Assembly (NCBI GenBank): GCA_013153635.1
Contig: JAADDZ010000009.1
Coordinates: 1 to 64,000 of the forward strand
Direction of reading: 5' to 3'
Source: Aquificota bacterium
Lineage (GTDB): Bacteria; Aquificota; Aquificia; Aquificales; Hydrogenothermaceae
Length of the DNA: 64,000 bases
Positions 1 to 64,000 of this stretch are shown piece by piece. The first letter of the stretch is position 1. Each line of letters starts with the position of its first letter. Made by a program: the position numbers and the translations under genes. Under the pieces are notes generated by a model that worked only from the letters and a program-made list of their open reading frames with translations, made no database searches and had not been told where the DNA came from.

Positions 1-1
1 A

Positions 2-89
2 CGGAGGGTGAGGGATTCGAACCCCCGGAGGGCTGTTAACCCTCAAGTGATTTCAAATCACCCGCCTTCGTCCGCTCGGCCAACCCTCC
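2..89 (-). tRNA. tRNA-Ser (anticodon UGA)
   Basis: Read on the minus strand this folds as a class II tRNA. The acceptor stem GGAGGGT pairs with ACCCTCC and is followed by discriminator G. The anticodon loop TTTGAAA carries anticodon TGA, which reads UCA serine codons. There is a long variable arm (GAGGG...CCCTC) and a T-loop TTCGAAT. The base after the discriminator is T, so CCA is not encoded and must be added after transcription. Confidence 0.95.
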
Positions 90-109
90 AAGATAAGAAT
101 AAGATAAAT

Positions 110-137
110 ATTATAAAATAATCTTACAAAATTTCAA
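110..137 (-). promoter_or_regulatory. Sigma-70-type promoter of tRNA-Ser
   Basis: On the minus strand TTGAAA (132-137) and TATAAT (110-115) are separated by 16 bp. This places the start near 103, about 14 bases ahead of the mature tRNA 5' end. The same short divergent gap also precedes the gene at 150. Confidence 0.7.
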
Positions 138-149
138 GGTGACTAAGAG

Positions 150-887
150 ATGAAAGAAAGATTAAACAAATACATAGCCAAAAGTGGTATATGTTCTCGA
201 AGGAAAGCTGATGACTTGATAAAGCAGGGGAAAGTAAAGGTTAACGACAAAATAGTAAAAGAAGTAGGAATCCAGATAAACCCTAACAAAGACAAAGTTT
301 ATGTAGAAGGAAAACTTATTAAACCTATACAAGAAAAAACCTTTATAAAATTGTACAAACCAAGAGGTTATCTGACCCAGATAGGAAAAGATAAATTTGG
401 TAGAAAAACCCTATCAGACTTATTACAAGAACTAAACATCAAAGAAAGAGTGTTTCCCGTTGGAAGATTGGATTACGATAGCGAGGGTTTACTTATATTA
501 ACAAACGATGGATATATCGCCAATAGATTAGCACACCCAAGATTTAAGGTTCCTAAAACATACATAGTGGAAGTTCAAAAAAGAGTAAACTTGGATACCT
601 TTAGGAAGATGAAAAAAGGTATAAAACTAGACGATGGTTTTATAAAGCCAGATGAGTTAAAAATAGTAAGGAAAAAAAATAAAAGCACTATTCTAGAAAT
701 TACTCTACATAGTGGCAAAAAGAGAGTTATAAGGAGATTTATGGAAGCATTTGGACACCCAGTATTGAGATTGATAAGGACTAAGATTGGGAATATTAAA
801 TTAGGTGATATGAAAGAAAAAGAATGGAAAAAAATACCAGAAAAAGAGCTATACAAACTTTTGGATAAAAAGGGTAAAAAGCTTTGA
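150..887 (+). CDS. 16S/23S rRNA pseudouridine synthase, RsuA/RluB family
   Basis: A 245-aa protein with an N-terminal S4 RNA-binding domain (about residues 1-60, opening with the family hallmark MKERLNKYIAKSGICSRR). A pseudouridine synthase domain follows, with the catalytic-Asp motif GRLDYDSEGLL near residues 107-117. It isomerises uridine to pseudouridine in large or small subunit rRNA in the cytoplasm. An AAGGTG Shine-Dalgarno at 136-141 supports this start. The short length fits either RluB or RsuA, so the exact target is left open. Its stop overlaps the TTG start of the next gene, which indicates translational coupling. Confidence 0.9.
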   Translation: MKERLNKYIAKSGICSRRKADDLIKQGKVKVNDKIVKEVGIQINPNKDKVYVEGKLIKPIQEKTFIKLYKPRGYLTQIGKDKFGRKTLSDLLQELNIKERVFPVGRLDYDSEGLLILTNDGYIANRLAHPRFKVPKTYIVEVQKRVNLDTFRKMKKGIKLDDGFIKPDELKIVRKKNKSTILEITLHSGKKRVIRRFMEAFGHPVLRLIRTKIGNIKLGDMKEKEWKKIPEKELYKLLDKKGKKL

Positions 888-1483
888 ATTTTTTGATGCA
901 TATCTACTTGTCAAAAGGTTATCCAAGAGAGATGGTTGGGAATTTTTTAGGAGATTTTGTAAAGGGAAATATACAAGACATTTCTATCAATGATAGATAC
1001 CTAAAATTAGGTATAATCTTACACAGAAAGATAGATAGTTTTAGTGAAAAAAATGATATTTTTAAAAAAAGTAAATCAAGATTTCCAAAAGAGTTATACA
1101 GATTTTCAGGGATTCTTGTTGATGTAGTGTATGACCATTTTTTAGCAAAAAATTTTAAAACTATAGAAAATCAAGAACTGGACATATTTTTACAGGATTT
1201 TTATAGAAATCTTTCCAAAGTTAGGATAGATACTTTTATAAAAAAAGAAAAAATACTACTCATAAAAAGGATAGTTTCAGAAAACTGGTTATATAGGTAC
1301 AAGGATAAATTCTTTATTCAAGAATGTATAAAGGGTCTGTCAAAAAGGATAAAAAGAGAAAACCGCCTAAAAGACAGCATATTGTATCTAGATAAGTACT
1401 ATTCTCTTTTAGAAAGAGATTTTTTTATATTTTTACCTACAGTCCAAAAGTTTGTAGCACAGACTAAAATAGATTTGTTATAA
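884..1483 (+). CDS. AcpH-like acyl carrier protein phosphodiesterase
   Basis: A 199-aa protein with the AcpH (formerly DUF479) signature: an MNFL start, GNFLGDFVKG near residues 22-31, an HRKIDSF motif, and RFSGILVDVVYDHFLA in the middle. In the family, AcpH removes the phosphopantetheine group from holo-ACP. The TTG start overlaps the previous stop codon and restores the conserved MNFL N-terminus; the in-frame ATG at 896 would remove it. The C-terminal half is divergent, so the enzymatic role is inferred from family membership only. Confidence 0.75.
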   Translation: MNFLMHIYLSKGYPREMVGNFLGDFVKGNIQDISINDRYLKLGIILHRKIDSFSEKNDIFKKSKSRFPKELYRFSGILVDVVYDHFLAKNFKTIENQELDIFLQDFYRNLSKVRIDTFIKKEKILLIKRIVSENWLYRYKDKFFIQECIKGLSKRIKRENRLKDSILYLDKYYSLLERDFFIFLPTVQKFVAQTKIDLL

Positions 1484-1516
1484 AATTTTTAGTAGAACTT
1501 TTACAAGGAGTAAATA

Positions 1517-2962
1517 ATGTCTGTTTCAGTAGAAAAAGATTTTGATGTTGTTATAGGTTTAGAAACACATGTTCAGATGAGTACAAATACAAAATGTTTT
1601 TGTAGTTGTAAAGTAGAGTTTGGTGCAGAACCAAATACAAATGTATGTCCTGTATGTTTGGCTCTACCCGGAAGTCTTCCTGTATTAAATAAAAGAGCTT
1701 TAGATTTTGCTATAAAAGCTTCTTTAGCCTTAAACTGTAAGGTTCATCAGTTATCTATCTTTGCAAGGAAAAACTATTTCTATCCAGATTTACCAAAAGG
1801 ATACCAAATATCCCAATATGACAAACCCTTGGCTACCGATGGGTACATAGACATAAAAGTAGATGGAAAAACTCAAAGAGTACGGATTCACAGACTTCAT
1901 ATGGAAGAAGATGCAGGGAAAACAATCCATGAAGGGAAAAAATCGTATGTAGATTTAAACAGAGCAGGTACACCACTTATGGAAATAGTTACAGAGCCAG
2001 ATATTACATCAGCGGTTGGAGCAAGGTTATACCTAGAAAAGTTAAGGAATATTATGAGATATATAGGAGTCTCTGACGCAGATATGGAAAAAGGTCAGCT
2101 TAGATGTGATGTAAATATATCCTTAAAGCCAAAGGGAAGTAAAACTCTAGGTACAAAAGTAGAGATAAAAAACCTAAATTCATTTAGATTTGTGCAGAAA
2201 GCTATAGAGTATGAAATACTAAGACAAGCCAAGATGTTAGAAAAAGGGGAAAACATCATACAAGAGACAAGACTCTTTGATGCATCAGCGAACAAAACAT
2301 TTACAATGAGAACAAAAGAAGAAGCTCATGACTATAGATATTTTCCAGACCCAGATTTGCTACCTGTTAGGATAACAATAGAATATATACAAAAAATAAA
2401 ACAAACCCTTCCAGAGCTTCCAGATGAAAAAGAAAAAAGATATGTTCAAGAATACGGTCTAACCGAGTACGATGCAGGAGTATTGGTTGCTGATAAAGAC
2501 CTTGCTTCATTTTTTGAAGAGACTGTTAATCTGTATCCCAAAAATCCAAAAGTTACTGCAAATTGGATAATAAATGAACTTTTAGGAAGATTAAATGAAA
2601 AAGGTATAAATATCAAAGAAAGTCCAGTAAAACCAGAACATATAGCCCAGCTTGTAAAACTAATAGATGAAAAAGTTATCTCTGGGAAAATAGCAAAAGA
2701 GGTCTTTGGTGAAGTATTTGAAACTCAAAAATCTCCAGAAGAGATAGTAGAACAAAAAGGTCTAAAACAGATAACAGACCCGGAGGAAATAAGAAAAATA
2801 ATCGAAGACATTATAAAAAGTAATCCTAAAGAGGTGGAAAAGTACAAAGCAGGGAACACAAAGTTAATAGGCTTTTTTGTAGGGCAAGTGATGAAAGCAA
2901 CAAAAGGTAAGGCAAACCCTCAATTGGTAAATAAACTATTAAATCAGCTTTTAAACAGTTAA
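1517..2962 (+). CDS. gatB: Aspartyl/glutamyl-tRNA amidotransferase subunit B
   Basis: A full-length 481-aa GatB. The N-terminal catalytic region has the GLETHVQ motif (about residues 15-21), CxC...CPVCLALPG Cys residues for zinc, YFYPDLPKGYQISQ, and ENAG-type kinase residues. A C-terminal Yqey-like tail domain covers about residues 330-481. With GatA and GatC it converts misacylated Glu-tRNA(Gln) or Asp-tRNA(Asn) to the amide forms. A clear AAGGAG lies 8 bases before the ATG. gatA and gatC are not in this window, as expected for genomes where the subunits are dispersed. Confidence 0.97.
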   Translation: MSVSVEKDFDVVIGLETHVQMSTNTKCFCSCKVEFGAEPNTNVCPVCLALPGSLPVLNKRALDFAIKASLALNCKVHQLSIFARKNYFYPDLPKGYQISQYDKPLATDGYIDIKVDGKTQRVRIHRLHMEEDAGKTIHEGKKSYVDLNRAGTPLMEIVTEPDITSAVGARLYLEKLRNIMRYIGVSDADMEKGQLRCDVNISLKPKGSKTLGTKVEIKNLNSFRFVQKAIEYEILRQAKMLEKGENIIQETRLFDASANKTFTMRTKEEAHDYRYFPDPDLLPVRITIEYIQKIKQTLPELPDEKEKRYVQEYGLTEYDAGVLVADKDLASFFEETVNLYPKNPKVTANWIINELLGRLNEKGINIKESPVKPEHIAQLVKLIDEKVISGKIAKEVFGEVFETQKSPEEIVEQKGLKQITDPEEIRKIIEDIIKSNPKEVEKYKAGNTKLIGFFVGQVMKATKGKANPQLVNKLLNQLLNS

Positions 2963-3042
2963 GAAATTGGAAATTTTGGGAAAATTAAATATAGGAGGCT
3001 TTAGATACGAAAATATAAATAAAAGTAGGTATTATTTCTTTT

Positions 3043-5580
3043 ATGGCAAAAAAGTTTTATTTACTTCTTGAGAAAATCGGATTTAAAAACTATAGTACAA
3101 AAGTACTATTTTTTTTCTCGATAATTTTTCTTATAGCTTTTTTTATAACAGAGACGATATTTGTTATTTATCAGTTTAAAAAAGAAAAGAACCTTATAGA
3201 TACTGGCTTGTATAATGCAACCAAAATTAGAGCGTCCTTGATTGAACAAAGGTTAGAGAAATTAAAAGCTACCCTATCTACTATTTATTATTCTGAAGAA
3301 AACATAAAAAAACTTCTAAGATTACAGTATGTAACAGGTATACTTTTCGAAGGGAAGAAATACGGTCTTTTCCCTGAATGCAAGCTTAACTTTAGTAACT
3401 ACAAATTTTGTAAAAAAGAAAACATCATTTTGATTCGAGTAAAAAGAGATTTTATCGTTGCTGTAAAAAAATATCTAATAGAGGACATTCTATCTCCCAA
3501 AGAAGGTATGGTTTCCCTTTATTCACCAGAGTTTTATCTTGGGATAGTAAGACCTCAAGAAAATAAGATATGTGTTTTTTACAAGATTAAAAACAGTAAT
3601 CTAGGAGTGTCTGGTTGTGTAGATAAGTTTGAAGTATTTAAAAGTATCTTACTAAAGAATATAGCAGAAGGTACTTTGTTTTTTACTATATTCATTATCA
3701 TAGGCTATATATTTCTCAAAATGACTAACCGGATTATCTTGTATCCAATAAATTCTCTAAAAGAGAAAGTAATCACTGCAAAAATCCAAGGTATAGACAA
3801 GGTTGAGTTTTACTTAGAAGGAGATGTAAAAGATGAATTTGGTAAGTTAGCCCTTTTGATGGAAGAGATGAGGCTTTCTATATTAAGATACCAAAACCAG
3901 ATGGATTTAGTTATGGAAACTACCTCCAAAATGGTATCTATCACTAACGATATAGAAAAATTTACAAAATTTGTGATAGATAACCTAGAGAGCATCTTTA
4001 CCTATGTAATAGGGAATGTGGTTTATATCGATGATTACTACGAGGTAGATAAAAAATTGGTAATTTTTTCAAAGAAATTCCAAAAAAATAATATAAAAGA
4101 AGACAGTATAAAAGAAATTTTAGCCAAAGCCAAAGAAAATGAGTTAGAGATATTTCAGCAAAAAGGAAAATATATCCTTACCTACAAAAAAAATATAGAA
4201 AATTCAATTACCATAGAGTATGGACTAGTATCCAGAATAGAGATAAGCGAAAGAGACCTAAAATACATAAATATTGTAATTTCTCATCTGATTTACAGCA
4301 TACATCTTATCCATCTTGCCAACTATGATGGTCTTACCCGAGTTCTAAATAGACGTGCCGTCATTAAAAAAGCCCAGATGGCGCTAGAAGAAGCACTAAA
4401 GAAAGGAGAGAGTTTTAGTTTAATAATACTTGATTTAGATGATTTCAAAAGTATAAACGATACATATGGGCATATCGTAGGAGATGAAGTCTTAAAAAAG
4501 GTATCATCGATGCTTAGGGATTCTTTCGGCAAGAGAGGTATCGTTGGTAGACTAGGAGGGGAAGAGTTTATCGTAGTATTACCTAATACTTCTTTGGAAG
4601 ATGCTGTAATCTTGGCTAGAAACTTTCAAGAAGAGCTAAAATCAAAAGATATGGAAATAGAAGATTATGTTATAAGTGTTACTGCAAGTTTTGGAGTAGC
4701 AGGACTAAATGAACATGGAAAAGATTTGTATGAATTGATTCGAGCGGCAGACATCTCTCTTTATAAAGCAAAGAGAGAAGGAAAAGACCAAGTAATATCT
4801 CTTGATAGAGATAGTTTAGATATGCTTTTTATAAAAGAGTTCAAAGGAAGAAAAGAGTTAGAAAAAGCTCTCTCCAAAGAAAATATCGTTCCTTTTTTCC
4901 AACCTATATTCTCTACAGAAACAAAAGAAATATTAGGGTATGAAGCATTAGCGAGAATAAAATCTAACCAAGGATTTATACCTGCAGAAAAATTTATAAA
5001 AGATATAATAAAATTTGGGCTTTCTGAAAAATTAGACTTTATTATTCAAGAGAAAGTGTTAAAAACGCTAGCTGAAAAAAATATCAATAAAAAGATTTTT
5101 ATAAACCTTTCAAAAACGTATATTCACGACCTAAGAAATATAGATAAGTTTTTAAACTTGTGTCGGGAATACAATATAGATACAAAAAATATAATCTTTG
5201 AAATAACAGAGGAAGAAGCTATCGTTGATGTTGATATAGTTCGTAAGTTTATACTGATAGCCAAAGAAAAAGGTATTAGCTTTGCCTTAGACGATTTTGG
5301 AGCAGGATATTCCACATTTTCTTATATAAAACATTTTAATATCGATTACATCAAGATAGATGGGTCTTTAATAAAGAGAATCCATAGAGATAGAGACAAA
5401 CAGATTATTTTAGAAGGAATTGTACATATAAGTAAAAACAAAGGAATCAAAACGATTGCAGAAAAAGTAGAAAGCTACAAAGATTTTATAACCCTTAGAT
5501 TTGTTGGAGTCGATTATGTTCAAGGGTATTTCTTATCTAAACCTTCTCCAAATTTAGAGCAAGATTATACATTCAACTAA
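3043..5580 (+). CDS. Membrane-bound GGDEF-EAL c-di-GMP turnover protein
   Basis: An 845-aa inner-membrane protein. There is a TM helix at about 18-45, a periplasmic sensor segment of about 160 residues, a second TM at about 208-228, a HAMP-like linker, a roughly 120-residue intermediate region (GAF-like, uncertain), a GGDEF domain with GGEEF at 505-509, and an EAL domain beginning with E634. Both domains keep key residues: GGEEF for cyclase activity, and EALAR, DDFGAGYS, IKIDGS and VQGYFLSKP for phosphodiesterase activity. It may therefore make or degrade c-di-GMP depending on signal. It converges on the Pel operon with stop codons overlapping by 4 bases. Since PelD is a c-di-GMP receptor, a functional link is plausible but inferred. 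No good Shine-Dalgarno is placed before this ATG; the AGGAGG at 2993-2998 is too distant. Confidence 0.9.
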   Translation: MAKKFYLLLEKIGFKNYSTKVLFFFSIIFLIAFFITETIFVIYQFKKEKNLIDTGLYNATKIRASLIEQRLEKLKATLSTIYYSEENIKKLLRLQYVTGILFEGKKYGLFPECKLNFSNYKFCKKENIILIRVKRDFIVAVKKYLIEDILSPKEGMVSLYSPEFYLGIVRPQENKICVFYKIKNSNLGVSGCVDKFEVFKSILLKNIAEGTLFFTIFIIIGYIFLKMTNRIILYPINSLKEKVITAKIQGIDKVEFYLEGDVKDEFGKLALLMEEMRLSILRYQNQMDLVMETTSKMVSITNDIEKFTKFVIDNLESIFTYVIGNVVYIDDYYEVDKKLVIFSKKFQKNNIKEDSIKEILAKAKENELEIFQQKGKYILTYKKNIENSITIEYGLVSRIEISERDLKYINIVISHLIYSIHLIHLANYDGLTRVLNRRAVIKKAQMALEEALKKGESFSLIILDLDDFKSINDTYGHIVGDEVLKKVSSMLRDSFGKRGIVGRLGGEEFIVVLPNTSLEDAVILARNFQEELKSKDMEIEDYVISVTASFGVAGLNEHGKDLYELIRAADISLYKAKREGKDQVISLDRDSLDMLFIKEFKGRKELEKALSKENIVPFFQPIFSTETKEILGYEALARIKSNQGFIPAEKFIKDIIKFGLSEKLDFIIQEKVLKTLAEKNINKKIFINLSKTYIHDLRNIDKFLNLCREYNIDTKNIIFEITEEEAIVDVDIVRKFILIAKEKGISFALDDFGAGYSTFSYIKHFNIDYIKIDGSLIKRIHRDRDKQIILEGIVHISKNKGIKTIAEKVESYKDFITLRFVGVDYVQGYFLSKPSPNLEQDYTFN

Positions 5581-8354
5581 AACCACTTTCTATATTCTAC
5601 ATAAAGATTTACATACTGGTCTAAAACCCCTGTAAAACCTCTAAATAAAGTTATTCCTATATCTAGATTATCACTCTTTGTTAACACACCACCTATACCT
5701 AATTCTCCACTATACCCAAAGTAAGTTACTGTATTATAAGAAATACCTACCTTTAGAAAAGGTCTTACTGTTCTAGTATATAGATACCTATTATCATATC
5801 CAAAAGAAAACTCTCCCCCGATTTCTACAAAGTTTTCAGGGAGTATAACAGGATTTGGGATAGGGGATAGATTCTCTATGATACCTTTATAACCTTCTTT
5901 TTCAGAGTATATACCTGCTACTGTATATCCTCTAAATGAGAAGTCAGGATAAGAAACTCTTAGCTTATGATAGATTTGGGATTCTATCATATTTCCATAA
6001 CCTATATAGGTTCTATCTTGACTATAAAATCTACTACTGTCAAGGATGACATTCAAAAATGTTCTGTTGTTTATCAAGTATTCTACATCTACTTTGATTC
6101 CTGTTTTCATTCCTCCTAACATCAGGTATATACTTTCATCTGCATATTCATTTATGTATACCTGTGGAGATATGGTCACTTTATCTTTTGTATAATATGT
6201 GATTTTCGCTTTTGTATATACAAAAGAATCTAAAGCTTTTCTAAAACCAAAACTATATACAAACTCTCCTCTGTCTAAGAGATGTTTTATAGAAAAGTCT
6301 ATACGACTGTCTGTTGACGGTACATTTATGTATCTATTTCTGTCAGAGCTTTCTTGGGCTGTAAAATTTCCTTTTATGAAAAGGTAGTCCCTGTTTTTTA
6401 GTGGATATTTGTATAAATAGTTGATGATTCCTTGATTTACTGTCAGTCTAGATGAGTATTCGGCTTTTATCTCAAATTTTCCAGAATATATCATATATAA
6501 ATCTCTCAACCACTTGTACAATAAGTAATCTCTTGGATTTTCTTCTAGACCTAAAAATGCTAATTTCTTTGCTAAACCTATTTGACCTGTTCTAACAGCC
6601 GCTTCAATTCTATCTCTTATAGGTACTGTTTTAAAATCTTTTTCTATAAGCTTTAACTGCTTATCTCTATCGTCATAAAAAAGAGCTATATTCATTTTCA
6701 TCCAGTTCTTAAGGTGGTTGTACTTTTGAGATAAGTAATAAACTTTATCTTGAGCTTCGATTTTGAATAAGAAAGAGTATCTTATGTTCCAATAAGTTTG
6801 AGGATTTAATAAGTTTTTATACCTTTCTAAAAGTTTTCTAAATTTGGAAGGAGGAGCAAAGTACATAGCTGTTCTAAGATAGTTTTCTGCATCTTCTTTT
6901 GTTTTCGGGGTAGTGTCTTTTATTTTTTTCCATACTTTGTATTTTATATATTTTGCTCTTTGGGTTTCTCCAGAAATCTCTAGAAGGTCTGCATACAGAA
7001 GATAAACTGTTATATCTTTCTCTTTTTTTAGTATCTTTGATAGGTAATATTTTGCCTTTTGGGTATCTTGGAGTACTAGATAACCTAAACTATACACATA
7101 CCATAGATTTGGATTCTTTTGTGCTATGTCTTTGTACTTTCTTAGGTAATATTCTAGTTTTTTGGCTTGTTGTAAGTCTATCAGAAGAACTAAGAGAGAT
7201 TTGAGCCGTTCTATAGAAAAAGAGCTTTGCAAGGTCTTTTCATATATAGTTATAGCTTTTTGGTATTCTCCTATCTTCTCTAATGAGTGAGCGTATACAT
7301 AGGTTATGTATGAGTCTTGTAATAGTTTGTGATATATATCTTTGTCTACCGTTTGTAGAAATTTGGCTATTTTTTTCCAGTTTTTATTTTGGATATGTAT
7401 GTATATGTAGGTTTTTGCTAGATAGAGGTTTTTGTATTTCTTTAGAGCTTTTTCTATAAAGGTCAAAGCTTTGTTAAAATCTTTTTTTTCTGTATAAAAG
7501 TAATCTACTATTCTGATGTAGTCTACTAATCTTTCTCTTTTTAACTTTACAAGTTCCAGAGAGTATTTATAAGCTTTATGTTTTTCTCCTAGTCCCCAAG
7601 CAATATCTGAAGCTAACTTATAAAATTCTTCATTTTTTCCAAGCCTTTTTATACCTAAGTTTAAAACTTCTAAAGCTTTTTTAAACTCTCTTTTGTATAG
7701 ATAAATTTGGGCAAGTTCCATATAGTCATACTGATTTGCCAAAGGTTTTGTTATCAATTTTTCCAAATATTTTATACTTTCTTTTTTTCCTAAGGATTTT
7801 CCCAGTTGATATAGAGTTCTAAGTAGGATTTCGTCTTCATATTTGTATTTTTCTTTTATTTTTTTTAGAGTGTTGTATCCTCTTTGGTATTCGCCGGTAA
7901 TTTTTACCACATAGATGTAATCATTTAGGTATTCTAGTTTACCGTTTAATAATCTTTTTTCTAGTATTTTTAAAGATGTGTCATACTCGTATAATTGCAT
8001 GGATAGTCTCAATATTGTATCTTCTAGTTTTTTATCTTTTGTTTTAGAGTACAGTTTTTTAAAGTAAAAAAGAGCTTCTTGATACTTTCCAATCCATAAC
8101 GCTATCTGGGCTGTTTTTTCTAACCAAAATATACTATCTGGGAACAGTTCTAGAGCATATTTGGATACTTTGTATGCTCCTTGTAGATTGTTAGAGTACA
8201 AGAATGAATGAAGCATTAACTTGAGAAGTTCTTGGTCTTTTATCTGGTTGAGGTTGTTTATGTTTTGGTTAAGGTGTAAAGAGTTTTTTGGTGTTTTGGA
8301 GTATCCACAGGTAACTAAACTGATAATCAATATAAGTAGTACAGTATGTATCAC
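5577..8354 (-). CDS. pelB: PelB-like outer-membrane lipoprotein: TPR domain plus beta-barrel porin
   Basis: A 925-aa protein and the last gene of the Pel operon. It starts with a lipoprotein signal (LVTC lipobox, Cys16). A long run of helical TPR-type repeats follows to about residue 640. The C-terminal part is beta-strand-rich, with alternating aromatic/polar residues and a terminal Phe, as expected for an outer-membrane barrel. In Pseudomonas, PelB guides deacetylated Pel polymer to and through the outer membrane. That protein is about 1190 aa with an N-terminal inner-membrane anchor. Here the anchor is missing and the neighbouring 308-aa gene appears to supply it. The two ORFs overlap by 4 bases. 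Assignment rests on architecture and operon context. Confidence 0.82.
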   Translation of the reverse strand: MIHTVLLILIISLVTCGYSKTPKNSLHLNQNINNLNQIKDQELLKLMLHSFLYSNNLQGAYKVSKYALELFPDSIFWLEKTAQIALWIGKYQEALFYFKKLYSKTKDKKLEDTILRLSMQLYEYDTSLKILEKRLLNGKLEYLNDYIYVVKITGEYQRGYNTLKKIKEKYKYEDEILLRTLYQLGKSLGKKESIKYLEKLITKPLANQYDYMELAQIYLYKREFKKALEVLNLGIKRLGKNEEFYKLASDIAWGLGEKHKAYKYSLELVKLKRERLVDYIRIVDYFYTEKKDFNKALTFIEKALKKYKNLYLAKTYIYIHIQNKNWKKIAKFLQTVDKDIYHKLLQDSYITYVYAHSLEKIGEYQKAITIYEKTLQSSFSIERLKSLLVLLIDLQQAKKLEYYLRKYKDIAQKNPNLWYVYSLGYLVLQDTQKAKYYLSKILKKEKDITVYLLYADLLEISGETQRAKYIKYKVWKKIKDTTPKTKEDAENYLRTAMYFAPPSKFRKLLERYKNLLNPQTYWNIRYSFLFKIEAQDKVYYLSQKYNHLKNWMKMNIALFYDDRDKQLKLIEKDFKTVPIRDRIEAAVRTGQIGLAKKLAFLGLEENPRDYLLYKWLRDLYMIYSGKFEIKAEYSSRLTVNQGIINYLYKYPLKNRDYLFIKGNFTAQESSDRNRYINVPSTDSRIDFSIKHLLDRGEFVYSFGFRKALDSFVYTKAKITYYTKDKVTISPQVYINEYADESIYLMLGGMKTGIKVDVEYLINNRTFLNVILDSSRFYSQDRTYIGYGNMIESQIYHKLRVSYPDFSFRGYTVAGIYSEKEGYKGIIENLSPIPNPVILPENFVEIGGEFSFGYDNRYLYTRTVRPFLKVGISYNTVTYFGYSGELGIGGVLTKSDNLDIGITLFRGFTGVLDQYVNLYVEYRKWF

Positions 8355-9277
8355 TGACTTCCCTCCAAAAATTCTTGTGATATTTTCGCCGCAAGGGAAG
8401 GTTTGTTTGCCATGAGAGCGCTTTTTATCATAAATTTGGTCATTTTAGGGTCTTTTATAAAGAAATGTCTATATTTTTCCAATATGTACGATAACGTTTC
8501 GTAGTCGTGGATAAGTAAAAGGGTATCTATACTCTTTTTCATGATTTCTTTCTTTTTGCTGTAGTTGTTGACAGTTTCTATAAAAGAGGCATAGGTTTTT
8601 ATTAAGGTGGATAAACCTTTGTAGCTTTTGTTTGACACTTTATAGGTTATCAATTTTTCTAACCATATTAATCTGTTTTTCCTATCTATCTCATACAGTC
8701 TGTATAGAGCTTTTTCTACTAATTTTGAGTCGTTGTATTTGAGGGCTTGTGTATATACAAACTTTATAAGTTTTATATCGTTGTATCCTTTGGATAGGAT
8801 AAGATTTAGAACTTGGGTTATTCTCTTTTTTAAGATTGCTTTTTCTTTTTTGGAGGTTGTTTGTATATATTTTTTTGCGAGTATTTTGTACTCTATCAGC
8901 AGATAATCTAAAGGGTTTTTGATATAAACTTTGTAGTTTTGGAGTACTTGATATGCAAGGTCTGTACGACCGGCTGTCAATAGTTCATCGATATATCTTT
9001 TTAATATCTCTTCTTTTTGAGAGTATCTAGAAGTTTTTAGTAGATTTTTGATATATTCTAAAGAAAATTTCGAGACTTTTTCTTTTTCTGGGGTTTTGGT
9101 TTCTCTCTCTGCATGTAGATAGGGTGTTTCTTTTTTCTTTGGAAAGATAATAAAAAGTACAAAGAGTACGAGAACTGTAAATAGAACTATCTCATAAGGT
9201 TTTATAAAATGTTCTGCTGGGAGAGTATCCAGTTCTTCTAAGCTTTTTTTCTTTTCTTTATTCTCTACACGTTCCAT
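8351..9277 (-). CDS. Inner-membrane-anchored TPR-like protein in the Pel operon
   Basis: A 308-aa protein of no family I recognise by sequence alone. It has a charged cytoplasmic N-terminus of about 27 residues, one TM helix at about 28-46 ending in FPKKK, then about 260 residues of Lys/Tyr/Leu-rich helices spaced like TPR or Sel1 repeats, predicted periplasmic. It overlaps pelA upstream (20 bases) and pelB downstream (4 bases), so the three are translationally coupled. Together with the 925-aa PelB it would make 1233 residues, close to one full Pseudomonas-type PelB. I infer that it is the detached membrane-anchor/TPR half of PelB. A separate accessory scaffold is the alternative. Confidence 0.7.
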   Translation of the reverse strand: MERVENKEKKKSLEELDTLPAEHFIKPYEIVLFTVLVLFVLFIIFPKKKETPYLHAERETKTPEKEKVSKFSLEYIKNLLKTSRYSQKEEILKRYIDELLTAGRTDLAYQVLQNYKVYIKNPLDYLLIEYKILAKKYIQTTSKKEKAILKKRITQVLNLILSKGYNDIKLIKFVYTQALKYNDSKLVEKALYRLYEIDRKNRLIWLEKLITYKVSNKSYKGLSTLIKTYASFIETVNNYSKKKEIMKKSIDTLLLIHDYETLSYILEKYRHFFIKDPKMTKFMIKSALMANKPSLAAKISQEFLEGSQ

Positions 9278-12002
9278 GAATTTTTAACCTTTTGTGAGTA
9301 GTTTTTATTTTTGTAAAATCTTTAAATTTGGTGATTTGTACATCTCTTGGTTCAAAATCTAAAGTACAGTTAGGTCTTATATAAGCGTCTAATATGATAC
9401 TTTGATAGCCTGATAGGGAAATCTCAAAACTGTCTCTTTGTATGTTTACCCTTTGTACCCTTGTATTTGAGCTTAGCAGTCTAAAAGGATAGGAAGGTTG
9501 TGTTTTAGTAATGACTATTATGTACTCACCTGTGCTATCTGTAGATATGTATGTTCTACCTTTTATGTGTCTGTAGCCAGCTACAGATTTGCTTTTTATT
9601 AGGTCAATATCTACCTTTTTTTCTACTCTAAAAGTTTTTAATGAACCGTTATTTTTGATAATGAAGCTGTTTTTTTCTTTTTTTAGAGTTGTAGTTCTAG
9701 AGTCGAGGGCGATTTTGATAAAATCAGATGTATACATAGGGATAATTTCTTGTGCTAAACTCCAACTGTACACCTCTTTTAGAGCTTTTAAAGAGGCTGG
9801 TAGGCTTCCAGAGAAAAAGTGATAATATATATCTATAGGTTTTAAGCGGTAGTCTTGGTCTGTGAGTATGAATGTCTCTATAACCTTTTTGTATCCATAA
9901 GGTACTGCAAAACTGTTTGTGTATATATTGTCATTTTGAATCTGGGCATATACTTGAAAATATTTCCCTTTGTTTATACCAATAGGAGATATAAGAGAGA
10001 GGAGAGGTTTATCTTTTGTGATATATGTATCTCCTCCATTTATATTGTATATATTTAGTTGATAAACTAGTTTTAGAGCTTCAATAGGAGGAATACAGTC
10101 TCCAGTCCAGAAAAACAGGTTTACTGGTTTTTTATTAGACAGAAGTCTATTTTGTATATAATCTATAGAGCCTTTTATCTCTCTATACAAATCAAATTTG
10201 TAGTTTTCTATTTTTAGATTATACCCTTCATTTGTGTAGTTACTGTAATATAATCCATACCAGTCAAAAGGGTGAGAAAAAGAGTGAGATGCCGGTTCTA
10301 CATTAGGAGATAACAGAATTTTCCTAGCTATGTTCTCTAGCTCTTTGTGAGCTTGATTAGGATAGGCACCCCACGGAGCTATTTCTCCTTCTATTATAGA
10401 GATAGAATGAGGTATTTGGAACTTTTGGATTATCTCTTTTTTTATCACTTGGGAGGCATATTTATATTTTTTTGGTTTAACTTTTGTTTTTTGATTAAAA
10501 CCGTCTCCATCAACGTGTACGAATAAGATTCTATTTCCACTTTCAGTTGTAGTATCTGGAATGACTTCCAAAGTATCGCCAATAGCGTTTTTGATAAACT
10601 CAAAAGGATTTACTACAAAAAAGTCTTCTACAATAGCTCGTACAAAATATCCCTCTAAGGCGTAAGCACCCCATTTAGTAATAGCGATAGGAACATGGTA
10701 CTGGTCCAATTCATTCTTAAAAACAAAGATAGGTTTTGTATAACTATCCTCTGGATACAGATAAAAATCTTTTTTATAAGGGGGTGGTGGTATCTCAAAC
10801 CAATTTTGACTTTTAGTTTTGTCTAGTTCCCAATGTATCCCTTTTGTTTTGCCAAAAGTAATACCTAGTTCTTGAAGATACTCTTTGGACAATGGAAACC
10901 CAAAAGAATCTATAAAAATCACTTTTATTCCTGTTTCTATTTTTTCTTTTATCCAGTGAAAGAAATAGTCTGGGTCTGGGGCTTCATCTATCCATACAAC
11001 GATAACTTTGTACCTATCTGCTATGTAATCTTTTGGCAGTCCTTCGTTTATGTCTCTTACTATAGGTACGAGTCCGTAATATTCTAAGAATAGTTGAGAC
11101 AATCTGTGGACATTTGAATAGGAGGGGTCTTTCTTCCCTGTAAGCTGAATATCTGAATTGTACAACAACAGTGCTTTTCTTGGTTCAGGAGTACATTCAC
11201 TATATCCAATGATATTTAATTTTAGATTCGATACATACGGAATAAATCCAAGAGATTTGATTTTTTCTATGAGAGAAAATGCCTGTTCTTTGTCACTAGG
11301 ATTCACATATTCAATAACTACTACATCTTTGTATTTGGAAATCTCTTTCAGATTTTCTATCAGATAGCTCTGTTCTTTCGGGGAGATTTCTCTAAACACA
11401 CCTTTACTATGCTCATATCTTGTAAACAGGTTTTCAATAACAAAAATATCAATGTAGTCTTTGACCTCTTCAAAAATCTCAAACCCCCTGTTTATGGCTA
11501 TCAGCTTATCTGGAAATAAAGATTTTAGCTCCTTTATAAAAGAGACTATAGCTTTTTCGTACTCTTTTTGCTTTTGTTTGTCTTCAAAAATAAGTTTGTA
11601 AGAATCTATAGTATCTAAAAAAATGCCATCAAAATTTTTTTGGTATATGTTTTGAACTCTGTTTATCAAAAATTGACGGTATCCGTCCTGCCTTATATCA
11701 GCTATCCATGAATCCCATAGCTTATTTTTCCCTAAGAGCCAGCTTTCTTTTACCAGAGAAAAATCTTTCCTATATTTTTCAATCTCTCCTAAAGATAGGT
11801 AAGCAAGTACTTTTGCCTTTTTATTGTAGGTTTCTATTCCGTTTAAAAACTCTTTGTCTGTATTGTCGGGGTCTAAAACAGCTATATCAAAAGCGTACAG
11901 AAGCTCTACAGGAGGATTATCCCAATAGTAAAAAGCAATACATTTACCAAATGAAAGTTTAATAAAAATTAGTAAACTAACTACGGAGCATATATGTTTC
12001 AT
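9258..12002 (-). CDS. pelA: PelA-like bifunctional glycoside hydrolase/polysaccharide deacetylase
   Basis: A 914-aa secreted protein with a signal peptide (about 1-19). The first domain (about 20-270) is a TM1410/GH114-type barrel with the DGIFLDTIDSY motif, the family fold of Pel alpha-1,4-galactosaminidase. A middle domain follows. The CE4-like deacetylase region has FVHVDGDGF near residue 490 and SHSFSHPFDW near 570, giving the metal-binding Asp and two His residues. A C-terminal beta domain ends the protein. In Pseudomonas, PelA deacetylates and trims the GalN/GalNAc-rich polymer in the periplasm. Length and domain order match the 948-aa Pseudomonas protein. It overlaps the end of pelG by 26 bases. 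Confidence 0.92.
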   Translation of the reverse strand: MKHICSVVSLLIFIKLSFGKCIAFYYWDNPPVELLYAFDIAVLDPDNTDKEFLNGIETYNKKAKVLAYLSLGEIEKYRKDFSLVKESWLLGKNKLWDSWIADIRQDGYRQFLINRVQNIYQKNFDGIFLDTIDSYKLIFEDKQKQKEYEKAIVSFIKELKSLFPDKLIAINRGFEIFEEVKDYIDIFVIENLFTRYEHSKGVFREISPKEQSYLIENLKEISKYKDVVVIEYVNPSDKEQAFSLIEKIKSLGFIPYVSNLKLNIIGYSECTPEPRKALLLYNSDIQLTGKKDPSYSNVHRLSQLFLEYYGLVPIVRDINEGLPKDYIADRYKVIVVWIDEAPDPDYFFHWIKEKIETGIKVIFIDSFGFPLSKEYLQELGITFGKTKGIHWELDKTKSQNWFEIPPPPYKKDFYLYPEDSYTKPIFVFKNELDQYHVPIAITKWGAYALEGYFVRAIVEDFFVVNPFEFIKNAIGDTLEVIPDTTTESGNRILFVHVDGDGFNQKTKVKPKKYKYASQVIKKEIIQKFQIPHSISIIEGEIAPWGAYPNQAHKELENIARKILLSPNVEPASHSFSHPFDWYGLYYSNYTNEGYNLKIENYKFDLYREIKGSIDYIQNRLLSNKKPVNLFFWTGDCIPPIEALKLVYQLNIYNINGGDTYITKDKPLLSLISPIGINKGKYFQVYAQIQNDNIYTNSFAVPYGYKKVIETFILTDQDYRLKPIDIYYHFFSGSLPASLKALKEVYSWSLAQEIIPMYTSDFIKIALDSRTTTLKKEKNSFIIKNNGSLKTFRVEKKVDIDLIKSKSVAGYRHIKGRTYISTDSTGEYIIVITKTQPSYPFRLLSSNTRVQRVNIQRDSFEISLSGYQSIILDAYIRPNCTLDFEPRDVQITKFKDFTKIKTTHKRLKIHGTCRE

Positions 12003-13350
12003 AATGTAAACCTCTTAGGAAATTTCTCATAGCCAAAAGACCTATTACAGAAGCCACTAACAAGGATAGTGTAAAACCATAGCCATAGAATAAAGGTCCC
12101 AGATAAATAGTAATCAATGACAATGAGAAATTTAGTATAAAAAATACAAAAGATACAACAAGAGCATCTTTTCTTCTATCAAAATAGAATAAAAACGCCA
12201 AAATCGTGATAACAAAAAGCTGGAGAGTAGTTCCAACAATATCCACATAAAATAGATATGCATACTGGCTTGGAATCTCAAAAATTTCCAAAATATTTTC
12301 AAGGAAGATAATTATTATGATGTCTGCTATTAACTGAATCAAAAGAACATCTATAAGGGTATTTCTAGCTTGGATACCTAGTTCTTCTCCATAATAAAAT
12401 AATTTTTTTAGTGGCTCTCCTTTCACTACGGCTTTGTAGTAACTTTGATAATACTGTATATAATCTGTTTCTATTCTAAGTAAAAATACAGCCAATCCGG
12501 GAATTATCGCCAAATAAGCAAAAAAGATAGGGATGTCATATAGTATAGATGTTCTAAATATAGATAAGACCTGTTCTCCAGTGTCCGAGTGAAACCAGAA
12601 TATAAACTTATCAATCCATATAGCACAATTGTAAAAAACACCTATAAATATAAGGCTAATAAAGATGTTCTTTTTGTTTAGAAAGTCAAACTCTAGAAGT
12701 TTTTTTGAAGGGTATGATTTTGCTATATACCCATATAGAAGGACAAATAACAAAAATATACCTATGAGAAGAGACAGCATTAGACCTTCTAAACCTAAGT
12801 ATTTTACAAAAAATAAAGCACTCCCAAAGATTAATGCAAAACTTATAAAAAAGGAGAAAACTATAAATTTATAATTTTTCAAACTTGTAAGTAAAATATT
12901 AACAATCCATACTCCTGAAAAAGCAACCAAATTAGCTGTAAATAGCATACTAAATAAAAGTCCTACATCTTTCAAAAAGAGATAAGATAAAATCAAAGAA
13001 AAAACAAAGCTTACTGTCATAGATAATATCAAAACAAGGTTTAATGTAGGAAAAACCTTGGAATGTTTCTTTTCAAACAATCTGTCAGCTACATACCTTG
13101 TGAAGGTAAGCTGAAAAGGAGAAGTTAAAATCAAAGAAAAGGCGATAGTATAGGTAACAATAACCTGAAAGGCTTTTGTTTTTTGAGGTATAAAAAGAGA
13201 AGAGAGTATGTATCCAATCAAAAGTATAGTAATTATAGATATAACATAAGGTCCAGATGTGACCACAGCCGCATACCCGTAAGCTCTTACGGTAGAAAAT
13301 ATAGTGTTCTTCTTAAGAATATTTTTTAGTTCTACCCCTATCCCTGCCAT
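11977..13350 (-). CDS. pelG: PelG-like polysaccharide transporter (inner membrane)
   Basis: A 457-aa polytopic protein with about 12 hydrophobic segments and the characteristic N-terminus MAGIGVELKNILKK, a close fit to the PelG family. PelG belongs to the MOP/Wzx exporter superfamily and, with PelD, PelE and PelF, forms the synthase complex that moves Pel polymer across the inner membrane. The start lies inside the 3' end of pelF (38-base overlap), which indicates tight coupling of the glycosyltransferase and transporter. Confidence 0.93.
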   Translation of the reverse strand: MAGIGVELKNILKKNTIFSTVRAYGYAAVVTSGPYVISIITILLIGYILSSLFIPQKTKAFQVIVTYTIAFSLILTSPFQLTFTRYVADRLFEKKHSKVFPTLNLVLILSMTVSFVFSLILSYLFLKDVGLLFSMLFTANLVAFSGVWIVNILLTSLKNYKFIVFSFFISFALIFGSALFFVKYLGLEGLMLSLLIGIFLLFVLLYGYIAKSYPSKKLLEFDFLNKKNIFISLIFIGVFYNCAIWIDKFIFWFHSDTGEQVLSIFRTSILYDIPIFFAYLAIIPGLAVFLLRIETDYIQYYQSYYKAVVKGEPLKKLFYYGEELGIQARNTLIDVLLIQLIADIIIIIFLENILEIFEIPSQYAYLFYVDIVGTTLQLFVITILAFLFYFDRRKDALVVSFVFFILNFSLSLITIYLGPLFYGYGFTLSLLVASVIGLLAMRNFLRGLHYETYMLRS

Positions 13351-14821
13351 TTAGATACCCTTTAAACAAATTTTTGTATTCATCTATAAACCTTTCTAAG
13401 GTATAAAACTTTTCTACTCTTTTAATTGCTGTAGTACTTGTCTCTTTCCATAGACTAGAATCTGTCAAAAATCTTACATATAAGTTACCAAGAATATCAG
13501 CTCTTCCTACTGGAGCGATTTCTCCAGCTTTTCCTAGTCTTATATCTTCTTCGTTCAGTCCACCATATATAAGCTGTCTACATGCACCAACATTAGTAGC
13601 AACAACAGGAAGCCCAGAAGCAAAAGCTTCAAGAACAGAAAGAGGCATACCCTCACTTATAGAAGTAAGAGAAACTAAACCAACCTCTGGAAGAACCTCT
13701 TCAACATTTTTAAAACCTAGAAATTCAATATGATTTTCTAAACCAAGTACACTAACCAAATCTTTACACTCTTTTGCGTAGTCAGGGTCTTCATCTTCAG
13801 GACCTACTATCCAACCTTTTATATCTGGTAATTTAGCTGAAGCTATTTTAATAGCCTTTATAAAAGTTTTTACATCTTTTATAGGAACTACTCTTCCAAT
13901 AAGAGCTACTATTTTAGGAATGTTTTCTTTTTTTCTGCGACAGGAGATAAACCTATTTATGTCGATTCCGTTTGGAATTATCTGGGTTTTTGTAGGGTCG
14001 GCTCCGTACTGGATTTGGATATTCCTTGCATCGTCAAAAAGAGAGATAATTTTATCGGCAGATTCATACTCAAATCTTCCTAAAGCTTCAAAAAAGTTTA
14101 TCCACATCTTTTTAAAATAATCTATATCTGTGATGCTCTTTACTAGAGAAGGTCTTTTATCCTCAAGCCAATTTACATTTAGAATATCTATCTTCCTTTC
14201 TCTTGTGTATATACCATGTTCATGAATTATAAAAGGGATACCTCTGTCATAATTTATAATTGCACCAAGAAAACCTGCATACCCAGTAGACGGACTGTGT
14301 ATAACCTTTGGATTTATTTCTGTTTTAGCCGCATGGGCTACTCTCCATATAGGAGCATGCATATTCCTTACATTCCAAAAATAATCAGTGAAAGAGTGGT
14401 CAGGACAGTTTTCTAAATATTTTTTTTCTATGTATTTCCAAGATTTGTAACCATACAAGAACTGTTTTTCTGTTATCTCTTTAAAGTAAAAGTCTAACTT
14501 TTTAGCTTCCCAAGGAAATACCTTTTTTTCTCTGAACCATTTGTGTAACGACTCTAAGACTCTATAACTTCTTTCAGAGAAATCCACTTTTTCTGGTTTT
14601 GATTTTTGAAGTTTTTCAAACAAAAAATATTCAAAGACAGCTTTTACATTTTTAGGAAGCTCATAAGCATAAGAGTCGTATTGTTCTTTGTATCCTCCAA
14701 GGAAAATAATACCAAACTCAAAATCAGAAAGATTTGTTATAACAGTATGAATCCATTGGGAAACACCACCTCTTATATAAGGATATGTCCCTTCGCATAT
14801 CATAAGTATATCTACATTCAT
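13313..14821 (-). CDS. pelF: PelF-like cytoplasmic glycosyltransferase (GT4)
   Basis: A 502-aa GT-B glycosyltransferase. The N-terminal motif EGTYPYIRGGVSQW is diagnostic of PelF. The C-terminal half has IALVGRVVPIKD-type donor-binding residues and the E-x7-E motif in SEGMPLSVLEAF. PelF is thought to polymerise UDP-activated N-acetylhexosamines in the cytoplasm. Of two in-frame ATGs, the one at 14821 is preferred: it forms a TGATG overlap with the pelE stop and has GGAG 8 bases ahead. The ATG at 14833 has no upstream Shine-Dalgarno. Confidence 0.93.
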   Translation of the reverse strand: MNVDILMICEGTYPYIRGGVSQWIHTVITNLSDFEFGIIFLGGYKEQYDSYAYELPKNVKAVFEYFLFEKLQKSKPEKVDFSERSYRVLESLHKWFREKKVFPWEAKKLDFYFKEITEKQFLYGYKSWKYIEKKYLENCPDHSFTDYFWNVRNMHAPIWRVAHAAKTEINPKVIHSPSTGYAGFLGAIINYDRGIPFIIHEHGIYTRERKIDILNVNWLEDKRPSLVKSITDIDYFKKMWINFFEALGRFEYESADKIISLFDDARNIQIQYGADPTKTQIIPNGIDINRFISCRRKKENIPKIVALIGRVVPIKDVKTFIKAIKIASAKLPDIKGWIVGPEDEDPDYAKECKDLVSVLGLENHIEFLGFKNVEEVLPEVGLVSLTSISEGMPLSVLEAFASGLPVVATNVGACRQLIYGGLNEEDIRLGKAGEIAPVGRADILGNLYVRFLTDSSLWKETSTTAIKRVEKFYTLERFIDEYKNLFKGYLNGRDRGRTKKYS

Positions 14822-15822
14822 CACTTTCTCCATACAGAAACGATAGAATAAGAAAGGTAATCTTTTTCTATATTTTTCAAATTCTTTAGTAATTCTTTTA
14901 TTCTTTCAAAATTCCTTTTATTAAATTCCACTTCTGCAAGATATATATATGCAGAGATATTGTTAGGGTTCAATAAAATACTTTTGTGCAGTGCTTTTTC
15001 TGCATTTTCAATATCTTCTTTCTTTAGATAAATCCTTCCGAGAAGGAGATAGAGTTTATCATCATTTTGTACTACATTTAGCGCTTCTAATGTGTATTTT
15101 AGAGCTTGCTCTAGATAATATCTAGAAAATTCTGTATCTGTTAGTTCAAGATAGACTAACTCCCAATATAAAAATGCCAGCTCTTTTAATATCTGTGCCC
15201 CTTCTAATGCTTCCTTTGTAGATTTGATTCTTGAGATAAGCTCTGAAATCTTTCTATTTATCTGTTTTTCCTGCTTGTATAAAAAGTTTAGTGCCAGTAG
15301 TCTTACCTCATCTATATCAGAATATACTGCTTCTTTTAAAAGATGCACAGCTAAAGGACTTTGGAAACGAGATAATATTAATACAGCTTCTTCTTTTAGA
15401 GATTTGTGAATACTTACTTCTTCTATAGCTTTTTTTAAAAAGCTCTCTCCATAAGAGATTTTTTTTAGGCTTATCTCTTCTGTTAATATCTCCTTTAACG
15501 GCTGATTTTTAGTCTCTATTATGGTTTTTTCTTTCATAAGAAAAAAGCTGATAATACTAAAAACGATTGGGAAAAGGTATCCAATAACCGGGACTAAAAA
15601 CGAAATTAGTAATAAAAATAAAAACGGTTTGAAGAATCCATCTCTAAATCTATATCTATAAATCGGATACAAACTGATGCTAAGGAGCAGAACCGCTAGA
15701 GTATATACAGGAAAAAACCATAAAATACCTTCTTCAAAATTAGATGTATAAAATAGTACATATATAGAAAACAGCTCTAAAACCAAAGAAATAAAAAATA
15801 AAATGGCAAATAAAATTTTCAC
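14821..15822 (-). CDS. pelE: PelE-like membrane protein with TPR domain
   Basis: A 333-aa protein. The N-terminal ~100 residues hold three or so TM helices. A soluble region of about 230 residues follows, with HEAT/TPR-like helices, including a clear TPR motif around LLLGRIYLKKEDIENAEKAL. This matches PelE, which links PelD and PelG in the inner-membrane complex. Position between pelD and pelF supports the call. The protein is more diverged than PelF or PelG, so confidence comes largely from operon order and architecture. Confidence 0.85.
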   Translation of the reverse strand: MKILFAILFFISLVLELFSIYVLFYTSNFEEGILWFFPVYTLAVLLLSISLYPIYRYRFRDGFFKPFLFLLLISFLVPVIGYLFPIVFSIISFFLMKEKTIIETKNQPLKEILTEEISLKKISYGESFLKKAIEEVSIHKSLKEEAVLILSRFQSPLAVHLLKEAVYSDIDEVRLLALNFLYKQEKQINRKISELISRIKSTKEALEGAQILKELAFLYWELVYLELTDTEFSRYYLEQALKYTLEALNVVQNDDKLYLLLGRIYLKKEDIENAEKALHKSILLNPNNISAYIYLAEVEFNKRNFERIKELLKNLKNIEKDYLSYSIVSVWRK

Positions 15823-17096
15823 TTAAAACGCCCCTGTAGAGTTTGATGACTATTTTCATATACCGTTTTCATTGGGAGAAGCCCTTGGAGGTTTTTAATA
15901 GTATCTATATAAGTCTTTCTTATAGGAACTATAGAAAAATCTAAGCTCTTTACATACTCTACTGGATATAAGCTACTTATATCTGCTTTTAGTCTATTTA
16001 TAAAACTTTCAGCTCCACTAACCGCTGTAAGAGGTAAAATCACAATAACAAATCTGTTTAAACAGTAAATATCTGTACTTCTTGCCCTTCTAGTAATAAC
16101 TTCCTTTAGCTCATCTTGTAAATCTGAATTTGTTATTCGAATTATTACGACAGTACTTTCTTTTCTATATTTTTTTCTTATAAGAGAGAGCTTATAAAGC
16201 TCTTTATGAAAGTCAAAATCACAAAATAGATGCTCTAAGCCTACCTCTTTTAGTTTATCTTTGATATGAATGTCATCAAAAAAATATGCAAGTAAAAGGG
16301 AAATACTAAAAACAGTGTCCATATTGAACTTTACAAAAGGCATCTTCTTTATAATCATTACAGAGATAATCTCATCTTTTTCATCTAAGACAGGTATTAC
16401 CGCTAAGTAATCAGTTTTTTGTCTAAATCGTAAATCTGATACAAAAACGATTTCTTTTTTGTCAAAAGCCATCTTTACTAAATCATCAGAGAGTTTTAAT
16501 TCTGATGGATAACCTACAAACTGAACCTGTTTAAAATCTCCGTTCATCTTTACATAAAGGCTACCTTCTTCTATAGAAAAAGTGTTCACTATCAATGAAA
16601 ACAAATCAGAAACAGATTTTCCAAAATCTAACAATATCTGATTTCTAATCTGTCTAAGCAAATCTCTCAAAGAAAAAGGTTTTAGTAGATAGTTTTTTTC
16701 TAGATTCTCATAGGCTATCTTCAAAAGATAAAAATTTTTCGCAAGAGAGTTAAATCTATCATTCAGAAAATATTTTTCCTCTTCTAGATTTTCAATTCTC
16801 CGTATATAGAAGAAATAAAAGATTCCAGCAATAAGAACCAATAATATATGAATCAAAAGAAAGTAGTAATCCACATACGAGTAATAATAATAAGAAAAGA
16901 CATAAAGAATTATAATTCCAACGAATCCATACCAGATACCATAAAACAATGTAACTATCAAAAGAACGAACAGATAAACATTTATCCCTAATTTATCTAT
17001 GTATAGAGGGTCTTGAGGATTCAAAAGATAGCTAACAAATAGAGTAAGAAGATAAACGATAACAGCTTCAAATAGTAAAAAAAGGTGCCTTTTCAT
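15819..17096 (-). CDS. pelD: PelD-like c-di-GMP receptor with degenerate GGDEF domain
   Basis: A 425-aa protein with four N-terminal TM helices (about 10-105), a short coiled coil (about 110-140), a GAF-type domain (about 150-285), then a GGDEF-fold domain lacking the catalytic motif: CLNRF stands where GGDEF would be. The inhibitory-site motif R339-S-T-D342 is preserved five residues upstream, exactly the RxxD used by Pseudomonas PelD to bind c-di-GMP. The protein should therefore be a receptor, not a cyclase, switching on Pel polymerisation post-translationally. It overlaps pelE by 4 bases. Confidence 0.93.
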   Translation of the reverse strand: MKRHLFLLFEAVIVYLLTLFVSYLLNPQDPLYIDKLGINVYLFVLLIVTLFYGIWYGFVGIIILYVFSYYYYSYVDYYFLLIHILLVLIAGIFYFFYIRRIENLEEEKYFLNDRFNSLAKNFYLLKIAYENLEKNYLLKPFSLRDLLRQIRNQILLDFGKSVSDLFSLIVNTFSIEEGSLYVKMNGDFKQVQFVGYPSELKLSDDLVKMAFDKKEIVFVSDLRFRQKTDYLAVIPVLDEKDEIISVMIIKKMPFVKFNMDTVFSISLLLAYFFDDIHIKDKLKEVGLEHLFCDFDFHKELYKLSLIRKKYRKESTVVIIRITNSDLQDELKEVITRRARSTDIYCLNRFVIVILPLTAVSGAESFINRLKADISSLYPVEYVKSLDFSIVPIRKTYIDTIKNLQGLLPMKTVYENSHQTLQGRFK

Positions 17097-17108
17097 CTTA
17101 AAAACTGT

Positions 17109-17600
17109 TTATTTGATAACTTTTTCTATAAGGCTTTGGGCGGTTACACCAAGGGATTCGTAAGAAAGACCGCTTCTAGAAAGAGCTCCAGACCAAACGA
17201 TATTTCCAGTACTAGTATCAAGCACATATATAGTAAAGCTAACAGCAGGCTCCCCATCGATACCTGTTTTATATCTCCATTCATTGACAGTTCCACTTAC
17301 TATATAATTGACATTTTTGTTCTTTAACTCTGTGATAAGGTTTTTTATCTCTTCTGCAGATAAATCCTCTTCTTCTTTCCAATATCTATTTAAAACTCTG
17401 TAGTTTTTGGCACGAAGCACCCCCTCTATAAGATGACTAACTCTCAATCCAGCCATAGGAGTTTCTGTAAAATTATAAAAAGGTACTACTGCGTAGGTAG
17501 CTTTTTTATTGAGTTTTGATTTTGTAGTTTTATATGAGGTTGCACAAGAGAACAAAAATATAGAAAAAGCAAACAAAAATATCCATATCTTATTAAACAT
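17109..17600 (-). CDS. pelC: PelC-like outer-membrane lipoprotein
   Basis: A 163-aa lipoprotein with a Lys-containing N-terminus, hydrophobic stretch and FLFSC lipobox. The mature domain contains VVPFYNFTETPMAG, a nucleotide-binding-like periplasmic fold shared with PelC and CsgG-related proteins, and it ends with VIEKVIK. PelC forms a dodecameric periplasmic ring that funnels polymer to PelB. The ATG at 17600 is chosen because GGAGGG sits 6 bases upstream; the in-frame ATG at 17612 would place that ribosome-binding site inside the coding sequence. Position directly ahead of pelD strengthens the call. Confidence 0.85.
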   Translation of the reverse strand: MFNKIWIFLFAFSIFLFSCATSYKTTKSKLNKKATYAVVPFYNFTETPMAGLRVSHLIEGVLRAKNYRVLNRYWKEEEDLSAEEIKNLITELKNKNVNYIVSGTVNEWRYKTGIDGEPAVSFTIYVLDTSTGNIVWSGALSRSGLSYESLGVTAQSLIEKVIK

Positions 17601-17644
17601 ATGACCCTCCACACAGAATTTAATGATTTTTCGTTTTCTTTAAA

Positions 17645-18406
17645 TTATACCTTAAACTGTATCTCTTTTGTACATCTATATCCAATTTCTACAGCTTCTT
17701 TCCACTTCCAAAGCTCGAATAATCCTATTTTGCTCAAATTTTCTGGTTGTATAAAAAGGCTACAGTACTTTTTTCTTACTTCTATATTAGACCTAACAGC
17801 AAGATAAAAACTTCGAATAGTTATAGAGATAATATTGTTCAAATTTCTCTCCTTCCAAAAAGGATTAACCTCTACTCCTATAATATAATCACATTTATCA
17901 ATCAAAGGTTCTACAGGTAGATTATTCATCAACCCCCCATCTACATACAACTTCCCATCGATTTCCACAGGTTCAAAGAAAAACGGCAAAGAGGAGGAAG
18001 CAGTTAAAACAGAAGAGATATTCCCCCTATCCCAATATTCCACTGTTCCATCAGATATATTAGATACTCCTACAAAAAGAGGTTTTTCCAAGTCTTGGAT
18101 ATTGTCTGCTTTTATAAACCTTTTTAAAGTCTTTTCAAAGTTTACTATCTTAAATAGAGATTTTTTAGGAAAGATATTTGGTCTTATATGGGATAAAAAA
18201 TCTATATTATTAGCAATATTATAAAGCTCATCTGGAGAGTATCCAGCACAGTAAAAAGCACCTACTATTGCACCAGCACTAGTTCCAGAAACAAAATCAG
18301 GAACTATACCTTTTTCTTCTAGCGCCTTTAACACACCTATATGTGCAAAGGCTCTAACCGCCCCTCCAGAAAGTACTATTCCAATTTTTCTATTCACAAT
18401 TCTCAA
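17645..18406 (-). CDS. Patatin-like phospholipase (RssA-type), first gene of the Pel operon
   Basis: A 253-aa protein with the patatin oxyanion motif SGGAVRAFAHIGVL, nucleophile elbow GTSAG (Ser of GxSxG) and DGG in VDGGLMNNLPVEP, so the Ser-Asp dyad is complete. It is expected to hydrolyse acyl esters and is probably cytoplasmic (no signal peptide). It is separated from pelC by only about 40 bases and is the promoter-proximal gene of the cluster, so it is probably cotranscribed. Its role in Pel biology is unknown. The start is TTG; an in-frame GTG nine bases later is an alternative, and neither has a strong Shine-Dalgarno. Confidence 0.88.
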   Translation of the reverse strand: MRIVNRKIGIVLSGGAVRAFAHIGVLKALEEKGIVPDFVSGTSAGAIVGAFYCAGYSPDELYNIANNIDFLSHIRPNIFPKKSLFKIVNFEKTLKRFIKADNIQDLEKPLFVGVSNISDGTVEYWDRGNISSVLTASSSLPFFFEPVEIDGKLYVDGGLMNNLPVEPLIDKCDYIIGVEVNPFWKERNLNNIISITIRSFYLAVRSNIEVRKKYCSLFIQPENLSKIGLFELWKWKEAVEIGYRCTKEIQFKV

Positions 18407-18424
18407 TTGTTATTTTGGATAAAT

Positions 18425-18454
18425 GTTTTAAAATATATAGGACTATTTTAAAAC
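18425..18454. repeat. Perfect inverted repeat in the divergent pel/orf129 promoter region
   Basis: GTTTTAAAATA (18425-18435) and its exact reverse complement TATTTTAAAAC (18444-18454) flank an 8-base spacer. Each arm contains the self-palindrome TTTTAAAA, with centres 20 bp apart, about two helical turns. The repeat occupies the 64-bp gap between the Pel operon and the oppositely oriented gene at 18471. It is a good candidate operator for a dimeric or tetrameric regulator. Low-complexity A/T composition makes a chance match less remote than for mixed sequence. Confidence 0.6.
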
Positions 18455-18470
18455 GATTTTATGGTGCTTT

Positions 18471-18860
18471 ATGAAGAAAGTTTTGCAAACGTTAGAACAG
18501 TTATGCAAGGAAAGGAATCTAAACTGCTTCTATCTAGAAAGTCCCGAAGAGTTATGGATTAGCGGTTATCAAAACAATAAAAAATTTGATTTATTCGTAA
18601 GAAGATTCCCTGACGGTTACATAAAACTAGTATTCGAAGTACCAGAAGAGAGAAAACCTATCTTGTTTCATGAAAAGGAAGAAGATAAGATTATACAGAA
18701 GGTATACCTTCTCTTAGAAGAAAAGAAAGAATCAGAAAAAGAAGAAGAAAAAGAGCATATCTTTACCCAGATAACTGGGCTTATGAGCGACGATAAACTT
18801 GTGGAAATGTATCTAAAGAACAAAAAACAAAAATCGGAAGATTATCCAAAAGAGCCGTAA
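18471..18860 (+). CDS. Hypothetical cytoplasmic protein, 129 aa
   Basis: I do not recognise a family. The first 80 residues look like a small alpha/beta domain (KFDLFVRRFPDGYIKLVFEVP). A highly charged Glu/Lys segment follows (about 83-95, EKKESEKEEEKE) and a short helical tail. There is no signal peptide or TM segment. It is divergent from the Pel operon, shares the inverted-repeat control region, and converges on pilC with a 12-base gap. A strong Shine-Dalgarno is not evident, but the reading frame and codon use match the neighbours. Confidence 0.6.
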   Translation: MKKVLQTLEQLCKERNLNCFYLESPEELWISGYQNNKKFDLFVRRFPDGYIKLVFEVPEERKPILFHEKEEDKIIQKVYLLLEEKKESEKEEEKEHIFTQITGLMSDDKLVEMYLKNKKQKSEDYPKEP

Positions 18861-18872
18861 TTTCTTGCACAG

Positions 18873-20087
18873 CTACTTTTGTATAATATCTCCGATTTTG
18901 AATATAGGTAAATACAAGGCTACTATAATAGTCCCTACAATTCCCCCTATAAAAATGATAAGCATTGGTTCAATCAACGATAATAGACCTTCTACCGCTC
19001 TGTCAACTTCATCTTCAAAGAAATTAGATATAGTATCAAGCATCTCGTCTAATCTTCCTGTATTTTCCCCGACCTTTATCATCGCAAGAAAGATAGGAGG
19101 AAAAATATTTTTATCTAACGATTGGTAGAGTTCTTTCCCTTTTTCTACTTCATCTCTAGCTTTTAATACAGCTTCTTCTATGATTTTGTTCCCTGTTACT
19201 TTTGCAGATATCTCAAGAGCTCTTATTATTGGAACACCCCCATTTACTAATGTAGATAGGGTTCTTGCAAATTTAGCTATAGCTCCTTTTCTAAATATCT
19301 CCCCAAGTAAAGGTAGAGATAAAAACAATTTATGATAGAATCTTTTCCCTTTTTCTGTTTTGTATATAAATGAGTTCAACGCAACGAGTCCTACTACTAC
19401 AAGGAAGATATAATGCATTTTTGTTTTTATAAAATTACTTATATCTACAATAATCTGTGTAAGGTAAGGTAACTGACTCCCAAAACCTTCGTACAACTGG
19501 GCAAAAGTAGGAACTATAAAGGTCAGTATACCAAATACAATTAAAGTAGCAAAGAAAACAACCGCCGCAGGATACCAAGAAGCACTTATGATTTTTCTTT
19601 TGATTGCGGCTATTTTCTCATAATATTGGGAAGCTCTTTGGAGGATTATGTCCAAGTTACCTGATTCTTCCGCCGCACTTATGAGATTTATTAAAAATTC
19701 TGGAAATACCTTTTTGTGTTTTGACATAGCTACAGACAGAGATTGCCCAGAGGATACATCTTCTTTTACTACCTTTAAGGCAGATGATAAGGTTTTGTTT
19801 GGTAACTGCTCGGCTAGTATCTCTAAAGCTTCAGAGATACCTACTCCAGCACTTATCAAAGCTCCTAGCTGTCTAGTAAAAATAGCTAAATCTTTTTCTT
19901 TTACCTTCGGCTGGAATAGACTTAGGTTTCTTATACCTTTAGCTTTTTCTTTTGTTATAGCTTTTATTTTTATATTCCTAAGTCCTTGTAAGGTAAGTTT
20001 CTCTTCTGCTTCTGAAATGGAAGATGCTTCTACTACACCTTCATTTATCTTTCCAAAAGAGTCTATACCTTTGTAAGAAAATTTCAT
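18873..20087 (-). CDS. pilC: Type IV pilus/type II secretion inner-membrane platform protein PilC
   Basis: A 404-aa protein with the duplicated T2SSF domain. The first copy covers about residues 70-190 (FTRQLGALISAGVGISEALEIL) and the second about 270-395 (FARTLSTLVNGGVPIIRALEIS), each followed by TM helices near 170, 220 and 375. It is the membrane platform that couples the cytoplasmic ATPases to pilin assembly. It is the third gene of a pilB-pilT-pilC run. A type II secretion GspF is the alternative, but the neighbouring PilT favours a pilus. Confidence 0.92.
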   Translation of the reverse strand: MKFSYKGIDSFGKINEGVVEASSISEAEEKLTLQGLRNIKIKAITKEKAKGIRNLSLFQPKVKEKDLAIFTRQLGALISAGVGISEALEILAEQLPNKTLSSALKVVKEDVSSGQSLSVAMSKHKKVFPEFLINLISAAEESGNLDIILQRASQYYEKIAAIKRKIISASWYPAAVVFFATLIVFGILTFIVPTFAQLYEGFGSQLPYLTQIIVDISNFIKTKMHYIFLVVVGLVALNSFIYKTEKGKRFYHKLFLSLPLLGEIFRKGAIAKFARTLSTLVNGGVPIIRALEISAKVTGNKIIEEAVLKARDEVEKGKELYQSLDKNIFPPIFLAMIKVGENTGRLDEMLDTISNFFEDEVDRAVEGLLSLIEPMLIIFIGGIVGTIIVALYLPIFKIGDIIQK

Positions 20088-20101
20088 ATCTCACTACCTC
20101 T

Positions 20102-21193
20102 CTACGAAGTTGTTGCCATAATTCTTTTTAGCTCATTTGGGTCTGGGCTAACCCTAAAAGCATCTTCTATAGTTATTAAATTCCTGCTTATAGCTTTTGC
20201 AAGAGATTGATTAAAGGTTTGCATTCCTGTTTCTAATTGCCCTGTCTGCATAAGACCGTATATCTGGTGTATTTTATTTTCTCTTATTAGATTTCTAATC
20301 CCTGTAGTTGGTATAAGAACTTCATGTATCAAAACTCTACCACCTCCAACCTTTGGTAGTAGTCTTTGGGAGATTACACCTTGTAGAACGAAGCTAAGCT
20401 CTGTTCTTACTTGGTCTTGTTCATTTTCAGGAAATACGTTTATTATTCTGTTTATCGTCTGTATCGCTGTATTCGTGTGTAAAGTACCAAATACAAGGTG
20501 TCCTGTTTCTGCCGCAGTAAGAGCCGCTTTTATCGTTTCTAAGTCTCTCATTTCACCTACAAGTATAACATCTGGGTCTTCACGAAGGGCATATTTTAAG
20601 GCTATATGAAAAGCATCTGTGTCGTTTCCTATTTCTCTTTGGTTTACTATAGATTTTTTGTGAAAATACACATACTCTATTGGGTCTTCAATTGTGATAA
20701 TGTGATAAGGGAAGTTGCTGTTTATGTAGTCAATCATAGATGCTAAAGTAGTAGTCTTCCCAGAGCCAGTAGGACCTGTAACTAACACTAATCCCATACT
20801 TTTATGACACAGCTGTTTTACTGCAGGTATGAGTCCTAACTCTTCCATAGGTTTTATCTCAAAGGGTATCCTTCTAAGTGCCGCCGCTACAGTTCCTCTT
20901 TGGAAAAAAACATTTACCCTAAATCTCCCGATTTCCTTTATACCAAAAGAAAAGTCAATCTCTTTGTCTTGTTCAAATCTGTTTCTCTGTTTTTCGTTCA
21001 TTATTGAGTATATGAGCTTTTGGGTGTCTTTAGGCTGTAAGACAGGATACTGGGTTAAAGGCAATATTTTTCCATCAACCCTTATAGCTGGAGGAGAGCC
21101 TGCCGTTATGTGTAAATCACTTGCTTTGTGGTGAACTACAACTTTTGCCAGTTCATCAATTGATATTGATACTTCGTTGTTTTCTATCATCAT
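20102..21193 (-). CDS. pilT: Type IV pilus retraction ATPase PilT
   Basis: A 363-aa hexameric secretion ATPase. It has the PilT-typical N-terminus (VVHHKASDLHITAGSPPAIRVDG), Walker [11 protein letters not shown] near residue 137, an Asp box, Walker B and His box (EDPDVILVGEMRDLETI...HLVFGTLHT), and an AIRNLIRE-like motif as GIRNLIRENK near 290. It powers pilus retraction. Gene order pilB-pilT-pilC, with a 2-base gap to pilB, indicates one transcription unit. Confidence 0.95.
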   Translation of the reverse strand: MMIENNEVSISIDELAKVVVHHKASDLHITAGSPPAIRVDGKILPLTQYPVLQPKDTQKLIYSIMNEKQRNRFEQDKEIDFSFGIKEIGRFRVNVFFQRGTVAAALRRIPFEIKPMEELGLIPAVKQLCHKSMGLVLVTGPTGSGKTTTLASMIDYINSNFPYHIITIEDPIEYVYFHKKSIVNQREIGNDTDAFHIALKYALREDPDVILVGEMRDLETIKAALTAAETGHLVFGTLHTNTAIQTINRIINVFPENEQDQVRTELSFVLQGVISQRLLPKVGGGRVLIHEVLIPTTGIRNLIRENKIHQIYGLMQTGQLETGMQTFNQSLAKAISRNLITIEDAFRVSPDPNELKRIMATTS

Positions 21194-21195
21194 TT

Positions 21196-22941
21196 TTACC
21201 TCATAAGTACTCTTTCTATTTCTGCTACATCAGTTATACCTTTTTTTACTTTTAACAGACCATTTTCGTATAGAGTTCTTACTCCTTTTTCCCTTGCATA
21301 CTGCCTAATGTCATCTTCTGTTTTTTCATCGAGAATCATCTTTCTTATATGGGGGTCTATATCTAATACTTCATGAACAGCTGTTCTTCCCTTGTAACCT
21401 GTATAGTTACAATTTTCACACCCTTTTGGATTGTGAACGAAAAAGTTTGCTTCTTGTATGTCTTCTTGTGTTAATCCCATTTCTAACCAGAATTTATCTG
21501 GGAAGTCTGCAACTAATTTACATTCGTTACATAGTTTTCTTACGAGCCTTTGGGCTATTATCATGTTTACAGCAGTAGCTACTAAGAATTTTTCAACCCC
21601 TATATTTAAAAGTCTTGTTATAGAGGAGGGAGCATCATTTGTATGTAAAGTAGAGAATACCAAGTGTCCTGTTAAAGCGGCTTTTATAGATATGTCTGCT
21701 GTTTCAGGGTCTCTAATCTCTCCTACGAGTATAATATCTGGGTCTTGTCTTAAAAAAGCTCTCAAGGTGTCTGCAAAGGTTAAACCTATTTTTTCTTTTA
21801 TATGGACTTGGTTTATTCCCGGAATAGATACCTCCACAGGGTCTTCTGCTGTAACGATATTTACATCTTCTTTGTTCCTTTCCATTAAAACAGTGTACAG
21901 AGTAGTGGTTTTTCCAGAACCGGTAGGTCCTGTAACTAGTACCATTCCCCATGGTTCGTATATAGCTTTTTTTACCTTTTCTAGGTCATCTGCCTCAAAA
22001 CCCAAATCGTCTAGTTTTAAACCAAGGTAGCTTTCTGCATCTTGAATTCTCATAACGAGCTTTTCACCGTAAACGGTGGGGATAGTAGACACCCTTAAAT
22101 CAATAGGTTTTTTATCTATTTTTACTCTTATTCTTCCGTCTTGAGGCAACCTCTTTTCTGCTATATCCATGTTTGCCATTATTTTGTACCTAGCGATAAT
22201 AGCCTCTTTTACAGAAGAAGGTAGCTTTTGATATGTTCTTAGTATCCCATCTACTCTATATCTTATTCTTACTTCTTTTTCCATAGGTTCGATATGAATG
22301 TCAGAAGCACCCATTTTTACTGCATTTAAAATGATAATCCTTGTAGCTTTTACTATTGGGGCTTCTTCTGCTCCTGCTAGAGCTTCTTTAAGATTTATCT
22401 CTTCACCACTTTTTATCTCTTCTTCTATATCTGTATCAAAATCTGTATCTAGTATTATCTGGTCAAAGTCGGATATAACTAAGGTCTCTAGACCTTTTTC
22501 TATTTCGGAGAGTGTACCAACAAGGGTTTCTATGTTCTTAAACCCTAAAAAAGATAATTGATGGAGAATATCTTTGTCCAATGGATTCAATGCTACGATT
22601 TTAACAGCGTCTTCTTTTAGTACTACTGGGAAAAACTTTTTCTTTTCCATGTAGTGAAATGGGATAGAAGATAAGAGCTTACTATCTACATTCTTTGTAA
22701 TCTTTTCTTTGGAAAAGGGTTCTATACCTAGGTATTCTACAAAAAAGTTTTTTAGCTTTTCTTCGTCTAAGATACCTTCTTCTATAAGGTATACTAGTAT
22801 CTCTGTAAGGTCAGAAAACGAGTACAGTTTGCCTTTTATATCGTCTAACAGTTCTTCCTGTAAGACTTCTTGTTCTATAAGCTTTGCCAATATAGGAAAT
22901 TTTGTTTTGACAAAATCTATAGATACATTTTTTGCTCTCAT
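21196..22941 (-). CDS. pilB: Type IV pilus assembly ATPase PilB (GspE family)
   Basis: A 581-aa ATPase with a T2SSE_N domain (about 1-160) and a catalytic C-terminal domain: Walker [14 protein letters not shown] near residue 330, Asp box TAEDPVEVSIPG, Walker B DPDIILVGEIRDPETA, His box GHLVFSTLHTNDA. A zinc-binding tetracysteine (CNEC...CENC) lies near 480-510. It drives pilus extension. GAGGG lies 8 bases before the ATG. I do not see the MshEN c-di-GMP-binding repeat in the N-terminal domain, so direct c-di-GMP control is not suggested by sequence. Confidence 0.95.
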   Translation of the reverse strand: MRAKNVSIDFVKTKFPILAKLIEQEVLQEELLDDIKGKLYSFSDLTEILVYLIEEGILDEEKLKNFFVEYLGIEPFSKEKITKNVDSKLLSSIPFHYMEKKKFFPVVLKEDAVKIVALNPLDKDILHQLSFLGFKNIETLVGTLSEIEKGLETLVISDFDQIILDTDFDTDIEEEIKSGEEINLKEALAGAEEAPIVKATRIIILNAVKMGASDIHIEPMEKEVRIRYRVDGILRTYQKLPSSVKEAIIARYKIMANMDIAEKRLPQDGRIRVKIDKKPIDLRVSTIPTVYGEKLVMRIQDAESYLGLKLDDLGFEADDLEKVKKAIYEPWGMVLVTGPTGSGKTTTLYTVLMERNKEDVNIVTAEDPVEVSIPGINQVHIKEKIGLTFADTLRAFLRQDPDIILVGEIRDPETADISIKAALTGHLVFSTLHTNDAPSSITRLLNIGVEKFLVATAVNMIIAQRLVRKLCNECKLVADFPDKFWLEMGLTQEDIQEANFFVHNPKGCENCNYTGYKGRTAVHEVLDIDPHIRKMILDEKTEDDIRQYAREKGVRTLYENGLLKVKKGITDVAEIERVLMR

Positions 22942-22986
22942 TTTACTTCCCTCAAAGTGCTTAATAGTTTTTCGAAAATTTTTCTT

Positions 22987-23379
22987 TTAAATTAAATTAC
23001 TTACAGCATCAGGGATAGATACTATTTTTTTTGTTTCTCTGTTTATACAGCAGTGCTTTGTATATCCCTCACATATTAGCCTATCTTTTAATTCTAGCAA
23101 GTAATAAAATTCAAAGAAAAATCTATTATTTTTCTTTATCTTTGTTTTTATCTTAAATCTGTCCCCAAATGTCAAGAACTCTTTATATCTTATTTTTAGC
23201 TCTACAAGAACAATATCTACATTAAGCTTATCTCTTATTATCTCATAAGGTAAACCTTTTTGCTCTAAAAAAAATCCTCGTGCTTCTTCAAAATATCTTG
23301 GATAGTTCGAATGGTGAACTATCCCTTGGGCATCTGTTTCATAGAAGAATACTTTCCTTTCATATACAAAATATCCCAT
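22987..23379 (-). CDS. YbgC/4-hydroxybenzoyl-CoA-type acyl-CoA thioesterase
   Basis: A 130-aa hot-dog-fold thioesterase. The catalytic motif YETDAQGIVHHSNYPRYFEEAR (about residues 13-34; the Asp is in ETDAQGIV) is typical of YbgC. It hydrolyses short-chain or ACP-linked acyl thioesters in the cytoplasm. The start directly abuts the stop of the upstream 135-aa gene, which implies cotranscription. The physiological substrate cannot be told from sequence. Confidence 0.88.
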   Translation of the reverse strand: MGYFVYERKVFFYETDAQGIVHHSNYPRYFEEARGFFLEQKGLPYEIIRDKLNVDIVLVELKIRYKEFLTFGDRFKIKTKIKKNNRFFFEFYYLLELKDRLICEGYTKHCCINRETKKIVSIPDAVSNLI

Positions 23380-23787
23380 TTATTTTCCTATATTATCTTG
23401 AAGAGCTTCCCACATTCTAGATGCTCCTTCGATGAAACCTTTAAGGTGTTCATCTAATTCCATGGTTACCGTTATCGCATCACTCACGTCACCGTGGTCT
23501 AAATCAAACTGGGTAAGAAGAGCTATAGTTATAACCCCTTTTTCTGATAAAGCGTCCCAAGCTTCCCCATATGGAAAAGCCATAACAATCTGTCCGTTGT
23601 CTTTGGATATATATACGATTAGGTATGGTTCTTCAGTTTCTTCATCATAATCAACATCTAATTCTATTTCCCAGCAGGTTTCTTTATTTTCTATCATCTC
23701 TTTTAGATAGCTGTCTGGTTCAACGATAGCGATAATTTCTTCATCTTCTGTCATTCTGACATCAAAGGGTTGGTATGTATGCTCCAT
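23380..23787 (-). CDS. Acidic hypothetical protein, 135 aa
   Basis: I do not recognise this family. The protein is strongly acidic, with Asp/Glu-rich segments (DVDYDEETEEPY, FDLDHGDVSD), no signal peptide and no TM segment. Predicted beta-strands alternate with short helices and the C-terminus is amphipathic (IEGASRMWEALQDN). An AGGAGG lies 6-8 bases before the ATG. It sits between a phosphohexomutase and a thioesterase with minimal spacing, so it is probably in the same operon, but context does not define a function. Confidence 0.7.
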   Translation of the reverse strand: MEHTYQPFDVRMTEDEEIIAIVEPDSYLKEMIENKETCWEIELDVDYDEETEEPYLIVYISKDNGQIVMAFPYGEAWDALSEKGVITIALLTQFDLDHGDVSDAITVTMELDEHLKGFIEGASRMWEALQDNIGK

Positions 23788-23795
23788 AATACCTC

Positions 23796-25169
23796 CTAAT
23801 TAATGAGTTTTTTTCCTTCTTCTATCAGTCTATTTAGTTCTTCTTTTGATGGAGCTTCTGCGTATATTCTAAGTACTGGTTCTGTACCAGAAGCTCTAAA
23901 TAGTATCCAGCTGTCATCTTCAAATATCAGTTTTATTCCGTCTGTTGTGTCTATCTCTCTTACTTTTTTTCCAGCAAACATATCTGGAGGGTTTTTTCTT
24001 AACTTTTCAACTAGCTCTCTTCCTAGGTTTCCTGTTACTTTAATATCTATTCTTTTGTAAAAGGCTGTACCAAATTCGTCATATAACTGTTTTATTATAT
24101 CAGTTATTGGTTTATCTTTTAATAAGATAAGCTCTAGTATCATAAGACCAGACAAAAGCCCATCTCTTTCTGGAATGTGAAAGCCAAACCCGTATCCTCC
24201 AGATTCCTCACCTCCAAAGGCGACTTTTTCTTTGAGCATTATATCAGCTATATATTTAAATCCTACCGGTGTTTTGTACAGCTTTCTTCCTTCTTTTTTA
24301 CATATTCTATCTACTAGATAAGATGTAGAAACGGTTTTGACTACAGCTCCGGGAATTTTTTTGTTTCTTATTAAATGAAGGAGTAAGAGAGAAAAGACTA
24401 TCTGCGTACTTACAAACTCACCATCTTCAGCGACTATTCCAACTCTATCACCGTCTCCATCGTTAGCTATACCGATTAAGGATTCTGTGGCAAGGACTTT
24501 TGCCATTAAAAGCTGTAGATTTTTCTCTATTGGTTCTGGGTGATGGAAACCAAAAAAAGCATCTCTAAAATTATTTATCTCTATAACCTCTAGAAAAGTC
24601 TCGTCTAATACTCTACTTAGATAACCGATAGTAGCTCCGTGCATAGAATCGTGAACAACCTTATTGTGATGCTGTTTAAAAAGCTCTCCTAACAGATAGC
24701 TTTTTAGCTTATCTATGTAGTAAGAATTAAAATCCATCTCTTCCCAATCTCTCTTCCCTTCCTTAATAGGAACTGTGTCTATTCTACTTTCAACGTCAGC
24801 TATTATTTCAGGTGTAGCAGGACCTCCATAACCACCTTTTATTTTATAGCCGTTATACTGATATGTATTGTGAGATGCAGTTATCATAACTCCTTCATCA
24901 CAGTCAAAATCTCGTGTAACCAAAGACAAAGCAGGAGTAGAACAGAAACTTTTAGACATAATCACCTGTAGATTGTTACTACAAAAGATTTCAGCTACAC
25001 TTTTTGCAAATTCTTCTGACATAAATCTCGTATCATATCCAACTGCGACTTTTTTGCCGCCTTTGTCTTTTATATGCTCTGCATGGGCTTGAGCCACCTT
25101 TTTTAGATTTTCAAATGTGAACTCTTGTGCTATTACCGCTCTCCAACCATCTGTCCCAAACTTTATCAT
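23796..25169 (-). CDS. Phosphoglucomutase/phosphomannomutase (alpha-D-phosphohexomutase family)
   Basis: A 457-aa enzyme with all four family motifs: N-terminal GTDGWR, phosphoserine loop TASHNTYQYNGYK (Ser near residue 101), metal-binding DGDGDR near 240, sugar-specificity loop GGEESGGYGF near 326, and phosphate-binding RASGTEPVLRIY near 420. It interconverts hexose-1- and 6-phosphates for polysaccharide and cell-envelope precursors. The GGEESGG loop fits glucose or mannose phosphates (PGM/PMM). A strict PGM or PMM label would need biochemistry. Confidence 0.92.
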   Translation of the reverse strand: MIKFGTDGWRAVIAQEFTFENLKKVAQAHAEHIKDKGGKKVAVGYDTRFMSEEFAKSVAEIFCSNNLQVIMSKSFCSTPALSLVTRDFDCDEGVMITASHNTYQYNGYKIKGGYGGPATPEIIADVESRIDTVPIKEGKRDWEEMDFNSYYIDKLKSYLLGELFKQHHNKVVHDSMHGATIGYLSRVLDETFLEVIEINNFRDAFFGFHHPEPIEKNLQLLMAKVLATESLIGIANDGDGDRVGIVAEDGEFVSTQIVFSLLLLHLIRNKKIPGAVVKTVSTSYLVDRICKKEGRKLYKTPVGFKYIADIMLKEKVAFGGEESGGYGFGFHIPERDGLLSGLMILELILLKDKPITDIIKQLYDEFGTAFYKRIDIKVTGNLGRELVEKLRKNPPDMFAGKKVREIDTTDGIKLIFEDDSWILFRASGTEPVLRIYAEAPSKEELNRLIEEGKKLIN

Positions 25170-25178
25170 GATTTCCCC

Positions 25179-25667
25179 CTATAACTCTTTTTTCTTTTCC
25201 CTAATCTGCCAATATATACCGTCAAAAATATCTACTAGCTGGTTAGAAAAATTTTCTGCAAGGTCGTCAACATAGCTACTAGGAATGGCAATATCCCATA
25301 AATAAGGGTTATTAGCAACTAATCCTGTCCCGTTTCCTACTGAATAAACCACAAGATTTACAACACCTATAGATACAAGATTTGGGGATATTTGTGCTAA
25401 TTTATCTATGACAGATTCGTCATACATTTGGACTAAGTAATACATGTTTTCGTTTTTAATCTCTACTATACTAAGATTATTCTTTTGTGCAGAGTATTTT
25501 AACTCATTTACATACTCTTCTGGTTTAACATTCGGATAGGCTCTTTCTATAAAGATAGCTTCCCTCACAGTAGAAACAGCCATATTGTATACAAAAAAGT
25601 ATAGTAAAAATAAAGTGGCAAAGATACCAAGACCAGTAATTACTATAAAAGGAAGATTCTTCTTCAT
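25179..25667 (-). CDS. Membrane-anchored hypothetical protein, 162 aa
   Basis: One TM helix near residues 6-29, then about 130 residues predicted outside the cytoplasm. No recognised domain. There are tyrosine-rich motifs (YYLVQMYDE, VYSVGNGTGLVANNPYLWD) and no cysteines. The start codon overlaps the stop of the preceding 53-aa membrane ORF (ATGA), so the two are translationally coupled and may form a complex. The shape resembles small accessory subunits of membrane enzymes, but that is only a guess. Confidence 0.65.
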   Translation of the reverse strand: MKKNLPFIVITGLGIFATLFLLYFFVYNMAVSTVREAIFIERAYPNVKPEEYVNELKYSAQKNNLSIVEIKNENMYYLVQMYDESVIDKLAQISPNLVSIGVVNLVVYSVGNGTGLVANNPYLWDIAIPSSYVDDLAENFSNQLVDIFDGIYWQIREKKKEL

Positions 25668-25825
25668 TTATTTTCCTGCAGAGATTGATGCTTTTCTTTC
25701 TCTTTTTTCTTCTCTTCATTATAGCTAGCTTTTACTGATAAAGCCCATAGAAAACCTACAGTTATAACCATAAACGTAAAAAATATGATACCAGCCAACT
25801 CAAACCAAGTACTTTCCGTCTCCAT
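25664..25825 (-). CDS. Small single-TM protein, 53 aa
   Basis: A short ORF with a good AGGA Shine-Dalgarno before its ATG. It encodes an N-terminal METESTWFELAG, a TM helix (about 11-30, GIIFFTFMVITVGFLWAL) and a Lys/Glu-rich cytoplasmic tail. Its TGA stop overlaps the ATG of the 162-aa gene. The layout recalls the CcoQ-type small subunits of cytochrome oxidases, but there is no oxidase gene here and I do not assign that function. Confidence 0.6.
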   Translation of the reverse strand: METESTWFELAGIIFFTFMVITVGFLWALSVKASYNEEKKKEKEKHQSLQENK

Positions 25826-25867
25826 AATATCCTCCGTTAAAGGAGATAAATTTTTATTTTTAAGTAT

Positions 25868-25873
25868 TATAAT
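25868..25873 (+). promoter_or_regulatory. Candidate -10 box for the DUF302 operon
   Basis: A perfect TATAAT sits 34 bases before the ATG at 25907, in the 81-bp divergent gap. No convincing -35 hexamer is placed 16-18 bp upstream (GATAAA at 25845-25850), so activation or an extended element may be needed. GGAGG precedes the ATG. Confidence 0.4.
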
Positions 25874-25906
25874 ATAGAAAAGTATTACAGATGTGGAGGT
25901 AAACTT

Positions 25907-26287
25907 ATGATTTATGAAATACAGACCTCAAAAAAACCAGAAGAAATAGTTTCTGTTTTTGAAGAAAAAGCAAAAGAGAAAGGTTTTGGGACGCTACATT
26001 CATATAACGTACATAAACTCCTTGAAGAAAAGGGACACCCTATAGATGAAGAAGTTTACATATTTGAGATATGTAACCCAGCATACGCTAAACAGGCGTT
26101 ATCCCAAGAGAGCAAAGTAGCATGTTTTCTCCCCTGTAGGATAGCTGTTTATACAAAAGGAGGGAAAACTGTTATATCCACAATGGAACCTTCTGTAATG
26201 CCCCAAGTTTTGGGAGAAAGCTTGTCAGATGTAGCAAATGAGGTAGATAAACTTATCAAAGATATAGTTAATGAACTGATAAAATAA
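25907..26287 (+). CDS. DUF302 family protein
   Basis: A 126-aa protein with the DUF302 core: FEICNPAYAKQAL near residues 50-62, then LPCRIAVYTKGGKTVISTMEPSVM. The fold is shared with small ligand-binding or heat-shock-associated proteins. In thiotrophic bacteria DUF302 genes often occur near sulfur genes, but the function is not established. The conserved Cys of the FEICNP and LPCRI motifs are both present. A GGAGG ribosome-binding site is 6 bases upstream. It heads a run ending with pfkA. Confidence 0.8.
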   Translation: MIYEIQTSKKPEEIVSVFEEKAKEKGFGTLHSYNVHKLLEEKGHPIDEEVYIFEICNPAYAKQALSQESKVACFLPCRIAVYTKGGKTVISTMEPSVMPQVLGESLSDVANEVDKLIKDIVNELIK

Positions 26288-26307
26288 CAAAACTAGGAGG
26301 TTTTCCT

Positions 26308-26598
26308 ATGAGAAAAGTAGTGGTTTTTGTTTTGGCTTTGGTTATAACTTCTTCAAGCTTCGCAATATCTAAAGCTGAAGCAGAAAAACTTATAAAGGAC
26401 TACGTTGCAGGTTCGAACTATGTATCAAAAATACATGTTTGTGAAAATGAGAAATATTTCATAGGAGAACTATATCTAGAAGGTTACGAAGATATAGGAG
26501 TAACAGTAAGAAATGTGTTCGTAAGTAAAAAAACTGGAGACATATACCCAGAATACGCAGTTACCAAAGCCCACTGCTATATGTATGAAGGAAAATGA
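26308..26598 (+). CDS. Small secreted protein, 96 aa
   Basis: Signal peptide of about 19 residues (MRKVVVFVLALVITSSSFA), then a 77-residue mature domain with two cysteines (Cys in HVCENEKYF and AHCYMYEGK) that could form a disulfide. VSKKTGDIYPEY suggests a PepSY-like hairpin, but I do not assign the family firmly. An AGGAGG lies 7 bases before the ATG. It overlaps the pfkA start by 4 bases (ATGA). Confidence 0.65.
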   Translation: MRKVVVFVLALVITSSSFAISKAEAEKLIKDYVAGSNYVSKIHVCENEKYFIGELYLEGYEDIGVTVRNVFVSKKTGDIYPEYAVTKAHCYMYEGK

Positions 26599-27569
26599 AA
26601 AAAGTTGCAGTTTTAACCAGTGGAGGAGATGCCCCCGGTTTAAATGCATGTATAAGAGCGATAGTAAGAACAGCCTACTACTATGAAATCTCTGTAATAG
26701 GGATAAAAAGAGGATACAGAGGTCTCATAGAGAAAGATTACTGCGAACTTGACCCCCGTCGTGTAGGGGGTATCATAAATAAAGGTGGTACAATACTCCA
26801 TTCATCTAGAGAGCCTCGTTTTAAACATTTTGAATTTAGAAAAAAAGCCTTTGAAACTCTCAAAGAGTTACAAGTAGACGCACTTCTTGTTATAGGAGGT
26901 AACGGTTCTATATCTGCCGCAAATATCTTTGCTAAAGAATTTCCAATAAATGTTATTGGTATCCCAAAAACGATAGACAACGACCTATACGGTACTGATT
27001 ATACGATAGGGTTCGATACAGCGGTAAACAATGCAGTTGATGCAGTTGATAAAATTAGAGATACCACAATTTCTCATGAAAGGATATTTGTGGTAGAAGT
27101 TATGGGAAGAGATAGCGGATTTATAGCTCTTGATGTAGGAATTGCAACAGGAGCAGACATAACATTGATACCTGAATATCCTTTTCCTATTCATATAGTT
27201 ATCCAAAAACTTATAGATTCTTACAAAAAGGGTAAAACCTTTTCTATTATCATACTTGCCGAAGGAGTAGCAAAAGCTCAAGAGCTAGCTTCTGTCTTAG
27301 AACAAAAGTTAAAAGATTATGCTATAGGAGGTATAAGGTATTCTGTTTTAGGGCATATACAAAGAGGGGGTTCTCCTACAGCCTTTGACAGAAATATAGC
27401 ATCAAGATTTGGGGCTTTTGCCGTAGAAAGATTCCTTCACGGAGAGAAAAATTTTATGGTGGCATACGAAAAAGGTGAGATAAAAACAAAACCCCTAGAG
27501 ATACCTTTTGGAAAAGTAAAAAAACCAGATTTAGAGGTATTCGAACTTACAAAAAAACTAACTATTTAA
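26595..27569 (+). CDS. pfkA: 6-phosphofructokinase
   Basis: A 324-aa enzyme of normal length. It has the nucleotide-binding SGGDAPGLNACIRA at the N-terminus, the catalytic PKTIDNDLYGTD motif (catalytic Asp near residue 127) and the fructose-6-phosphate-binding MGRDSGFIAL. The phosphate-donor loop reads GGNGS where E. coli has GGDGS. The Gly that marks ATP rather than pyrophosphate dependence is kept, but the Mg-coordinating Asp103 position is Asn. In an autotroph this enzyme would serve glycogen or hexose breakdown. Translation is coupled to the preceding small secreted gene. Confidence 0.93.
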   Translation: MKKVAVLTSGGDAPGLNACIRAIVRTAYYYEISVIGIKRGYRGLIEKDYCELDPRRVGGIINKGGTILHSSREPRFKHFEFRKKAFETLKELQVDALLVIGGNGSISAANIFAKEFPINVIGIPKTIDNDLYGTDYTIGFDTAVNNAVDAVDKIRDTTISHERIFVVEVMGRDSGFIALDVGIATGADITLIPEYPFPIHIVIQKLIDSYKKGKTFSIIILAEGVAKAQELASVLEQKLKDYAIGGIRYSVLGHIQRGGSPTAFDRNIASRFGAFAVERFLHGEKNFMVAYEKGEIKTKPLEIPFGKVKKPDLEVFELTKKLTI

Positions 27570-27600
27570 AATCGAAAAAAGGAGCATATATTTTTTTGTC

Positions 27601-27903
27601 ATGGAGATAACACAAGTAAAGATTTATCCTTTTGATACAGGAAACATAGGTGGTAGAGTGAGAGCTGTAGCAGACATAGTAATAAATGAAGAAATTTTGA
27701 TAAAAGGTATAAAAGTCGTTGAATCAAAGCATGGAGGACTCTTTATATCTTTTCCCAAAAAGAGAAGCTCAAAAGGTACATTTATAGACATCGTAGAGCC
27801 TCTCTCATCAAAAAGCTATGAACTCATAAGAAGAGCTATTATAGACAAATACAAAGAAGTAATGAATATAAGAGTGGAGGAAGATATTGAATCTGTTAAA
27901 TAA
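27601..27903 (+). CDS. spoVG: SpoVG family RNA/DNA-binding regulator
   Basis: A 100-aa protein matching SpoVG over its whole length: an N-terminal ITQVKIYPF strand, AVADIVINEEILIKGIKVV, and the signature GGLFISFPKKR. SpoVG is a small nucleic-acid-binding post-transcriptional regulator in many bacteria. The purine-rich GGAG at 27581-27584 is about 16 bases from the ATG, so the start is slightly uncertain. Its 3' end overlaps the TTG start of resB. Confidence 0.93.
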   Translation: MEITQVKIYPFDTGNIGGRVRAVADIVINEEILIKGIKVVESKHGGLFISFPKKRSSKGTFIDIVEPLSSKSYELIRRAIIDKYKEVMNIRVEEDIESVK

Positions 27904-29425
27904 AATAGTAAAAATCCTTGGAAGTCCAAAGCTAGGAGTACTAGCTCTTATAATACTTGCAATTTTGACCGTTCTAGGGTCTACATATATAAAACAAGGA
28001 GAAACTTACTTTACATATGTAAGAGAGTATGGAGAAGAAGCCGCAAAAATTATATGGATTTTGTGGCTAGATAAGATATTCCATGCATGGTACTACCAGT
28101 TACTTATGGTAATAGTTGGAGTATCTGTTATATTTGCCACAATAGATAGATTTCCTAGGATATTCCTTTCTGCCTATGGAAAAGTAAACAAGAAACTATC
28201 AGAAAAACTCCTAAAGAAAAAAACCACCCTAAAATTTGAAGTAAACAAACCAATACAAGATGTACTAGATAGAATCATTCAATTTTTAGCAGATAAAGGT
28301 TTTAAAAGTATAGACAAAATAGAAGAAAAAAATGAAATATACCTTTTTGCTGAAAAAGGGAAAATATCAAGGTTAGGAATGTTAGTTACCCATATAGGAA
28401 TAATAGTATTCTTAATAGGAGCGATAATGGGTTCCTACTTTGGTATAAGAGGTCAAGTAGAGATAGCAGAAGGAGAATCAGCAGATATATTCTACAAATT
28501 CAGAGAAGGCTCCTTGCAGGCAGGAAACGAGATAGCCAAACTACCGTTTACCATAAAAGTAAATAGGTTTTGGTTAGATTTCTACGACAGTGAAAAATTC
28601 AAAGGAGCTATAAAATCCTTTAATAGTGAGATAGAAATTTGGAAAGAAGGGCAGTTAGTAGAAAAAAAAGTGATAAAAGTAAACCACCCAATGATATACG
28701 AAGGCTATAGAATTTTCCAAGCATCTTACGGAAAAACAGGAGAAATCAAAAGAGCAAAACTCATAATAGTAGAATATCCAAAAATGTTAGAACTTATGAA
28801 AGCAGTATCCAAAGTGAACCAACAAATCCAAGAAGCAAAAACCCCAGAAGAGAAAGAAAAACTCCAAAAAATAATGAGAGAGCTACAGACCCAATCAGTT
28901 ATCCTGTTTTCTCAAGCTCCACGTACAGACTACACCTTTGGACAAAAAGAGATAAAAGTAAAAGATATGTCCCTAAAAATAGTGAATCAGACTCTAAACT
29001 ACAAAAATCCAATGTTAGTAAATCGAGATGTGTACGACCCAGTAATTGTGGTGAAAGTAAGCTACAACGATAAAGAATTCAACCTTCCAATTCTTGCAGA
29101 CCCAAATGTTGCAATTCCTGCTTTTAATCAGTTTGGTTACAAACATGGATTTCCCTATCTAATAATGATAGAAGAGTTTGAACCTAGATATTTTTCAGGA
29201 CTTCAAATCAGTAATTTTCCCGGAACAAACCTTATATGGCTTGGTACAGTAATAGTTGTCCTTGGTACTATGCTCGCGTTTTATACTATTCATAGAAGAG
29301 TTTGGATAAAACTAGAAGAAAAAGACGGAAAAACTCTTGTTTATGTAGCCTTGTACTCTCAAAAATTTAAAGAATCTTTTGTAAGAGACGTAAAAGAAAC
29401 ACTTCCTAAATATTTAGAAGCGTAG
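27887..29425 (+). CDS. resB: Cytochrome c biogenesis protein ResB
   Basis: A 512-aa membrane protein with the ResB layout: TM helices near 15-35, 60-85 and 160-185, a large periplasmic domain with VNHPMIYEGYRIFQASYG (the ResB hallmark near 275-292), and a final TM near 455-475 with its conserved preceding segment. ResB (Ccs1) works with CcsA/ResC in system II heme attachment to apocytochromes c, such as the monoheme domain of the gamma subunit at 41900. The start is TTG and overlaps spoVG by 17 bases. resC is not in this window. Confidence 0.92.
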   Translation: MNLLNKIVKILGSPKLGVLALIILAILTVLGSTYIKQGETYFTYVREYGEEAAKIIWILWLDKIFHAWYYQLLMVIVGVSVIFATIDRFPRIFLSAYGKVNKKLSEKLLKKKTTLKFEVNKPIQDVLDRIIQFLADKGFKSIDKIEEKNEIYLFAEKGKISRLGMLVTHIGIIVFLIGAIMGSYFGIRGQVEIAEGESADIFYKFREGSLQAGNEIAKLPFTIKVNRFWLDFYDSEKFKGAIKSFNSEIEIWKEGQLVEKKVIKVNHPMIYEGYRIFQASYGKTGEIKRAKLIIVEYPKMLELMKAVSKVNQQIQEAKTPEEKEKLQKIMRELQTQSVILFSQAPRTDYTFGQKEIKVKDMSLKIVNQTLNYKNPMLVNRDVYDPVIVVKVSYNDKEFNLPILADPNVAIPAFNQFGYKHGFPYLIMIEEFEPRYFSGLQISNFPGTNLIWLGTVIVVLGTMLAFYTIHRRVWIKLEEKDGKTLVYVALYSQKFKESFVRDVKETLPKYLEA

Positions 29426-29479
29426 GAGCTGAAAATATTAAAAAAATCATAAAAAAAAGAATAATCTGTTTTATTATAG

Positions 29480-29496
29480 TTGAGATTTAATCTTAA
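29480..29496. promoter_or_regulatory. Candidate metal-regulator operator upstream of feoAB
   Basis: TTGAGATT-T-AATCTTAA is a 17-bp palindrome with one mismatched pair, ending 18 bases before the feoA ATG. Position and shape suit a DtxR/MntR- or Fur-like dimeric repressor binding just downstream of or over the promoter. The regulator gene is not in the window. Confidence 0.5.
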
Positions 29497-29514
29497 TAAA
29501 CTTTAGGAGAGGGT

Positions 29515-29730
29515 ATGAAAATATTAGAAGTACCAGAGAACAAAGAAGTTACAGTCAAAAAAATTCCCAAAATAGACAACCCATTTTTGAAAAAAATAGA
29601 AGCCATGGGGCTAAAAAAAGGAGAAAAAGTAAAAATCTTATCAAAATTAGGGAGAAATCTAGTAATAAGTGTAGAAGGCAGAAAAATGGTCATAGATGAG
29701 GAGCTTGCAAAGGAGATAGAAGTAGAATGA
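29515..29730 (+). CDS. feoA: Ferrous iron transport protein A
   Basis: A 71-aa SH3-like FeoA: a hydrophilic core with LKKIEAMGLKKGEKVKIL near the middle and a C-terminal MVIDEELAKEIEV, typical of the family. It assists FeoB in Fe2+ uptake. AGGAGAGG lies 5-6 bases before the ATG. The last codons overlap the feoB start (ATGA), indicating translational coupling. Confidence 0.93.
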   Translation: MKILEVPENKEVTVKKIPKIDNPFLKKIEAMGLKKGEKVKILSKLGRNLVISVEGRKMVIDEELAKEIEVE

Positions 29731-31823
29731 GAGAGATAACAGTAGCTCTTATAGGCAACCCAAATGTTGGTAAAACTACTCTTCTTAACCTACTAGCAGG
29801 TACAGACCTAAAAGTTGGCAATTGGCCGGGAGTTACTGTTGAAAAAAAAGAAGCAACTATAAAATATAAAGACTACTTGATTCATATTGTAGATTTGCCG
29901 GGTATATATACATTAGAACCTCTATCAGAAGCAGAAGAAGTAGCTATAGAGTTTTTAGAGAATGAAAATATCGACGTTATATTAGATGTAATAGATACCC
30001 AAAATTTTGAGAAAAATTTCTTTCTCACTACCCAACTATTAGAATTTGAAAAACCAACAGTGATAGTCCTTAATATATATGATGAAGCCGAGAGAAAGGG
30101 GATAAATGTTGACATTGAATCTTTAGAAGAAATCCTAAATGTAAAAGTAGTTAAAACAGTAGCAAGAAAAGGAATAGGAATAGAAAAAGTTCTAGATGCA
30201 ATTATAGAAGCTTATGAGAAAAATTTAACCCCCTCAATAAGATACGAATCTAAAATAGAAGAAGCATTTTCCAAACTGGAGAAACTTTTAGGTAAAAAAT
30301 TAACAAAACATCAAGCTATTAAAATCTTATTAACTGGTACAGGGGACAAAGAGCTAGATAAACAGATAGAAAAAATAAGAAAAGAGCTAGAAAAATTCTA
30401 TGGAGAAAAAATAGAGGATATTATAAAAGATGAGAGATTTGGTTTTGCCCACGGTGTAGCAAAAAAAATTATAAAAAAAGAAAAAGAACAAAAATACGAC
30501 ATTACAGAGATATTAGATACTTTTTTACTTCACAAGTATATAGGACTTGGACTTTACATATTTATAATGTTCCTCCTATTTAAAATAGCTTTTGACTTTT
30601 CTGCACCTTTGATGGATTGGTTAGATGGATTTTTAATAAACTTTGTATCTCCGTTAATTGTTAATACCCTCCAGACATTACACGCTTCACAAACCTTGAT
30701 AAACTTTTTCACAGAGGCAGTGATAGGAGGAGTAGGTTTTGTTCTAACATTTGTTCCTTTGATATTTGTCTTATTTTTTCTGATGACGTTTTTAGAGATG
30801 TCAGGGTATCTTCCTAGGATAGCTGTACTTATGGATAGATTCATGGAGAAATTAGGACTACACGGAAGTATGGTAATCCCTCTCATGTTAGGATTTGGCT
30901 GTAATGTACCAGCTATAATGGCTACCAAAGCGATAGAGGACAAAAGGGATAAATTTATAGTTATTATGATGATACCCTTTATGAGCTGTCCAGCTAGATT
31001 GATAGTATTTGCATTTTTTGCCTCTGTTTTTTTCGAAAATCCAGTGTTAATAATAATGGGGCTGTACCTATTAGGGATAGTGGTAGGTTTTATAACAGCG
31101 TTTTTCCTAAAAAAAACAGTCTTTAAAGGGAATCTTACCCATTTTGCCCTTGAACTTCCACCTTACAGGATACCTACACTAAAAGCTCTTATATCAGTTA
31201 CATGGATACATACAAAAGGGTTTATATACAGAGCAGGAACTATAATATTTGCTATATCTATAGTAGTATGGGGTCTTTTGAACCTCCCGTTAGGAATAAA
31301 AGACCAGTCCCAAAGTTATGCCGCAAAAATAGGACAGACTTTAGTACCAATTTTTGAACCTTTAGGGATAAACGATTGGAGAGCAACCGCATCACTAATC
31401 CCAGCATTCTTAGCTAGAGAGATAGCCCTTAGTTCATTAGGAACTATGTACTATGCAGAGATAAAAGAAGAAACCCAAACTGTTCCTTTAGATATAAAAG
31501 AGCAGTTAATAGACCAAACAAAAAATCTTTTCATATCCTTAAAAAAAGCCTTCCTCTCTATTTTTTCATTAAAGATAAAAGCTTTTGAGATAGCAAAAGA
31601 CGAATTTGAAACATTAAGAAAAGTTATAAAAAATCATTTTACACCTCTTTCAGCACTTTCTTATATGATACTTTTACTTATATATACTTCTTGTATTGCC
31701 ACTGTAGCTGTTATGATGCAAGAGTTAGGAAAAAAATATGCACTTTTATTTTTACTATATAGTTTTGTATTAGCATGGATAATCGCTTTTACTGTATACA
31801 ATGCAGGAAAAATAATTATGTGA
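29727..31823 (+). CDS. feoB: Ferrous iron transporter FeoB
   Basis: A 698-aa protein. The N-terminal G domain has G1 GNPNVGKT (about 9-16), G3 DLPGIYTL and G4-like NIYDEAE. A helical GDI-like linker follows, then a polytopic membrane domain with two Gate motifs (including LGFGCNVPAIMATK and the SCPARLIVFAFF segment) and a C-terminal TM pair. It imports Fe2+ with GTP hydrolysis. G4 usually reads NxxD; here it is NIYD, which fits. Iron supply would support the many FeS and heme proteins encoded downstream. Confidence 0.96.
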   Translation: MREITVALIGNPNVGKTTLLNLLAGTDLKVGNWPGVTVEKKEATIKYKDYLIHIVDLPGIYTLEPLSEAEEVAIEFLENENIDVILDVIDTQNFEKNFFLTTQLLEFEKPTVIVLNIYDEAERKGINVDIESLEEILNVKVVKTVARKGIGIEKVLDAIIEAYEKNLTPSIRYESKIEEAFSKLEKLLGKKLTKHQAIKILLTGTGDKELDKQIEKIRKELEKFYGEKIEDIIKDERFGFAHGVAKKIIKKEKEQKYDITEILDTFLLHKYIGLGLYIFIMFLLFKIAFDFSAPLMDWLDGFLINFVSPLIVNTLQTLHASQTLINFFTEAVIGGVGFVLTFVPLIFVLFFLMTFLEMSGYLPRIAVLMDRFMEKLGLHGSMVIPLMLGFGCNVPAIMATKAIEDKRDKFIVIMMIPFMSCPARLIVFAFFASVFFENPVLIIMGLYLLGIVVGFITAFFLKKTVFKGNLTHFALELPPYRIPTLKALISVTWIHTKGFIYRAGTIIFAISIVVWGLLNLPLGIKDQSQSYAAKIGQTLVPIFEPLGINDWRATASLIPAFLAREIALSSLGTMYYAEIKEETQTVPLDIKEQLIDQTKNLFISLKKAFLSIFSLKIKAFEIAKDEFETLRKVIKNHFTPLSALSYMILLLIYTSCIATVAVMMQELGKKYALLFLLYSFVLAWIIAFTVYNAGKIIM

Positions 31824-31830
31824 GGTTAAG

Positions 31831-32592
31831 ATGGAAAAGAAAAAATGGAGAACCGCGGTAAGTTGGCACTTTGATAAAGAAGCATACGTTAGAGGCTATA
31901 AACTCAAAGATATGATAGATAGATTAAATTTTACCCAAGCGATATATCTTGTCTTAACAGGAGAATTACCAAACGAAAGACAACAGAGAATGATGGACGC
32001 TATATTAGTAACAATGATAGAACACTCCATCGCACCTCCATCTGTGATAGCCGCAAGAGCTGTTATCAGTGGAGGAAATCCACTACACGTAGGAGTAGGA
32101 GCAGGAGTACTAGCGTTTGGGAAAGTTCACGGAGGAGCCCTTGAAGATGCTATGAGATTCTTACAAGAAAATGTAGATAACCCACCAGACCAAGTAGTAA
32201 AAACGTATCTTCAGCAAGGAAAGAGAATCCCCGGCTATGGTCACAGATATTACAAAGAAGAAGACCCAAGAACAGAAAAGCTCCTCTCTATAGCCAAAGA
32301 ACAGGGCTATTTTGGGAAATACTGTAGATTTGCAGTAGAAATAGAAAAACAGATAGAAAAACAAAAAAGAAAAAAACTCGTTCTCAATGTAGATGGAGCA
32401 GTAGCCGCTGTCGCTTCAGAACTAGGTTTTGATTGGAAAATAGGAGAAGGTTTATGGATAATAGGTAGAATCCCCGGACTAGTTGCCCATACATACGAAG
32501 AATACACAATGGAAAAACCTTTTTCAAAAAGGTTAGACGAAGAAAAAGAAGTAGAGTATATAGGCTCTCCCCCAAGAGACTTAAACAAATAA
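31831..32592 (+). CDS. ccl: Citryl-CoA lyase-like protein (citrate synthase fold)
   Basis: A 253-aa protein of the citrate synthase/ACL C-terminal domain family. It keeps the His-His-Asp catalytic set: His in GGNPLHVGVGAG/KVHGGA, His in PGYGHRYY, Asp in NVDGAVAAV. The length is that of Hydrogenobacter-type citryl-CoA lyase, not of a full ~370-430 aa citrate synthase. In Aquificaceae this enzyme splits citryl-CoA to acetyl-CoA and oxaloacetate in the reductive TCA cycle, after citryl-CoA synthetase. The synthetase genes are not in this window. A citrate-synthase-like enzyme with a different acyl-CoA is the alternative. Confidence 0.8.
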   Translation: MEKKKWRTAVSWHFDKEAYVRGYKLKDMIDRLNFTQAIYLVLTGELPNERQQRMMDAILVTMIEHSIAPPSVIAARAVISGGNPLHVGVGAGVLAFGKVHGGALEDAMRFLQENVDNPPDQVVKTYLQQGKRIPGYGHRYYKEEDPRTEKLLSIAKEQGYFGKYCRFAVEIEKQIEKQKRKKLVLNVDGAVAAVASELGFDWKIGEGLWIIGRIPGLVAHTYEEYTMEKPFSKRLDEEKEVEYIGSPPRDLNK

Positions 32593-32603
32593 GGTAACAA
32601 CTC

Positions 32604-34613
32604 TTGGAAAATAAAACAGTTAAAAAAAACAAAAAAAAGAGAAACATTCTAATAGCGATAGTAGTTCTCTTTGTGTTTATCATAGGAAATGTATACATAT
32701 ATGGGAAATTATCAAAAGTAGAAGAAGGTATATACAACCCATACGCTTTTTTAATAATTATCAATATAAACGTTGTATTCTTTTTAACTATTCTTGCTCT
32801 TACACTTAGGTACTTTATAAAGCTCTTCTTTGAAGAAAGTAAATCAAGAGGGAAACTTAGAAAAAAACTCACTGTAATATTACTATCCTTAGTGATTATT
32901 CCATCAATGATAATATCTATAGCCTCTATAAGCTTAATTTCAAATGCCACAAATATATGGTTCAGTGGGAAAGTAGAAGAAGCCCTAAAAACAATAGATG
33001 ACATCTTAGAAAAAAACATAAAAGAATATGTCCATATGTGTGATGCAGTATCGAAATTAGTACTATATGAAAAAATCCACCCCCAAAAGATAATCAGATA
33101 CTTTGAACTAAACTCAATAGTTATAATAAAAAACGGAAAAAAATCTACATATGGAAAACCTTTAAGCTCAATTTCCTACAAAGACCTCATAAACAAAAAC
33201 TATATAATCTTCTACATACAAGACAAAGCATACCTTAGATACATAAAAAAAGATAACGGAACAATAGTAATCATAGATAAAAAACTCCCAGACTTCCTAT
33301 CAAAAAAGAACAAAGAAGTAAAATCTATACTAAAACTATACTCCCAATTTAGATACTATAAAAACCCAATACGAATAGGTTATATACTCACCATGCTAAT
33401 CATAACAATGTTCATAATTCTAGCCGCAATATGGTTTAGTCACTACATTGTAAAAAATCTAACCTATCCATTAGAACAACTGGCAGAAGCCGCAAAAAGA
33501 CTAGCAAAAGGTAATCTCAATGTAAGAGTCAACATAACCTCAAAAGACGAAATAGGAATACTCATAGAAGAATTCAATCACATGGTAGAACAACTTCAAA
33601 GCCTATACAAACAACTAGAAGTAAAAAATAAAGAACTCCAATATAGCAACCAGTATCTAGAAACCATATTAGAGACAGCAAAAACAGGAGTTATCTTTTC
33701 TGACAAAGAAGGTAAAATCCAAAAAATAAACAGTGCCGCACTAAAAATATTAGGAACAGATAAAAAACAAGTAGTAGGGAAAGACATTATAGAATTTCTC
33801 AAAGAACTAGGCTTAGACCCAAAAGACTTAGAAAAAGGTTCCCGAGTTCAATACAACGGAAAAATACTCCTTATGAAACTGACAAAAATCCAAGGTACCA
33901 AAAAAGGATATGTACTAGTTATAGATGACATAACAAATGTAGTTCACGCCGAAAAAATATTAGCATGGAAAGAGATAGCCCAAAGAATAGCTCATGAGAT
34001 AAAAAATCCTCTAACACCCATACGCCTATCAGCAGAAAGGATAATCATACAGCACCAACGAAACAACCCAAACTTCCCAAAAATACTTGAAAAAGCAACC
34101 AATATAATACTAAAAGAGGTAGACTATCTATCGAACCTAGTAAGAGAATTTAATCAATTTGCCTCGATACAAGACAAATTAAAAAAAGAAAAATTCAGCC
34201 TAAATCAACTCCTACAAGAACTAAAAGATAGCTATGAAACCACAGACTTTAAAGTAGAAATAGAAGCAGAAAAAGAATTTACCATTTTTGGAGATAAAAC
34301 CCTTATCAGACAAGCCCTAGCTAACCTTATTCAAAACAGTTACGAAGCAACAGAAGGTCAAAAAGAAAGGTGGGTAAAGATAAAAGTGTATCAAATTGAT
34401 GATAAATTAGTAATAGAAGTAATAGATAATGGAGCAGGTATTTCCAAAGAAGATTTGGAAAAAATCTTCTCCCCTTATTTTTCAAAAAAAGTAAAAGGAA
34501 GTGGATTAGGTCTTTCTATAACCAAAGAAATAATAGAACTACACCAAGGAACAATAAAAGCTGTAAATTCAGAAAAAGGAGCCCATTTTATAATAGAGCT
34601 TCCATTAAAATAA
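32604..34613 (+). CDS. NtrY-type sensor histidine kinase
   Basis: A 669-aa kinase with four TM helices (about 13-35, 48-72, 90-115, 252-275), a HAMP domain (about 276-330), a PAS domain (about 350-450), a DHp domain with H-box HEIKNPLTPIRL (His464), and a HATPase domain with N-box NLIQNSYEA, DNGAGI and GSGLGLSI motifs. The four-TM plus HAMP-PAS layout is that of NtrY. The TTG start gives a Lys-rich N-terminus. No response-regulator gene is adjacent, so its partner must lie elsewhere. It is immediately upstream of the sulfur cluster, which suggests but does not prove a link. Confidence 0.9.
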   Translation: MENKTVKKNKKKRNILIAIVVLFVFIIGNVYIYGKLSKVEEGIYNPYAFLIIININVVFFLTILALTLRYFIKLFFEESKSRGKLRKKLTVILLSLVIIPSMIISIASISLISNATNIWFSGKVEEALKTIDDILEKNIKEYVHMCDAVSKLVLYEKIHPQKIIRYFELNSIVIIKNGKKSTYGKPLSSISYKDLINKNYIIFYIQDKAYLRYIKKDNGTIVIIDKKLPDFLSKKNKEVKSILKLYSQFRYYKNPIRIGYILTMLIITMFIILAAIWFSHYIVKNLTYPLEQLAEAAKRLAKGNLNVRVNITSKDEIGILIEEFNHMVEQLQSLYKQLEVKNKELQYSNQYLETILETAKTGVIFSDKEGKIQKINSAALKILGTDKKQVVGKDIIEFLKELGLDPKDLEKGSRVQYNGKILLMKLTKIQGTKKGYVLVIDDITNVVHAEKILAWKEIAQRIAHEIKNPLTPIRLSAERIIIQHQRNNPNFPKILEKATNIILKEVDYLSNLVREFNQFASIQDKLKKEKFSLNQLLQELKDSYETTDFKVEIEAEKEFTIFGDKTLIRQALANLIQNSYEATEGQKERWVKIKVYQIDDKLVIEVIDNGAGISKEDLEKIFSPYFSKKVKGSGLGLSITKEIIELHQGTIKAVNSEKGAHFIIELPLK

Positions 34614-34731
34614 GCATTATTCCTTTTAGACATATTGAAATTTTATTTTCTTTGGTTTTACAATTATGGAATGCATTTGAGAATTAGAATATTAAAACCC
34701 CCTTATAAGAAGACCCAAAGGAAGTTAAGAC

Positions 34732-34760
34732 TTGTCAACCTAGACAAATTGATATATTAT
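34732..34760 (+). promoter_or_regulatory. Sigma-70-type promoter of the sulfur operon, with inverted repeat over the -35
   Basis: TTGTCA (34732-34737) and TATTAT (34755-34760) are separated by 17 bp, each one base off consensus. The inverted repeat TTGTC-N6-GACAA (34732-34747) covers the -35 element. Transcription would start near 34767, leaving a leader of about 150 bases before the ATG at 34917. The rest of the 303-base gap after the kinase gene (34614-34916) is A/T-rich and shows no convincing gene. Confidence 0.55.
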
Positions 34761-34780
34761 CTATCAGTTAGGATATATTT

Positions 34781-34792
34781 ATATGCGCATAT
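34781..34792. promoter_or_regulatory. Perfect 12-bp palindrome in the leader of the sulfur operon
   Basis: ATATGCGCATAT is perfectly self-complementary. It lies about 14 bases downstream of the predicted transcription start and 124 bases before the first ATG, a good position for a repressor site. The GCGC core stands out in this A/T-rich region. Confidence 0.45.
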
Positions 34793-34916
34793 GGATTTTA
34801 AAATGTTTAATTTAAAAAAAAGAAAACTTTTAAATAAGTTGCTTCCCGTCAGAAAAAAACACCCCACTTTATACAAAAGCTACAACCTTTTAGAAAATAA
34901 AACAGGAGGTATATCC

Positions 34917-35888
34917 ATGAGAAAAATACTATCAACCGCAGTTTTAGGTGTTGCCGCTCTATCATTAGCAATACCAATGACTGCTGAAGCTAAAAAAGAA
35001 AGAAAATCACCACCAGCTCCATTCCTTATCTGGGTAGATGATGCTAAACCTCTCGTAGGAAATGCAGATATAAGGTTTATATGTAGTGATGGTGAGAAAA
35101 AATGTGAAAAACATATCCCAGGTTCAGCTATAACTTCAGCTCACGACTTACATTACCTTAAAGACATAAAAGAATGTAACGGACTACCTATGTGTAAAGA
35201 AAGAGCAGAAGAGTTCATAGGAAAAGAGTTAGGAGTAAGTAATGATATGACTGCTATAGCTTACGATGACGGTAGAGGACCAAACGCATCAGGAGTATGG
35301 TACTTCCTATATCTATACGGGTTAGATGCAGACAAAGGGCAAACAAAAATGCTAGATGGTGGACTAGCAACTTGGGAAGCTAAAGGTTACCCCTTAGAAA
35401 CTGGACACCCAAAAGTTGAGCCTAAAACATTCAAAGCGAATATAAGATGGGACATCTTAGCTACCAAAGAAGAAGTACTAAAGGCTATAAAAGACAAGAA
35501 AAACTACATAATACTCGACGCAAGAAGATTCCAAGAGTATGTAGGTAAAGCTCTACTAAAAGCTGAATACGAGCCGGGAAAAGAGATACAAGTTAAAAGA
35601 GGTGGACATATACCCGGAGCTGTGTTCTTCGAATGGAAGAAAGTCGCAGGAAACCCTGCTGGAAAGCCCGGAAGACCTTTATTCAAACCACTGAAAAAAC
35701 TCAAAAAATACTTTACAAAAATCGGTGTAACTCCAGAAAAAACTGTTATCACATATTGCCACGTAGGTACAGGTAGAGGTTCATTCGTATTCGCCGCATT
35801 AAAACTAATCGGACATGAAAAAGCTAAAGTGTATGTAGGTTCTTGGGACGAATGGGGTAACGACCCATCACTTCCAATCGAAAAATAA
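34917..35888 (+). CDS. Periplasmic two-domain rhodanese (thiosulfate sulfurtransferase)
   Basis: A 323-aa protein with a signal peptide (about 1-25, cleavage near AEA-KKE) and two rhodanese domains. The N-terminal one is non-catalytic (about 35-165; ISACE-like region with CSDGEKKCEKH). The C-terminal one (about 180-320) has the active-site loop with Cys281 in TYCHVGTGRG. It transfers sulfane sulfur from thiosulfate to a thiol acceptor in the periplasm. The true start is the ATG at 34917 with AGGAGGT upstream; an open frame runs up to 34635 but would place the signal peptide internally. It has four additional cysteines near 56-93. It is the first gene of the sulfur operon. Confidence 0.9.
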   Translation: MRKILSTAVLGVAALSLAIPMTAEAKKERKSPPAPFLIWVDDAKPLVGNADIRFICSDGEKKCEKHIPGSAITSAHDLHYLKDIKECNGLPMCKERAEEFIGKELGVSNDMTAIAYDDGRGPNASGVWYFLYLYGLDADKGQTKMLDGGLATWEAKGYPLETGHPKVEPKTFKANIRWDILATKEEVLKAIKDKKNYIILDARRFQEYVGKALLKAEYEPGKEIQVKRGGHIPGAVFFEWKKVAGNPAGKPGRPLFKPLKKLKKYFTKIGVTPEKTVITYCHVGTGRGSFVFAALKLIGHEKAKVYVGSWDEWGNDPSLPIEK

Positions 35889-35894
35889 CCTAAG

Positions 35895-35920
35895 AGCCGA
35901 CCTCAAGGTCGGCTTTTTTT
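35895..35920 (+). terminator. Rho-independent terminator or attenuator after the rhodanese gene
   Basis: AGCCGACCT and AGGTCGGCT form a 9-bp stem with a 2-base loop, followed by a run of T (35914-35920). Because the next gene starts 15 bases later with its own ribosome-binding site and no promoter is seen, read-through from the rhodanese promoter is likely. It would lower expression of downstream genes. Confidence 0.85.
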
Positions 35921-35935
35921 ATGGAGGGTTAAAAA

Positions 35936-37063
35936 ATGGAACACACACATGCGTTAATAATGGGAATAATCACAGGAGCTCTTTTTGGAATAGTCCTACA
36001 TAAAGTAGGAGCTATAAGATACTCAAGAGTCGAAGGAATGCTCTTACTAAGAGACCTAAAAATCATGAAATTCGCCTTTATGGGAATAGCTACCGCATCA
36101 ATAATCTACGGTTTGACCCATATACTTGGTTTAGCAGAAGCCCTAAATATCCACCCAAGAGTACTTCCATACATGGGAATAGCCCACCTAATTGGAGGTT
36201 TCTTGTTTGGTATAGCAATGGCTTCAGCTGGTTTTTGTCCCGGTACATGTGTAGCAAGGGTAGGTGCAGGAAAATGGTTTGCGGCGGCTGGAGTGATAGG
36301 ATTGGTACTAGGAATAATAATCTACAGTATGATACAGCCATCACTAGTAGAAGCTGGAATATTAGGGCAGAAAGAGAAAATAACCTTGTACGGTCTACTA
36401 GGGATACCTTATGGTGTTTTAGCAGTAGTATGGGGAATAGCATTTATAATATTCACCATAATCGCAGACTGGTTTGACCCAGCTAAAAAATATGAACAAA
36501 AAGAAAATAAAAGCTTATTTCAAGCTATAAGAGGAGAGTGGCACTGGTTACCATCAGGTATCTTTGCAGGATTAATAATTACATGGGCAACTATGCAAGG
36601 AGAGTACTTAGGATTTTCTGGAGCTACCTTAGCTTTAGTTGGTTGGATAGCTCACTCAATAGGTCACCCTTTACAGATTGTTCCAAACATAAACGAAACT
36701 ATTATGTGGCATACAGGTTTGATAATAGGAGTATTACCCGGAGCATTTTTAAGTGCAATTCTTTCAAAAACATTCAAATTTGACGCAGTTCCTCCTCCTT
36801 TTGCAGTAGCAGTTACTCCAATACCTTGGGTTAGATTAGTACTTGTATTCTTTGCAGGCATATTTTTAGCCCTTGGGGCAATGATTGGAGGTGGTTGTAC
36901 AACAGGAGCATTCCTTTCAGCATATCCAACTCTATCAGTAGGACCAATGGCTATGTCTGCAACGTATTTTGCCATTGGAGTACTAACTGCAAATCTCATA
37001 TATTTCGGTAGATGGAGCAGATTTGTACAAGCCAAAAAAGCGGCAGACGAGGTTTATGATTAA
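35936..37063 (+). CDS. YeeE/YedE (TsuA-type) thiosulfate transporter
   Basis: A 375-aa polytopic membrane protein with duplicated sulfur-transport modules. Cys-containing motifs are GFCPGTCVARVG near residue 99 and GGGCTTGAFLSA near residue 320; these cysteines line the pathway in the TsuA family. The family imports thiosulfate or sulfur-containing anions across the inner membrane. About nine hydrophobic segments are visible. Placement between two rhodanese genes supports a role in moving thiosulfate or sulfane sulfur. It could alternatively move a persulfide-type intermediate. Confidence 0.85.
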   Translation: MEHTHALIMGIITGALFGIVLHKVGAIRYSRVEGMLLLRDLKIMKFAFMGIATASIIYGLTHILGLAEALNIHPRVLPYMGIAHLIGGFLFGIAMASAGFCPGTCVARVGAGKWFAAAGVIGLVLGIIIYSMIQPSLVEAGILGQKEKITLYGLLGIPYGVLAVVWGIAFIIFTIIADWFDPAKKYEQKENKSLFQAIRGEWHWLPSGIFAGLIITWATMQGEYLGFSGATLALVGWIAHSIGHPLQIVPNINETIMWHTGLIIGVLPGAFLSAILSKTFKFDAVPPPFAVAVTPIPWVRLVLVFFAGIFLALGAMIGGGCTTGAFLSAYPTLSVGPMAMSATYFAIGVLTANLIYFGRWSRFVQAKKAADEVYD

Positions 37064-37085
37064 ATAATTAAAAGAGGTGGAAAGA

Positions 37086-37223
37086 ATGAGTATGATAGAG
37101 AGGGTTCTATATTGGTTAGCAATAGTTATACTTATTATTGGACTTATCGGACTAAAAACCCAAATCTCTGAATTAGAGAAAAAAACCAAGCAAGTTCAAA
37201 CAGAACTCCAAGAAGGAGGTTGA
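37086..37223 (+). CDS. Small single-TM protein in the sulfur operon, 45 aa
   Basis: The ORF MSMIERVLYW... has a GAGGTGG Shine-Dalgarno, a TM helix (about 7-23) and a charged, coiled-coil-like tail (ISELEKKTKQVQTELQEGG). Its stop lies within the ribosome-binding site region of the next gene, 5 bases before that ATG. Short size, good start signals and an operon position between two membrane-associated sulfur proteins make it a credible membrane peptide. It may be a partner of the transporter or the next protein. Confidence 0.65.
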   Translation: MSMIERVLYWLAIVILIIGLIGLKTQISELEKKTKQVQTELQEGG

Positions 37224-37228
37224 TTATC

Positions 37229-37723
37229 ATGAATCCAAAAATAGAAAGAGCCATATACATAGGGCTTATTGTAGTTCTAGCTGGTTTACTTGTAAGTTTT
37301 GGGAAAAAAGAGATAGAACTCCAAAAACAGATACCAGTTACAGCAGAAGAGCTTTACAAAAAATTAGCCAATCCTAACATAAACATTCAGATAATAGATG
37401 TGAGACCCTATGAACCAGAAGACGAAGATTACGAAGATGAGTATCTCTACTATACAGATATTCACCTACCGGGAGCTATTCCTCTTCCAGACTGCGATGA
37501 ATCTAAAGCTCCAGAAGAAGCTCTAGACCAGATAAACCCATACGCACCAACTATCATAGTATCAAAAGATGGGGACCCAGAAATATTCAAGAAATGTGCG
37601 AAAAAATTTAAAATAGCTCAAAACTTAGAAGGTGGAATAGAAGCATGGGACGATGCTGGTCTTCCTACAGAAGACGGAGAGTATGAACCACCAAAAGCAG
37701 GTGGCGGAGGTGGTTGTTTATAA
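37229..37723 (+). CDS. Membrane-anchored rhodanese-like protein with C-terminal Gly5-Cys-Leu tail
   Basis: A 164-aa protein with a TM helix (about 7-26), then a rhodanese-fold domain with IIDVRPYEPED, DIHLPGAIPLPD and NLEGGIEAW. The active-site loop reads IIVSKDGD, so the catalytic Cys is missing; Cys residues instead lie at PDCDE, FKKCAKK and the very C-terminus, ...AGGGGGCL. The glycine-rich Cys-ending tail resembles the flexible sulfur-carrying arm of SoxY (GGCGG), although the fold is unrelated. The ATG at 37229 is chosen because AAGGAGGT ends 8 bases before it, over an in-frame TTG at 37220. I infer a sulfur-carrier or scaffold role. Confidence 0.8.
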   Translation: MNPKIERAIYIGLIVVLAGLLVSFGKKEIELQKQIPVTAEELYKKLANPNINIQIIDVRPYEPEDEDYEDEYLYYTDIHLPGAIPLPDCDESKAPEEALDQINPYAPTIIVSKDGDPEIFKKCAKKFKIAQNLEGGIEAWDDAGLPTEDGEYEPPKAGGGGGCL

Positions 37724-37727
37724 CAAG

Positions 37728-37757
37728 TAGGGTGGTCAGCCACCCTATAATTTTCTT
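37728..37757 (+). terminator. Intercistronic hairpin before the molybdoenzyme genes
   Basis: TAGGGTGG and CCACCCTA form a perfect 8-bp stem with loop TCAG, followed by the weak U-tract TAATTTTCTTT. It may act as a partial terminator or as an mRNA stability/processing element between the sulfur-transfer genes and the molybdoenzyme genes. Confidence 0.65.
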
Positions 37758-37791
37758 TACTTAACGAAATTAAATTCAGGAGGTAAGTTTA

Positions 37792-40719
37792 ATGGCTCTT
37801 TCAAGAAGGGACTTTTTGAAAGCCCTTAGCGCGGCGGGAGCAGGGATAACCTTAGGAGGAAATGCTTCATTTGCCAAAGAAGCAGTATGGGTAGAAGACC
37901 CAAGAAGCTCTTATCCTAACACTTCATATACAGAAAACTTATATAGAAAAGAGTTTGCCTACACTTATGGAAAAAAAGAAGAACACGGAACAGCTTATCA
38001 CTGTGTAAATTGTCAAGGGAACTGTGCTTGGGATGTATGGGTAGACAGTGGTATAGTAACAAGGGAGAATCAAGTAGCAAACTATACACCAATAAACCCA
38101 AAAATTCCAGATTTTAACCCTAGAGGGTGTAACAAAGGAGTACAGCACTCCCAAATTATGTATGAAAAAGATAGAGTTTTATACCCTTTAAAAAGAGTAG
38201 GAGAAAGAGGGTCTGGTCAATGGAAAAGAATAACATGGGACGAAGCAGTAACAGAAATAGCCCAAAATATATATAAAACGATGTTAGAGAAGGGACCAGA
38301 AGGTTTATATATCCATGTAGGTTCAGGAATGCTTACTGAAGCAAGAGCCGCTTCAGGTAAAAGGTTAGGTACACTTCTTGGAGCGGTAAGACCTTACATA
38401 GCCTCATATGTAGGAGATATGTTCCAAGGAGTATCAGTAGTTTATGGAGAAGGAAATATAGGTTGTTCTTGGGACTTTCAGTATGTTACAGATGTTCAAG
38501 TGTACTGGGGAATGGACCCAAACAAAACAAGAATCCCAGATGCCCACTTTGTATGGGAAGGAAAATACAACGGTTCAAAAGTTATAGTTATAGCACCAGA
38601 ATTCAATGCTACTGCTACTCATGCAGACCTGTGGATACCTGTAAAAGCAGGATACGATACATTTTTAGCAATGGCAGTTATAAACGAAATAATACAGAAA
38701 AAAATGTATAAAGAAGGATTTGTAAAGGTATTTACAGACCTTCCTTTCTTGGTAAGATTAGACGATAAGAAACTCCTTAGAATGTCAGATATAGATATAG
38801 AAAATCCTTCAGCAGAGTTTGATGAAGAAATTTATAAAGTTTTTGAAGAAAAATCAGAAGGAAAAGAATTTGAACCAGAAGCATGTTTCTTCTGCTGGAA
38901 TACAAAAACAAATAAACTAACATTGATGCCGGGTACAGAAGGTTGCCCGATACCAACTCTTAGATTAAAAGATGTAGGTTGGGATATAGACCCTGCATTA
39001 GAAGGGACTTGGGAAGTTACACTAAAAGATGGAACAAAAGTAAAAGTTACTACAGTGTTTGAACTTCTAAAAAAAGAAGCTGAAAAATTTTCAGCAGAAA
39101 AAACATGGAAACTCACAGGAGTCCACCCTACAGTAGTAGAACAGTTAGCAAAAGACATGGCATTAAACAAAGTAGTTGAGTTAAATGTTGGATTTACCCT
39201 TGGTAAATACTTTAATGGACTTTTAGCACATAGAGCGGTTGCATCAATACCCGGTCTAATTGGGAAATTAGGACCTTACGGTGGACTGAACACAGAAAAC
39301 GAATGGGCAATATCAGGCATGGGCAAACTGTCTGGGTTTGCTGGAAAATACATGTTTAGATTTGCATCAGGTTTTGTAAGTGAGTTTGTCTTAGGTAATG
39401 TATTCAAAGATGCAGAAAAACTATACGATGAAGAAGATGTTAAAAGAGCAACTGGATTATCAAAAGACGAATATTTCAAAAGAGTAAAGGAAACCTTAGA
39501 TAACTTTGGAACAGACGAAAAATGGAAAGAAAATCTGCACAAAAAAGATGGAAAACCTTACTGGAATACAGTAGAAACATTTTTAATCTTTGCAGATTCT
39601 AGATTCAGAAGAAACAAAGGTACAACTTATAAAGAAGCTTTCCTAAAAAAAGCTAAATTCTTTGCCTATGTAGACTTTAGAATGAACTCCACCGCCCAAT
39701 ATGCTGACATCGTTCTACCAGCGAAATCTCACTATGAAGTTTGGGACTTGAGAACAAATCCCGGTTATCATAGATATGCTAATCTAGCTCAACCACCGTC
39801 AAATCTAAAGCCTGTAGGAGAAGCAAAATCAGAATGGGAAATCTGTACACTTATAGTAGAAAAACTACAGGAAATTGCACTAAAGAACTTTGAAGAAGCA
39901 AAGAAAAAAGGAGATAGCAATCCCGAAAGATTTATAAAAATACCAGACCCAACTCACAGTAAAACAGGATACAGAGAACTAGATAAATTAGTAGAAGAGT
40001 ACACGTTAGGTGGAAAATTAAGAACCGATAAAGATGCAGTTGAGCTAGCACTTGAAAGTGTAGACCAGTTTAAACCAAACACCATAGAATCTATGAGAAA
40101 AAGAGGCGGATTCTTGATGTTAAATGATAAAGCTGGAAAAACCTCACCTCTTTATCCTGACAAACCTTACAGCTCCTTTGAAAATAACCTATTTTTATTT
40201 GAAAGATTTGAAACCCTATCTGGAAGGCTAACTTACTATGTAGACCACGAATTATGGATAGAATTTGGAGCGGCTCTCCCAACAGCAAAAGAGCCGATAA
40301 GACCTAAAAGGTATCCATTTATCCTAATGTCTCCTCACGCTAGATGGTCAATACACTCAACATACAAAACATCAAAAATACTCCTTAGACTACAAAGAGG
40401 AAAGCCATACATAATGATAAATCCAGAAATTGCTAAGAAAAAAGGAATAAAAGATGGAGATGAAGTAAAAATATTTAATGCCCTTGGTGAATTTTATGCC
40501 ATGGCAAAACTCTATCCATCTGCTCCAAAAGATGCAATTATTATAGAGCATGGTTGGGAACCTTTCTTCTTCAAGAACAATAAGTGTCACAATGAAGTGG
40601 TAGGAGACATGCTAAATCTTCTAGAAATGTCAGACGGTTGGGGACACTTAAAATTTGGTGGAAATTGGGACGGAAACCAACATGCATTTGAAACATCAGT
40701 AGATATAGAAAAAGCATAA
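37792..40719 (+). CDS. Type II molybdopterin oxidoreductase catalytic subunit (NarG/EbdA/SerA-like)
   Basis: A 975-aa protein with a twin-arginine signal peptide (SRRDFLK, about 1-28), so exported folded. The FS0 cluster motif is His70-x3-Cys74-x3-Cys78-x34-Cys113. His in first position and the x34 spacing are exactly those of NarG and mark type II enzymes (EbdA, DdhA, SerA, ClrA, PcrA, NarG). Asp209 in VGDMFQG is the best candidate for the Mo ligand. The C-terminal region carries the cofactor-binding domain (LMSPHARWSIHSTY). The substrate cannot be told; the sulfur-gene context suggests a sulfur oxyanion, but nitrate, selenate or chlorate relatives exist. GGAGGT lies before the ATG. Confidence 0.85.
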   Translation: MALSRRDFLKALSAAGAGITLGGNASFAKEAVWVEDPRSSYPNTSYTENLYRKEFAYTYGKKEEHGTAYHCVNCQGNCAWDVWVDSGIVTRENQVANYTPINPKIPDFNPRGCNKGVQHSQIMYEKDRVLYPLKRVGERGSGQWKRITWDEAVTEIAQNIYKTMLEKGPEGLYIHVGSGMLTEARAASGKRLGTLLGAVRPYIASYVGDMFQGVSVVYGEGNIGCSWDFQYVTDVQVYWGMDPNKTRIPDAHFVWEGKYNGSKVIVIAPEFNATATHADLWIPVKAGYDTFLAMAVINEIIQKKMYKEGFVKVFTDLPFLVRLDDKKLLRMSDIDIENPSAEFDEEIYKVFEEKSEGKEFEPEACFFCWNTKTNKLTLMPGTEGCPIPTLRLKDVGWDIDPALEGTWEVTLKDGTKVKVTTVFELLKKEAEKFSAEKTWKLTGVHPTVVEQLAKDMALNKVVELNVGFTLGKYFNGLLAHRAVASIPGLIGKLGPYGGLNTENEWAISGMGKLSGFAGKYMFRFASGFVSEFVLGNVFKDAEKLYDEEDVKRATGLSKDEYFKRVKETLDNFGTDEKWKENLHKKDGKPYWNTVETFLIFADSRFRRNKGTTYKEAFLKKAKFFAYVDFRMNSTAQYADIVLPAKSHYEVWDLRTNPGYHRYANLAQPPSNLKPVGEAKSEWEICTLIVEKLQEIALKNFEEAKKKGDSNPERFIKIPDPTHSKTGYRELDKLVEEYTLGGKLRTDKDAVELALESVDQFKPNTIESMRKRGGFLMLNDKAGKTSPLYPDKPYSSFENNLFLFERFETLSGRLTYYVDHELWIEFGAALPTAKEPIRPKRYPFILMSPHARWSIHSTYKTSKILLRLQRGKPYIMINPEIAKKKGIKDGDEVKIFNALGEFYAMAKLYPSAPKDAIIIEHGWEPFFFKNNKCHNEVVGDMLNLLEMSDGWGHLKFGGNWDGNQHAFETSVDIEKA

Positions 40720-40733
40720 AAAGGAGGTAAACA

Positions 40734-41846
40734 ATGTCAAAAAGACAATTAGCAATGGTAATGGATTTAAATAAATGTATAGGTTGCCAGACCTGTACAG
40801 TTGCCTGCAAAACCCAATGGACTAACAGAAATGGTAGAGAATATATGTATTGGAACAATGTAGAAACAATGCCCGGAGAAGGTTACCCTAGAGGTTGGAT
40901 GGAAGCAGGTGGAGGATTCGATGAACAAGGAAATCTGCAAGATGGAGTGATTCCAGACTTAGTACATGATTACGGAGTGCCATGGGATTACAACCATGAT
41001 GAACTATTTGAAATGGACTATCTAAAACCAGATGGAGACCCAGTTTGGGGTCCTAACTGGGACGAAGATGTAGGAGCAGGAGATTGGCCTAATTCTTACT
41101 ATTTCTATCTTCCAAGGATATGTAACCACTGTTCAAACCCCGGTTGTTTAGCCGCATGTCCAAGAGAAGCCATATTCAAAAGAGAACAAGATGGAATAGT
41201 TCTTGTAGACCTTGATAGATGTCAAGGGTATAGATACTGTATAGCAGGTTGTCCTTACAAAAAGATTTACTTCAACCCAAAGCTTTCAAAGTCAGAAAAA
41301 TGTATATTCTGTTTCCCAAGAATAGAAAGAGGTCTTCCTCCAGCTTGCGCACATCAATGTGTAGGAAGAATAAGATGGGTAGGCTTTTTAGATGATGAAG
41401 AAGGACAGATATACAAACTAGTTCACAAATATAAAGTAGCTCTACCATTAAGACCAGATTTTGGTACTCAACCAAATGTATACTATGTTCCTCCAGTACT
41501 TAGCCCACCAAAATTTGATGATGAAGGAAAACTAATAGAAGGAGAAATTACAGGAAGAGTTCCAATCGAATTTTTAGAAAAACTCTTTGGACCAGAAGTT
41601 CATAACGCTATAAAAACTCTAAAAGAAGAGATGGAAAAAAGAAAAAACGGAGAAGAATCAGAGCTAATGGACATACTTATCGCATACAGTCATGCAGATA
41701 TGTTTAGACTAGATGAAAAATACTATCAGGATTTAGCATCAGAAAAAGGATTAAAAGGTACAGAGTTCTTCAAAATCATTGACCACAGATACATTGCAGG
41801 AGCTAATACAAATAAGGAAGAAGTAAAGATATACTTCGAAAAATAA
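40734..41846 (+). CDS. Iron-sulfur subunit of the type II molybdoenzyme (NarH/EbdB/SerB-like)
   Basis: A 370-aa FeS protein with four cluster motifs: CIGCQTCTVACK (about 16-27), CNHCSNPGCLAACP, CQGYRYCIAGCPYKK and CIFCFPR...CAHQC. In the third motif Tyr replaces a Cys, as in EbdB, while NarH has Trp there; this predicts a [3Fe-4S] cluster. Electrons would pass from Mo through these clusters to the gamma subunit. There is no signal peptide of its own, so it is expected to be exported with the catalytic subunit by the Tat system. The start has AGGAGGT 6 bases before the ATG, and the ORF begins 14 bases after the catalytic subunit. Confidence 0.9.
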   Translation: MSKRQLAMVMDLNKCIGCQTCTVACKTQWTNRNGREYMYWNNVETMPGEGYPRGWMEAGGGFDEQGNLQDGVIPDLVHDYGVPWDYNHDELFEMDYLKPDGDPVWGPNWDEDVGAGDWPNSYYFYLPRICNHCSNPGCLAACPREAIFKREQDGIVLVDLDRCQGYRYCIAGCPYKKIYFNPKLSKSEKCIFCFPRIERGLPPACAHQCVGRIRWVGFLDDEEGQIYKLVHKYKVALPLRPDFGTQPNVYYVPPVLSPPKFDDEGKLIEGEITGRVPIEFLEKLFGPEVHNAIKTLKEEMEKRKNGEESELMDILIAYSHADMFRLDEKYYQDLASEKGLKGTEFFKIIDHRYIAGANTNKEEVKIYFEK

Positions 41847-41851
41847 AATTG

Positions 41852-41868
41852 AGGGGAGAAACTCCCCT
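41852..41868 (+). repeat. Intercistronic hairpin between FeS and gamma subunit genes
   Basis: AGGGGAG-AAA-CTCCCCT forms a 7-bp perfect stem. TTGTTAACAA, a 10-bp palindrome, follows at 41868-41877. No T run follows, so it is more likely an mRNA stability or processing element than a terminator. It lies in the open frame upstream of the gamma ORF, which argues that the frame from 41849 is not translated. Confidence 0.6.
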
Positions 41869-41899
41869 TGTTAACAATATAGCGAAGGAGGAAAAAAGA

Positions 41900-43090
41900 A
41901 TGAAAAACTTGGTAAAAACAGCTCTTCTTGGAGTTGTTTCTACATCACTGATTATTAATGCATCAAAAGCAGATATTAAAACCTTTTTCAAATACGAAGT
42001 TCTACCCTCTAAACAGATAAGTCAATCTGTACCGTCAGACCCAAGAGATGAGTTATGGAGTATGGTTCCGGGGAAATACGTCTTCTTTTATCCTCAAATA
42101 TCTGTAAGATTAAATGATGCTGATGCTAACAGAGTAATTCCTAAAAAGCGCCTTCAAAAAGCTCTAGTTAAAGTCGTTTATAACAGTGAAAACATAGCTG
42201 TTTATATAAGATGGAAAGATAGAACCCCTTCTATCCAACCAGTTTATACAACAAAAGCCTTTGGAGATGGCATAAGTGTAGAATTTCCAAATGATTTTGG
42301 AGCAGGAAAAACACTTCCGTATGTAGGTATGGGAGACTTAAAACACCCAGTAACAGTTTATTTACAAAAAACGGTAGCTGGGAAAGATTATGAAAAAACA
42401 TTTATATCAGAAGGATTTGGTACCTTAACAGAGATTACAGAAAACGGAGTATCCATGGAAATGGATTACGATAAAGCTAAAAGAGAGTGGATAGCAGTTA
42501 TAAAAAGACCTTTAAAAACCAAAAATAGTGACTTAAGAGCAGGATTAGTACCTATAGCGTTTGCTATATGGAACGGCTCTCAACAGGAAAGAGATGGAAA
42601 TAAATCTCTATCTAGATGGAAATTTATAAGATTAAAAAGCTACAAAATAGATAAAGAATATCTAGCCTATATCTCATGGGGAGATATGATTCATAAAGAA
42701 GCTGACCCAAACAGAGGGAAAAAACTAACAATCCAAAATGGGTGTAATGCATGTCATATATATGACGACCAGAGAACAGCACCTTTAGATATGGCTCCAG
42801 ACCTTTCTAACATTGGAGGTATCGCCCATGCTCCATATCTTAAAGAGTCATTAGTAGACCCAAACGATGTGATAATAAGAAATCTTAATCCAAATAGACA
42901 TTACAATAAATTTGCCCAACCAGACAAAAACGGTGCATATCCAAATAATGACATGTACACATGGTATATAAAAACTCCTGATGGAAAAATACAGTCTAAG
43001 ATGCCTTCTTTTAGTCATCTATCAGAACAAGATATAAAAGACATAATTGCATATTTAAAAACGTTAAGAAACTGGAGAAACTTTAAGTAA
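41900..43090 (+). CDS. Gamma subunit (ethylbenzene dehydrogenase heme-b type) fused to cytochrome c
   Basis: A 396-aa secreted protein with a Sec signal peptide (about 1-24, ASKA-DIK). The first domain (about 30-250) carries EB_dh-family motifs: PYVGMGDLKHPV (Met144, the probable heme-b ligand), a RPLKT segment with candidate Lys ligand, and FAIWNGSQQERDGNKSLSRW. The second domain (about 265-396) is a c-type cytochrome with C282-N-A-C285-H286 and a C-terminal Met in KMPSFSHLS as axial ligand. Known EbdC, DdhC and SerC proteins contain only the first domain. The fusion would hand electrons to a downstream acceptor by two hemes. The ATG at 41900 has AAGGAGG 8 bases upstream. Confidence 0.87.
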   Translation: MKNLVKTALLGVVSTSLIINASKADIKTFFKYEVLPSKQISQSVPSDPRDELWSMVPGKYVFFYPQISVRLNDADANRVIPKKRLQKALVKVVYNSENIAVYIRWKDRTPSIQPVYTTKAFGDGISVEFPNDFGAGKTLPYVGMGDLKHPVTVYLQKTVAGKDYEKTFISEGFGTLTEITENGVSMEMDYDKAKREWIAVIKRPLKTKNSDLRAGLVPIAFAIWNGSQQERDGNKSLSRWKFIRLKSYKIDKEYLAYISWGDMIHKEADPNRGKKLTIQNGCNACHIYDDQRTAPLDMAPDLSNIGGIAHAPYLKESLVDPNDVIIRNLNPNRHYNKFAQPDKNGAYPNNDMYTWYIKTPDGKIQSKMPSFSHLSEQDIKDIIAYLKTLRNWRNFK

Positions 43091-43104
43091 AAAGGAGGCA
43101 AAAG

Positions 43105-43554
43105 ATGAAAATAATGAAAAAACTTTTGATTTCACTATTATGGTTAGCTTTTTTAACTAATGTCCCTTTAAATCAAGCTATTGCCCAAGAAGAAACCCAA
43201 GAAGCAACTTCAGATGAAGAATTAGAAGAAGTAGAGATTTACAGCGGAGTGATTACTGCAAAATCCTGTGCAGAAAAAGCTCAAGAGACAGGAGAGTTTG
43301 AAATCCTAGCTAACTGCCCTCCTATAGAAGCGGCAAAATCTGGTTATGTTATATATGATGTTACCGAAAACAAATTTTATGTGCCAAAGCTAGGTAAAAT
43401 ATATCTCTTTGAACTAGATGAAGGGTTTGGCGGTAGTATAGATATTACCGGAGTTATTGTAGGAGAAACTGAAGACGGAATTCCTATAATAGACCCTGAA
43501 GAATATGAAATAACTCCAAAACCAAAACCGGGATTCTTCAAAGGTTGTTTATAA
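43105..43554 (+). CDS. Secreted 149-aa protein ending in Gly-Cys-Leu
   Basis: Signal peptide (about 1-27, AIA-QEE), an acidic linker (EETQEATSDEELEEVEIY), then a small domain with Cys residues near 55 (AKSCAEK) and 70 (ANCPPIE), and a proline-rich tail that ends GFFKGCL. No recognised family. The last three residues are identical to those of the rhodanese-like protein at 37229, and both genes flank the molybdoenzyme set. An AAGGAGG ribosome-binding site is present. I infer a periplasmic partner that carries or receives sulfur on the terminal Cys, but no known homologue is recognised. Confidence 0.7.
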   Translation: MKIMKKLLISLLWLAFLTNVPLNQAIAQEETQEATSDEELEEVEIYSGVITAKSCAEKAQETGEFEILANCPPIEAAKSGYVIYDVTENKFYVPKLGKIYLFELDEGFGGSIDITGVIVGETEDGIPIIDPEEYEITPKPKPGFFKGCL

Positions 43555-43557
43555 CAT

Positions 43558-43587
43558 ATGGGGCGCTAATGCCCCATTTTTATGTTT
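43558..43587 (+). terminator. Rho-independent terminator of the type II molybdoenzyme operon
   Basis: ATGGGGC and GCCCCAT form a 7-bp stem with loop GCTAAT, followed by TTTTATGTTTT. It separates the first molybdoenzyme operon from the second. Confidence 0.85.
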
Positions 43588-43651
43588 TAAATCTTTACAT
43601 TCTCCTATCAACGTTCTTCTTTATTCTATTTAATCTCTTTATAAATTTATT

Positions 43652-43672
43652 TATAATTTCTATACTTAAGTA
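43652..43672 (+). promoter_or_regulatory. Candidate promoter and palindrome for the Psr/Sre-type operon
   Basis: A TATAAT (43652-43657) is followed by the palindrome TACTTAAGTA (43663-43672) at the expected start-site region. The -35 element is poor (TTTAAT at 43629-43634), which may mean activator dependence. The 160-bp gap from 43588 to 43747 has no gene that I can see. Confidence 0.4.
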
Positions 43673-43747
43673 CAAAAATGTAGATATTGTAAATTCTATA
43701 AATATGTAGTAAAAATTTAAGTAGCAAATATAAAAAGGAGGGTTCTT

Positions 43748-44383
43748 ATGAGATTAGGTTTTTTGGTAGATTTGAGTAGGTGTATGGGGTGCATGGCTTG
43801 TGCAGTGTCTTGTAAAGCAGAGAATAATGTTCCTCTAGAGAGCTGGAGACTAAGAGTTAAATATATAGACCAAGGAGAGTTTCCAGAAACAAAAAGACAT
43901 TATGTTCCCCTTAGATGTAACCATTGTGAAAATGCACCTTGCGAAAGGATATGTCCTGTATCAGCACTTCACTATCTCCCAAATGGAATTGTAAATGTAG
44001 ACCATACAAGATGTATAGGCTGTGCATCGTGTATGATGGCTTGTCCATACAATGCCATATATATAGACCCTCTTACAAATTCAGCTGATAAATGTACCTA
44101 CTGCGCTCATAGGATAGAAGTTGGGTTAATGCCTGCATGTGTTGTAGCATGCCCTACACATGCCAATATTTTTGGAGACCTTGATGACCCAGAGAGCGAA
44201 ATATCCAAATATCTTCAAGAACATAGAGATGTGATGGTTAGGAAACCAGAATTAAATACAAAACCGAAACATTTTTATGTGAGAGGTTCTACTGTTGCAC
44301 TTGACCCTCTTGCTTCAGAAAGACCAGAAGGGTTTACCCTGTTTACAGAAGTAAAATTCTTAGAACATATAGGAGGGCATTAA
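43748..44383 (+). CDS. Iron-sulfur subunit of Psr/Sre/Ttr-type molybdoenzyme
   Basis: A 211-aa ferredoxin-like subunit with four [4Fe-4S] motifs: CMGCMACAVSCK (about 12-23), CNHCENAPCERICP, CIGCASCMMACP and CTYC...CVVACP. All cysteines are present. This is the PsrB/TtrB/SreB type. It would transfer electrons between the catalytic subunit and the membrane anchor encoded next. GGAGGG lies before the ATG. It begins the second molybdoenzyme operon. The gene order FeS, anchor, catalytic differs from the classic PsrABC order. Confidence 0.92.
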   Translation: MRLGFLVDLSRCMGCMACAVSCKAENNVPLESWRLRVKYIDQGEFPETKRHYVPLRCNHCENAPCERICPVSALHYLPNGIVNVDHTRCIGCASCMMACPYNAIYIDPLTNSADKCTYCAHRIEVGLMPACVVACPTHANIFGDLDDPESEISKYLQEHRDVMVRKPELNTKPKHFYVRGSTVALDPLASERPEGFTLFTEVKFLEHIGGH

Positions 44384-44384
44384 A

Positions 44385-45266
44385 ATGTTGGGAGCAGAAG
44401 TAACCTTTGATGTGGCACTGCCAAAAGTAGTGTGGGGGTGGCTCGTTTCTACTAATATGTGGGCAAAGAGTATATCTACAGGAGCGTTCTTTGTTGGACT
44501 TTATTTTATAAAAAAATATCCAGACCAAGATGCATTTTTTAGAAAGTGGTTGCCAATATTAGGACTTATTTTTATTGGAATTACATTACTAGTTACTATA
44601 TTAGACCTTCACCATATGTTTAGATTTTGGAAAATATTTTTATTTGCTCATTTTACTTCAGCAGTTACATTAGGAGCTTGGGTAGTATCTGCTTATGTAT
44701 TGATACTTCTCATAGCTTTTTGGTCTTGGGTCACAGGTAACAGAAAACTCTTTGATAGAGTAGTTATTCCCGGATTTATATTCGCATTTTTCTCTACTAT
44801 TTATACAGCTGGAATATTAGGTCAATCTACAGGAAGAGAAGTATGGATATTTTCAGCAGAGATGATTTCTATGCTCCTTAGTGCTACTTTAGCAGGTTCA
44901 GCGGCTTATCTATTAATAGGTTCTATCTATGGAAGTTTAAATGAAAAGATGAAAAAAGAGCTTGGATATATACTTTTTGGAAGTGCAGGTTTACTTGCGG
45001 CGATGTTTATCGGAGAACTTGTATTTGCAAAAATGCACAGTGAATATGCAGAAAAAGTTGTAGAAATATTGGCATTTGGCGAAGTAGCCCCTTGGTTCTG
45101 GGGAGGAATGTTCTTAGCATTTATCGTACCTATGGTTTTAGTTGGAATAGCTACAGAAAAGAGAAAATATGAGTATGCACTATTAGGCTCTATTAGTGCG
45201 CTTGTCGGACTTTGGCTTATAAAACATGCATGGCTAATAGCTCCTCAATCATTACCATTAAGTTAA
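44385..45266 (+). CDS. NrfD/PsrC-type quinone-interacting membrane anchor
   Basis: A 293-aa polytopic protein with about eight TM helices and the NrfD family pattern (LDLHHMFRFWKIF near 79-91). It exchanges electrons with the menaquinone pool and anchors the periplasmic FeS/Mo subunits. It begins 1 base after the FeS gene stop, indicating coupling. The first molybdoenzyme operon has no such anchor, so it may use a soluble cytochrome instead. Confidence 0.9.
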   Translation: MLGAEVTFDVALPKVVWGWLVSTNMWAKSISTGAFFVGLYFIKKYPDQDAFFRKWLPILGLIFIGITLLVTILDLHHMFRFWKIFLFAHFTSAVTLGAWVVSAYVLILLIAFWSWVTGNRKLFDRVVIPGFIFAFFSTIYTAGILGQSTGREVWIFSAEMISMLLSATLAGSAAYLLIGSIYGSLNEKMKKELGYILFGSAGLLAAMFIGELVFAKMHSEYAEKVVEILAFGEVAPWFWGGMFLAFIVPMVLVGIATEKRKYEYALLGSISALVGLWLIKHAWLIAPQSLPLS

Positions 45267-45285
45267 TCAAGGAGGGAGATAAAAT

Positions 45286-48200
45286 ATGAGATTATCAAGA
45301 AGAACTTTTTTAAAAGGTAGTGCGGCTACGATAGGAGGAATAGCTTTAGCTAAAGGGGTTTTCTCAAAAACTCAACCTTCTGCTGTAGCACAAACTAATG
45401 AAGAAATAACATTTACTCCAGAAAGGCTTGACTATTATCCACCATTTGATAAATGGAACAACTGGAGAGAACCTGATGGAGACTATTGGAAGCTCAAAGG
45501 TGGTGCCTTAAGAGATGGGGTAAAAATGATAAATTACATGCTGGTTCCAACGGTATGTAACAACTGTGAGGCGGCTTGTGGTCTTACAGCATGGGTAGAC
45601 AAGGATAACCTTGTAGTAAAAAAATATATGGGAAATCCTTTCCATTCTGGTTCTAGAGGAAGAAACTGTGCAAAAGGCTATGCTACTCAATCCCAGATGT
45701 ACGACCCAGATAGAATTCCTTTCCCTTTAAAAAGAGCGCCTGGTTCAAAAAGAGGAGAAGGAAAATGGGTTAGAACTACTTGGGACGAAGCCTTAAAAGA
45801 TATAGCAAAAAAACTAAGAGAAGCTATTTCTAGTGGAAGTGAGCTAGAGAGAAAGATGATAATGTACCACGTAGGTAGACCTAACGAATCTGGAGGATTT
45901 ACTGCTAGAGTTGTTTGGACTTGGGGTGGAGACCATCACAACTCTCATACAAATATATGTTCTTCTGGAGGTAGATTAGGAGGAATAGCTTGGTCTGGAG
46001 ACGATAGACCTTCTCCGGATTTTGCAAGCTCAAGATTGATATTTTTGTCAGCCTCTCATGCGGCAGATGCAGGTCACTATTACCAACAGCACGCAGGATA
46101 TATAGCTGATGCGAGAGCCAAGGGTGCAAAACTTGTAATAATGGACCCAAGACTTTCAAACTCTGCTGGATTAGCAGACTTATGGATACCTGTATGGCCC
46201 GGTACAGAAGCCGCAGTATATCTATCAATGATAAGTAGACTTCTACAGGAAGACAAATACAACAGAAAATTTATGGAAAGATGGGTAAACTGGAAAACAT
46301 TCCTTAGAGATAAGGACTATCTCAACTATCTAAAAGATAACGGTTTTATATCAAAATTTCCTGAAGGAGAGACTTTTGATGATTTTATCGCTGTTTTAAA
46401 AGAAATCTACGCTCCATATACTTTTGAATGGGCTTCTAAAGAAACAAAAGTACCTATATACAAGCTTGAAAGACTATATGAAATGATTTTATGGGCTGAA
46501 GATAGGATTACATCTTATTTTTGGAGAGCTCAAGCCGCAGGGAATAGAGGTGGTTGGCTAAACGCTGGAAGAACAGGATACTTTTTATTAATCGTAACAG
46601 GAGCTATTGGAGGAATAGGTGGAAATGGTTGGCACAAATGGCATGTATTAGGAGTAGGAGCAAAAGGTGGAAAAGCTACTTTAAAAGAAAAACCGGGTCC
46701 TGTAGATGATTGGAACGAACTCTTGTGGCCACCAGAATGGCCGTTATCTACTTACGAACTGTCCTTCCTTTTACCTCATCTATTGTCTGACGATGAATGG
46801 AGACAAAAATGGGAAAAAAGAGGTCTTAAAATTCCCGGAAAATTAAAATTATGGATTTCTAAGATATACAATCCAGTATGGATTAATCCAGATGGCTTTA
46901 GATGGATAGAGGTTTTGAGAAACGAAAATAAGATGGAGTTAACAGTAAATCTATCTCCTACTTGGTCAGAGACCAACTGGTTCTGTGATTATATACTCCC
47001 TGTAGGATTAGCTGGAGAAAGACATGACAACCAATCAGCAGAAACAAAACCAGAGAGATGGACTGCTTTTAGACAGCCAGTACTAAGAGTGGCTCTTCAA
47101 AAGATGGGGTGGAAGCCAAAAGTCCCTTGGAGAGCAACATTGGAAGCACACAAAAAAGCTGGTCTTGGAGAAGTATGGGAAGAAAACGAGTTTTGGATTA
47201 ATCTTATGTGGGAAGTAGACCCAGATGGTTCTCTAGGAGTGAGACAGTACTACGAATCAAAGAAAAATCCGGGTAAACCTGTAACTATAGAAGAGTGGTA
47301 TGATGCGGCGTTTGGTACTCTACCAAACTTGAGCAAGGTATGTCAAAAATTAGGAGTAACTCCTTATGAGTACATGAGAGATAGAGGTGCATGGACAGAA
47401 GAAACAGATGTGTACAACGTTCATGAAAGAGAACTCCCTTATGACCCTACAAAGAATGCAATAAAGTACAAAGGAAAATGGATACCTCTATCTGAATGTG
47501 AAATAGATGAAGATACAGGCGCAGTTTACCTAAAACATCACGGTGCAAGAGAATGGCATAGTGAAAGACATACTATAGCTGTTAAGAAAGATGGCAGATA
47601 CCTTCAAGGTTTCCACACACCTACAGGGGTGCTTGAGTTTTATTCAAAGACCTTTGTTGAGTGGAAATGGCCTGAATATGCGATACCTGTCTATCCTAGA
47701 GATAAAGAAGAGAGAAAGAAAATGGTTCATATAGTAACTCATGTACATCACGACTACATGACAGAAGAGAACGCTTTTGCTTTGAATCCAATATTCAGGC
47801 TTCCTTACAATATTCACACAAGGTCTGTAAATGCTAAATGGCTGATGGAAATCTCTCAAAACCATAACCCTATATGGATATATGAAGGTGATGCTAAAAG
47901 ATTGGGTATAAAAAGAGGAGATGCTATCAAACTTAGAGTAGTAGATACTGTTTCTGGTATAGAGGTTGGATACTTTGTGGGAATGGCTATTCCAACTCAA
48001 GCTACAAGACCGGGAGTTGTTGCGTGTTCACATCATTCTGGAAGATGGAGATTAAAAACTACCGTAAAAGTAGATAAATATGAGCTAGGAATATTAAGGT
48101 ATGGTTCAGCTCTTGCAGATATGAAAGAAGAAGGGTCTGTTAAAAAGATAAGATGGATAAAAGGTGTAGAAAGATTTAAGGTGGAAAAACAAGGTGATGA

Positions 48201-48552
48201 ATTTAAATGGCCTTATCCAGAATTTAATAAAGATATGGAGTTTGTTTGGTGGAGAGGAGATACAGGAGTATGGCAGAATTCTGTATTCCCTGCTAACCCA
48301 GACCCGTTATCTGGAATGCACTGCTGGCATAAAAAAGTTCTTATAGAAAAGGCTGGTCCAGAAGATAAGATAGGTGACGTAGTAGTAGATATAGAAAAGA
48401 CATTCAAAGTATATCAAGCTTGGAGAGATGTATTAACTAGACCAGCACCTGGTCCTAACTACCTAAGAAGACCAAAATGGTTCAAGAGACCTTGGTATCC
48501 ACACACAGATAAGTCTTATAGAATGCCAACTGGTGAATCTCACGGAGAGTAA
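45286..48552 (+). CDS. Molybdopterin oxidoreductase catalytic subunit, PsrA/SreA/TtrA-like
   Basis: A 1088-aa protein with Tat signal SRRTFLKG (about 1-36). The cluster motif is Cys91-x2-Cys94-x3-Cys98-x29-Cys128, and Cys225 in TNICSSGG is the candidate Mo ligand, as in the PsrA/TtrA/ArrA branch. The large size is closer to SreA, TtrA or SoeA than to the ~760-aa Wolinella PsrA. With the upstream FeS and NrfD subunits it should form a periplasmic, quinone-linked reductase or dehydrogenase for polysulfide, sulfur, tetrathionate or sulfite. Sequence alone does not settle the direction or substrate. GGAGGG precedes the ATG. Confidence 0.88.
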   Translation: MRLSRRTFLKGSAATIGGIALAKGVFSKTQPSAVAQTNEEITFTPERLDYYPPFDKWNNWREPDGDYWKLKGGALRDGVKMINYMLVPTVCNNCEAACGLTAWVDKDNLVVKKYMGNPFHSGSRGRNCAKGYATQSQMYDPDRIPFPLKRAPGSKRGEGKWVRTTWDEALKDIAKKLREAISSGSELERKMIMYHVGRPNESGGFTARVVWTWGGDHHNSHTNICSSGGRLGGIAWSGDDRPSPDFASSRLIFLSASHAADAGHYYQQHAGYIADARAKGAKLVIMDPRLSNSAGLADLWIPVWPGTEAAVYLSMISRLLQEDKYNRKFMERWVNWKTFLRDKDYLNYLKDNGFISKFPEGETFDDFIAVLKEIYAPYTFEWASKETKVPIYKLERLYEMILWAEDRITSYFWRAQAAGNRGGWLNAGRTGYFLLIVTGAIGGIGGNGWHKWHVLGVGAKGGKATLKEKPGPVDDWNELLWPPEWPLSTYELSFLLPHLLSDDEWRQKWEKRGLKIPGKLKLWISKIYNPVWINPDGFRWIEVLRNENKMELTVNLSPTWSETNWFCDYILPVGLAGERHDNQSAETKPERWTAFRQPVLRVALQKMGWKPKVPWRATLEAHKKAGLGEVWEENEFWINLMWEVDPDGSLGVRQYYESKKNPGKPVTIEEWYDAAFGTLPNLSKVCQKLGVTPYEYMRDRGAWTEETDVYNVHERELPYDPTKNAIKYKGKWIPLSECEIDEDTGAVYLKHHGAREWHSERHTIAVKKDGRYLQGFHTPTGVLEFYSKTFVEWKWPEYAIPVYPRDKEERKKMVHIVTHVHHDYMTEENAFALNPIFRLPYNIHTRSVNAKWLMEISQNHNPIWIYEGDAKRLGIKRGDAIKLRVVDTVSGIEVGYFVGMAIPTQATRPGVVACSHHSGRWRLKTTVKVDKYELGILRYGSALADMKEEGSVKKIRWIKGVERFKVEKQGDEFKWPYPEFNKDMEFVWWRGDTGVWQNSVFPANPDPLSGMHCWHKKVLIEKAGPEDKIGDVVVDIEKTFKVYQAWRDVLTRPAPGPNYLRRPKWFKRPWYPHTDKSYRMPTGESHGE

Positions 48553-48563
48553 TATAATTCTTG

Positions 48564-48586
48564 AGGGGGCTAAAAGCCCCTTTTTA
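48564..48586 (+). terminator. Rho-independent terminator after the PsrA-like gene
   Basis: GGGGCT-AAA-AGCCCC, followed by TTTTTATTTA. It sits between the catalytic gene and the chaperone gene 41 bases later, so the chaperone is made by read-through or from its own weak promoter. Confidence 0.82.
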
Positions 48587-48626
48587 TTTAAAATTTCTAT
48601 TGTAGTTTTAGATTAAAGGAGAAAAG

Positions 48627-49262
48627 ATGGGAACAGTAGAGGAAACACAAGCACGGGTTAATATGTATGGACTTTTGTCAAGACTTTTGATAGAAGAAGT
48701 TGATTTTTATACGCTAGAAAAAATCAAAGAAAATAAAGATTTACTTGATTTATTCCCTAAGACAAAAGAATGGGATTTATTTTGGGAAAAGGATACTCAA
48801 AAGCTTATAGAAGAAGACCTAAATGTAGATTTTACAACTATTTTTATTTTAAATGCTTACCCTTATGAATCAGTATTTGTTAATGATGAAGGTTACATAA
48901 ACCCAACGATAACAAACCCTACCCTTATGTTCTATAAAGACCATGGATACTCTATAGACCTTAATGAAACAAGAGCTTTATCTCCTGACCATATTGCAGT
49001 AGAACTTGAATTTATGATGAATCTTATACAAGAGGAACTAAACGCAATAGCGAAAGAAGATGAGGAAGAATTAAAAAGGATAAGAAATATACAAAAAGAT
49101 TTTCTTAAAGAACATCTTGCTAACTGGGGAACTATTTATCTACTATCAGCTAGGGAACTAGCTCAAACACCTTTTTACCAAGATGTTAGCACTCTTGCTA
49201 TGGAATTTTTATTAAACGATTACGAATATATAAATGAGCTTTTAGGTACTCAAAAAAATTAA
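48627..49262 (+). CDS. TorD/NarJ-family molybdoenzyme chaperone
   Basis: A 211-aa helical protein with the family motif PYESVF near residue 74 and SPDHIAVELEFM near residue 113. It binds the Tat signal peptide of a molybdoenzyme and guides cofactor insertion before export. It is the only such chaperone in the window, although two Tat-dependent molybdoenzymes are present. AAAGGAG precedes the ATG. Its stop overlaps the convergent fabZ stop by 4 bases, with no terminator between. Confidence 0.9.
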   Translation: MGTVEETQARVNMYGLLSRLLIEEVDFYTLEKIKENKDLLDLFPKTKEWDLFWEKDTQKLIEEDLNVDFTTIFILNAYPYESVFVNDEGYINPTITNPTLMFYKDHGYSIDLNETRALSPDHIAVELEFMMNLIQEELNAIAKEDEEELKRIRNIQKDFLKEHLANWGTIYLLSARELAQTPFYQDVSTLAMEFLLNDYEYINELLGTQKN

Positions 49263-49720
49263 TCTTTTATTTTCTTTGCTACAGCTAGTAATGTAGCTTC
49301 TACGGCTATTTCTGTATCTACTTTTGCTATTCCGTGGATTTTACCAATAGTTTTCTTAAAGTGGAGTCCTTTTATTTCAAATACTATTTGGTCTCCGGGG
49401 AAAACAGGTCTTCTGAATTTAGCGTCATTTATACCTGCAAAGAAAACAGTATATTTTGTGGTATCTAAATGGACTTTTTGAGTAAGTAAATATGCTCCGA
49501 TTTGAGCCATCGCCTCTATTATTAGAACTCCGGGCATTACAGGATATTCAGGAAAATGTCCTACGAAATAAGGTTCGTTAATAGTAACATTCTTTATAGC
49601 TTTTATAAAGAGGTTGTCTAAATCAAACTCTACTATTCTATCTACCAATAAAAAAGGATACCTATGAGGTAGAACTTTCATAATTTCTAAAATATCAATA
49701 TGTTTTTTCTCTGGAGACAT
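49259..49720 (-). CDS. fabZ: 3-hydroxyacyl-ACP dehydratase FabZ
   Basis: A 153-aa hot-dog-fold enzyme with LPHRYPFLLVDRI and GHFPEYPVMPGVLIIEAMAQ, which carries the catalytic His and Glu. It dehydrates 3-hydroxyacyl-ACP in fatty-acid elongation. Length and motifs are standard. AGGAGGAT lies upstream of the ATG. It lies next to ubiA in a minus-strand block that includes a HAD phosphatase and a TetR regulator. Confidence 0.96.
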   Translation of the reverse strand: MSPEKKHIDILEIMKVLPHRYPFLLVDRIVEFDLDNLFIKAIKNVTINEPYFVGHFPEYPVMPGVLIIEAMAQIGAYLLTQKVHLDTTKYTVFFAGINDAKFRRPVFPGDQIVFEIKGLHFKKTIGKIHGIAKVDTEIAVEATLLAVAKKIKD

Positions 49721-49730
49721 CTGTATCCTC

Positions 49731-50594
49731 CTAATTAAAAAAATAAATATCGCTAAAAACGATGATAAAAAATATTATACTTATGAAACCGTTCACTGTA
49801 AAAAAAGCTTTATTAATTTTCGAAAGATTTTCATGAGTTATTAGTGAATGTTCGTATATTAAAAAGATACCTAACATAACCAGTCCAGTAAAATATACAA
49901 CTCCGAGATTTGCACTTATACCAGTTAAAATTAAAAATATCAGTGTCAAAAGGTGAAATACTCGGGCAGTAATCAAAGCTTTCTTTATCCCAAATTTTGC
50001 AGGTATTGAGTGTAGGCCTATTTTTTTGTCAAAATTTATATCCTGAATAGCATATAGTATGTCAAACCCAGACACCCAAAAAGCCATAGCCAAACCTAGA
50101 TAAATCATAGATAACTCTATCTTTCCTTTTAAAGCTATAGAAACTGCAATAGGAATAAGAAAATATATAATCCCTAATATAAAATGTACGAAAGTAGTAA
50201 ACCTTTTTCCTAGAGGATACAGTATAAGAAACAAAATCACTATTGGAGATAGATAAAAGGCAAGCTTGTTTAACATGTATGCACTAAAGATAAATACCAC
50301 AGAAGATACAATAGCTAACATTAAGATTTCTATAGGTTTTACTAAACCTTTTACAGAAGCCCAGTCTTTTGTTCGTGGATTTAATTTATCAAAAGGAAGG
50401 TCAAAAAATCGATTAAAAGCCATTCCCGCAGTTCTTGCTGATATTAAGGCGACAAGAATCCATAAGATTTTTTCTAAAGGAGGAAAACCTTTCTCTAATA
50501 TAACTACAGCAGATAGAGCAAAGGGAAGAGCAAATATGGAATGCTCGAATTTAGTTAATTCTAGGTAGATTTTTAGTTTAGATAGAAGTTTCAT
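49731..50594 (-). CDS. UbiA-family prenyltransferase (MqnP- or UbiA-like)
   Basis: A 287-aa polytopic membrane enzyme with both Asp-rich motifs: NRFFDLPFDKLNPRT (about 61-75) and YAIQDINFDKKIGLHSIP (about 181-198). It attaches a polyprenyl chain to an aromatic quinone precursor. In organisms that make menaquinone by the futalosine route the homologue is MqnP; in others UbiA. The second motif fits either. Its start overlaps the HAD gene stop by 4 bases. Confidence 0.85.
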   Translation of the reverse strand: MKLLSKLKIYLELTKFEHSIFALPFALSAVVILEKGFPPLEKILWILVALISARTAGMAFNRFFDLPFDKLNPRTKDWASVKGLVKPIEILMLAIVSSVVFIFSAYMLNKLAFYLSPIVILFLILYPLGKRFTTFVHFILGIIYFLIPIAVSIALKGKIELSMIYLGLAMAFWVSGFDILYAIQDINFDKKIGLHSIPAKFGIKKALITARVFHLLTLIFLILTGISANLGVVYFTGLVMLGIFLIYEHSLITHENLSKINKAFFTVNGFISIIFFIIVFSDIYFFN

Positions 50595-51382
50595 TTTATT
50601 TCTAGATAGGTTAGTAATTCAGATAAACTGTCAAATATAAAGTCTGGCTCAAAATTTTCTTTTATATCTGATATTTGATATTTACCAGTAGTTAGAAAAA
50701 CGGTTTTTAATCCTAGCTTTTTGTACCCAGCAAGGTCTATGTATAGGTCATCGCTGATAATCGCTAGTTTCTCTGGGGGAAAATTAAAAGATTGAAAAAT
50801 GTATCTGTTGTATATATCGCTCATTTTACCAAAATGGGTATAATCTTCGTTACATGTACATGCATACACAAACATTTTGCTTATAGCTCCTACTCCGGGA
50901 AAAAGTAAACCATCTCCATCTTGAGAAAGGAGGTTGTTGTTCATAGCGTACAATTTGGCGGTATGTCTTTTTAGAGCAGTGGTAGCTATTTTTAGTTTTT
51001 CAAAGTCCAGATTCCTATCCTGTGCAATCAGTACTGCATCTACTTTTGGGTCATCTTGTATTTTAAAACCATGTTTTTTTAAATAATTTACAAGAGTATT
51101 TTCCCCAATAACGAATATAGATTTTATATATTCTTCATTTAGCACCTTTGGTGCAAGTGAAAGAGGAGAGAAAATATCTTCTTTATTTATCGGTAGTCCT
51201 TTATTTTTTAATATTTTTGCTATATCTTCTGGAGGTATCCGTGAGTTATTGGTAGCTATTTTAAAAGGTATGTAATTACTACGGAGTTTCTTTATAAATT
51301 CTGGTGCATCTTCAAACACACTAAAGTCTTTATCTTTTACCAAAACTCCATCTAAATCTATTAGAAATCCTTTTATATCCAT
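50591..51382 (-). CDS. HAD-superfamily phosphatase (NagD/AraL-type)
   Basis: A 263-aa protein with HAD motif I DLDGVLVKD (about 8-16), motif II ATNNSR (about 44-49) and the C-terminal acidic motif IISDDLYIDLAGYKKLGL. A C2-type cap lies between (about 70-170). It is a cytoplasmic phosphatase for a small phosphorylated metabolite, specificity unknown. It lies between TetR and the prenyltransferase genes. Confidence 0.88.
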   Translation of the reverse strand: MDIKGFLIDLDGVLVKDKDFSVFEDAPEFIKKLRSNYIPFKIATNNSRIPPEDIAKILKNKGLPINKEDIFSPLSLAPKVLNEEYIKSIFVIGENTLVNYLKKHGFKIQDDPKVDAVLIAQDRNLDFEKLKIATTALKRHTAKLYAMNNNLLSQDGDGLLFPGVGAISKMFVYACTCNEDYTHFGKMSDIYNRYIFQSFNFPPEKLAIISDDLYIDLAGYKKLGLKTVFLTTGKYQISDIKENFEPDFIFDSLSELLTYLEIK

Positions 51383-51384
51383 AG

Positions 51385-51972
51385 TTATCTTTTTAATATT
51401 CCATAGAAGAGTTGAGATATTAAAAGGTCTGGGTCTTCTACTATAGAGCCATTCTTTTGTGCCATAACAAAAGCAAATACCTTTGCCTGTATAATACCTA
51501 AAAAGAGCATAGCAGTATCTTCAGAGTTTATATCTTCTCTAACAAAACCTTCTTTTTGTCCTTGTTCTATGATTTCTGCTAATCGACATTTGTAGTTTTC
51601 TAGAAACTCCTTGAGGATATTAAAAAACTTTGCATTTTGACTTCTTGAGAACTCAAAACATAGTACAGGAACAGCTCCTTTAGTCTCTTCTAGAACCTCA
51701 AAATGAGCTTTTAGTACTAGTTCTAGTTTTTCTTTTGTGTTTTTTCCTTCTTTTAATGCGATGTCTACCGCATTTAAACATCTTGTTATGTACCTGTTTA
51801 TAATTTCAAGTATTATCTCGTCCATAGATTTAAAATGTTTAAAAAGAGCCGCATCTGTTATTCCTAACCTGTTTGCTATGTTCTTTGCTGTAAATTTTCT
51901 AAGACCTTCTTTTACAATTATTTCTGCTCCTACTTCTATGATTTTTTCCTTCGTTGAAAGTTCTTCTTTCAA
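51385..51972 (-). CDS. TetR-family transcriptional regulator
   Basis: A 195-aa protein with a typical N-terminal HTH (about 6-52; TAKNIANRLGITDAALFKHFKSMDEII) and a helical ligand-binding domain. It probably controls its own operon, but no operator could be identified with confidence. The short gap (2 bases) to the HAD gene indicates cotranscription. The C-terminal domain gives no hint of ligand; FabR or fatty-acid-type regulators share this shape. Confidence 0.9.
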   Translation of the reverse strand: MKEELSTKEKIIEVGAEIIVKEGLRKFTAKNIANRLGITDAALFKHFKSMDEIILEIINRYITRCLNAVDIALKEGKNTKEKLELVLKAHFEVLEETKGAVPVLCFEFSRSQNAKFFNILKEFLENYKCRLAEIIEQGQKEGFVREDINSEDTAMLFLGIIQAKVFAFVMAQKNGSIVEDPDLLISQLFYGILKR

Positions 51973-51985
51973 TTCATATCCTCCT

Positions 51986-52852
51986 CTAATTAAAAAGTAT
52001 CATATCGCAAAAATCTTTAAGTGGAACTACTGCTCCTGCCGCATTTTTATGTCCACCACCCCCGAGGATTTTTGCAAGTTCTAAAGCAGAAGGACTCACA
52101 AAATCACAGCTCCTAAAACTAAATTTTACTATATCTCCGCTTATATTAAAAAGGGCTATAGGCTCTTTGTATTTTTGGCACATTAAGTTGCCAATTTCTG
52201 ATTGAAATAGTCCTGTATTGAATGCTTTTACTTTATAATTACCTATCTTAAGGTAAGTTTCTTTGGCTTTTTCTATAAAGTAGTTTACGATGTAGTCTGT
52301 ATATTCAGACAAAATTTTTCCTTTTTCTAGGATTTTTTCTATAGGTTGGTCGAGGAGTTCTACTACTTTTTCTGGTTTATTTGTGAACAAAAAAAGATAT
52401 GCGTTTGCATATTTTGTTTTTTCTCCGTATTTCCATGTCCATATATCTTTATCTTCTACGAACTTTATAAGAGGAGGTATCTCCTCTCCTTTGAATAAAT
52501 ATATCCATGCAAGAGAAGCTCCTGACCTATTATTGTCAAATATATATTCAAAGTTTTTATACTTTTTCGCTAAACTTTCTAATAGACTTTTAACTCCTAT
52601 ATGATGGTCTATTAATACCACTTTTCTTGCCTTTTTTAGTAGATTTTCTAAATCTTCTTTTTTTAAAGAAAAATCTACTATATAAACAGTAGTATTTTTG
52701 TCTACGTTAGATAAGATAGCTTCTATATCCTCTTGAGAATAATTATGTTCTAACGGAACAAGCATACAGTCAGGGAACTTTTTCAGTAAAACAGCCGCCG
52801 CTGTTGTCCCATCTGTACAGTTTTTATGATAAATACAAATAATTTTTTCCAT
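51986..52852 (-). CDS. DHH-family phosphoesterase
   Basis: A 288-aa protein with IYHKNCTDGTTAAAVLL at the N-terminus, the DHH motif VVLIDHHIGVK near residue 75-85 and the C-terminal DHHA1 signature GGGGHKNAAGA near residue 265. The family includes RecJ-like exonucleases, nano-RNases and cyclic dinucleotide or oligonucleotide phosphodiesterases. The short form, without extra domains, suits a small-oligonucleotide or pAp-type phosphatase. A link to c-di-GMP degradation products is possible, but only inferred. Confidence 0.85.
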   Translation of the reverse strand: MEKIICIYHKNCTDGTTAAAVLLKKFPDCMLVPLEHNYSQEDIEAILSNVDKNTTVYIVDFSLKKEDLENLLKKARKVVLIDHHIGVKSLLESLAKKYKNFEYIFDNNRSGASLAWIYLFKGEEIPPLIKFVEDKDIWTWKYGEKTKYANAYLFLFTNKPEKVVELLDQPIEKILEKGKILSEYTDYIVNYFIEKAKETYLKIGNYKVKAFNTGLFQSEIGNLMCQKYKEPIALFNISGDIVKFSFRSCDFVSPSALELAKILGGGGHKNAAGAVVPLKDFCDMILFN

Positions 52853-52985
52853 TTAAAAACCTTACAATATAGTTTTATAATACTATATCATGTATCTAAT
52901 ACCTTTCAACTGTATATGTTATCTATTTGTAATTTTATGAATAACTTATCTTTAAGTTCTTCATGTAGATTGAAAAATTTTCAAG

Positions 52986-53014
52986 TTGACACATACTAAA
53001 TATAGTGTTATGTT
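52986..53014 (+). promoter_or_regulatory. Promoter of the ribonucleotide reductase operon
   Basis: TTGACA (52986-52991) and TATGTT (53009-53014) have the ideal 17-bp spacing. The spacer almost coincides with NrdR box 1. Transcription would start near 53021, just before NrdR box 2. Confidence 0.75.
52993..53008. promoter_or_regulatory. NrdR box 1
   Basis: ATACTAAATATAGTGT matches the NrdR consensus (acaCwAtATaTwGtgt) with minor deviations and fills the -35/-10 spacer. NrdR is the general repressor of bacterial RNR genes. Confidence 0.8.
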
Positions 53015-53023
53015 TATTCGAAA

Positions 53024-53039
53024 ACACTATATATAGTAT
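53024..53039. promoter_or_regulatory. NrdR box 2
   Basis: ACACTATATATAGTAT is a near-perfect NrdR box. It starts 15 bp after box 1 ends (centres 31 bp apart, three helical turns), which is the paired arrangement seen for NrdR targets. Confidence 0.85.
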
Positions 53040-53060
53040 AGATAGTTGGAGGTGTCTCTT

Positions 53061-54050
53061 ATGTCAAGTCTAAATTTTATCGGTAAAACTTCTGTAAGAG
53101 ATAATATCAGATTAACAGATAATCCTAAGTATCCGGTTTTTAAGAATTTATATGTTAAGCAAAAAAAAGCTGTATGGTTTCCAGAGGAACTAAACATACA
53201 GCAAGATGTTTTAGACTATAAATCTTTAAATCCTACAGAAAAAGACCTGTTTGACAGTGCCGTAGGATACTTTGCTTCATCAGAACTCCTTGTTCAAAAT
53301 GTCTTAGGTAATGGATTTTTCCCTGTTTTAACAGACCCTTACGTAAAGATGTCTTTCACTGCCCAGATGTTCATGGAAAATATCCACAGTGATTTTTTTG
53401 AAATCATTCTAAATACTTTTGATATGGATAGGAAAAGAGTTTACAATATCACCCTTGAAGATAAGCTTCTCATGGAAAAACAAGAATTAATAATAAGAGC
53501 TGTTGATAGGATAACTTATGGAAAAGCTGACCCAGATAGCTTAGAGGGGAAAAAACAGATATTAACATCAATACTGTTAAATAACATTATTCAAGAGGGT
53601 CTTTTCTTTTACTCTGCGTTTGCTCACTTTTTTGCGATGAAAGATGTAGGAAAGATGAAAAATGTAGTTTCTGGAGTAGAGCTAGTATTGATTGATGAAT
53701 CCTTACATCTTCAAAACGGTATAGAGGCTATACTTACAATAATCGAAGAAAATCCAGAAATCGTTGACGATATTAAATTTGTGGAAAACATAAGAGATAC
53801 GATTATAGATGCAGTAGAGCTAGAGTTAAATTACTTAAAAACGAAGTTTGGAGGGACAACCATCTTTGGTGTATCTTACAAAGAACTTGAACAATATATG
53901 AAATATATAGCCGATAGAAGACTTGAAGAACTTGGGTTTGACCCCCAGTTCAAAATATCTCAAAATCCCCTTAAATTTCTCCAAAAAGAAGACGTTAAAA
54001 AGCTTACAAACTTTTTCGAAGTTTCTTCTACAGAATACACAAACTTCTAA
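53061..54050 (+). CDS. nrdB: Class I ribonucleotide reductase small subunit, class Ic-like (no radical Tyr)
   Basis: A 329-aa R2 protein. The metal ligands are Glu75, Glu106, His109, Glu179, Glu213 and His216. The radical site, four residues after His109 (Tyr122 in E. coli), is Phe113. The first ligand is Glu, not the usual Asp. Phe at the radical site with Glu at the first ligand is the pattern of Chlamydia class Ic R2, which uses a Mn/Fe cofactor. The C-terminal tail EVSSTEYTNF keeps a Tyr for radical transfer. The ATG at 53061 is chosen (GGAGGTG 6 bases before) over an in-frame TTG at 53046. The pair of NrdR boxes is just upstream. Confidence 0.93.
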   Translation: MSSLNFIGKTSVRDNIRLTDNPKYPVFKNLYVKQKKAVWFPEELNIQQDVLDYKSLNPTEKDLFDSAVGYFASSELLVQNVLGNGFFPVLTDPYVKMSFTAQMFMENIHSDFFEIILNTFDMDRKRVYNITLEDKLLMEKQELIIRAVDRITYGKADPDSLEGKKQILTSILLNNIIQEGLFFYSAFAHFFAMKDVGKMKNVVSGVELVLIDESLHLQNGIEAILTIIEENPEIVDDIKFVENIRDTIIDAVELELNYLKTKFGGTTIFGVSYKELEQYMKYIADRRLEELGFDPQFKISQNPLKFLQKEDVKKLTNFFEVSSTEYTNF

Positions 54051-54071
54051 AGGATTTAGGAGGTGGGAAAA

Positions 54072-56477
54072 TTGCAAAGAATAGTTGTCAAGAGAGACGG
54101 AACAGAAGAAAAATTTCAGATGAAAAAGCTTATAAATGCAATATTCGCCCTTTTAGATGGGCTTGATATACCAGATGATTACGAAATTGTTTTTAAGGTA
54201 GCAAAGGAACTTGATTTAAAAATACCCCAGAGAGTTACTACAGAAGAGTTAGATTATCTAGTTCTAAAAGCTATAGAACAGCTAATACCGAAACACCTCA
54301 TATATGACACTCTTGCCTCAAGGCAACTTCTCAAAATTATAAATAGGAGAATCGATAGGAGATTTGGCTCCTTTAAAGACTATATAGAGTATGGAGTAAG
54401 ACAAAATCTCCTAAAAGAAGAACTTCTTAATTTTGATATAGATTATCTAGAACAAAATATAGATTACTCTAGAGATTCTCTCATTGACTATTTTGGACTT
54501 ACCACCCTGAAAGATAGGTATCTAACTAAAGATAGAGAATTTGAAATAATAGAGAAACCACAATGGTTCTTTATGAGAGTTGCAATGGGTATAGGAAATA
54601 ATGAAGAGGAAATACTAAAAATCTACAATAAAATATCTAACCTTGAGTACCTCCATTCTACTCCTACTCTTTATAACTCGGGTACTACCACAAATCAGTA
54701 TTCTAGTTGCTATGTAAACGTTATTGATGACTCTCTAGAGAGTATAATGGATAAGGCTAAAGAAACTGCCTTCCTTGCAAAGTATGCAGGGGGAGTTGGA
54801 ACTGATGTTACAAGAATAAGAGCCACAGGCTCAAAAATACATTCTCTAAATGCAAAATCTTCTGGAATAATTCCATTCATAAAGATTTTTGACACAATAG
54901 TAAACGCTATTCAGCAAGGAGGAAGAAGAAGAAGCTCCCAAGTTATGTATCTCCAGCCTTGGCATTTAGACATAGATGCGTTTTTAGACCTAAGAGAAAC
55001 TACTGGAAACCCTTATTTCAGGACACCTTCACTAAACACTGCTGTATGGATGCCAGATGAGATAATGAGAAGAATAAAAGAAGGAGAGCCTTTGTACCTA
55101 TTTGACCCAGCAGAATGTCCAGAGCTTGTAACTAGTCATGGAGAAGAGTTTACAAAACATTACTTTGAATGTATAGAAAAAGCTGAAACTGGTCAACTTA
55201 AAATGTGGAAAAAGATAGATAGCCAAGAATTCTTCAATAGATACCTATTCAAACTTGCAAAAACAGGCCACCCTTGGCTTACCTTCAAAGATAGACATAA
55301 CGAGCATAACCCTTGCCCAGAGTATAGTGTTATAAATTCTAGTAACTTATGTACAGAAATCTCAATCCCAAACTCACCAGAAAGCACAGCTGTTTGTACT
55401 CTTGCTTCGGTGAACCTTGCAAGACATATAAATGAAGACAAAACAGATATAGACTGGGATAAGCTAAAAGATACAATAGAAACAATGGTCTTAGCCCTTG
55501 ATAACATATTAGACAAAAACTTCTACCCTTCAGAAGAAAGCCGAAAAAATACTATGGATTTAAGACCCCTTGGAATAGGTCTCATGGGATTTGCTGAAGC
55601 CTTAGTAGACCTAGGTATTCCTTATGATTCTGATGCGGCTGTAGATATGGCGGAGAAGATAGCTAAGTTTATGAGAGATACTGCATACAAAAAATCCCAA
55701 AAACTTGCTGAAGAAAGAGGAGCTTTCCTACATTATGAAGAGATGAAAAAAGCAGGTAAACCCTACCCATATCCGCCAAGAAGAAATGCAGTCTTACTAG
55801 CTATAGCACCTACCGCATCTATTTCAATAATTGCAGGGACAACTTCTTCTATAGACAGTTACTTTTCAAATATATATTCAAGAGATACTCTTTCCGGGAA
55901 ATTTATTGTAATAAATAAAAAACTGATGGAAGAACTAGATAAAAAAGGTTTATGGAATGAGGAGATAGCCGAAAAGATAAAATCTCAAGGAGGTTCAATC
56001 CAATATATACAAGAATTAGAAGGGAATATAAACAAATCTCTTTATAAAACAGCTTACGAGATTCACCCATACAGACAGATAAAAATAGCCGCCGCATTTC
56101 AAAAATACATAGATCAAGCAGTATCCAAGTCTCTATATATAGAGGAAGACCTAAGGAATAAAATGTTTGATATATATATGTATGCTTGGGAGGAAGGCTT
56201 AAAATCTACTTACTACTGTTTTATTGATAAAACGGTAAAAGGAGAGAAATATATGCAAAAGGTGAACAAGAGAGGTTCAAGAAGAGGATTCGGTTTACTG
56301 AAAGAAAGAGTGAAAGCTTCTCAATCAGAGAATAATCAAGAATACGAATTAAAGGAGATAGAAGAAAAAGCTAGAGAAAAATACGGAGATGAGATAGTAG
56401 AAAAAGTAAAATCTGGAAATATAGAGGCATGTCCTACAGACCCACTACTTTCAAAAATATGTCCAAGTTGTGAGTAG
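54072..56477 (+). CDS. nrdA: Class I ribonucleotide reductase large subunit
   Basis: An 801-aa enzyme starting with an ATP-cone (VVKRDGTEEKFQMKKL). The active-site cysteines are Cys in SSCYVNVID, in SSNLCTEISIP (the thiyl radical Cys) and in AVCTLASVNL, with the Asn-x-Cys-x-Glu core intact. The C-terminal redox pair is CPSCE. Reduces ribonucleotides with the R2 subunit encoded upstream. The TTG at 54072 is preferred: AGGAGGTG at 54058-54065 ends 6 bases before it, while the GTG at 54063 overlaps that ribosome-binding site. Confidence 0.95.
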   Translation: MQRIVVKRDGTEEKFQMKKLINAIFALLDGLDIPDDYEIVFKVAKELDLKIPQRVTTEELDYLVLKAIEQLIPKHLIYDTLASRQLLKIINRRIDRRFGSFKDYIEYGVRQNLLKEELLNFDIDYLEQNIDYSRDSLIDYFGLTTLKDRYLTKDREFEIIEKPQWFFMRVAMGIGNNEEEILKIYNKISNLEYLHSTPTLYNSGTTTNQYSSCYVNVIDDSLESIMDKAKETAFLAKYAGGVGTDVTRIRATGSKIHSLNAKSSGIIPFIKIFDTIVNAIQQGGRRRSSQVMYLQPWHLDIDAFLDLRETTGNPYFRTPSLNTAVWMPDEIMRRIKEGEPLYLFDPAECPELVTSHGEEFTKHYFECIEKAETGQLKMWKKIDSQEFFNRYLFKLAKTGHPWLTFKDRHNEHNPCPEYSVINSSNLCTEISIPNSPESTAVCTLASVNLARHINEDKTDIDWDKLKDTIETMVLALDNILDKNFYPSEESRKNTMDLRPLGIGLMGFAEALVDLGIPYDSDAAVDMAEKIAKFMRDTAYKKSQKLAEERGAFLHYEEMKKAGKPYPYPPRRNAVLLAIAPTASISIIAGTTSSIDSYFSNIYSRDTLSGKFIVINKKLMEELDKKGLWNEEIAEKIKSQGGSIQYIQELEGNINKSLYKTAYEIHPYRQIKIAAAFQKYIDQAVSKSLYIEEDLRNKMFDIYMYAWEEGLKSTYYCFIDKTVKGEKYMQKVNKRGSRRGFGLLKERVKASQSENNQEYELKEIEEKAREKYGDEIVEKVKSGNIEACPTDPLLSKICPSCE

Positions 56478-56485
56478 GAGAGAAA

Positions 56486-56632
56486 ATGGGGCAGATATAT
56501 AATCCAAATGACTTTCTATGTCAGGTATGTGCATATAAAACATGTCTCCTTGAGAATAAAGGAAGAGAGCTTATAAGAAAGAAAATAAGAGATATTGAAA
56601 AGCATAAAAAGGATAAAAGGAAGAGAACTTAG
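56486..56632 (+). CDS. Small Cys-containing basic protein, 48 aa
   Basis: The ORF starts 9 bases after the nrdA stop, with GGAGAG near its ATG. It encodes MGQIYNPNDFLCQVCAYKTC..., with C-x2-C-x4-C (Cys12, Cys15, Cys20) followed by a highly basic tail rich in Lys/Arg. This could bind metal, perhaps zinc or iron. No known family is recognised. Its position suggests co-expression with RNR; a role in reducing the enzyme or supplying metal is a speculation. Confidence 0.55.
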   Translation: MGQIYNPNDFLCQVCAYKTCLLENKGRELIRKKIRDIEKHKKDKRKRT

Positions 56633-56683
56633 AGTTTTCTTTAGTTGATATTTATGAAAAAGAATATTAGTATATTTTATATA

Positions 56684-56712
56684 TTGACAAATAAAGCCAA
56701 ATAAATTAGCAT
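56684..56712 (+). promoter_or_regulatory. Candidate promoter of the porin-like gene
   Basis: A perfect TTGACA (56684-56689) is followed, at 17 bp, by the weak TAGCAT (56707-56712); CATTAT and TATAAA lie a few bases further. The start codon is at 56770 with AGGAGGTAGG upstream. The -10 choice is unsure. Confidence 0.45.
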
Positions 56713-56769
56713 TATAAAAAATTTATAAACTCTGAAAGTAAATAATAACTATATTTAGGAGGTAGGAGT

Positions 56770-57720
56770 ATGAAGAAAGTTGTAGGTTTAGCAGCAGCAG
56801 GGCTACTAGCTGTATCAGCGGCAAATGCTGGGAATTTTGGAACTGCTTTTGAGGATATAACTCTCTTTGGTGGAATAGGTGCTGGGTGGTATAACGACAG
56901 AGCAGATTTTAGTATTACTACTTTGGCGGTAGGGCTTACTCACCCTGTTTCTAGTAAAAGTCCAGTAGGATTTACTGTTGCTATTGCAGATTTTGGAATT
57001 CCTGTCGTTCATTTAGACAACGAAGTTCTAAGAAATCCTTTTGGCGGTGGAGATGTTCACGATTTTGACCTTTATTTAGGATACTTCTCTCTTATGCTTG
57101 TTGAAGGAGTTACTCTTGATGCAGGTCTACTATGGCAGAACTTTGGTAACGCTCCTGTTACTATCTTAAACCCTCATATTACAAGACCTGTTGCTTTTGT
57201 AGCTCAACCTGTTTTATTTGCTGGAGCTAGAGTTAATTTTGATTTAGGTGGCTTTAAAGCTTATCTTGGTATAAACGATGGTAGTGCGCTAGGTGGAGCT
57301 CATGGAGGTGGTGTTACTGATAATGGATATGAGGCAGGAATTAAAGGAGATTTAGGTACTGTTAAAGTATCTTTAGACTATTTTAAAAACGATGACAGCT
57401 CGTCAACTATTAATGCTACTGCCGCTGGAGATGTTGGTGGAATATTACTTGCTTTAGAAATAAACAGAATTACTGATATTCCGGGAACAACTGATGATTT
57501 GACAACGGTAGCTTTAAAAGCTAATTTTGACCTTGGAAGTATCAAATTACCAGTGAGAATAGAAAAAGCTTCTGACTATGTAGATGTTACAACTTTAACT
57601 GTTACACCTACTTGGCACCCTACAAAAAATTCTTTTGTAAGAGCAGACCTCATTCTTAGAAGTGGTGATGATAAAGAAGACAGCCATAATTTAATAGCTG
57701 AATTTGGTTATCTCTTTTAA
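56770..57720 (+). CDS. Outer-membrane porin-like beta-barrel protein
   Basis: A 316-aa protein with signal peptide (about 1-20, ANA-GNF) and a mature domain of repeated amphipathic beta-strands with turns of Gly/Asp/Asn. The C-terminus LIAEFGYLF ends in Phe, a barrel-assembly signal. There are no cysteines. It resembles small porins but I cannot name a family. The promoter is strong-looking, with a typical terminator after it, so it is a monocistronic, possibly abundant gene. Confidence 0.75.
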   Translation: MKKVVGLAAAGLLAVSAANAGNFGTAFEDITLFGGIGAGWYNDRADFSITTLAVGLTHPVSSKSPVGFTVAIADFGIPVVHLDNEVLRNPFGGGDVHDFDLYLGYFSLMLVEGVTLDAGLLWQNFGNAPVTILNPHITRPVAFVAQPVLFAGARVNFDLGGFKAYLGINDGSALGGAHGGGVTDNGYEAGIKGDLGTVKVSLDYFKNDDSSSTINATAAGDVGGILLALEINRITDIPGTTDDLTTVALKANFDLGSIKLPVRIEKASDYVDVTTLTVTPTWHPTKNSFVRADLILRSGDDKEDSHNLIAEFGYLF

Positions 57721-57751
57721 AAGCTAAAGTATAAAATTTACTGTAAGCCTG

Positions 57752-57777
57752 TCGGGTAAAACCCGATGGGTTTTTTA
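57752..57777 (+). terminator. Rho-independent terminator after the porin-like gene
   Basis: TCGGGT-AAA-ACCCGA forms a 6-bp stem; the overlapping AACCC/GGGTT pairing is an alternative fold. A T run follows at 57771-57776. Confidence 0.8.
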
Positions 57778-57791
57778 TTTTTGAAACATTA

Positions 57792-57820
57792 TTGACACGA
57801 TTGTAGTTAGGGAATATAAT
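57792..57820 (+). promoter_or_regulatory. Consensus sigma-70 promoter of tRNA-Gly
   Basis: TTGACA (57792-57797) and TATAAT (57815-57820) are both perfect, with 17-bp spacing. Start is predicted near 57827, about 7 bases before the tRNA. Confidence 0.9.
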
Positions 57821-57833
57821 ATATACCGCTTTT

Positions 57834-57908
57834 GCGAGAGTAGCTCAGCGGTAGAGCACTTCCTTGCCAAGGAAGGGGTCGCGGGTTCGAATCCCGTCTC
57901 TCGCTCCA
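57834..57908 (+). tRNA. tRNA-Gly (anticodon GCC)
   Basis: Acceptor stem GCGAGAG pairs with CTCTCGC; discriminator T and an encoded CCA follow. D-loop AGCTCAGCGGTAGAGC, anticodon loop TTGCCAA with anticodon GCC, T-arm GCGGGTTCGAATCCCGT. All four arms pair. Unlike the tRNA-Ser at the window start, this gene encodes CCA. Confidence 0.97.
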
Positions 57909-57909
57909 T

Positions 57910-58353
57910 TTATCCTATTTTATCTAAAACATATTCTCCGATAGGATTCTCAAATCTTTTATCTCCTAAGTGATAGGCTGTCCATAGATGTAAACATTTT
58001 ATTTTAAGTGGTTTAGTTTTGAAATCTCTAATTCCTCCAATGCCTGTATTTAGTAAAACATTTTTGATTATTTTGGCTTGCTGTGAGCTAGAATTGAAAA
58101 TGTCTGGATATTTTTCTTTTAGGATTTGCTTTCTTATTTTGATTTCTAATTTGTGTAGGTTTATAAAGGTTATAAAAAGATTTTTGTCTTTGGTAAATTT
58201 TTTGGATAGGTAGATTATAGTACCTTTTTCTTCTAGTTGCGAAATTTTCTTTCTAAGGTTTTTTTCTAGTATCCAAAATCTTGTTGGGTTTGGGGTGAGT
58301 GTTTTGCTTTTTTCTATTATGTTGCTTTGAACTACTGGTTTAGTTGTTTTCAT
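57910..58353 (-). CDS. DUF501-like protein
   Basis: A 147-aa protein. The C-terminal half has GIGGIRDF, KIKCLHLWTAYHLGD and NPIGEYVLDKI, which match the pattern of the DUF501 family. The N-terminal half is basic and helical. Function unknown. The start overlaps engB by 14 bases and the stop lies 1 base after tRNA-Gly, which is convergent. No signal peptide or TM segment. Confidence 0.65.
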   Translation of the reverse strand: MKTTKPVVQSNIIEKSKTLTPNPTRFWILEKNLRKKISQLEEKGTIIYLSKKFTKDKNLFITFINLHKLEIKIRKQILKEKYPDIFNSSSQQAKIIKNVLLNTGIGGIRDFKTKPLKIKCLHLWTAYHLGDKRFENPIGEYVLDKIG

Positions 58354-58933
58354 CTAAGGTGGTAAATATGTATGATACTAGTTCTTTTATGCCTGTACCT
58401 TCTTTTGCTGATGTTAGAAATATAGGAGTGTTGTCTGGAAGGTCGAGAGTATCTTTTATCTGTTTTTTTAGTCGTGCTTTTTCACTTTGGTTTAGTTTGT
58501 CTACTTTTGTTGCTACAATCACATATGGTATTTCTAAGCTTTCAAGCCATTCTTTCATCAATATATCTAAGTTCGTAGGTTTGTATCTGCTGTCTACAAG
58601 GAGAAGGACTAGTTTTAAATTGTCTCTATTGTAGAAATAGTTTTCTATCATTTCTTTCCATTTTTCTCTTTCTTTTTTGGAAACTGCGGCATATCCGTAT
58701 CCGGGAAGGTCTACGAAGTATATCTTGTCATTTAGAGAAAAAAAGTTTACAAGTTTTGTTTTTCCGGGGTTTGCACTGACTTTTGCTATGCTCCTTTTAA
58801 AGATTGCGTTAATTAAGGAAGATTTTCCTACATTAGAACGACCTACTACCGCTACTTCTGGTTTTACTGGTGGTGGATAATCTTTTGGTTTAACTGCACT
58901 TTTTATAAATTCTACTTTTTTTATTGTAGCCAT
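58340..58933 (-). CDS. engB: Ribosome-biogenesis GTPase EngB/YihA
   Basis: A 197-aa small GTPase with G1 GRSNVGKSSLINAI (about 31-44), G3 DLPGYG near residue 75, G4 ATKVDK near residue 140 and G5 TSAKEG near residue 174. EngB takes part in large-subunit assembly. Length is standard. The gene follows clpX closely. Confidence 0.95.
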   Translation of the reverse strand: MATIKKVEFIKSAVKPKDYPPPVKPEVAVVGRSNVGKSSLINAIFKRSIAKVSANPGKTKLVNFFSLNDKIYFVDLPGYGYAAVSKKEREKWKEMIENYFYNRDNLKLVLLLVDSRYKPTNLDILMKEWLESLEIPYVIVATKVDKLNQSEKARLKKQIKDTLDLPDNTPIFLTSAKEGTGIKELVSYIFTTLDENN

Positions 58934-58937
58934 TTAT

Positions 58938-60167
58938 TTAGCTAGCCTTTTCATACACGAAAATTGGTTTTTTTCGTTCTTTTACAACTTCTTTATCTAT
59001 TACTACTTTTTTTATTCCGGGCATGTTTGGTATTTCGTACATGATATCTAACATTATTTCTTCTATTATAGCTCTTAGACCTCTTGCTCCTGTTCTTCTT
59101 TGAATCGCTTCTTTTGCTATTTCTCTTACTGCGTCTTCTGTGAATTCTAGTTCTACTCCTTCTAAGGCGAGGAGTTTTTTATACTGTTTTATAAGGGCAT
59201 TTTTTGGTTCTGTAAGAACTTTTACTAAAGCGTCTTCATCAAGTTCTTCTAAGGTTGCTATAACTGGAATTCTTCCTACAAATTCTGGTATAAGTCCATA
59301 TTGGATTAGGTCTTCTACACGTACTTTTGATAGTATATTTTTTTCTTCTTCTTTTGTTTTTATTTCTGCTCCAAATCCGATAGTTTTTTTTCCGATTCTT
59401 TTTTTGATTATTTCTTCTAAGCCTACAAAGGCTCCTCCTAATATGAACAATATGTTTGTTGTATCTATCTGGATAAATTCTTGGTGTGGGTGTTTTCTTC
59501 CTCCTTGGGGTGGTATGTTTGCTATAGTGCCTTCTAGTATTTTTAGGAGTGCTTGCTGGACTCCTTCTCCTGAAACGTCTCTTGTTATTGATGGATTTTC
59601 ACCAGATTTTTTTGCTATTTTGTCTATCTCGTCTATATAAACTATTCCTCTTTGGGCTTTTTCTATGTCGTAGTCTGCTGACTGTACCAACCTTACTAGG
59701 ATACTTTCTACATCTTCTCCTACGTATCCTGCTTCTGTTATGTTTGTTGCATCTGCTATTGCAAAGGGTACATCGAGTATTTTTGCTAATGTTCTTGCAA
59801 GCAGTGTTTTTCCTGAACCGGTAGGTCCTATTAAAAGGATGTTACTTTTTTCTAATTCTACATCTTGATCTAGTTTCCCTATCTGTTCTTGGGAGTGTAT
59901 TCTTTTGTAATGGTTGTATACTGCTACTGATAGGATTTTTTTTGCTTTTTCTTGTCCTATTACGTATTCATCAAGTTTTTCTTTTATCTGATTTGGTTTT
60001 GGGAGTGTTTTTATCTTTTTGTGGGTTTCTTCTTTTAGTTCTTCTTTTACTAGCAGGTTGCATTGGGATATACAGTCATCACATATGTATACTTCGTTGG
60101 GACCTGCTATTAAAACTTTTGCTTCTTCTTGTGTTTTTCCGCAAAAAGAGCATTTATTTTCTGTCAT
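58938..60167 (-). CDS. clpX: ATP-dependent Clp protease ATP-binding subunit ClpX
   Basis: A 409-aa AAA+ unfoldase with N-terminal zinc-binding domain (CSFC...CDDC), Walker [14 protein letters not shown] near residue 113, Walker B IVYIDEID near residue 175, the pore loop GYVGED and the sensor region FVGRIPV. It unfolds proteins for ClpP. The ATG overlaps the clpP stop (TAATG). Confidence 0.97.
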
Positions 60168-60772
60168 TATTTTCTTCCTTCTATTACTTTGTCTATTAAT
60201 CCGTATTCTTTTGCTTCGTATGCAGACATAAAGTAGTCTCTTTCTGTGTCTTGCTCAATTTTTTCTAATGGTTGTCCAGTATTTTTTGCTAGGTGTTCGT
60301 TTAGGAGCTTTTTTAGTCTAAGTATTTCTCTGGCGTGGATTTCTATGTCTGTTGCTTGTCCCTGAAATCCTCCCAATGGTTGATGTATCATTATTCTAGC
60401 GTTAGGTAGGGCATATCTTTTTCCTTTCGCTCCTGCCGCTAATAGAAAAGCTCCCATTGAAGCGGCTTGTCCCATACATATTGTAGATACATCTGGTTTT
60501 ATATAGTTCATTGTATCGTATATGGCTAGTCCTGCGGTAACAACTCCTCCGGGTGAGTTTATGTACATGTATATATCTTTTTCTGGGTCTTCAGCCTCTA
60601 AGAAGAGGAGTTGTGCCACTATAAGGTTTGCTATGTGGTCATCTATAGGAAATCCAAGTAGTATAATCCTATCTTTAAGGAGCCTTGAGTAGATGTCGTA
60701 GGCTCTCTCTCCACGAGGAGTTTGCTCTATAACTATTGGTACTAACTGATTAATAATCTTATCTATGTCCAT
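60167..60772 (-). CDS. clpP: ATP-dependent Clp protease proteolytic subunit
   Basis: A 201-aa serine protease with Ser in [11 protein letters not shown] (near residue 98), His in MIHQPLGG (near 123) and a downstream Asp, the usual triad. Works with ClpX. The ATG has AGGAGG upstream. Confidence 0.97.
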
Positions 60773-60786
60773 ATGTTCCTCCTAGT

Positions 60787-62139
60787 TTATTCTTTTTTTT
60801 CGGTGGTTTGGTTTTCTTCTTTTTGCTGGGCTTGTGTTTTTTCTTGTTGCTGTTGTTCTTTCATTCTTTTTTCAAATTCTTCTCTAGAAATTTCTTTTAT
60901 ATTAGCTTTTTCTGCTATTTTTTCAAGTACTTTTTTTCTAAGTATTCCAAATGTTATATTTGGCAGTAGTCCTTGTTCTTCAAGGGTTCTTCTGATTTCT
61001 TCTGGTGTTGTGTTGTAGGCTTTTGCTAATTTTGATATTTCTTCATTTATCTCTTCTTCTGTAACTTCTATGTTTTCTTTTTCAGCTATTTTGTTTATTA
61101 TGAACATCAGTCTTACGTTTTTTTGTGCTGTTGGTATTAAGTTTTCTTTTGCGGTTAGAAGCATGTCTTGATTTGGTTGTATTCCAAAAGATTGGAGTTG
61201 TCTTGCATAGTCTTGTAGTAGTGCCTCTAGCTCTGCTTCTACTAAGGTTTGAGGTACAGGGAAGTCGTATTCTTTTATTAGTTCGTCTATTATTTTTTGT
61301 TCAATTTCTCTTTTTTCGTCTTCTTTAAATCTTTTTTCTAGGTCTTCTTTTATTTTTTGTTTTGCTTCTTCTGCTGTTTCTCCTAGTCCTATTTTTTTGA
61401 CAAATTCGTCATTGAATTGGGGAAGGACTTTTTTGTAAACTTCTAAGATGGTTATTGTTACATCTGCTTTTCCTTTTTCGTTTCCTTGTTCATCTAGGAG
61501 GGATATGTCTTTTATCTCTATTGTGTCTCCTTTTTTCTTACCTATTAGCTTTTCTTCTATTTCTTGTCTTAATGCTCCACTTCCTAATACTACTTCAAAT
61601 TCGTCTTCTTCTTCTTCTCCTTCTTTTGATATTATGTGGTATCTAATTTTTATTTTATCTCCTTGTTCTATCTCTTTGTCTGCTGGTTCATAAGTTACAT
61701 TTTGATTTAGTAGGTTTTCTATTACTTTGTTTATGTCTTCTTCTTTTACTTCTTTTTTTACTACTTCTACGTTTAATCCTTCGTATTCTTTGAGTTCAAA
61801 TTCTGGTGCTATTTCGAAACTTACTTTTAGTTTTAATTCGTCTTCTCCTTTTAGCTCTACATCTCCAAAGAAAATTTGGGTAACAGGAGTTAATCCTTCT
61901 TTTTCTAAGATTTTAGGTAGATTTTCTTCTATAAATTTTCTTGCTACTTCGTCTTGTATGTGTTCTTTATATCTTGCCATGATTATAGATTTTGGCACAT
62001 GACCTTTTCTAAATCCTTTTAGACTTACCTCTTTGGAAACTTCTTTTAGAACTTCTTCTACTGTTTGTTTTATTTTTTGACCTTTTTCTTGTATTGTTAG
62101 AGTTCTTACTAGCTGATTTTCTTCTACAACGACGCTCAT
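60787..62139 (-). CDS. tig: Trigger factor
   Basis: A 450-aa chaperone. N-terminal ribosome-binding domain with GFRKGHVPKSI (the signature loop, near residue 43), PPIase domain (about 155-240; GDKIKIRYHI), and C-terminal substrate-binding helices. The final 20 residues are Gln/Glu/Lys-rich (EQQQQEKTQAQQKEEN) with no clear structure. Tig-ClpP-ClpX is the usual order. Confidence 0.96.
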   Translation of the reverse strand: MSVVVEENQLVRTLTIQEKGQKIKQTVEEVLKEVSKEVSLKGFRKGHVPKSIIMARYKEHIQDEVARKFIEENLPKILEKEGLTPVTQIFFGDVELKGEDELKLKVSFEIAPEFELKEYEGLNVEVVKKEVKEEDINKVIENLLNQNVTYEPADKEIEQGDKIKIRYHIISKEGEEEEDEFEVVLGSGALRQEIEEKLIGKKKGDTIEIKDISLLDEQGNEKGKADVTITILEVYKKVLPQFNDEFVKKIGLGETAEEAKQKIKEDLEKRFKEDEKREIEQKIIDELIKEYDFPVPQTLVEAELEALLQDYARQLQSFGIQPNQDMLLTAKENLIPTAQKNVRLMFIINKIAEKENIEVTEEEINEEISKLAKAYNTTPEEIRRTLEEQGLLPNITFGILRKKVLEKIAEKANIKEISREEFEKRMKEQQQQEKTQAQQKEENQTTEKKE

Positions 62140-62178
62140 TTAATTTCTCCTTTTGGTTTGGTTAAAATCAAACAATTA

Positions 62179-62922
62179 TTATAACATTATATCTTTTACT
62201 TTTATTATTCCGTGTAATGCGTTGGTTGTGAATATGTAGTGGGCATTTTTTAGGTCTTTTATAAAGAATCTTCCTTCTACTACTGTAAACCCTTCTTTTC
62301 TTGCTTCTTGTAATATTATTTTTCTGGTTATTCCATCTAATAATCCACAGTCTATAGATGGAGTGTATAGATATTTTCCTTTTACCCAAAAGATATTTGC
62401 TGTGGTTGTTTCTGTTATTTCGTTGTTTTCATTTAGGAATATAGCATCGTCAAAACCTTTTTCTTGAGCATATCTTTTGGCTAGTATGTTTGATTCGTAG
62501 TTTATGGATTTTACTTTTACTAGGGGGTTTGAACTGTGTCTTTTAAATGGGGCTATTGTTAAGGTTATTTCTTTTTTTTCTGGGGGTATGTAGTCTTTTG
62601 CTATTATGAGGAGGTGGCTTTTTTGTGGTTTTGATGCGAGGTATGTATCTCCACTACCGATAAGAATGGTTTTTATGTATAGGTCTTTGTTTTTGTGTTT
62701 TAGTACTGTGTTGTTTATCTGGTTTATATAATCTTCTATAGGAATAGGTGGTATGTTTAGGATTTTTGCTCCATTTATGAGTCTTTTGTGATGATGTTGG
62801 ATATAATTTGGGAGTTTGTTTTTGTATCTAAAGGTCTCAAACACTCCTTCGCCATACATCAGTCCTCTTAGTATTTTCTTATTTAGAAATTGTTTTCCGT
62901 CAAGGGTGATAACTTCCTCCAT
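62179..62922 (-). CDS. Class IV aminotransferase (aminodeoxychorismate lyase or branched-chain type)
   Basis: A 247-aa PLP enzyme. It has GLMYGEGVFETFRYKN at the N-terminus, a Lys in VKSINYESNILAKRYAQ (PLP-binding Lys, near residue 139), and the FLNENNEITETTTANIF and GLLDGITRKIIL motifs. The short length fits PabC (4-amino-4-deoxychorismate lyase), but D-amino-acid and branched-chain aminotransferases share the fold. It overlaps the upstream gene by 23 bases. Confidence 0.8.
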   Translation of the reverse strand: MEEVITLDGKQFLNKKILRGLMYGEGVFETFRYKNKLPNYIQHHHKRLINGAKILNIPPIPIEDYINQINNTVLKHKNKDLYIKTILIGSGDTYLASKPQKSHLLIIAKDYIPPEKKEITLTIAPFKRHSSNPLVKVKSINYESNILAKRYAQEKGFDDAIFLNENNEITETTTANIFWVKGKYLYTPSIDCGLLDGITRKIILQEARKEGFTVVEGRFFIKDLKNAHYIFTTNALHGIIKVKDIML

Positions 62923-64000
62923 TTTTTTCTCCTTTCTTATATATTACACACATTTTATCGAAACCAGACATATCTCCTTGTTGGGCTTTTATAACATATT
63001 TTAATAATGTTAATATACGCGAATCTCCTCTGTTTTTGTATATATATCCACACCATATTTTTTCTGTTTTTGGAAATTTTTTTATGTTATGTTCATAAAT
63101 TATTGCTATATAGGGGATTTTGTGTTTTTTTATCTGACTTATACTCATCTTTCCGTATAGTTTCCTTTGGGCATAAAATATGAGATTGTTTAGAGATTTG
63201 TCTTCTACAAAGATGGGTATTGTTTTATCTGGAACATGCTGTAGAATCAGATTTCCAATTTCTTTGTATGGTCTATATTTTTCTACGATTGGAGAGACAA
63301 ATATTACTAAAAGAAGATAAAAGCTAGTTATAAGGGCTACAGGGATATAGATTATCTTTTTGATGGCTAGTAGCAATATTACTAATAATAGAGTAAATAA
63401 TAGGTATAGTGGAGATATGTTTAGGTGAATAACTCCGTATACTATGTAGGTAGCTATGTATATAGATGGGATTAATATTGCTGTGTAGAATAGGATTCTC
63501 CAGATTTTTTGATGGTTTTTATAGTTTGTTATCATGTATCCAGCAAATATGGACAAGACTGGAAAAGCCTGTAAAAAGTAGTTTGGTATCTTTCCTGCTG
63601 AAAGGGTGAAAATAATGTACATTCCTCCTATCCATGAAAGGAAAAAAGAAAAATGTTTTGTATTTGTTTTTATAGCTGTGATGATGCCTAAAAAGGCTAT
63701 CCATACAAATGGTAAGAAAGCCCACGGGAGTACTTTTATGTAATAAAGGGGTTTTAATTCTCGGAGAAACTCGTCATATCCGGTGGCTCTATGTATAGTT
63801 TCTCTGAATACTTCTTTTATAAGCCATACTCCTTGGTCTAAAAAAGCATACAGATACCACCACCCGCCTATAGTTAAGGTTAGTATTATACCTTTTGGTA
63901 GATTTAGCTTCTTTATCTCTATGGATAGATTTTCTAAAGAGCCTTTTGTTTGAAATATTAAGTACAGAAATACAATAAATCCTATGATGATGTAGTATGG
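62900..64000 (-). CDS. ArnT/PMT-like (GT39-type) membrane glycosyltransferase, 5' end cut off
   Basis: The frame is open on the minus strand from 64000 down to the stop at 62900, without any interruption, so the gene starts beyond the window and about 366 residues are visible. They hold several TM helices and the family pattern FLPFVWIAFLG, then FTLSAGKIPNYFLQAFPVLSI, which matches the Lys-x-Pro-x-Tyr segment of ArnT/PMT-type enzymes. These proteins transfer a sugar from a polyprenyl-phosphate donor to lipid A or protein in the periplasm. The ATG at 63622 is internal and not the start. Confidence 0.8.
   Translation of the reverse strand, partial: PYYIIIGFIVFLYLIFQTKGSLENLSIEIKKLNLPKGIILTLTIGGWWYLYAFLDQGVWLIKEVFRETIHRATGYDEFLRELKPLYYIKVLPWAFLPFVWIAFLGIITAIKTNTKHFSFFLSWIGGMYIIFTLSAGKIPNYFLQAFPVLSIFAGYMITNYKNHQKIWRILFYTAILIPSIYIATYIVYGVIHLNISPLYLLFTLLLVILLLAIKKIIYIPVALITSFYLLLVIFVSPIVEKYRPYKEIGNLILQHVPDKTIPIFVEDKSLNNLIFYAQRKLYGKMSISQIKKHKIPYIAIIYEHNIKKFPKTEKIWCGYIYKNRGDSRILTLLKYVIKAQQGDMSGFDKMCVIYKKGEKNGGSYHP

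Follow-up and report, generated by a model that had tools for sequence, protein, structure and literature searches.

The locus described here raises the question of what a co-directional set of rhodanese-type proteins, a membrane channel and molybdoenzymes does in an Aquificota bacterium of the Hydrogenothermaceae, a family of major sulfur oxidizers in hot springs and vents. In a related Aquificae bacterium Sox genes are present, SoxC and SoxD being absent (PMC4912159). The window, meaning the whole stretch of DNA that was analyzed, covers 64,000 nt of contig JAADDZ010000009.1 (GCA_013153635.1), and positions are 1-based on its forward strand.

Extent and conservation of the gene block

Eight co-directional ORFs fill positions 34917–43554, and PsrB-PsrC-PsrA-TorD (43748–49262) form a further part of the conserved block in Hydrogenothermaceae; all genes lie on the plus strand. 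The order is rhodanese (rhodA), TsuA-like channel, 45-aa membrane peptide, rhodanese-like carrier (carr), Mo-alpha (moA), beta (moB), gamma (moC), GCL-tailed protein (p149), PsrB, PsrC, PsrA and TorD. Improved starts were chosen from the sequence with Shine-Dalgarno sites for the peptide (ATG 37086), the carrier (ATG 37229) and gamma (ATG 41900). A preliminary description of this DNA had counted nine genes at 34917–43554; eight are present, and the ORFs and profile matches bear out the families, motifs and export signals that it gave for the run. An upstream histidine kinase and a citrate-synthase-like gene were rejected as block members, since only two loci, both from the genus of the window, have them beside it.

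The twelve-gene order is kept in all 20 Hydrogenothermaceae loci examined, one of which no longer has the carrier. The core of eight genes also occurs in myxobacteria, one of which (L212) holds all twelve genes. Alpha orthologues were present in 11 of 195 Myxococcota genomes (58–65% identical), and the small TM peptide was found at each of the 10 Myxococcota loci searched. Because the order is the same in the 20 Hydrogenothermaceae loci and in Myxococcota, the gene set is more than chance, and it is near certain that the gene unit is real. The earlier suggestion of one system stands in that the genes are neighbors in every relative examined, the second phylum included; its extent has to be revised, the unit in the family being the eight-gene core together with PsrBCA-TorD. 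Contamination of the myxobacterial genomes is unlikely, given their GC-rich codons and the level of alpha identity.

No alpha orthologue was found among 347 Acidobacteriota (best match 35%) or in a sample of 398 Pseudomonadota (best match 40%), and neither carr nor p149 had a match in the plasmid collection. In a genome scan with an alignment query, the peptide pattern required CAW[DN] and missed most myxobacterial members, which have CAFE or CAWE; because such members were passed over, absence elsewhere carries little weight. As the preliminary description had supposed, no account of this set was found in the open-access literature, which lacks most subscription journals, and the twelve-gene block is apparently undescribed so far.

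Rhodanese-type proteins, channel and GCL tails

The first gene, rhodA (34917–35888), encodes a secreted tandem rhodanese (PF00581, 74.7 bits) with a Sec-type N-terminus, as judged from sequence, and the loop CHVGTGRG. This active-site loop is invariant as CHVGxGRG in 31 orthologues, as are Cys281-His-Val-Gly, Cys87 and Cys93, and the protein has the catalytic Cys of an active rhodanese. The following YeeE/YedE-family membrane channel (35936–37063) belongs to PF04143 (104 bits); against the NCBIfam TsuA model it scores 63 bits, short of the cut-off of 400. Its Cys101 and Cys105 are invariant in 31 orthologues, and Cys321 is present in 97%. YeeE-like SoxT proteins bring in sulfur for oxidation (PMC11582611). 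The 45-aa single-TM peptide (37086–37223) is kept at the same place in both phyla.

Two unrelated small proteins of the block terminate in GCL. The TM-anchored carr (37229–37723) matches PF00581 with 36.8 bits and has a rhodanese fold with no Cys at the catalytic loop, which follows the last strand. Three Cys are invariant, one of them in the tail, GGGGGCL, which reads GGGCL at its end in 31 of 31 orthologues. The absence of the catalytic Cys and the likely part of the invariant tail Cys as sulfur site had been overlooked in the earlier reading. The secreted 149-aa p149 (43105–43554) has no Pfam family; Cys55 and Cys71 are invariant, and all 29 orthologues end in FKGCL. Its body is tentatively modeled as an OB-like beta-barrel; there was no convincing Foldseek match, and Z scores to OB-type folds were merely middling. 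Both tails are predicted to be disordered, with low confidence in the models. Their codons vary across orthologues, and the residues preceding GCL are fixed inside each family and different between the two. GCL was rejected as a general signal, since no further ORF of more than 60 aa ends in this way at those GCL-stop sites of the genome that were inspected. The invariant tail Cys is likely the sulfur site, and carr is a candidate swinging-arm sulfur carrier, SoxY-like in function.

Two molybdoenzymes and their sulfur context

The profiles of the type II DMSO-reductase family match all three subunits of moABC, only that of moB being above cut-off. The Tat-exported, type II Mo-bisMGD catalytic subunit moA (37792–40719) scores 803 bits against TIGR03479, below the cut-off of 985, yet this is its full-length best match, and it has the motifs of a type II enzyme: an FS0 site starting with His (HCVNCQGNC) and the Mo-ligand motif GDM. 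The Fe-S subunit moB (40734–41846; TIGR03478, 530 bits) is a four-cluster beta subunit with 15 Cys invariant among orthologues, the clusters by homology probably being three [4Fe-4S] and one [3Fe-4S]. The gamma subunit moC (41900–43090) combines an EB_dh heme-b domain (PF09459) with a C-terminal cytochrome c (PF00034, motif CNACH), both above cut-off; against TIGR03477 it reaches 110 bits, below cut-off, yet again the full-length best match. Its CxxCH is invariant in 29 orthologues. Chlorate and selenate reductases likewise exchange electrons with cytochrome c, so the cytochrome c of gamma leaves the direction of the reaction unfixed.

In the tree, the alphas of the block group together as one long-stemmed clade (SH-aLRT 100%). 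Such a clade of its own, tied to the GCL-tailed proteins and holding none of the reference enzymes placed, is the outcome that the preliminary description had named as support. Identity of moA to chlorate, Ddh-like, perchlorate, ethylbenzene and nitrate enzymes is at most 41%. As a nitrate, chlorate, perchlorate or ethylbenzene enzyme moA was rejected, lying outside all these clades, and outside the selenate and Ddh-like ones too, in a tree whose SerA and DdhA placements rest on unverified sequences. In its sister clade, which may be Ddh-like, the genes follow an ABDC-type order. The nearest solved structures are those of perchlorate reductase PcrA (4ydd) and ethylbenzene dehydrogenase EbdA (2ivf).

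The second molybdoenzyme consists of the CISM-type Fe-S subunit psrB (43748–44383), the NrfD-type membrane subunit psrC (44385–45266) and the Tat-exported catalytic subunit psrA (45286–48552; 1088 aa). A TorD-family chaperone (48627–49262) closes the block; its position is kept in L212 as well as in the loci of the family, and its homologues are annotated TorD. Homologues of psrA (39–56% identical) were found in Sulfurovum, Thermomicrobium, Rhodococcus and haloarchaea. Genes adjoining psrA homologues are TusA and DsrE, or rhodanese and TauE/SafE genes; homologues without a Tat signal sit in sulfur gene neighborhoods. Two myxobacteria without PsrA carry a SorA-like sulfite dehydrogenase gene next to the core, immediately 3' of p149 in one (L237), and after an Mrp-type gene and with a SorB-like cytochrome in the other (L236); these SorA-like genes score about half of the SorA cut-off. 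Across nine myxobacteria psrA and SorA-type genes are complementary, which may reflect a single event, and several Hydrogenothermaceae carry both. Sox genes (homologues of SoxYZ, SoxXA, SoxB and SoxCD) are absent from the block. SoxY is encoded elsewhere in the genome in 14 of the 15 block-bearing family members and in 0 of 10 myxobacterial hosts, and SoxC above cut-off was found in no host tested.

Proposed pathway, rival explanations and known systems

That the block concerns sulfur is likely, and this part of the preliminary description is retained. Its proposal that the block oxidizes or reduces thiosulfate or tetrathionate is recast here as the oxidation of rhodanese-mobilized sulfane sulfur to sulfite and sulfate. 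Reading from sequence, we give a probability of roughly 0.45 to the block being one mostly periplasmic functional system, Sox-like but unrelated, that would oxidize carrier-bound sulfane sulfur to sulfite and then to sulfate. Direction, substrate, tail chemistry and every chemical step are what we infer. The secreted rhodanese would draw sulfane sulfur from thiosulfate or per/polysulfide and hand it on to the Cys in the flexible GGGGGCL tail on the membrane-anchored, catalytically dead rhodanese-fold carrier, next to which the YeeE/SoxT-like channel and the small peptide would carry sulfur or thiosulfate through the membrane. The tail would offer its bound sulfur to moABC for stepwise oxidation, with electrons passing from Mo through Fe-S, heme b and heme c to cytochrome c and a terminal oxidase; p149 might, as a guess, dock likewise as partner or relay. 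Released sulfite would be oxidized to sulfate by PsrBCA, quinone taking the electrons; in some myxobacteria the SorA-type sulfite dehydrogenase would do this instead, with cytochrome c as acceptor.

We know of no type II enzyme that acts on a protein-bound substrate. More tentative than the pathway as a whole is its strongest form, a Sox-independent periplasmic pathway that takes sulfane sulfur to full oxidation: C-terminal GCL arms, in two families for which such a role is not known, would hold the sulfur, and a type II DMSO-reductase-family enzyme would work on protein-bound substrate. If true, it would be a second, unrelated means of keeping sulfur on a protein arm during Mo-enzyme oxidation, carried out by a new functional clade among type II Mo enzymes. 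It would also suggest sulfur oxidation in some myxobacteria, hosts without SoxY, and GGGCL and FKGCL would be two simple marker tails for tracing the pathway in metagenomes. The tail Cys opens the idea to direct testing.

Known type II enzymes use small molecules, and moABC might directly oxidize a small sulfur compound in solution, making tetrathionate from thiosulfate or sulfate from sulfite, or attacking an organic sulfide the way DMS dehydrogenase does. The rhodaneses and channel would then only supply sulfur, and the GCL tails would keep the complex together or bind a metal. The perhaps Ddh-like sister clade with its ABDC-type order fits this, as does the fact that GCL alone is common to the two tails. 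We nevertheless consider it doubtful, as it gives no reason for the invariance of the carr tail, or for the retention in the two phyla of an inactive rhodanese fold, with its Gly-rich, Cys-bearing tail, next to an active rhodanese. A GCL end that serves as a C-terminal processing, lipidation or sorting signal instead of a sulfur arm would account for the last three residues shared by two exported, unrelated proteins; it is quite improbable, considering that carr and p149 each carry a signal for export or anchoring anyway, that the preceding residues are family-specific and that the GCL-stop sites inspected in the genome gave no other such ORF over 60 aa.

The block could also run reductively, with moABC or PsrBCA passing electrons to tetrathionate, thiosulfate, polysulfide or some other oxyanion. 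PsrB and PsrC resemble TtrB/NrfD-type subunits, the order psrB-psrC-psrA matches ttrBCA, and ClrA, fairly close to moA, is a reductase; however, an oxidative SorA-type sulfite dehydrogenase adjoins the core in two genomes, and the psrA homologues neighbor sulfur-oxidation-type genes, which makes this reading unlikely. The same sulfite dehydrogenase indicates sulfur rather than a selenium or arsenic species (e.g., thioarsenate or selenosulfate) whose chalcogen the rhodaneses would move. Chlorate is one of the oxyanions that moA relatives reduce, the YeeE/YedE family has a member in selenium metabolism, and there are weak matches to the rhodanese ExtH from a selenite/tellurite operon; with no arsenic or selenium genes seen in the block, such a substrate is very improbable.

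Compared with known systems, the oxidative pathway we favor shares parts with several. Like ClrABDC, SerABDC and DdhABDC, moABC has alpha, beta and heme-b gamma subunits and Tat export, with alpha 36–41% identical; unlike them, it lacks a delta gene between those for beta and gamma, its gamma is fused to cytochrome c, and its alpha forms a separate long-stem clade linked to rhodaneses, a channel and GCL proteins. PcrA and EbdA are 31–32% identical to moA and are placed elsewhere in the tree. The channel shares the PF04143 family and conserved Cys with TsuA/YeeE and SoxT, but the block has no TusA/YeeD-like gene. PsrBCA resembles SoeABC in its plan of Mo, Fe-S and NrfD-type subunits and in the sulfur context of psrA homologues, and differs in its B-C-A order and Tat signal, SoeAB being thought cytoplasmic (PMC8076601). 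As for SorAB, a SorA-like gene adjoins the core in the two myxobacterial loci, whereas none is present in the window's own block. The Sox system (SoxXA, SoxYZ, SoxB, SoxCD) is likewise periplasmic and has a Gly-rich Cys arm on its carrier, and by analogy the Mo enzyme of the block would oxidize the bound sulfane sulfur, but the fold of the block's carrier, the family of its Mo enzyme and its electron route bear no relation to Sox.

Organization of the block in the window and its relatives

The source genome measures 1.69 Mb, and the window is part of its contig 13. All eight genes of the preliminary description were found on the plus strand at the coordinates proposed there (34917-43554), with better starts at ATG 37229 for carr and ATG 41900 for the gamma subunit gene moC. 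The gamma subunit consists of a heme-b EB_dh domain fused to cytochrome c, and Carr, the second rhodanese-fold protein, lacks the catalytic Cys. G+C-rich hairpins lie in the gaps 3' of rhodA (35895-35914), carr (37727-37748), moB (41852-41868), p149 (43558-43577) and psrA (48563-48583), several of them with a T-rich run behind; partial termination or mRNA stabilisation by these hairpins may raise rhodanese and carrier over the enzyme.

Window proteins were mapped onto 20 fetched loci, all from Hydrogenothermaceae, the window's own family. The order rhodA, tsuA-like, 45-aa peptide, carr, moA, moB, moC, p149, psrB, psrC, psrA, torD was found at all 20 loci, with one gene loss at L081; torD fell beyond or partly beyond the fetched stretch in a few loci, and the peptide was present at the two where BLAST missed it. 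At this locus (L081:9394-11977, genome G097), carr and the start of moA were absent from an otherwise intact block, possibly a decayed copy. Because psrB-psrC-psrA-torD hold the same order in the family loci, the block runs on to 49262, and the earlier boundary after p149 was too narrow. Histidine kinase and citrate-synthase-like genes further upstream are restricted, as neighbours of the block, to the window's own genus, where tandem tsuA-like copies also occur (three at L062:12168-15601, two at L135:6988-9264, one in the window). At L068:7589-10545, L073:12694-13832 and L149 the reading frame of moA, of tsuA or of several block genes is broken, which may reflect sequencing errors of draft assemblies. 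In the co-occurrence check proposed by the preliminary description, the genes are neighbours in relatives, in Hydrogenothermaceae and, for the core, in Myxococcota; the block is almost certainly a conserved functional unit.

The molybdoenzyme and the block in Myxococcota

Perchlorate reductase (4ydd) and ethylbenzene dehydrogenase (2ivf) were the nearest solved structures to the alpha subunit, and chlorate reductase ClrA (36.5% over 97%) was its nearest match among annotated plasmids. Its identity to references was 25-41%, compared to 63% between two phyla within its own clade and 93% to the close relative G075 (deposited as 'Hydrogenothermaceae bacterium'). A separate clade of the catalytic subunit, the outcome that would support the preliminary description, was recovered in a tree of 53 sequences (100% SH-aLRT, stem of 1.1 changes per site), with an Oceanimonas/Rhodobacteraceae group as sister (95%), which we presume from gene order to be Ddh-like. 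The FS0 and GD Mo-ligand motifs of alpha and all 15 Cys of beta were conserved. Six further alphas (L175, L176, L177, L179, L181, L182), from Nitrospirota, Rokubacteria, Planctomycetota and Acidobacteriota, formed another unnamed type II Mo clade, sister to the chlorate/selenate-type group.

Scanning 84,980 species genomes, with a peptide pattern that missed most myxobacterial members, revealed one locus outside Aquificota, L150; its contig, recorded under Anaeromyxobacter sp., stops inside moC. Identities to the window were 51% (rhodA), 44% (tsuA), 39% (carr), 56-63% (moA) and 65% (moB); its Carr ends in SKAGGGCL, and a 44-aa one-TM peptide overlaps the start of carr. When the class and phylum of this genome were searched, alpha matches of 58-65% identity were obtained in 11 of 195 genomes. 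The myxobacterial loci share the core gene order, and the small TM peptide was present at all ten further loci. L212 carries all twelve genes, and L208 and L213 continue through psrB and psrC into psrA at the end of the fetched stretch; in G192, G229 and G191 psrA lies elsewhere in the genome, not adjoining the core (the contig carrying the core breaks off early in G191). Core-gene codons are GC-rich in the myxobacterial genomes. In a combined alpha and beta tree the myxobacterial group was nested inside the Aquificota group, beside L077-L080 (99% SH-aLRT), which suggests transfer of the core from Aquificota to myxobacteria, a reading to be taken with caution given the long outgroup branch.

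The GCL tails

The last three residues are GCL in both Carr and p149, two unrelated proteins. GGGCL was invariant in 31/31 Carr and FKGCL in 29/29 p149 sequences from both phyla, while invariant positions overall amounted to 15% and 12%, respectively. Tail codons vary in both, and the constraint therefore acts on the protein. In each protein the tail Cys and two Cys of the body are invariant, three in all. Among 51 sites of this genome matching a GCL-stop DNA pattern (less those of them that end in TGG, which is no stop), the only ORFs above 60 aa were carr and p149. AlphaFold models from these alignments gave confident bodies and low-confidence tails; the modelled Carr body has a rhodanese fold, and that of p149 is tentatively OB-like. 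In SoxY, a GGCGG arm serves as a swinging-arm sulfur carrier. A Gly-rich, disordered tail with an invariant Cys, on a rhodanese-fold domain without catalytic Cys, is what such a carrier would look like. We give even odds to the tail Cys being a covalent sulfur carrier, and propose only tentatively that MoABC acts on carrier-bound sulfur.

Accessory enzymes and relation to Sox

Two of the myxobacterial genomes that lack psrA have a gene for a Tat-exported SorA-like sulfite dehydrogenase (308-316 bits to the SorA model, cut-off 600) next to the core. In L237 it lies directly 3' of p149; in L236 it follows an Mrp-type ATPase gene and is accompanied by that of a SorB-like cytochrome. A third genome, G324, carries its SorA-type gene on another contig than the core. 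Across nine myxobacterial genomes, six had psrA without a full-length SorA-type match and three the reverse (Fisher p 0.012), a complementarity that may represent one event; several Hydrogenothermaceae carry both genes. On the simplest reading, the core would release sulfite in the periplasm, where PsrA or the SorA-type enzyme would oxidise it; sulfite as the core's product is somewhat favoured.

PsrA homologues 39-56% identical occur in Sulfurovum, Thermomicrobium, Rhodococcus and haloarchaea, the last three forms without a Tat signal; there the genes adjoin those of TusA and DsrE, or of a rhodanese and a TauE/SafE-type exporter. On a Sulfurovum mangrovi plasmid (L247:5874-9157), the homologue (56%) is unannotated and apparently frameshifted, in the order psrB-psrC-psrA-torD. 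Mrp/NBP35-family ATPase genes adjoin psrA homologues of Rhodococcus and haloarchaea (L249:8871-10040, L250:7897-9057, L251:8038-9192) and lie near p149 in myxobacteria (L236:1633-2535, L237:13386-14882, and a minus-strand copy after p149 in L211). A sulfite dehydrogenase described in Aquifex, SoeABC, is thought to face the cytoplasm (PMC8076601).

SoxY was present in 14 of the 15 block-carrying Hydrogenothermaceae genomes tested, no block host tested had SoxC over the cut-off, and a related Aquificae bacterium is reported to have sox genes without soxC and soxD (PMC4912159); the block is therefore a candidate for the missing sulfane-sulfur oxidation. In Myxococcota the block occurs without SoxY, which had no match in the ten hosts searched. 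SoxT proteins, which are YeeE-like, bring in sulfur that is to be oxidised (PMC11582611), and by this likeness a sulfur role would fit the tsuA-like gene. Overall, we assign a probability of roughly 0.85 to a role in sulfur metabolism, and consider an oxidative direction likely. Since its parts belong to known families and the proposed chemistry is a prediction from sequence, we rank the block as a variation on known systems: Sox-like in logic, yet not itself a Sox system.
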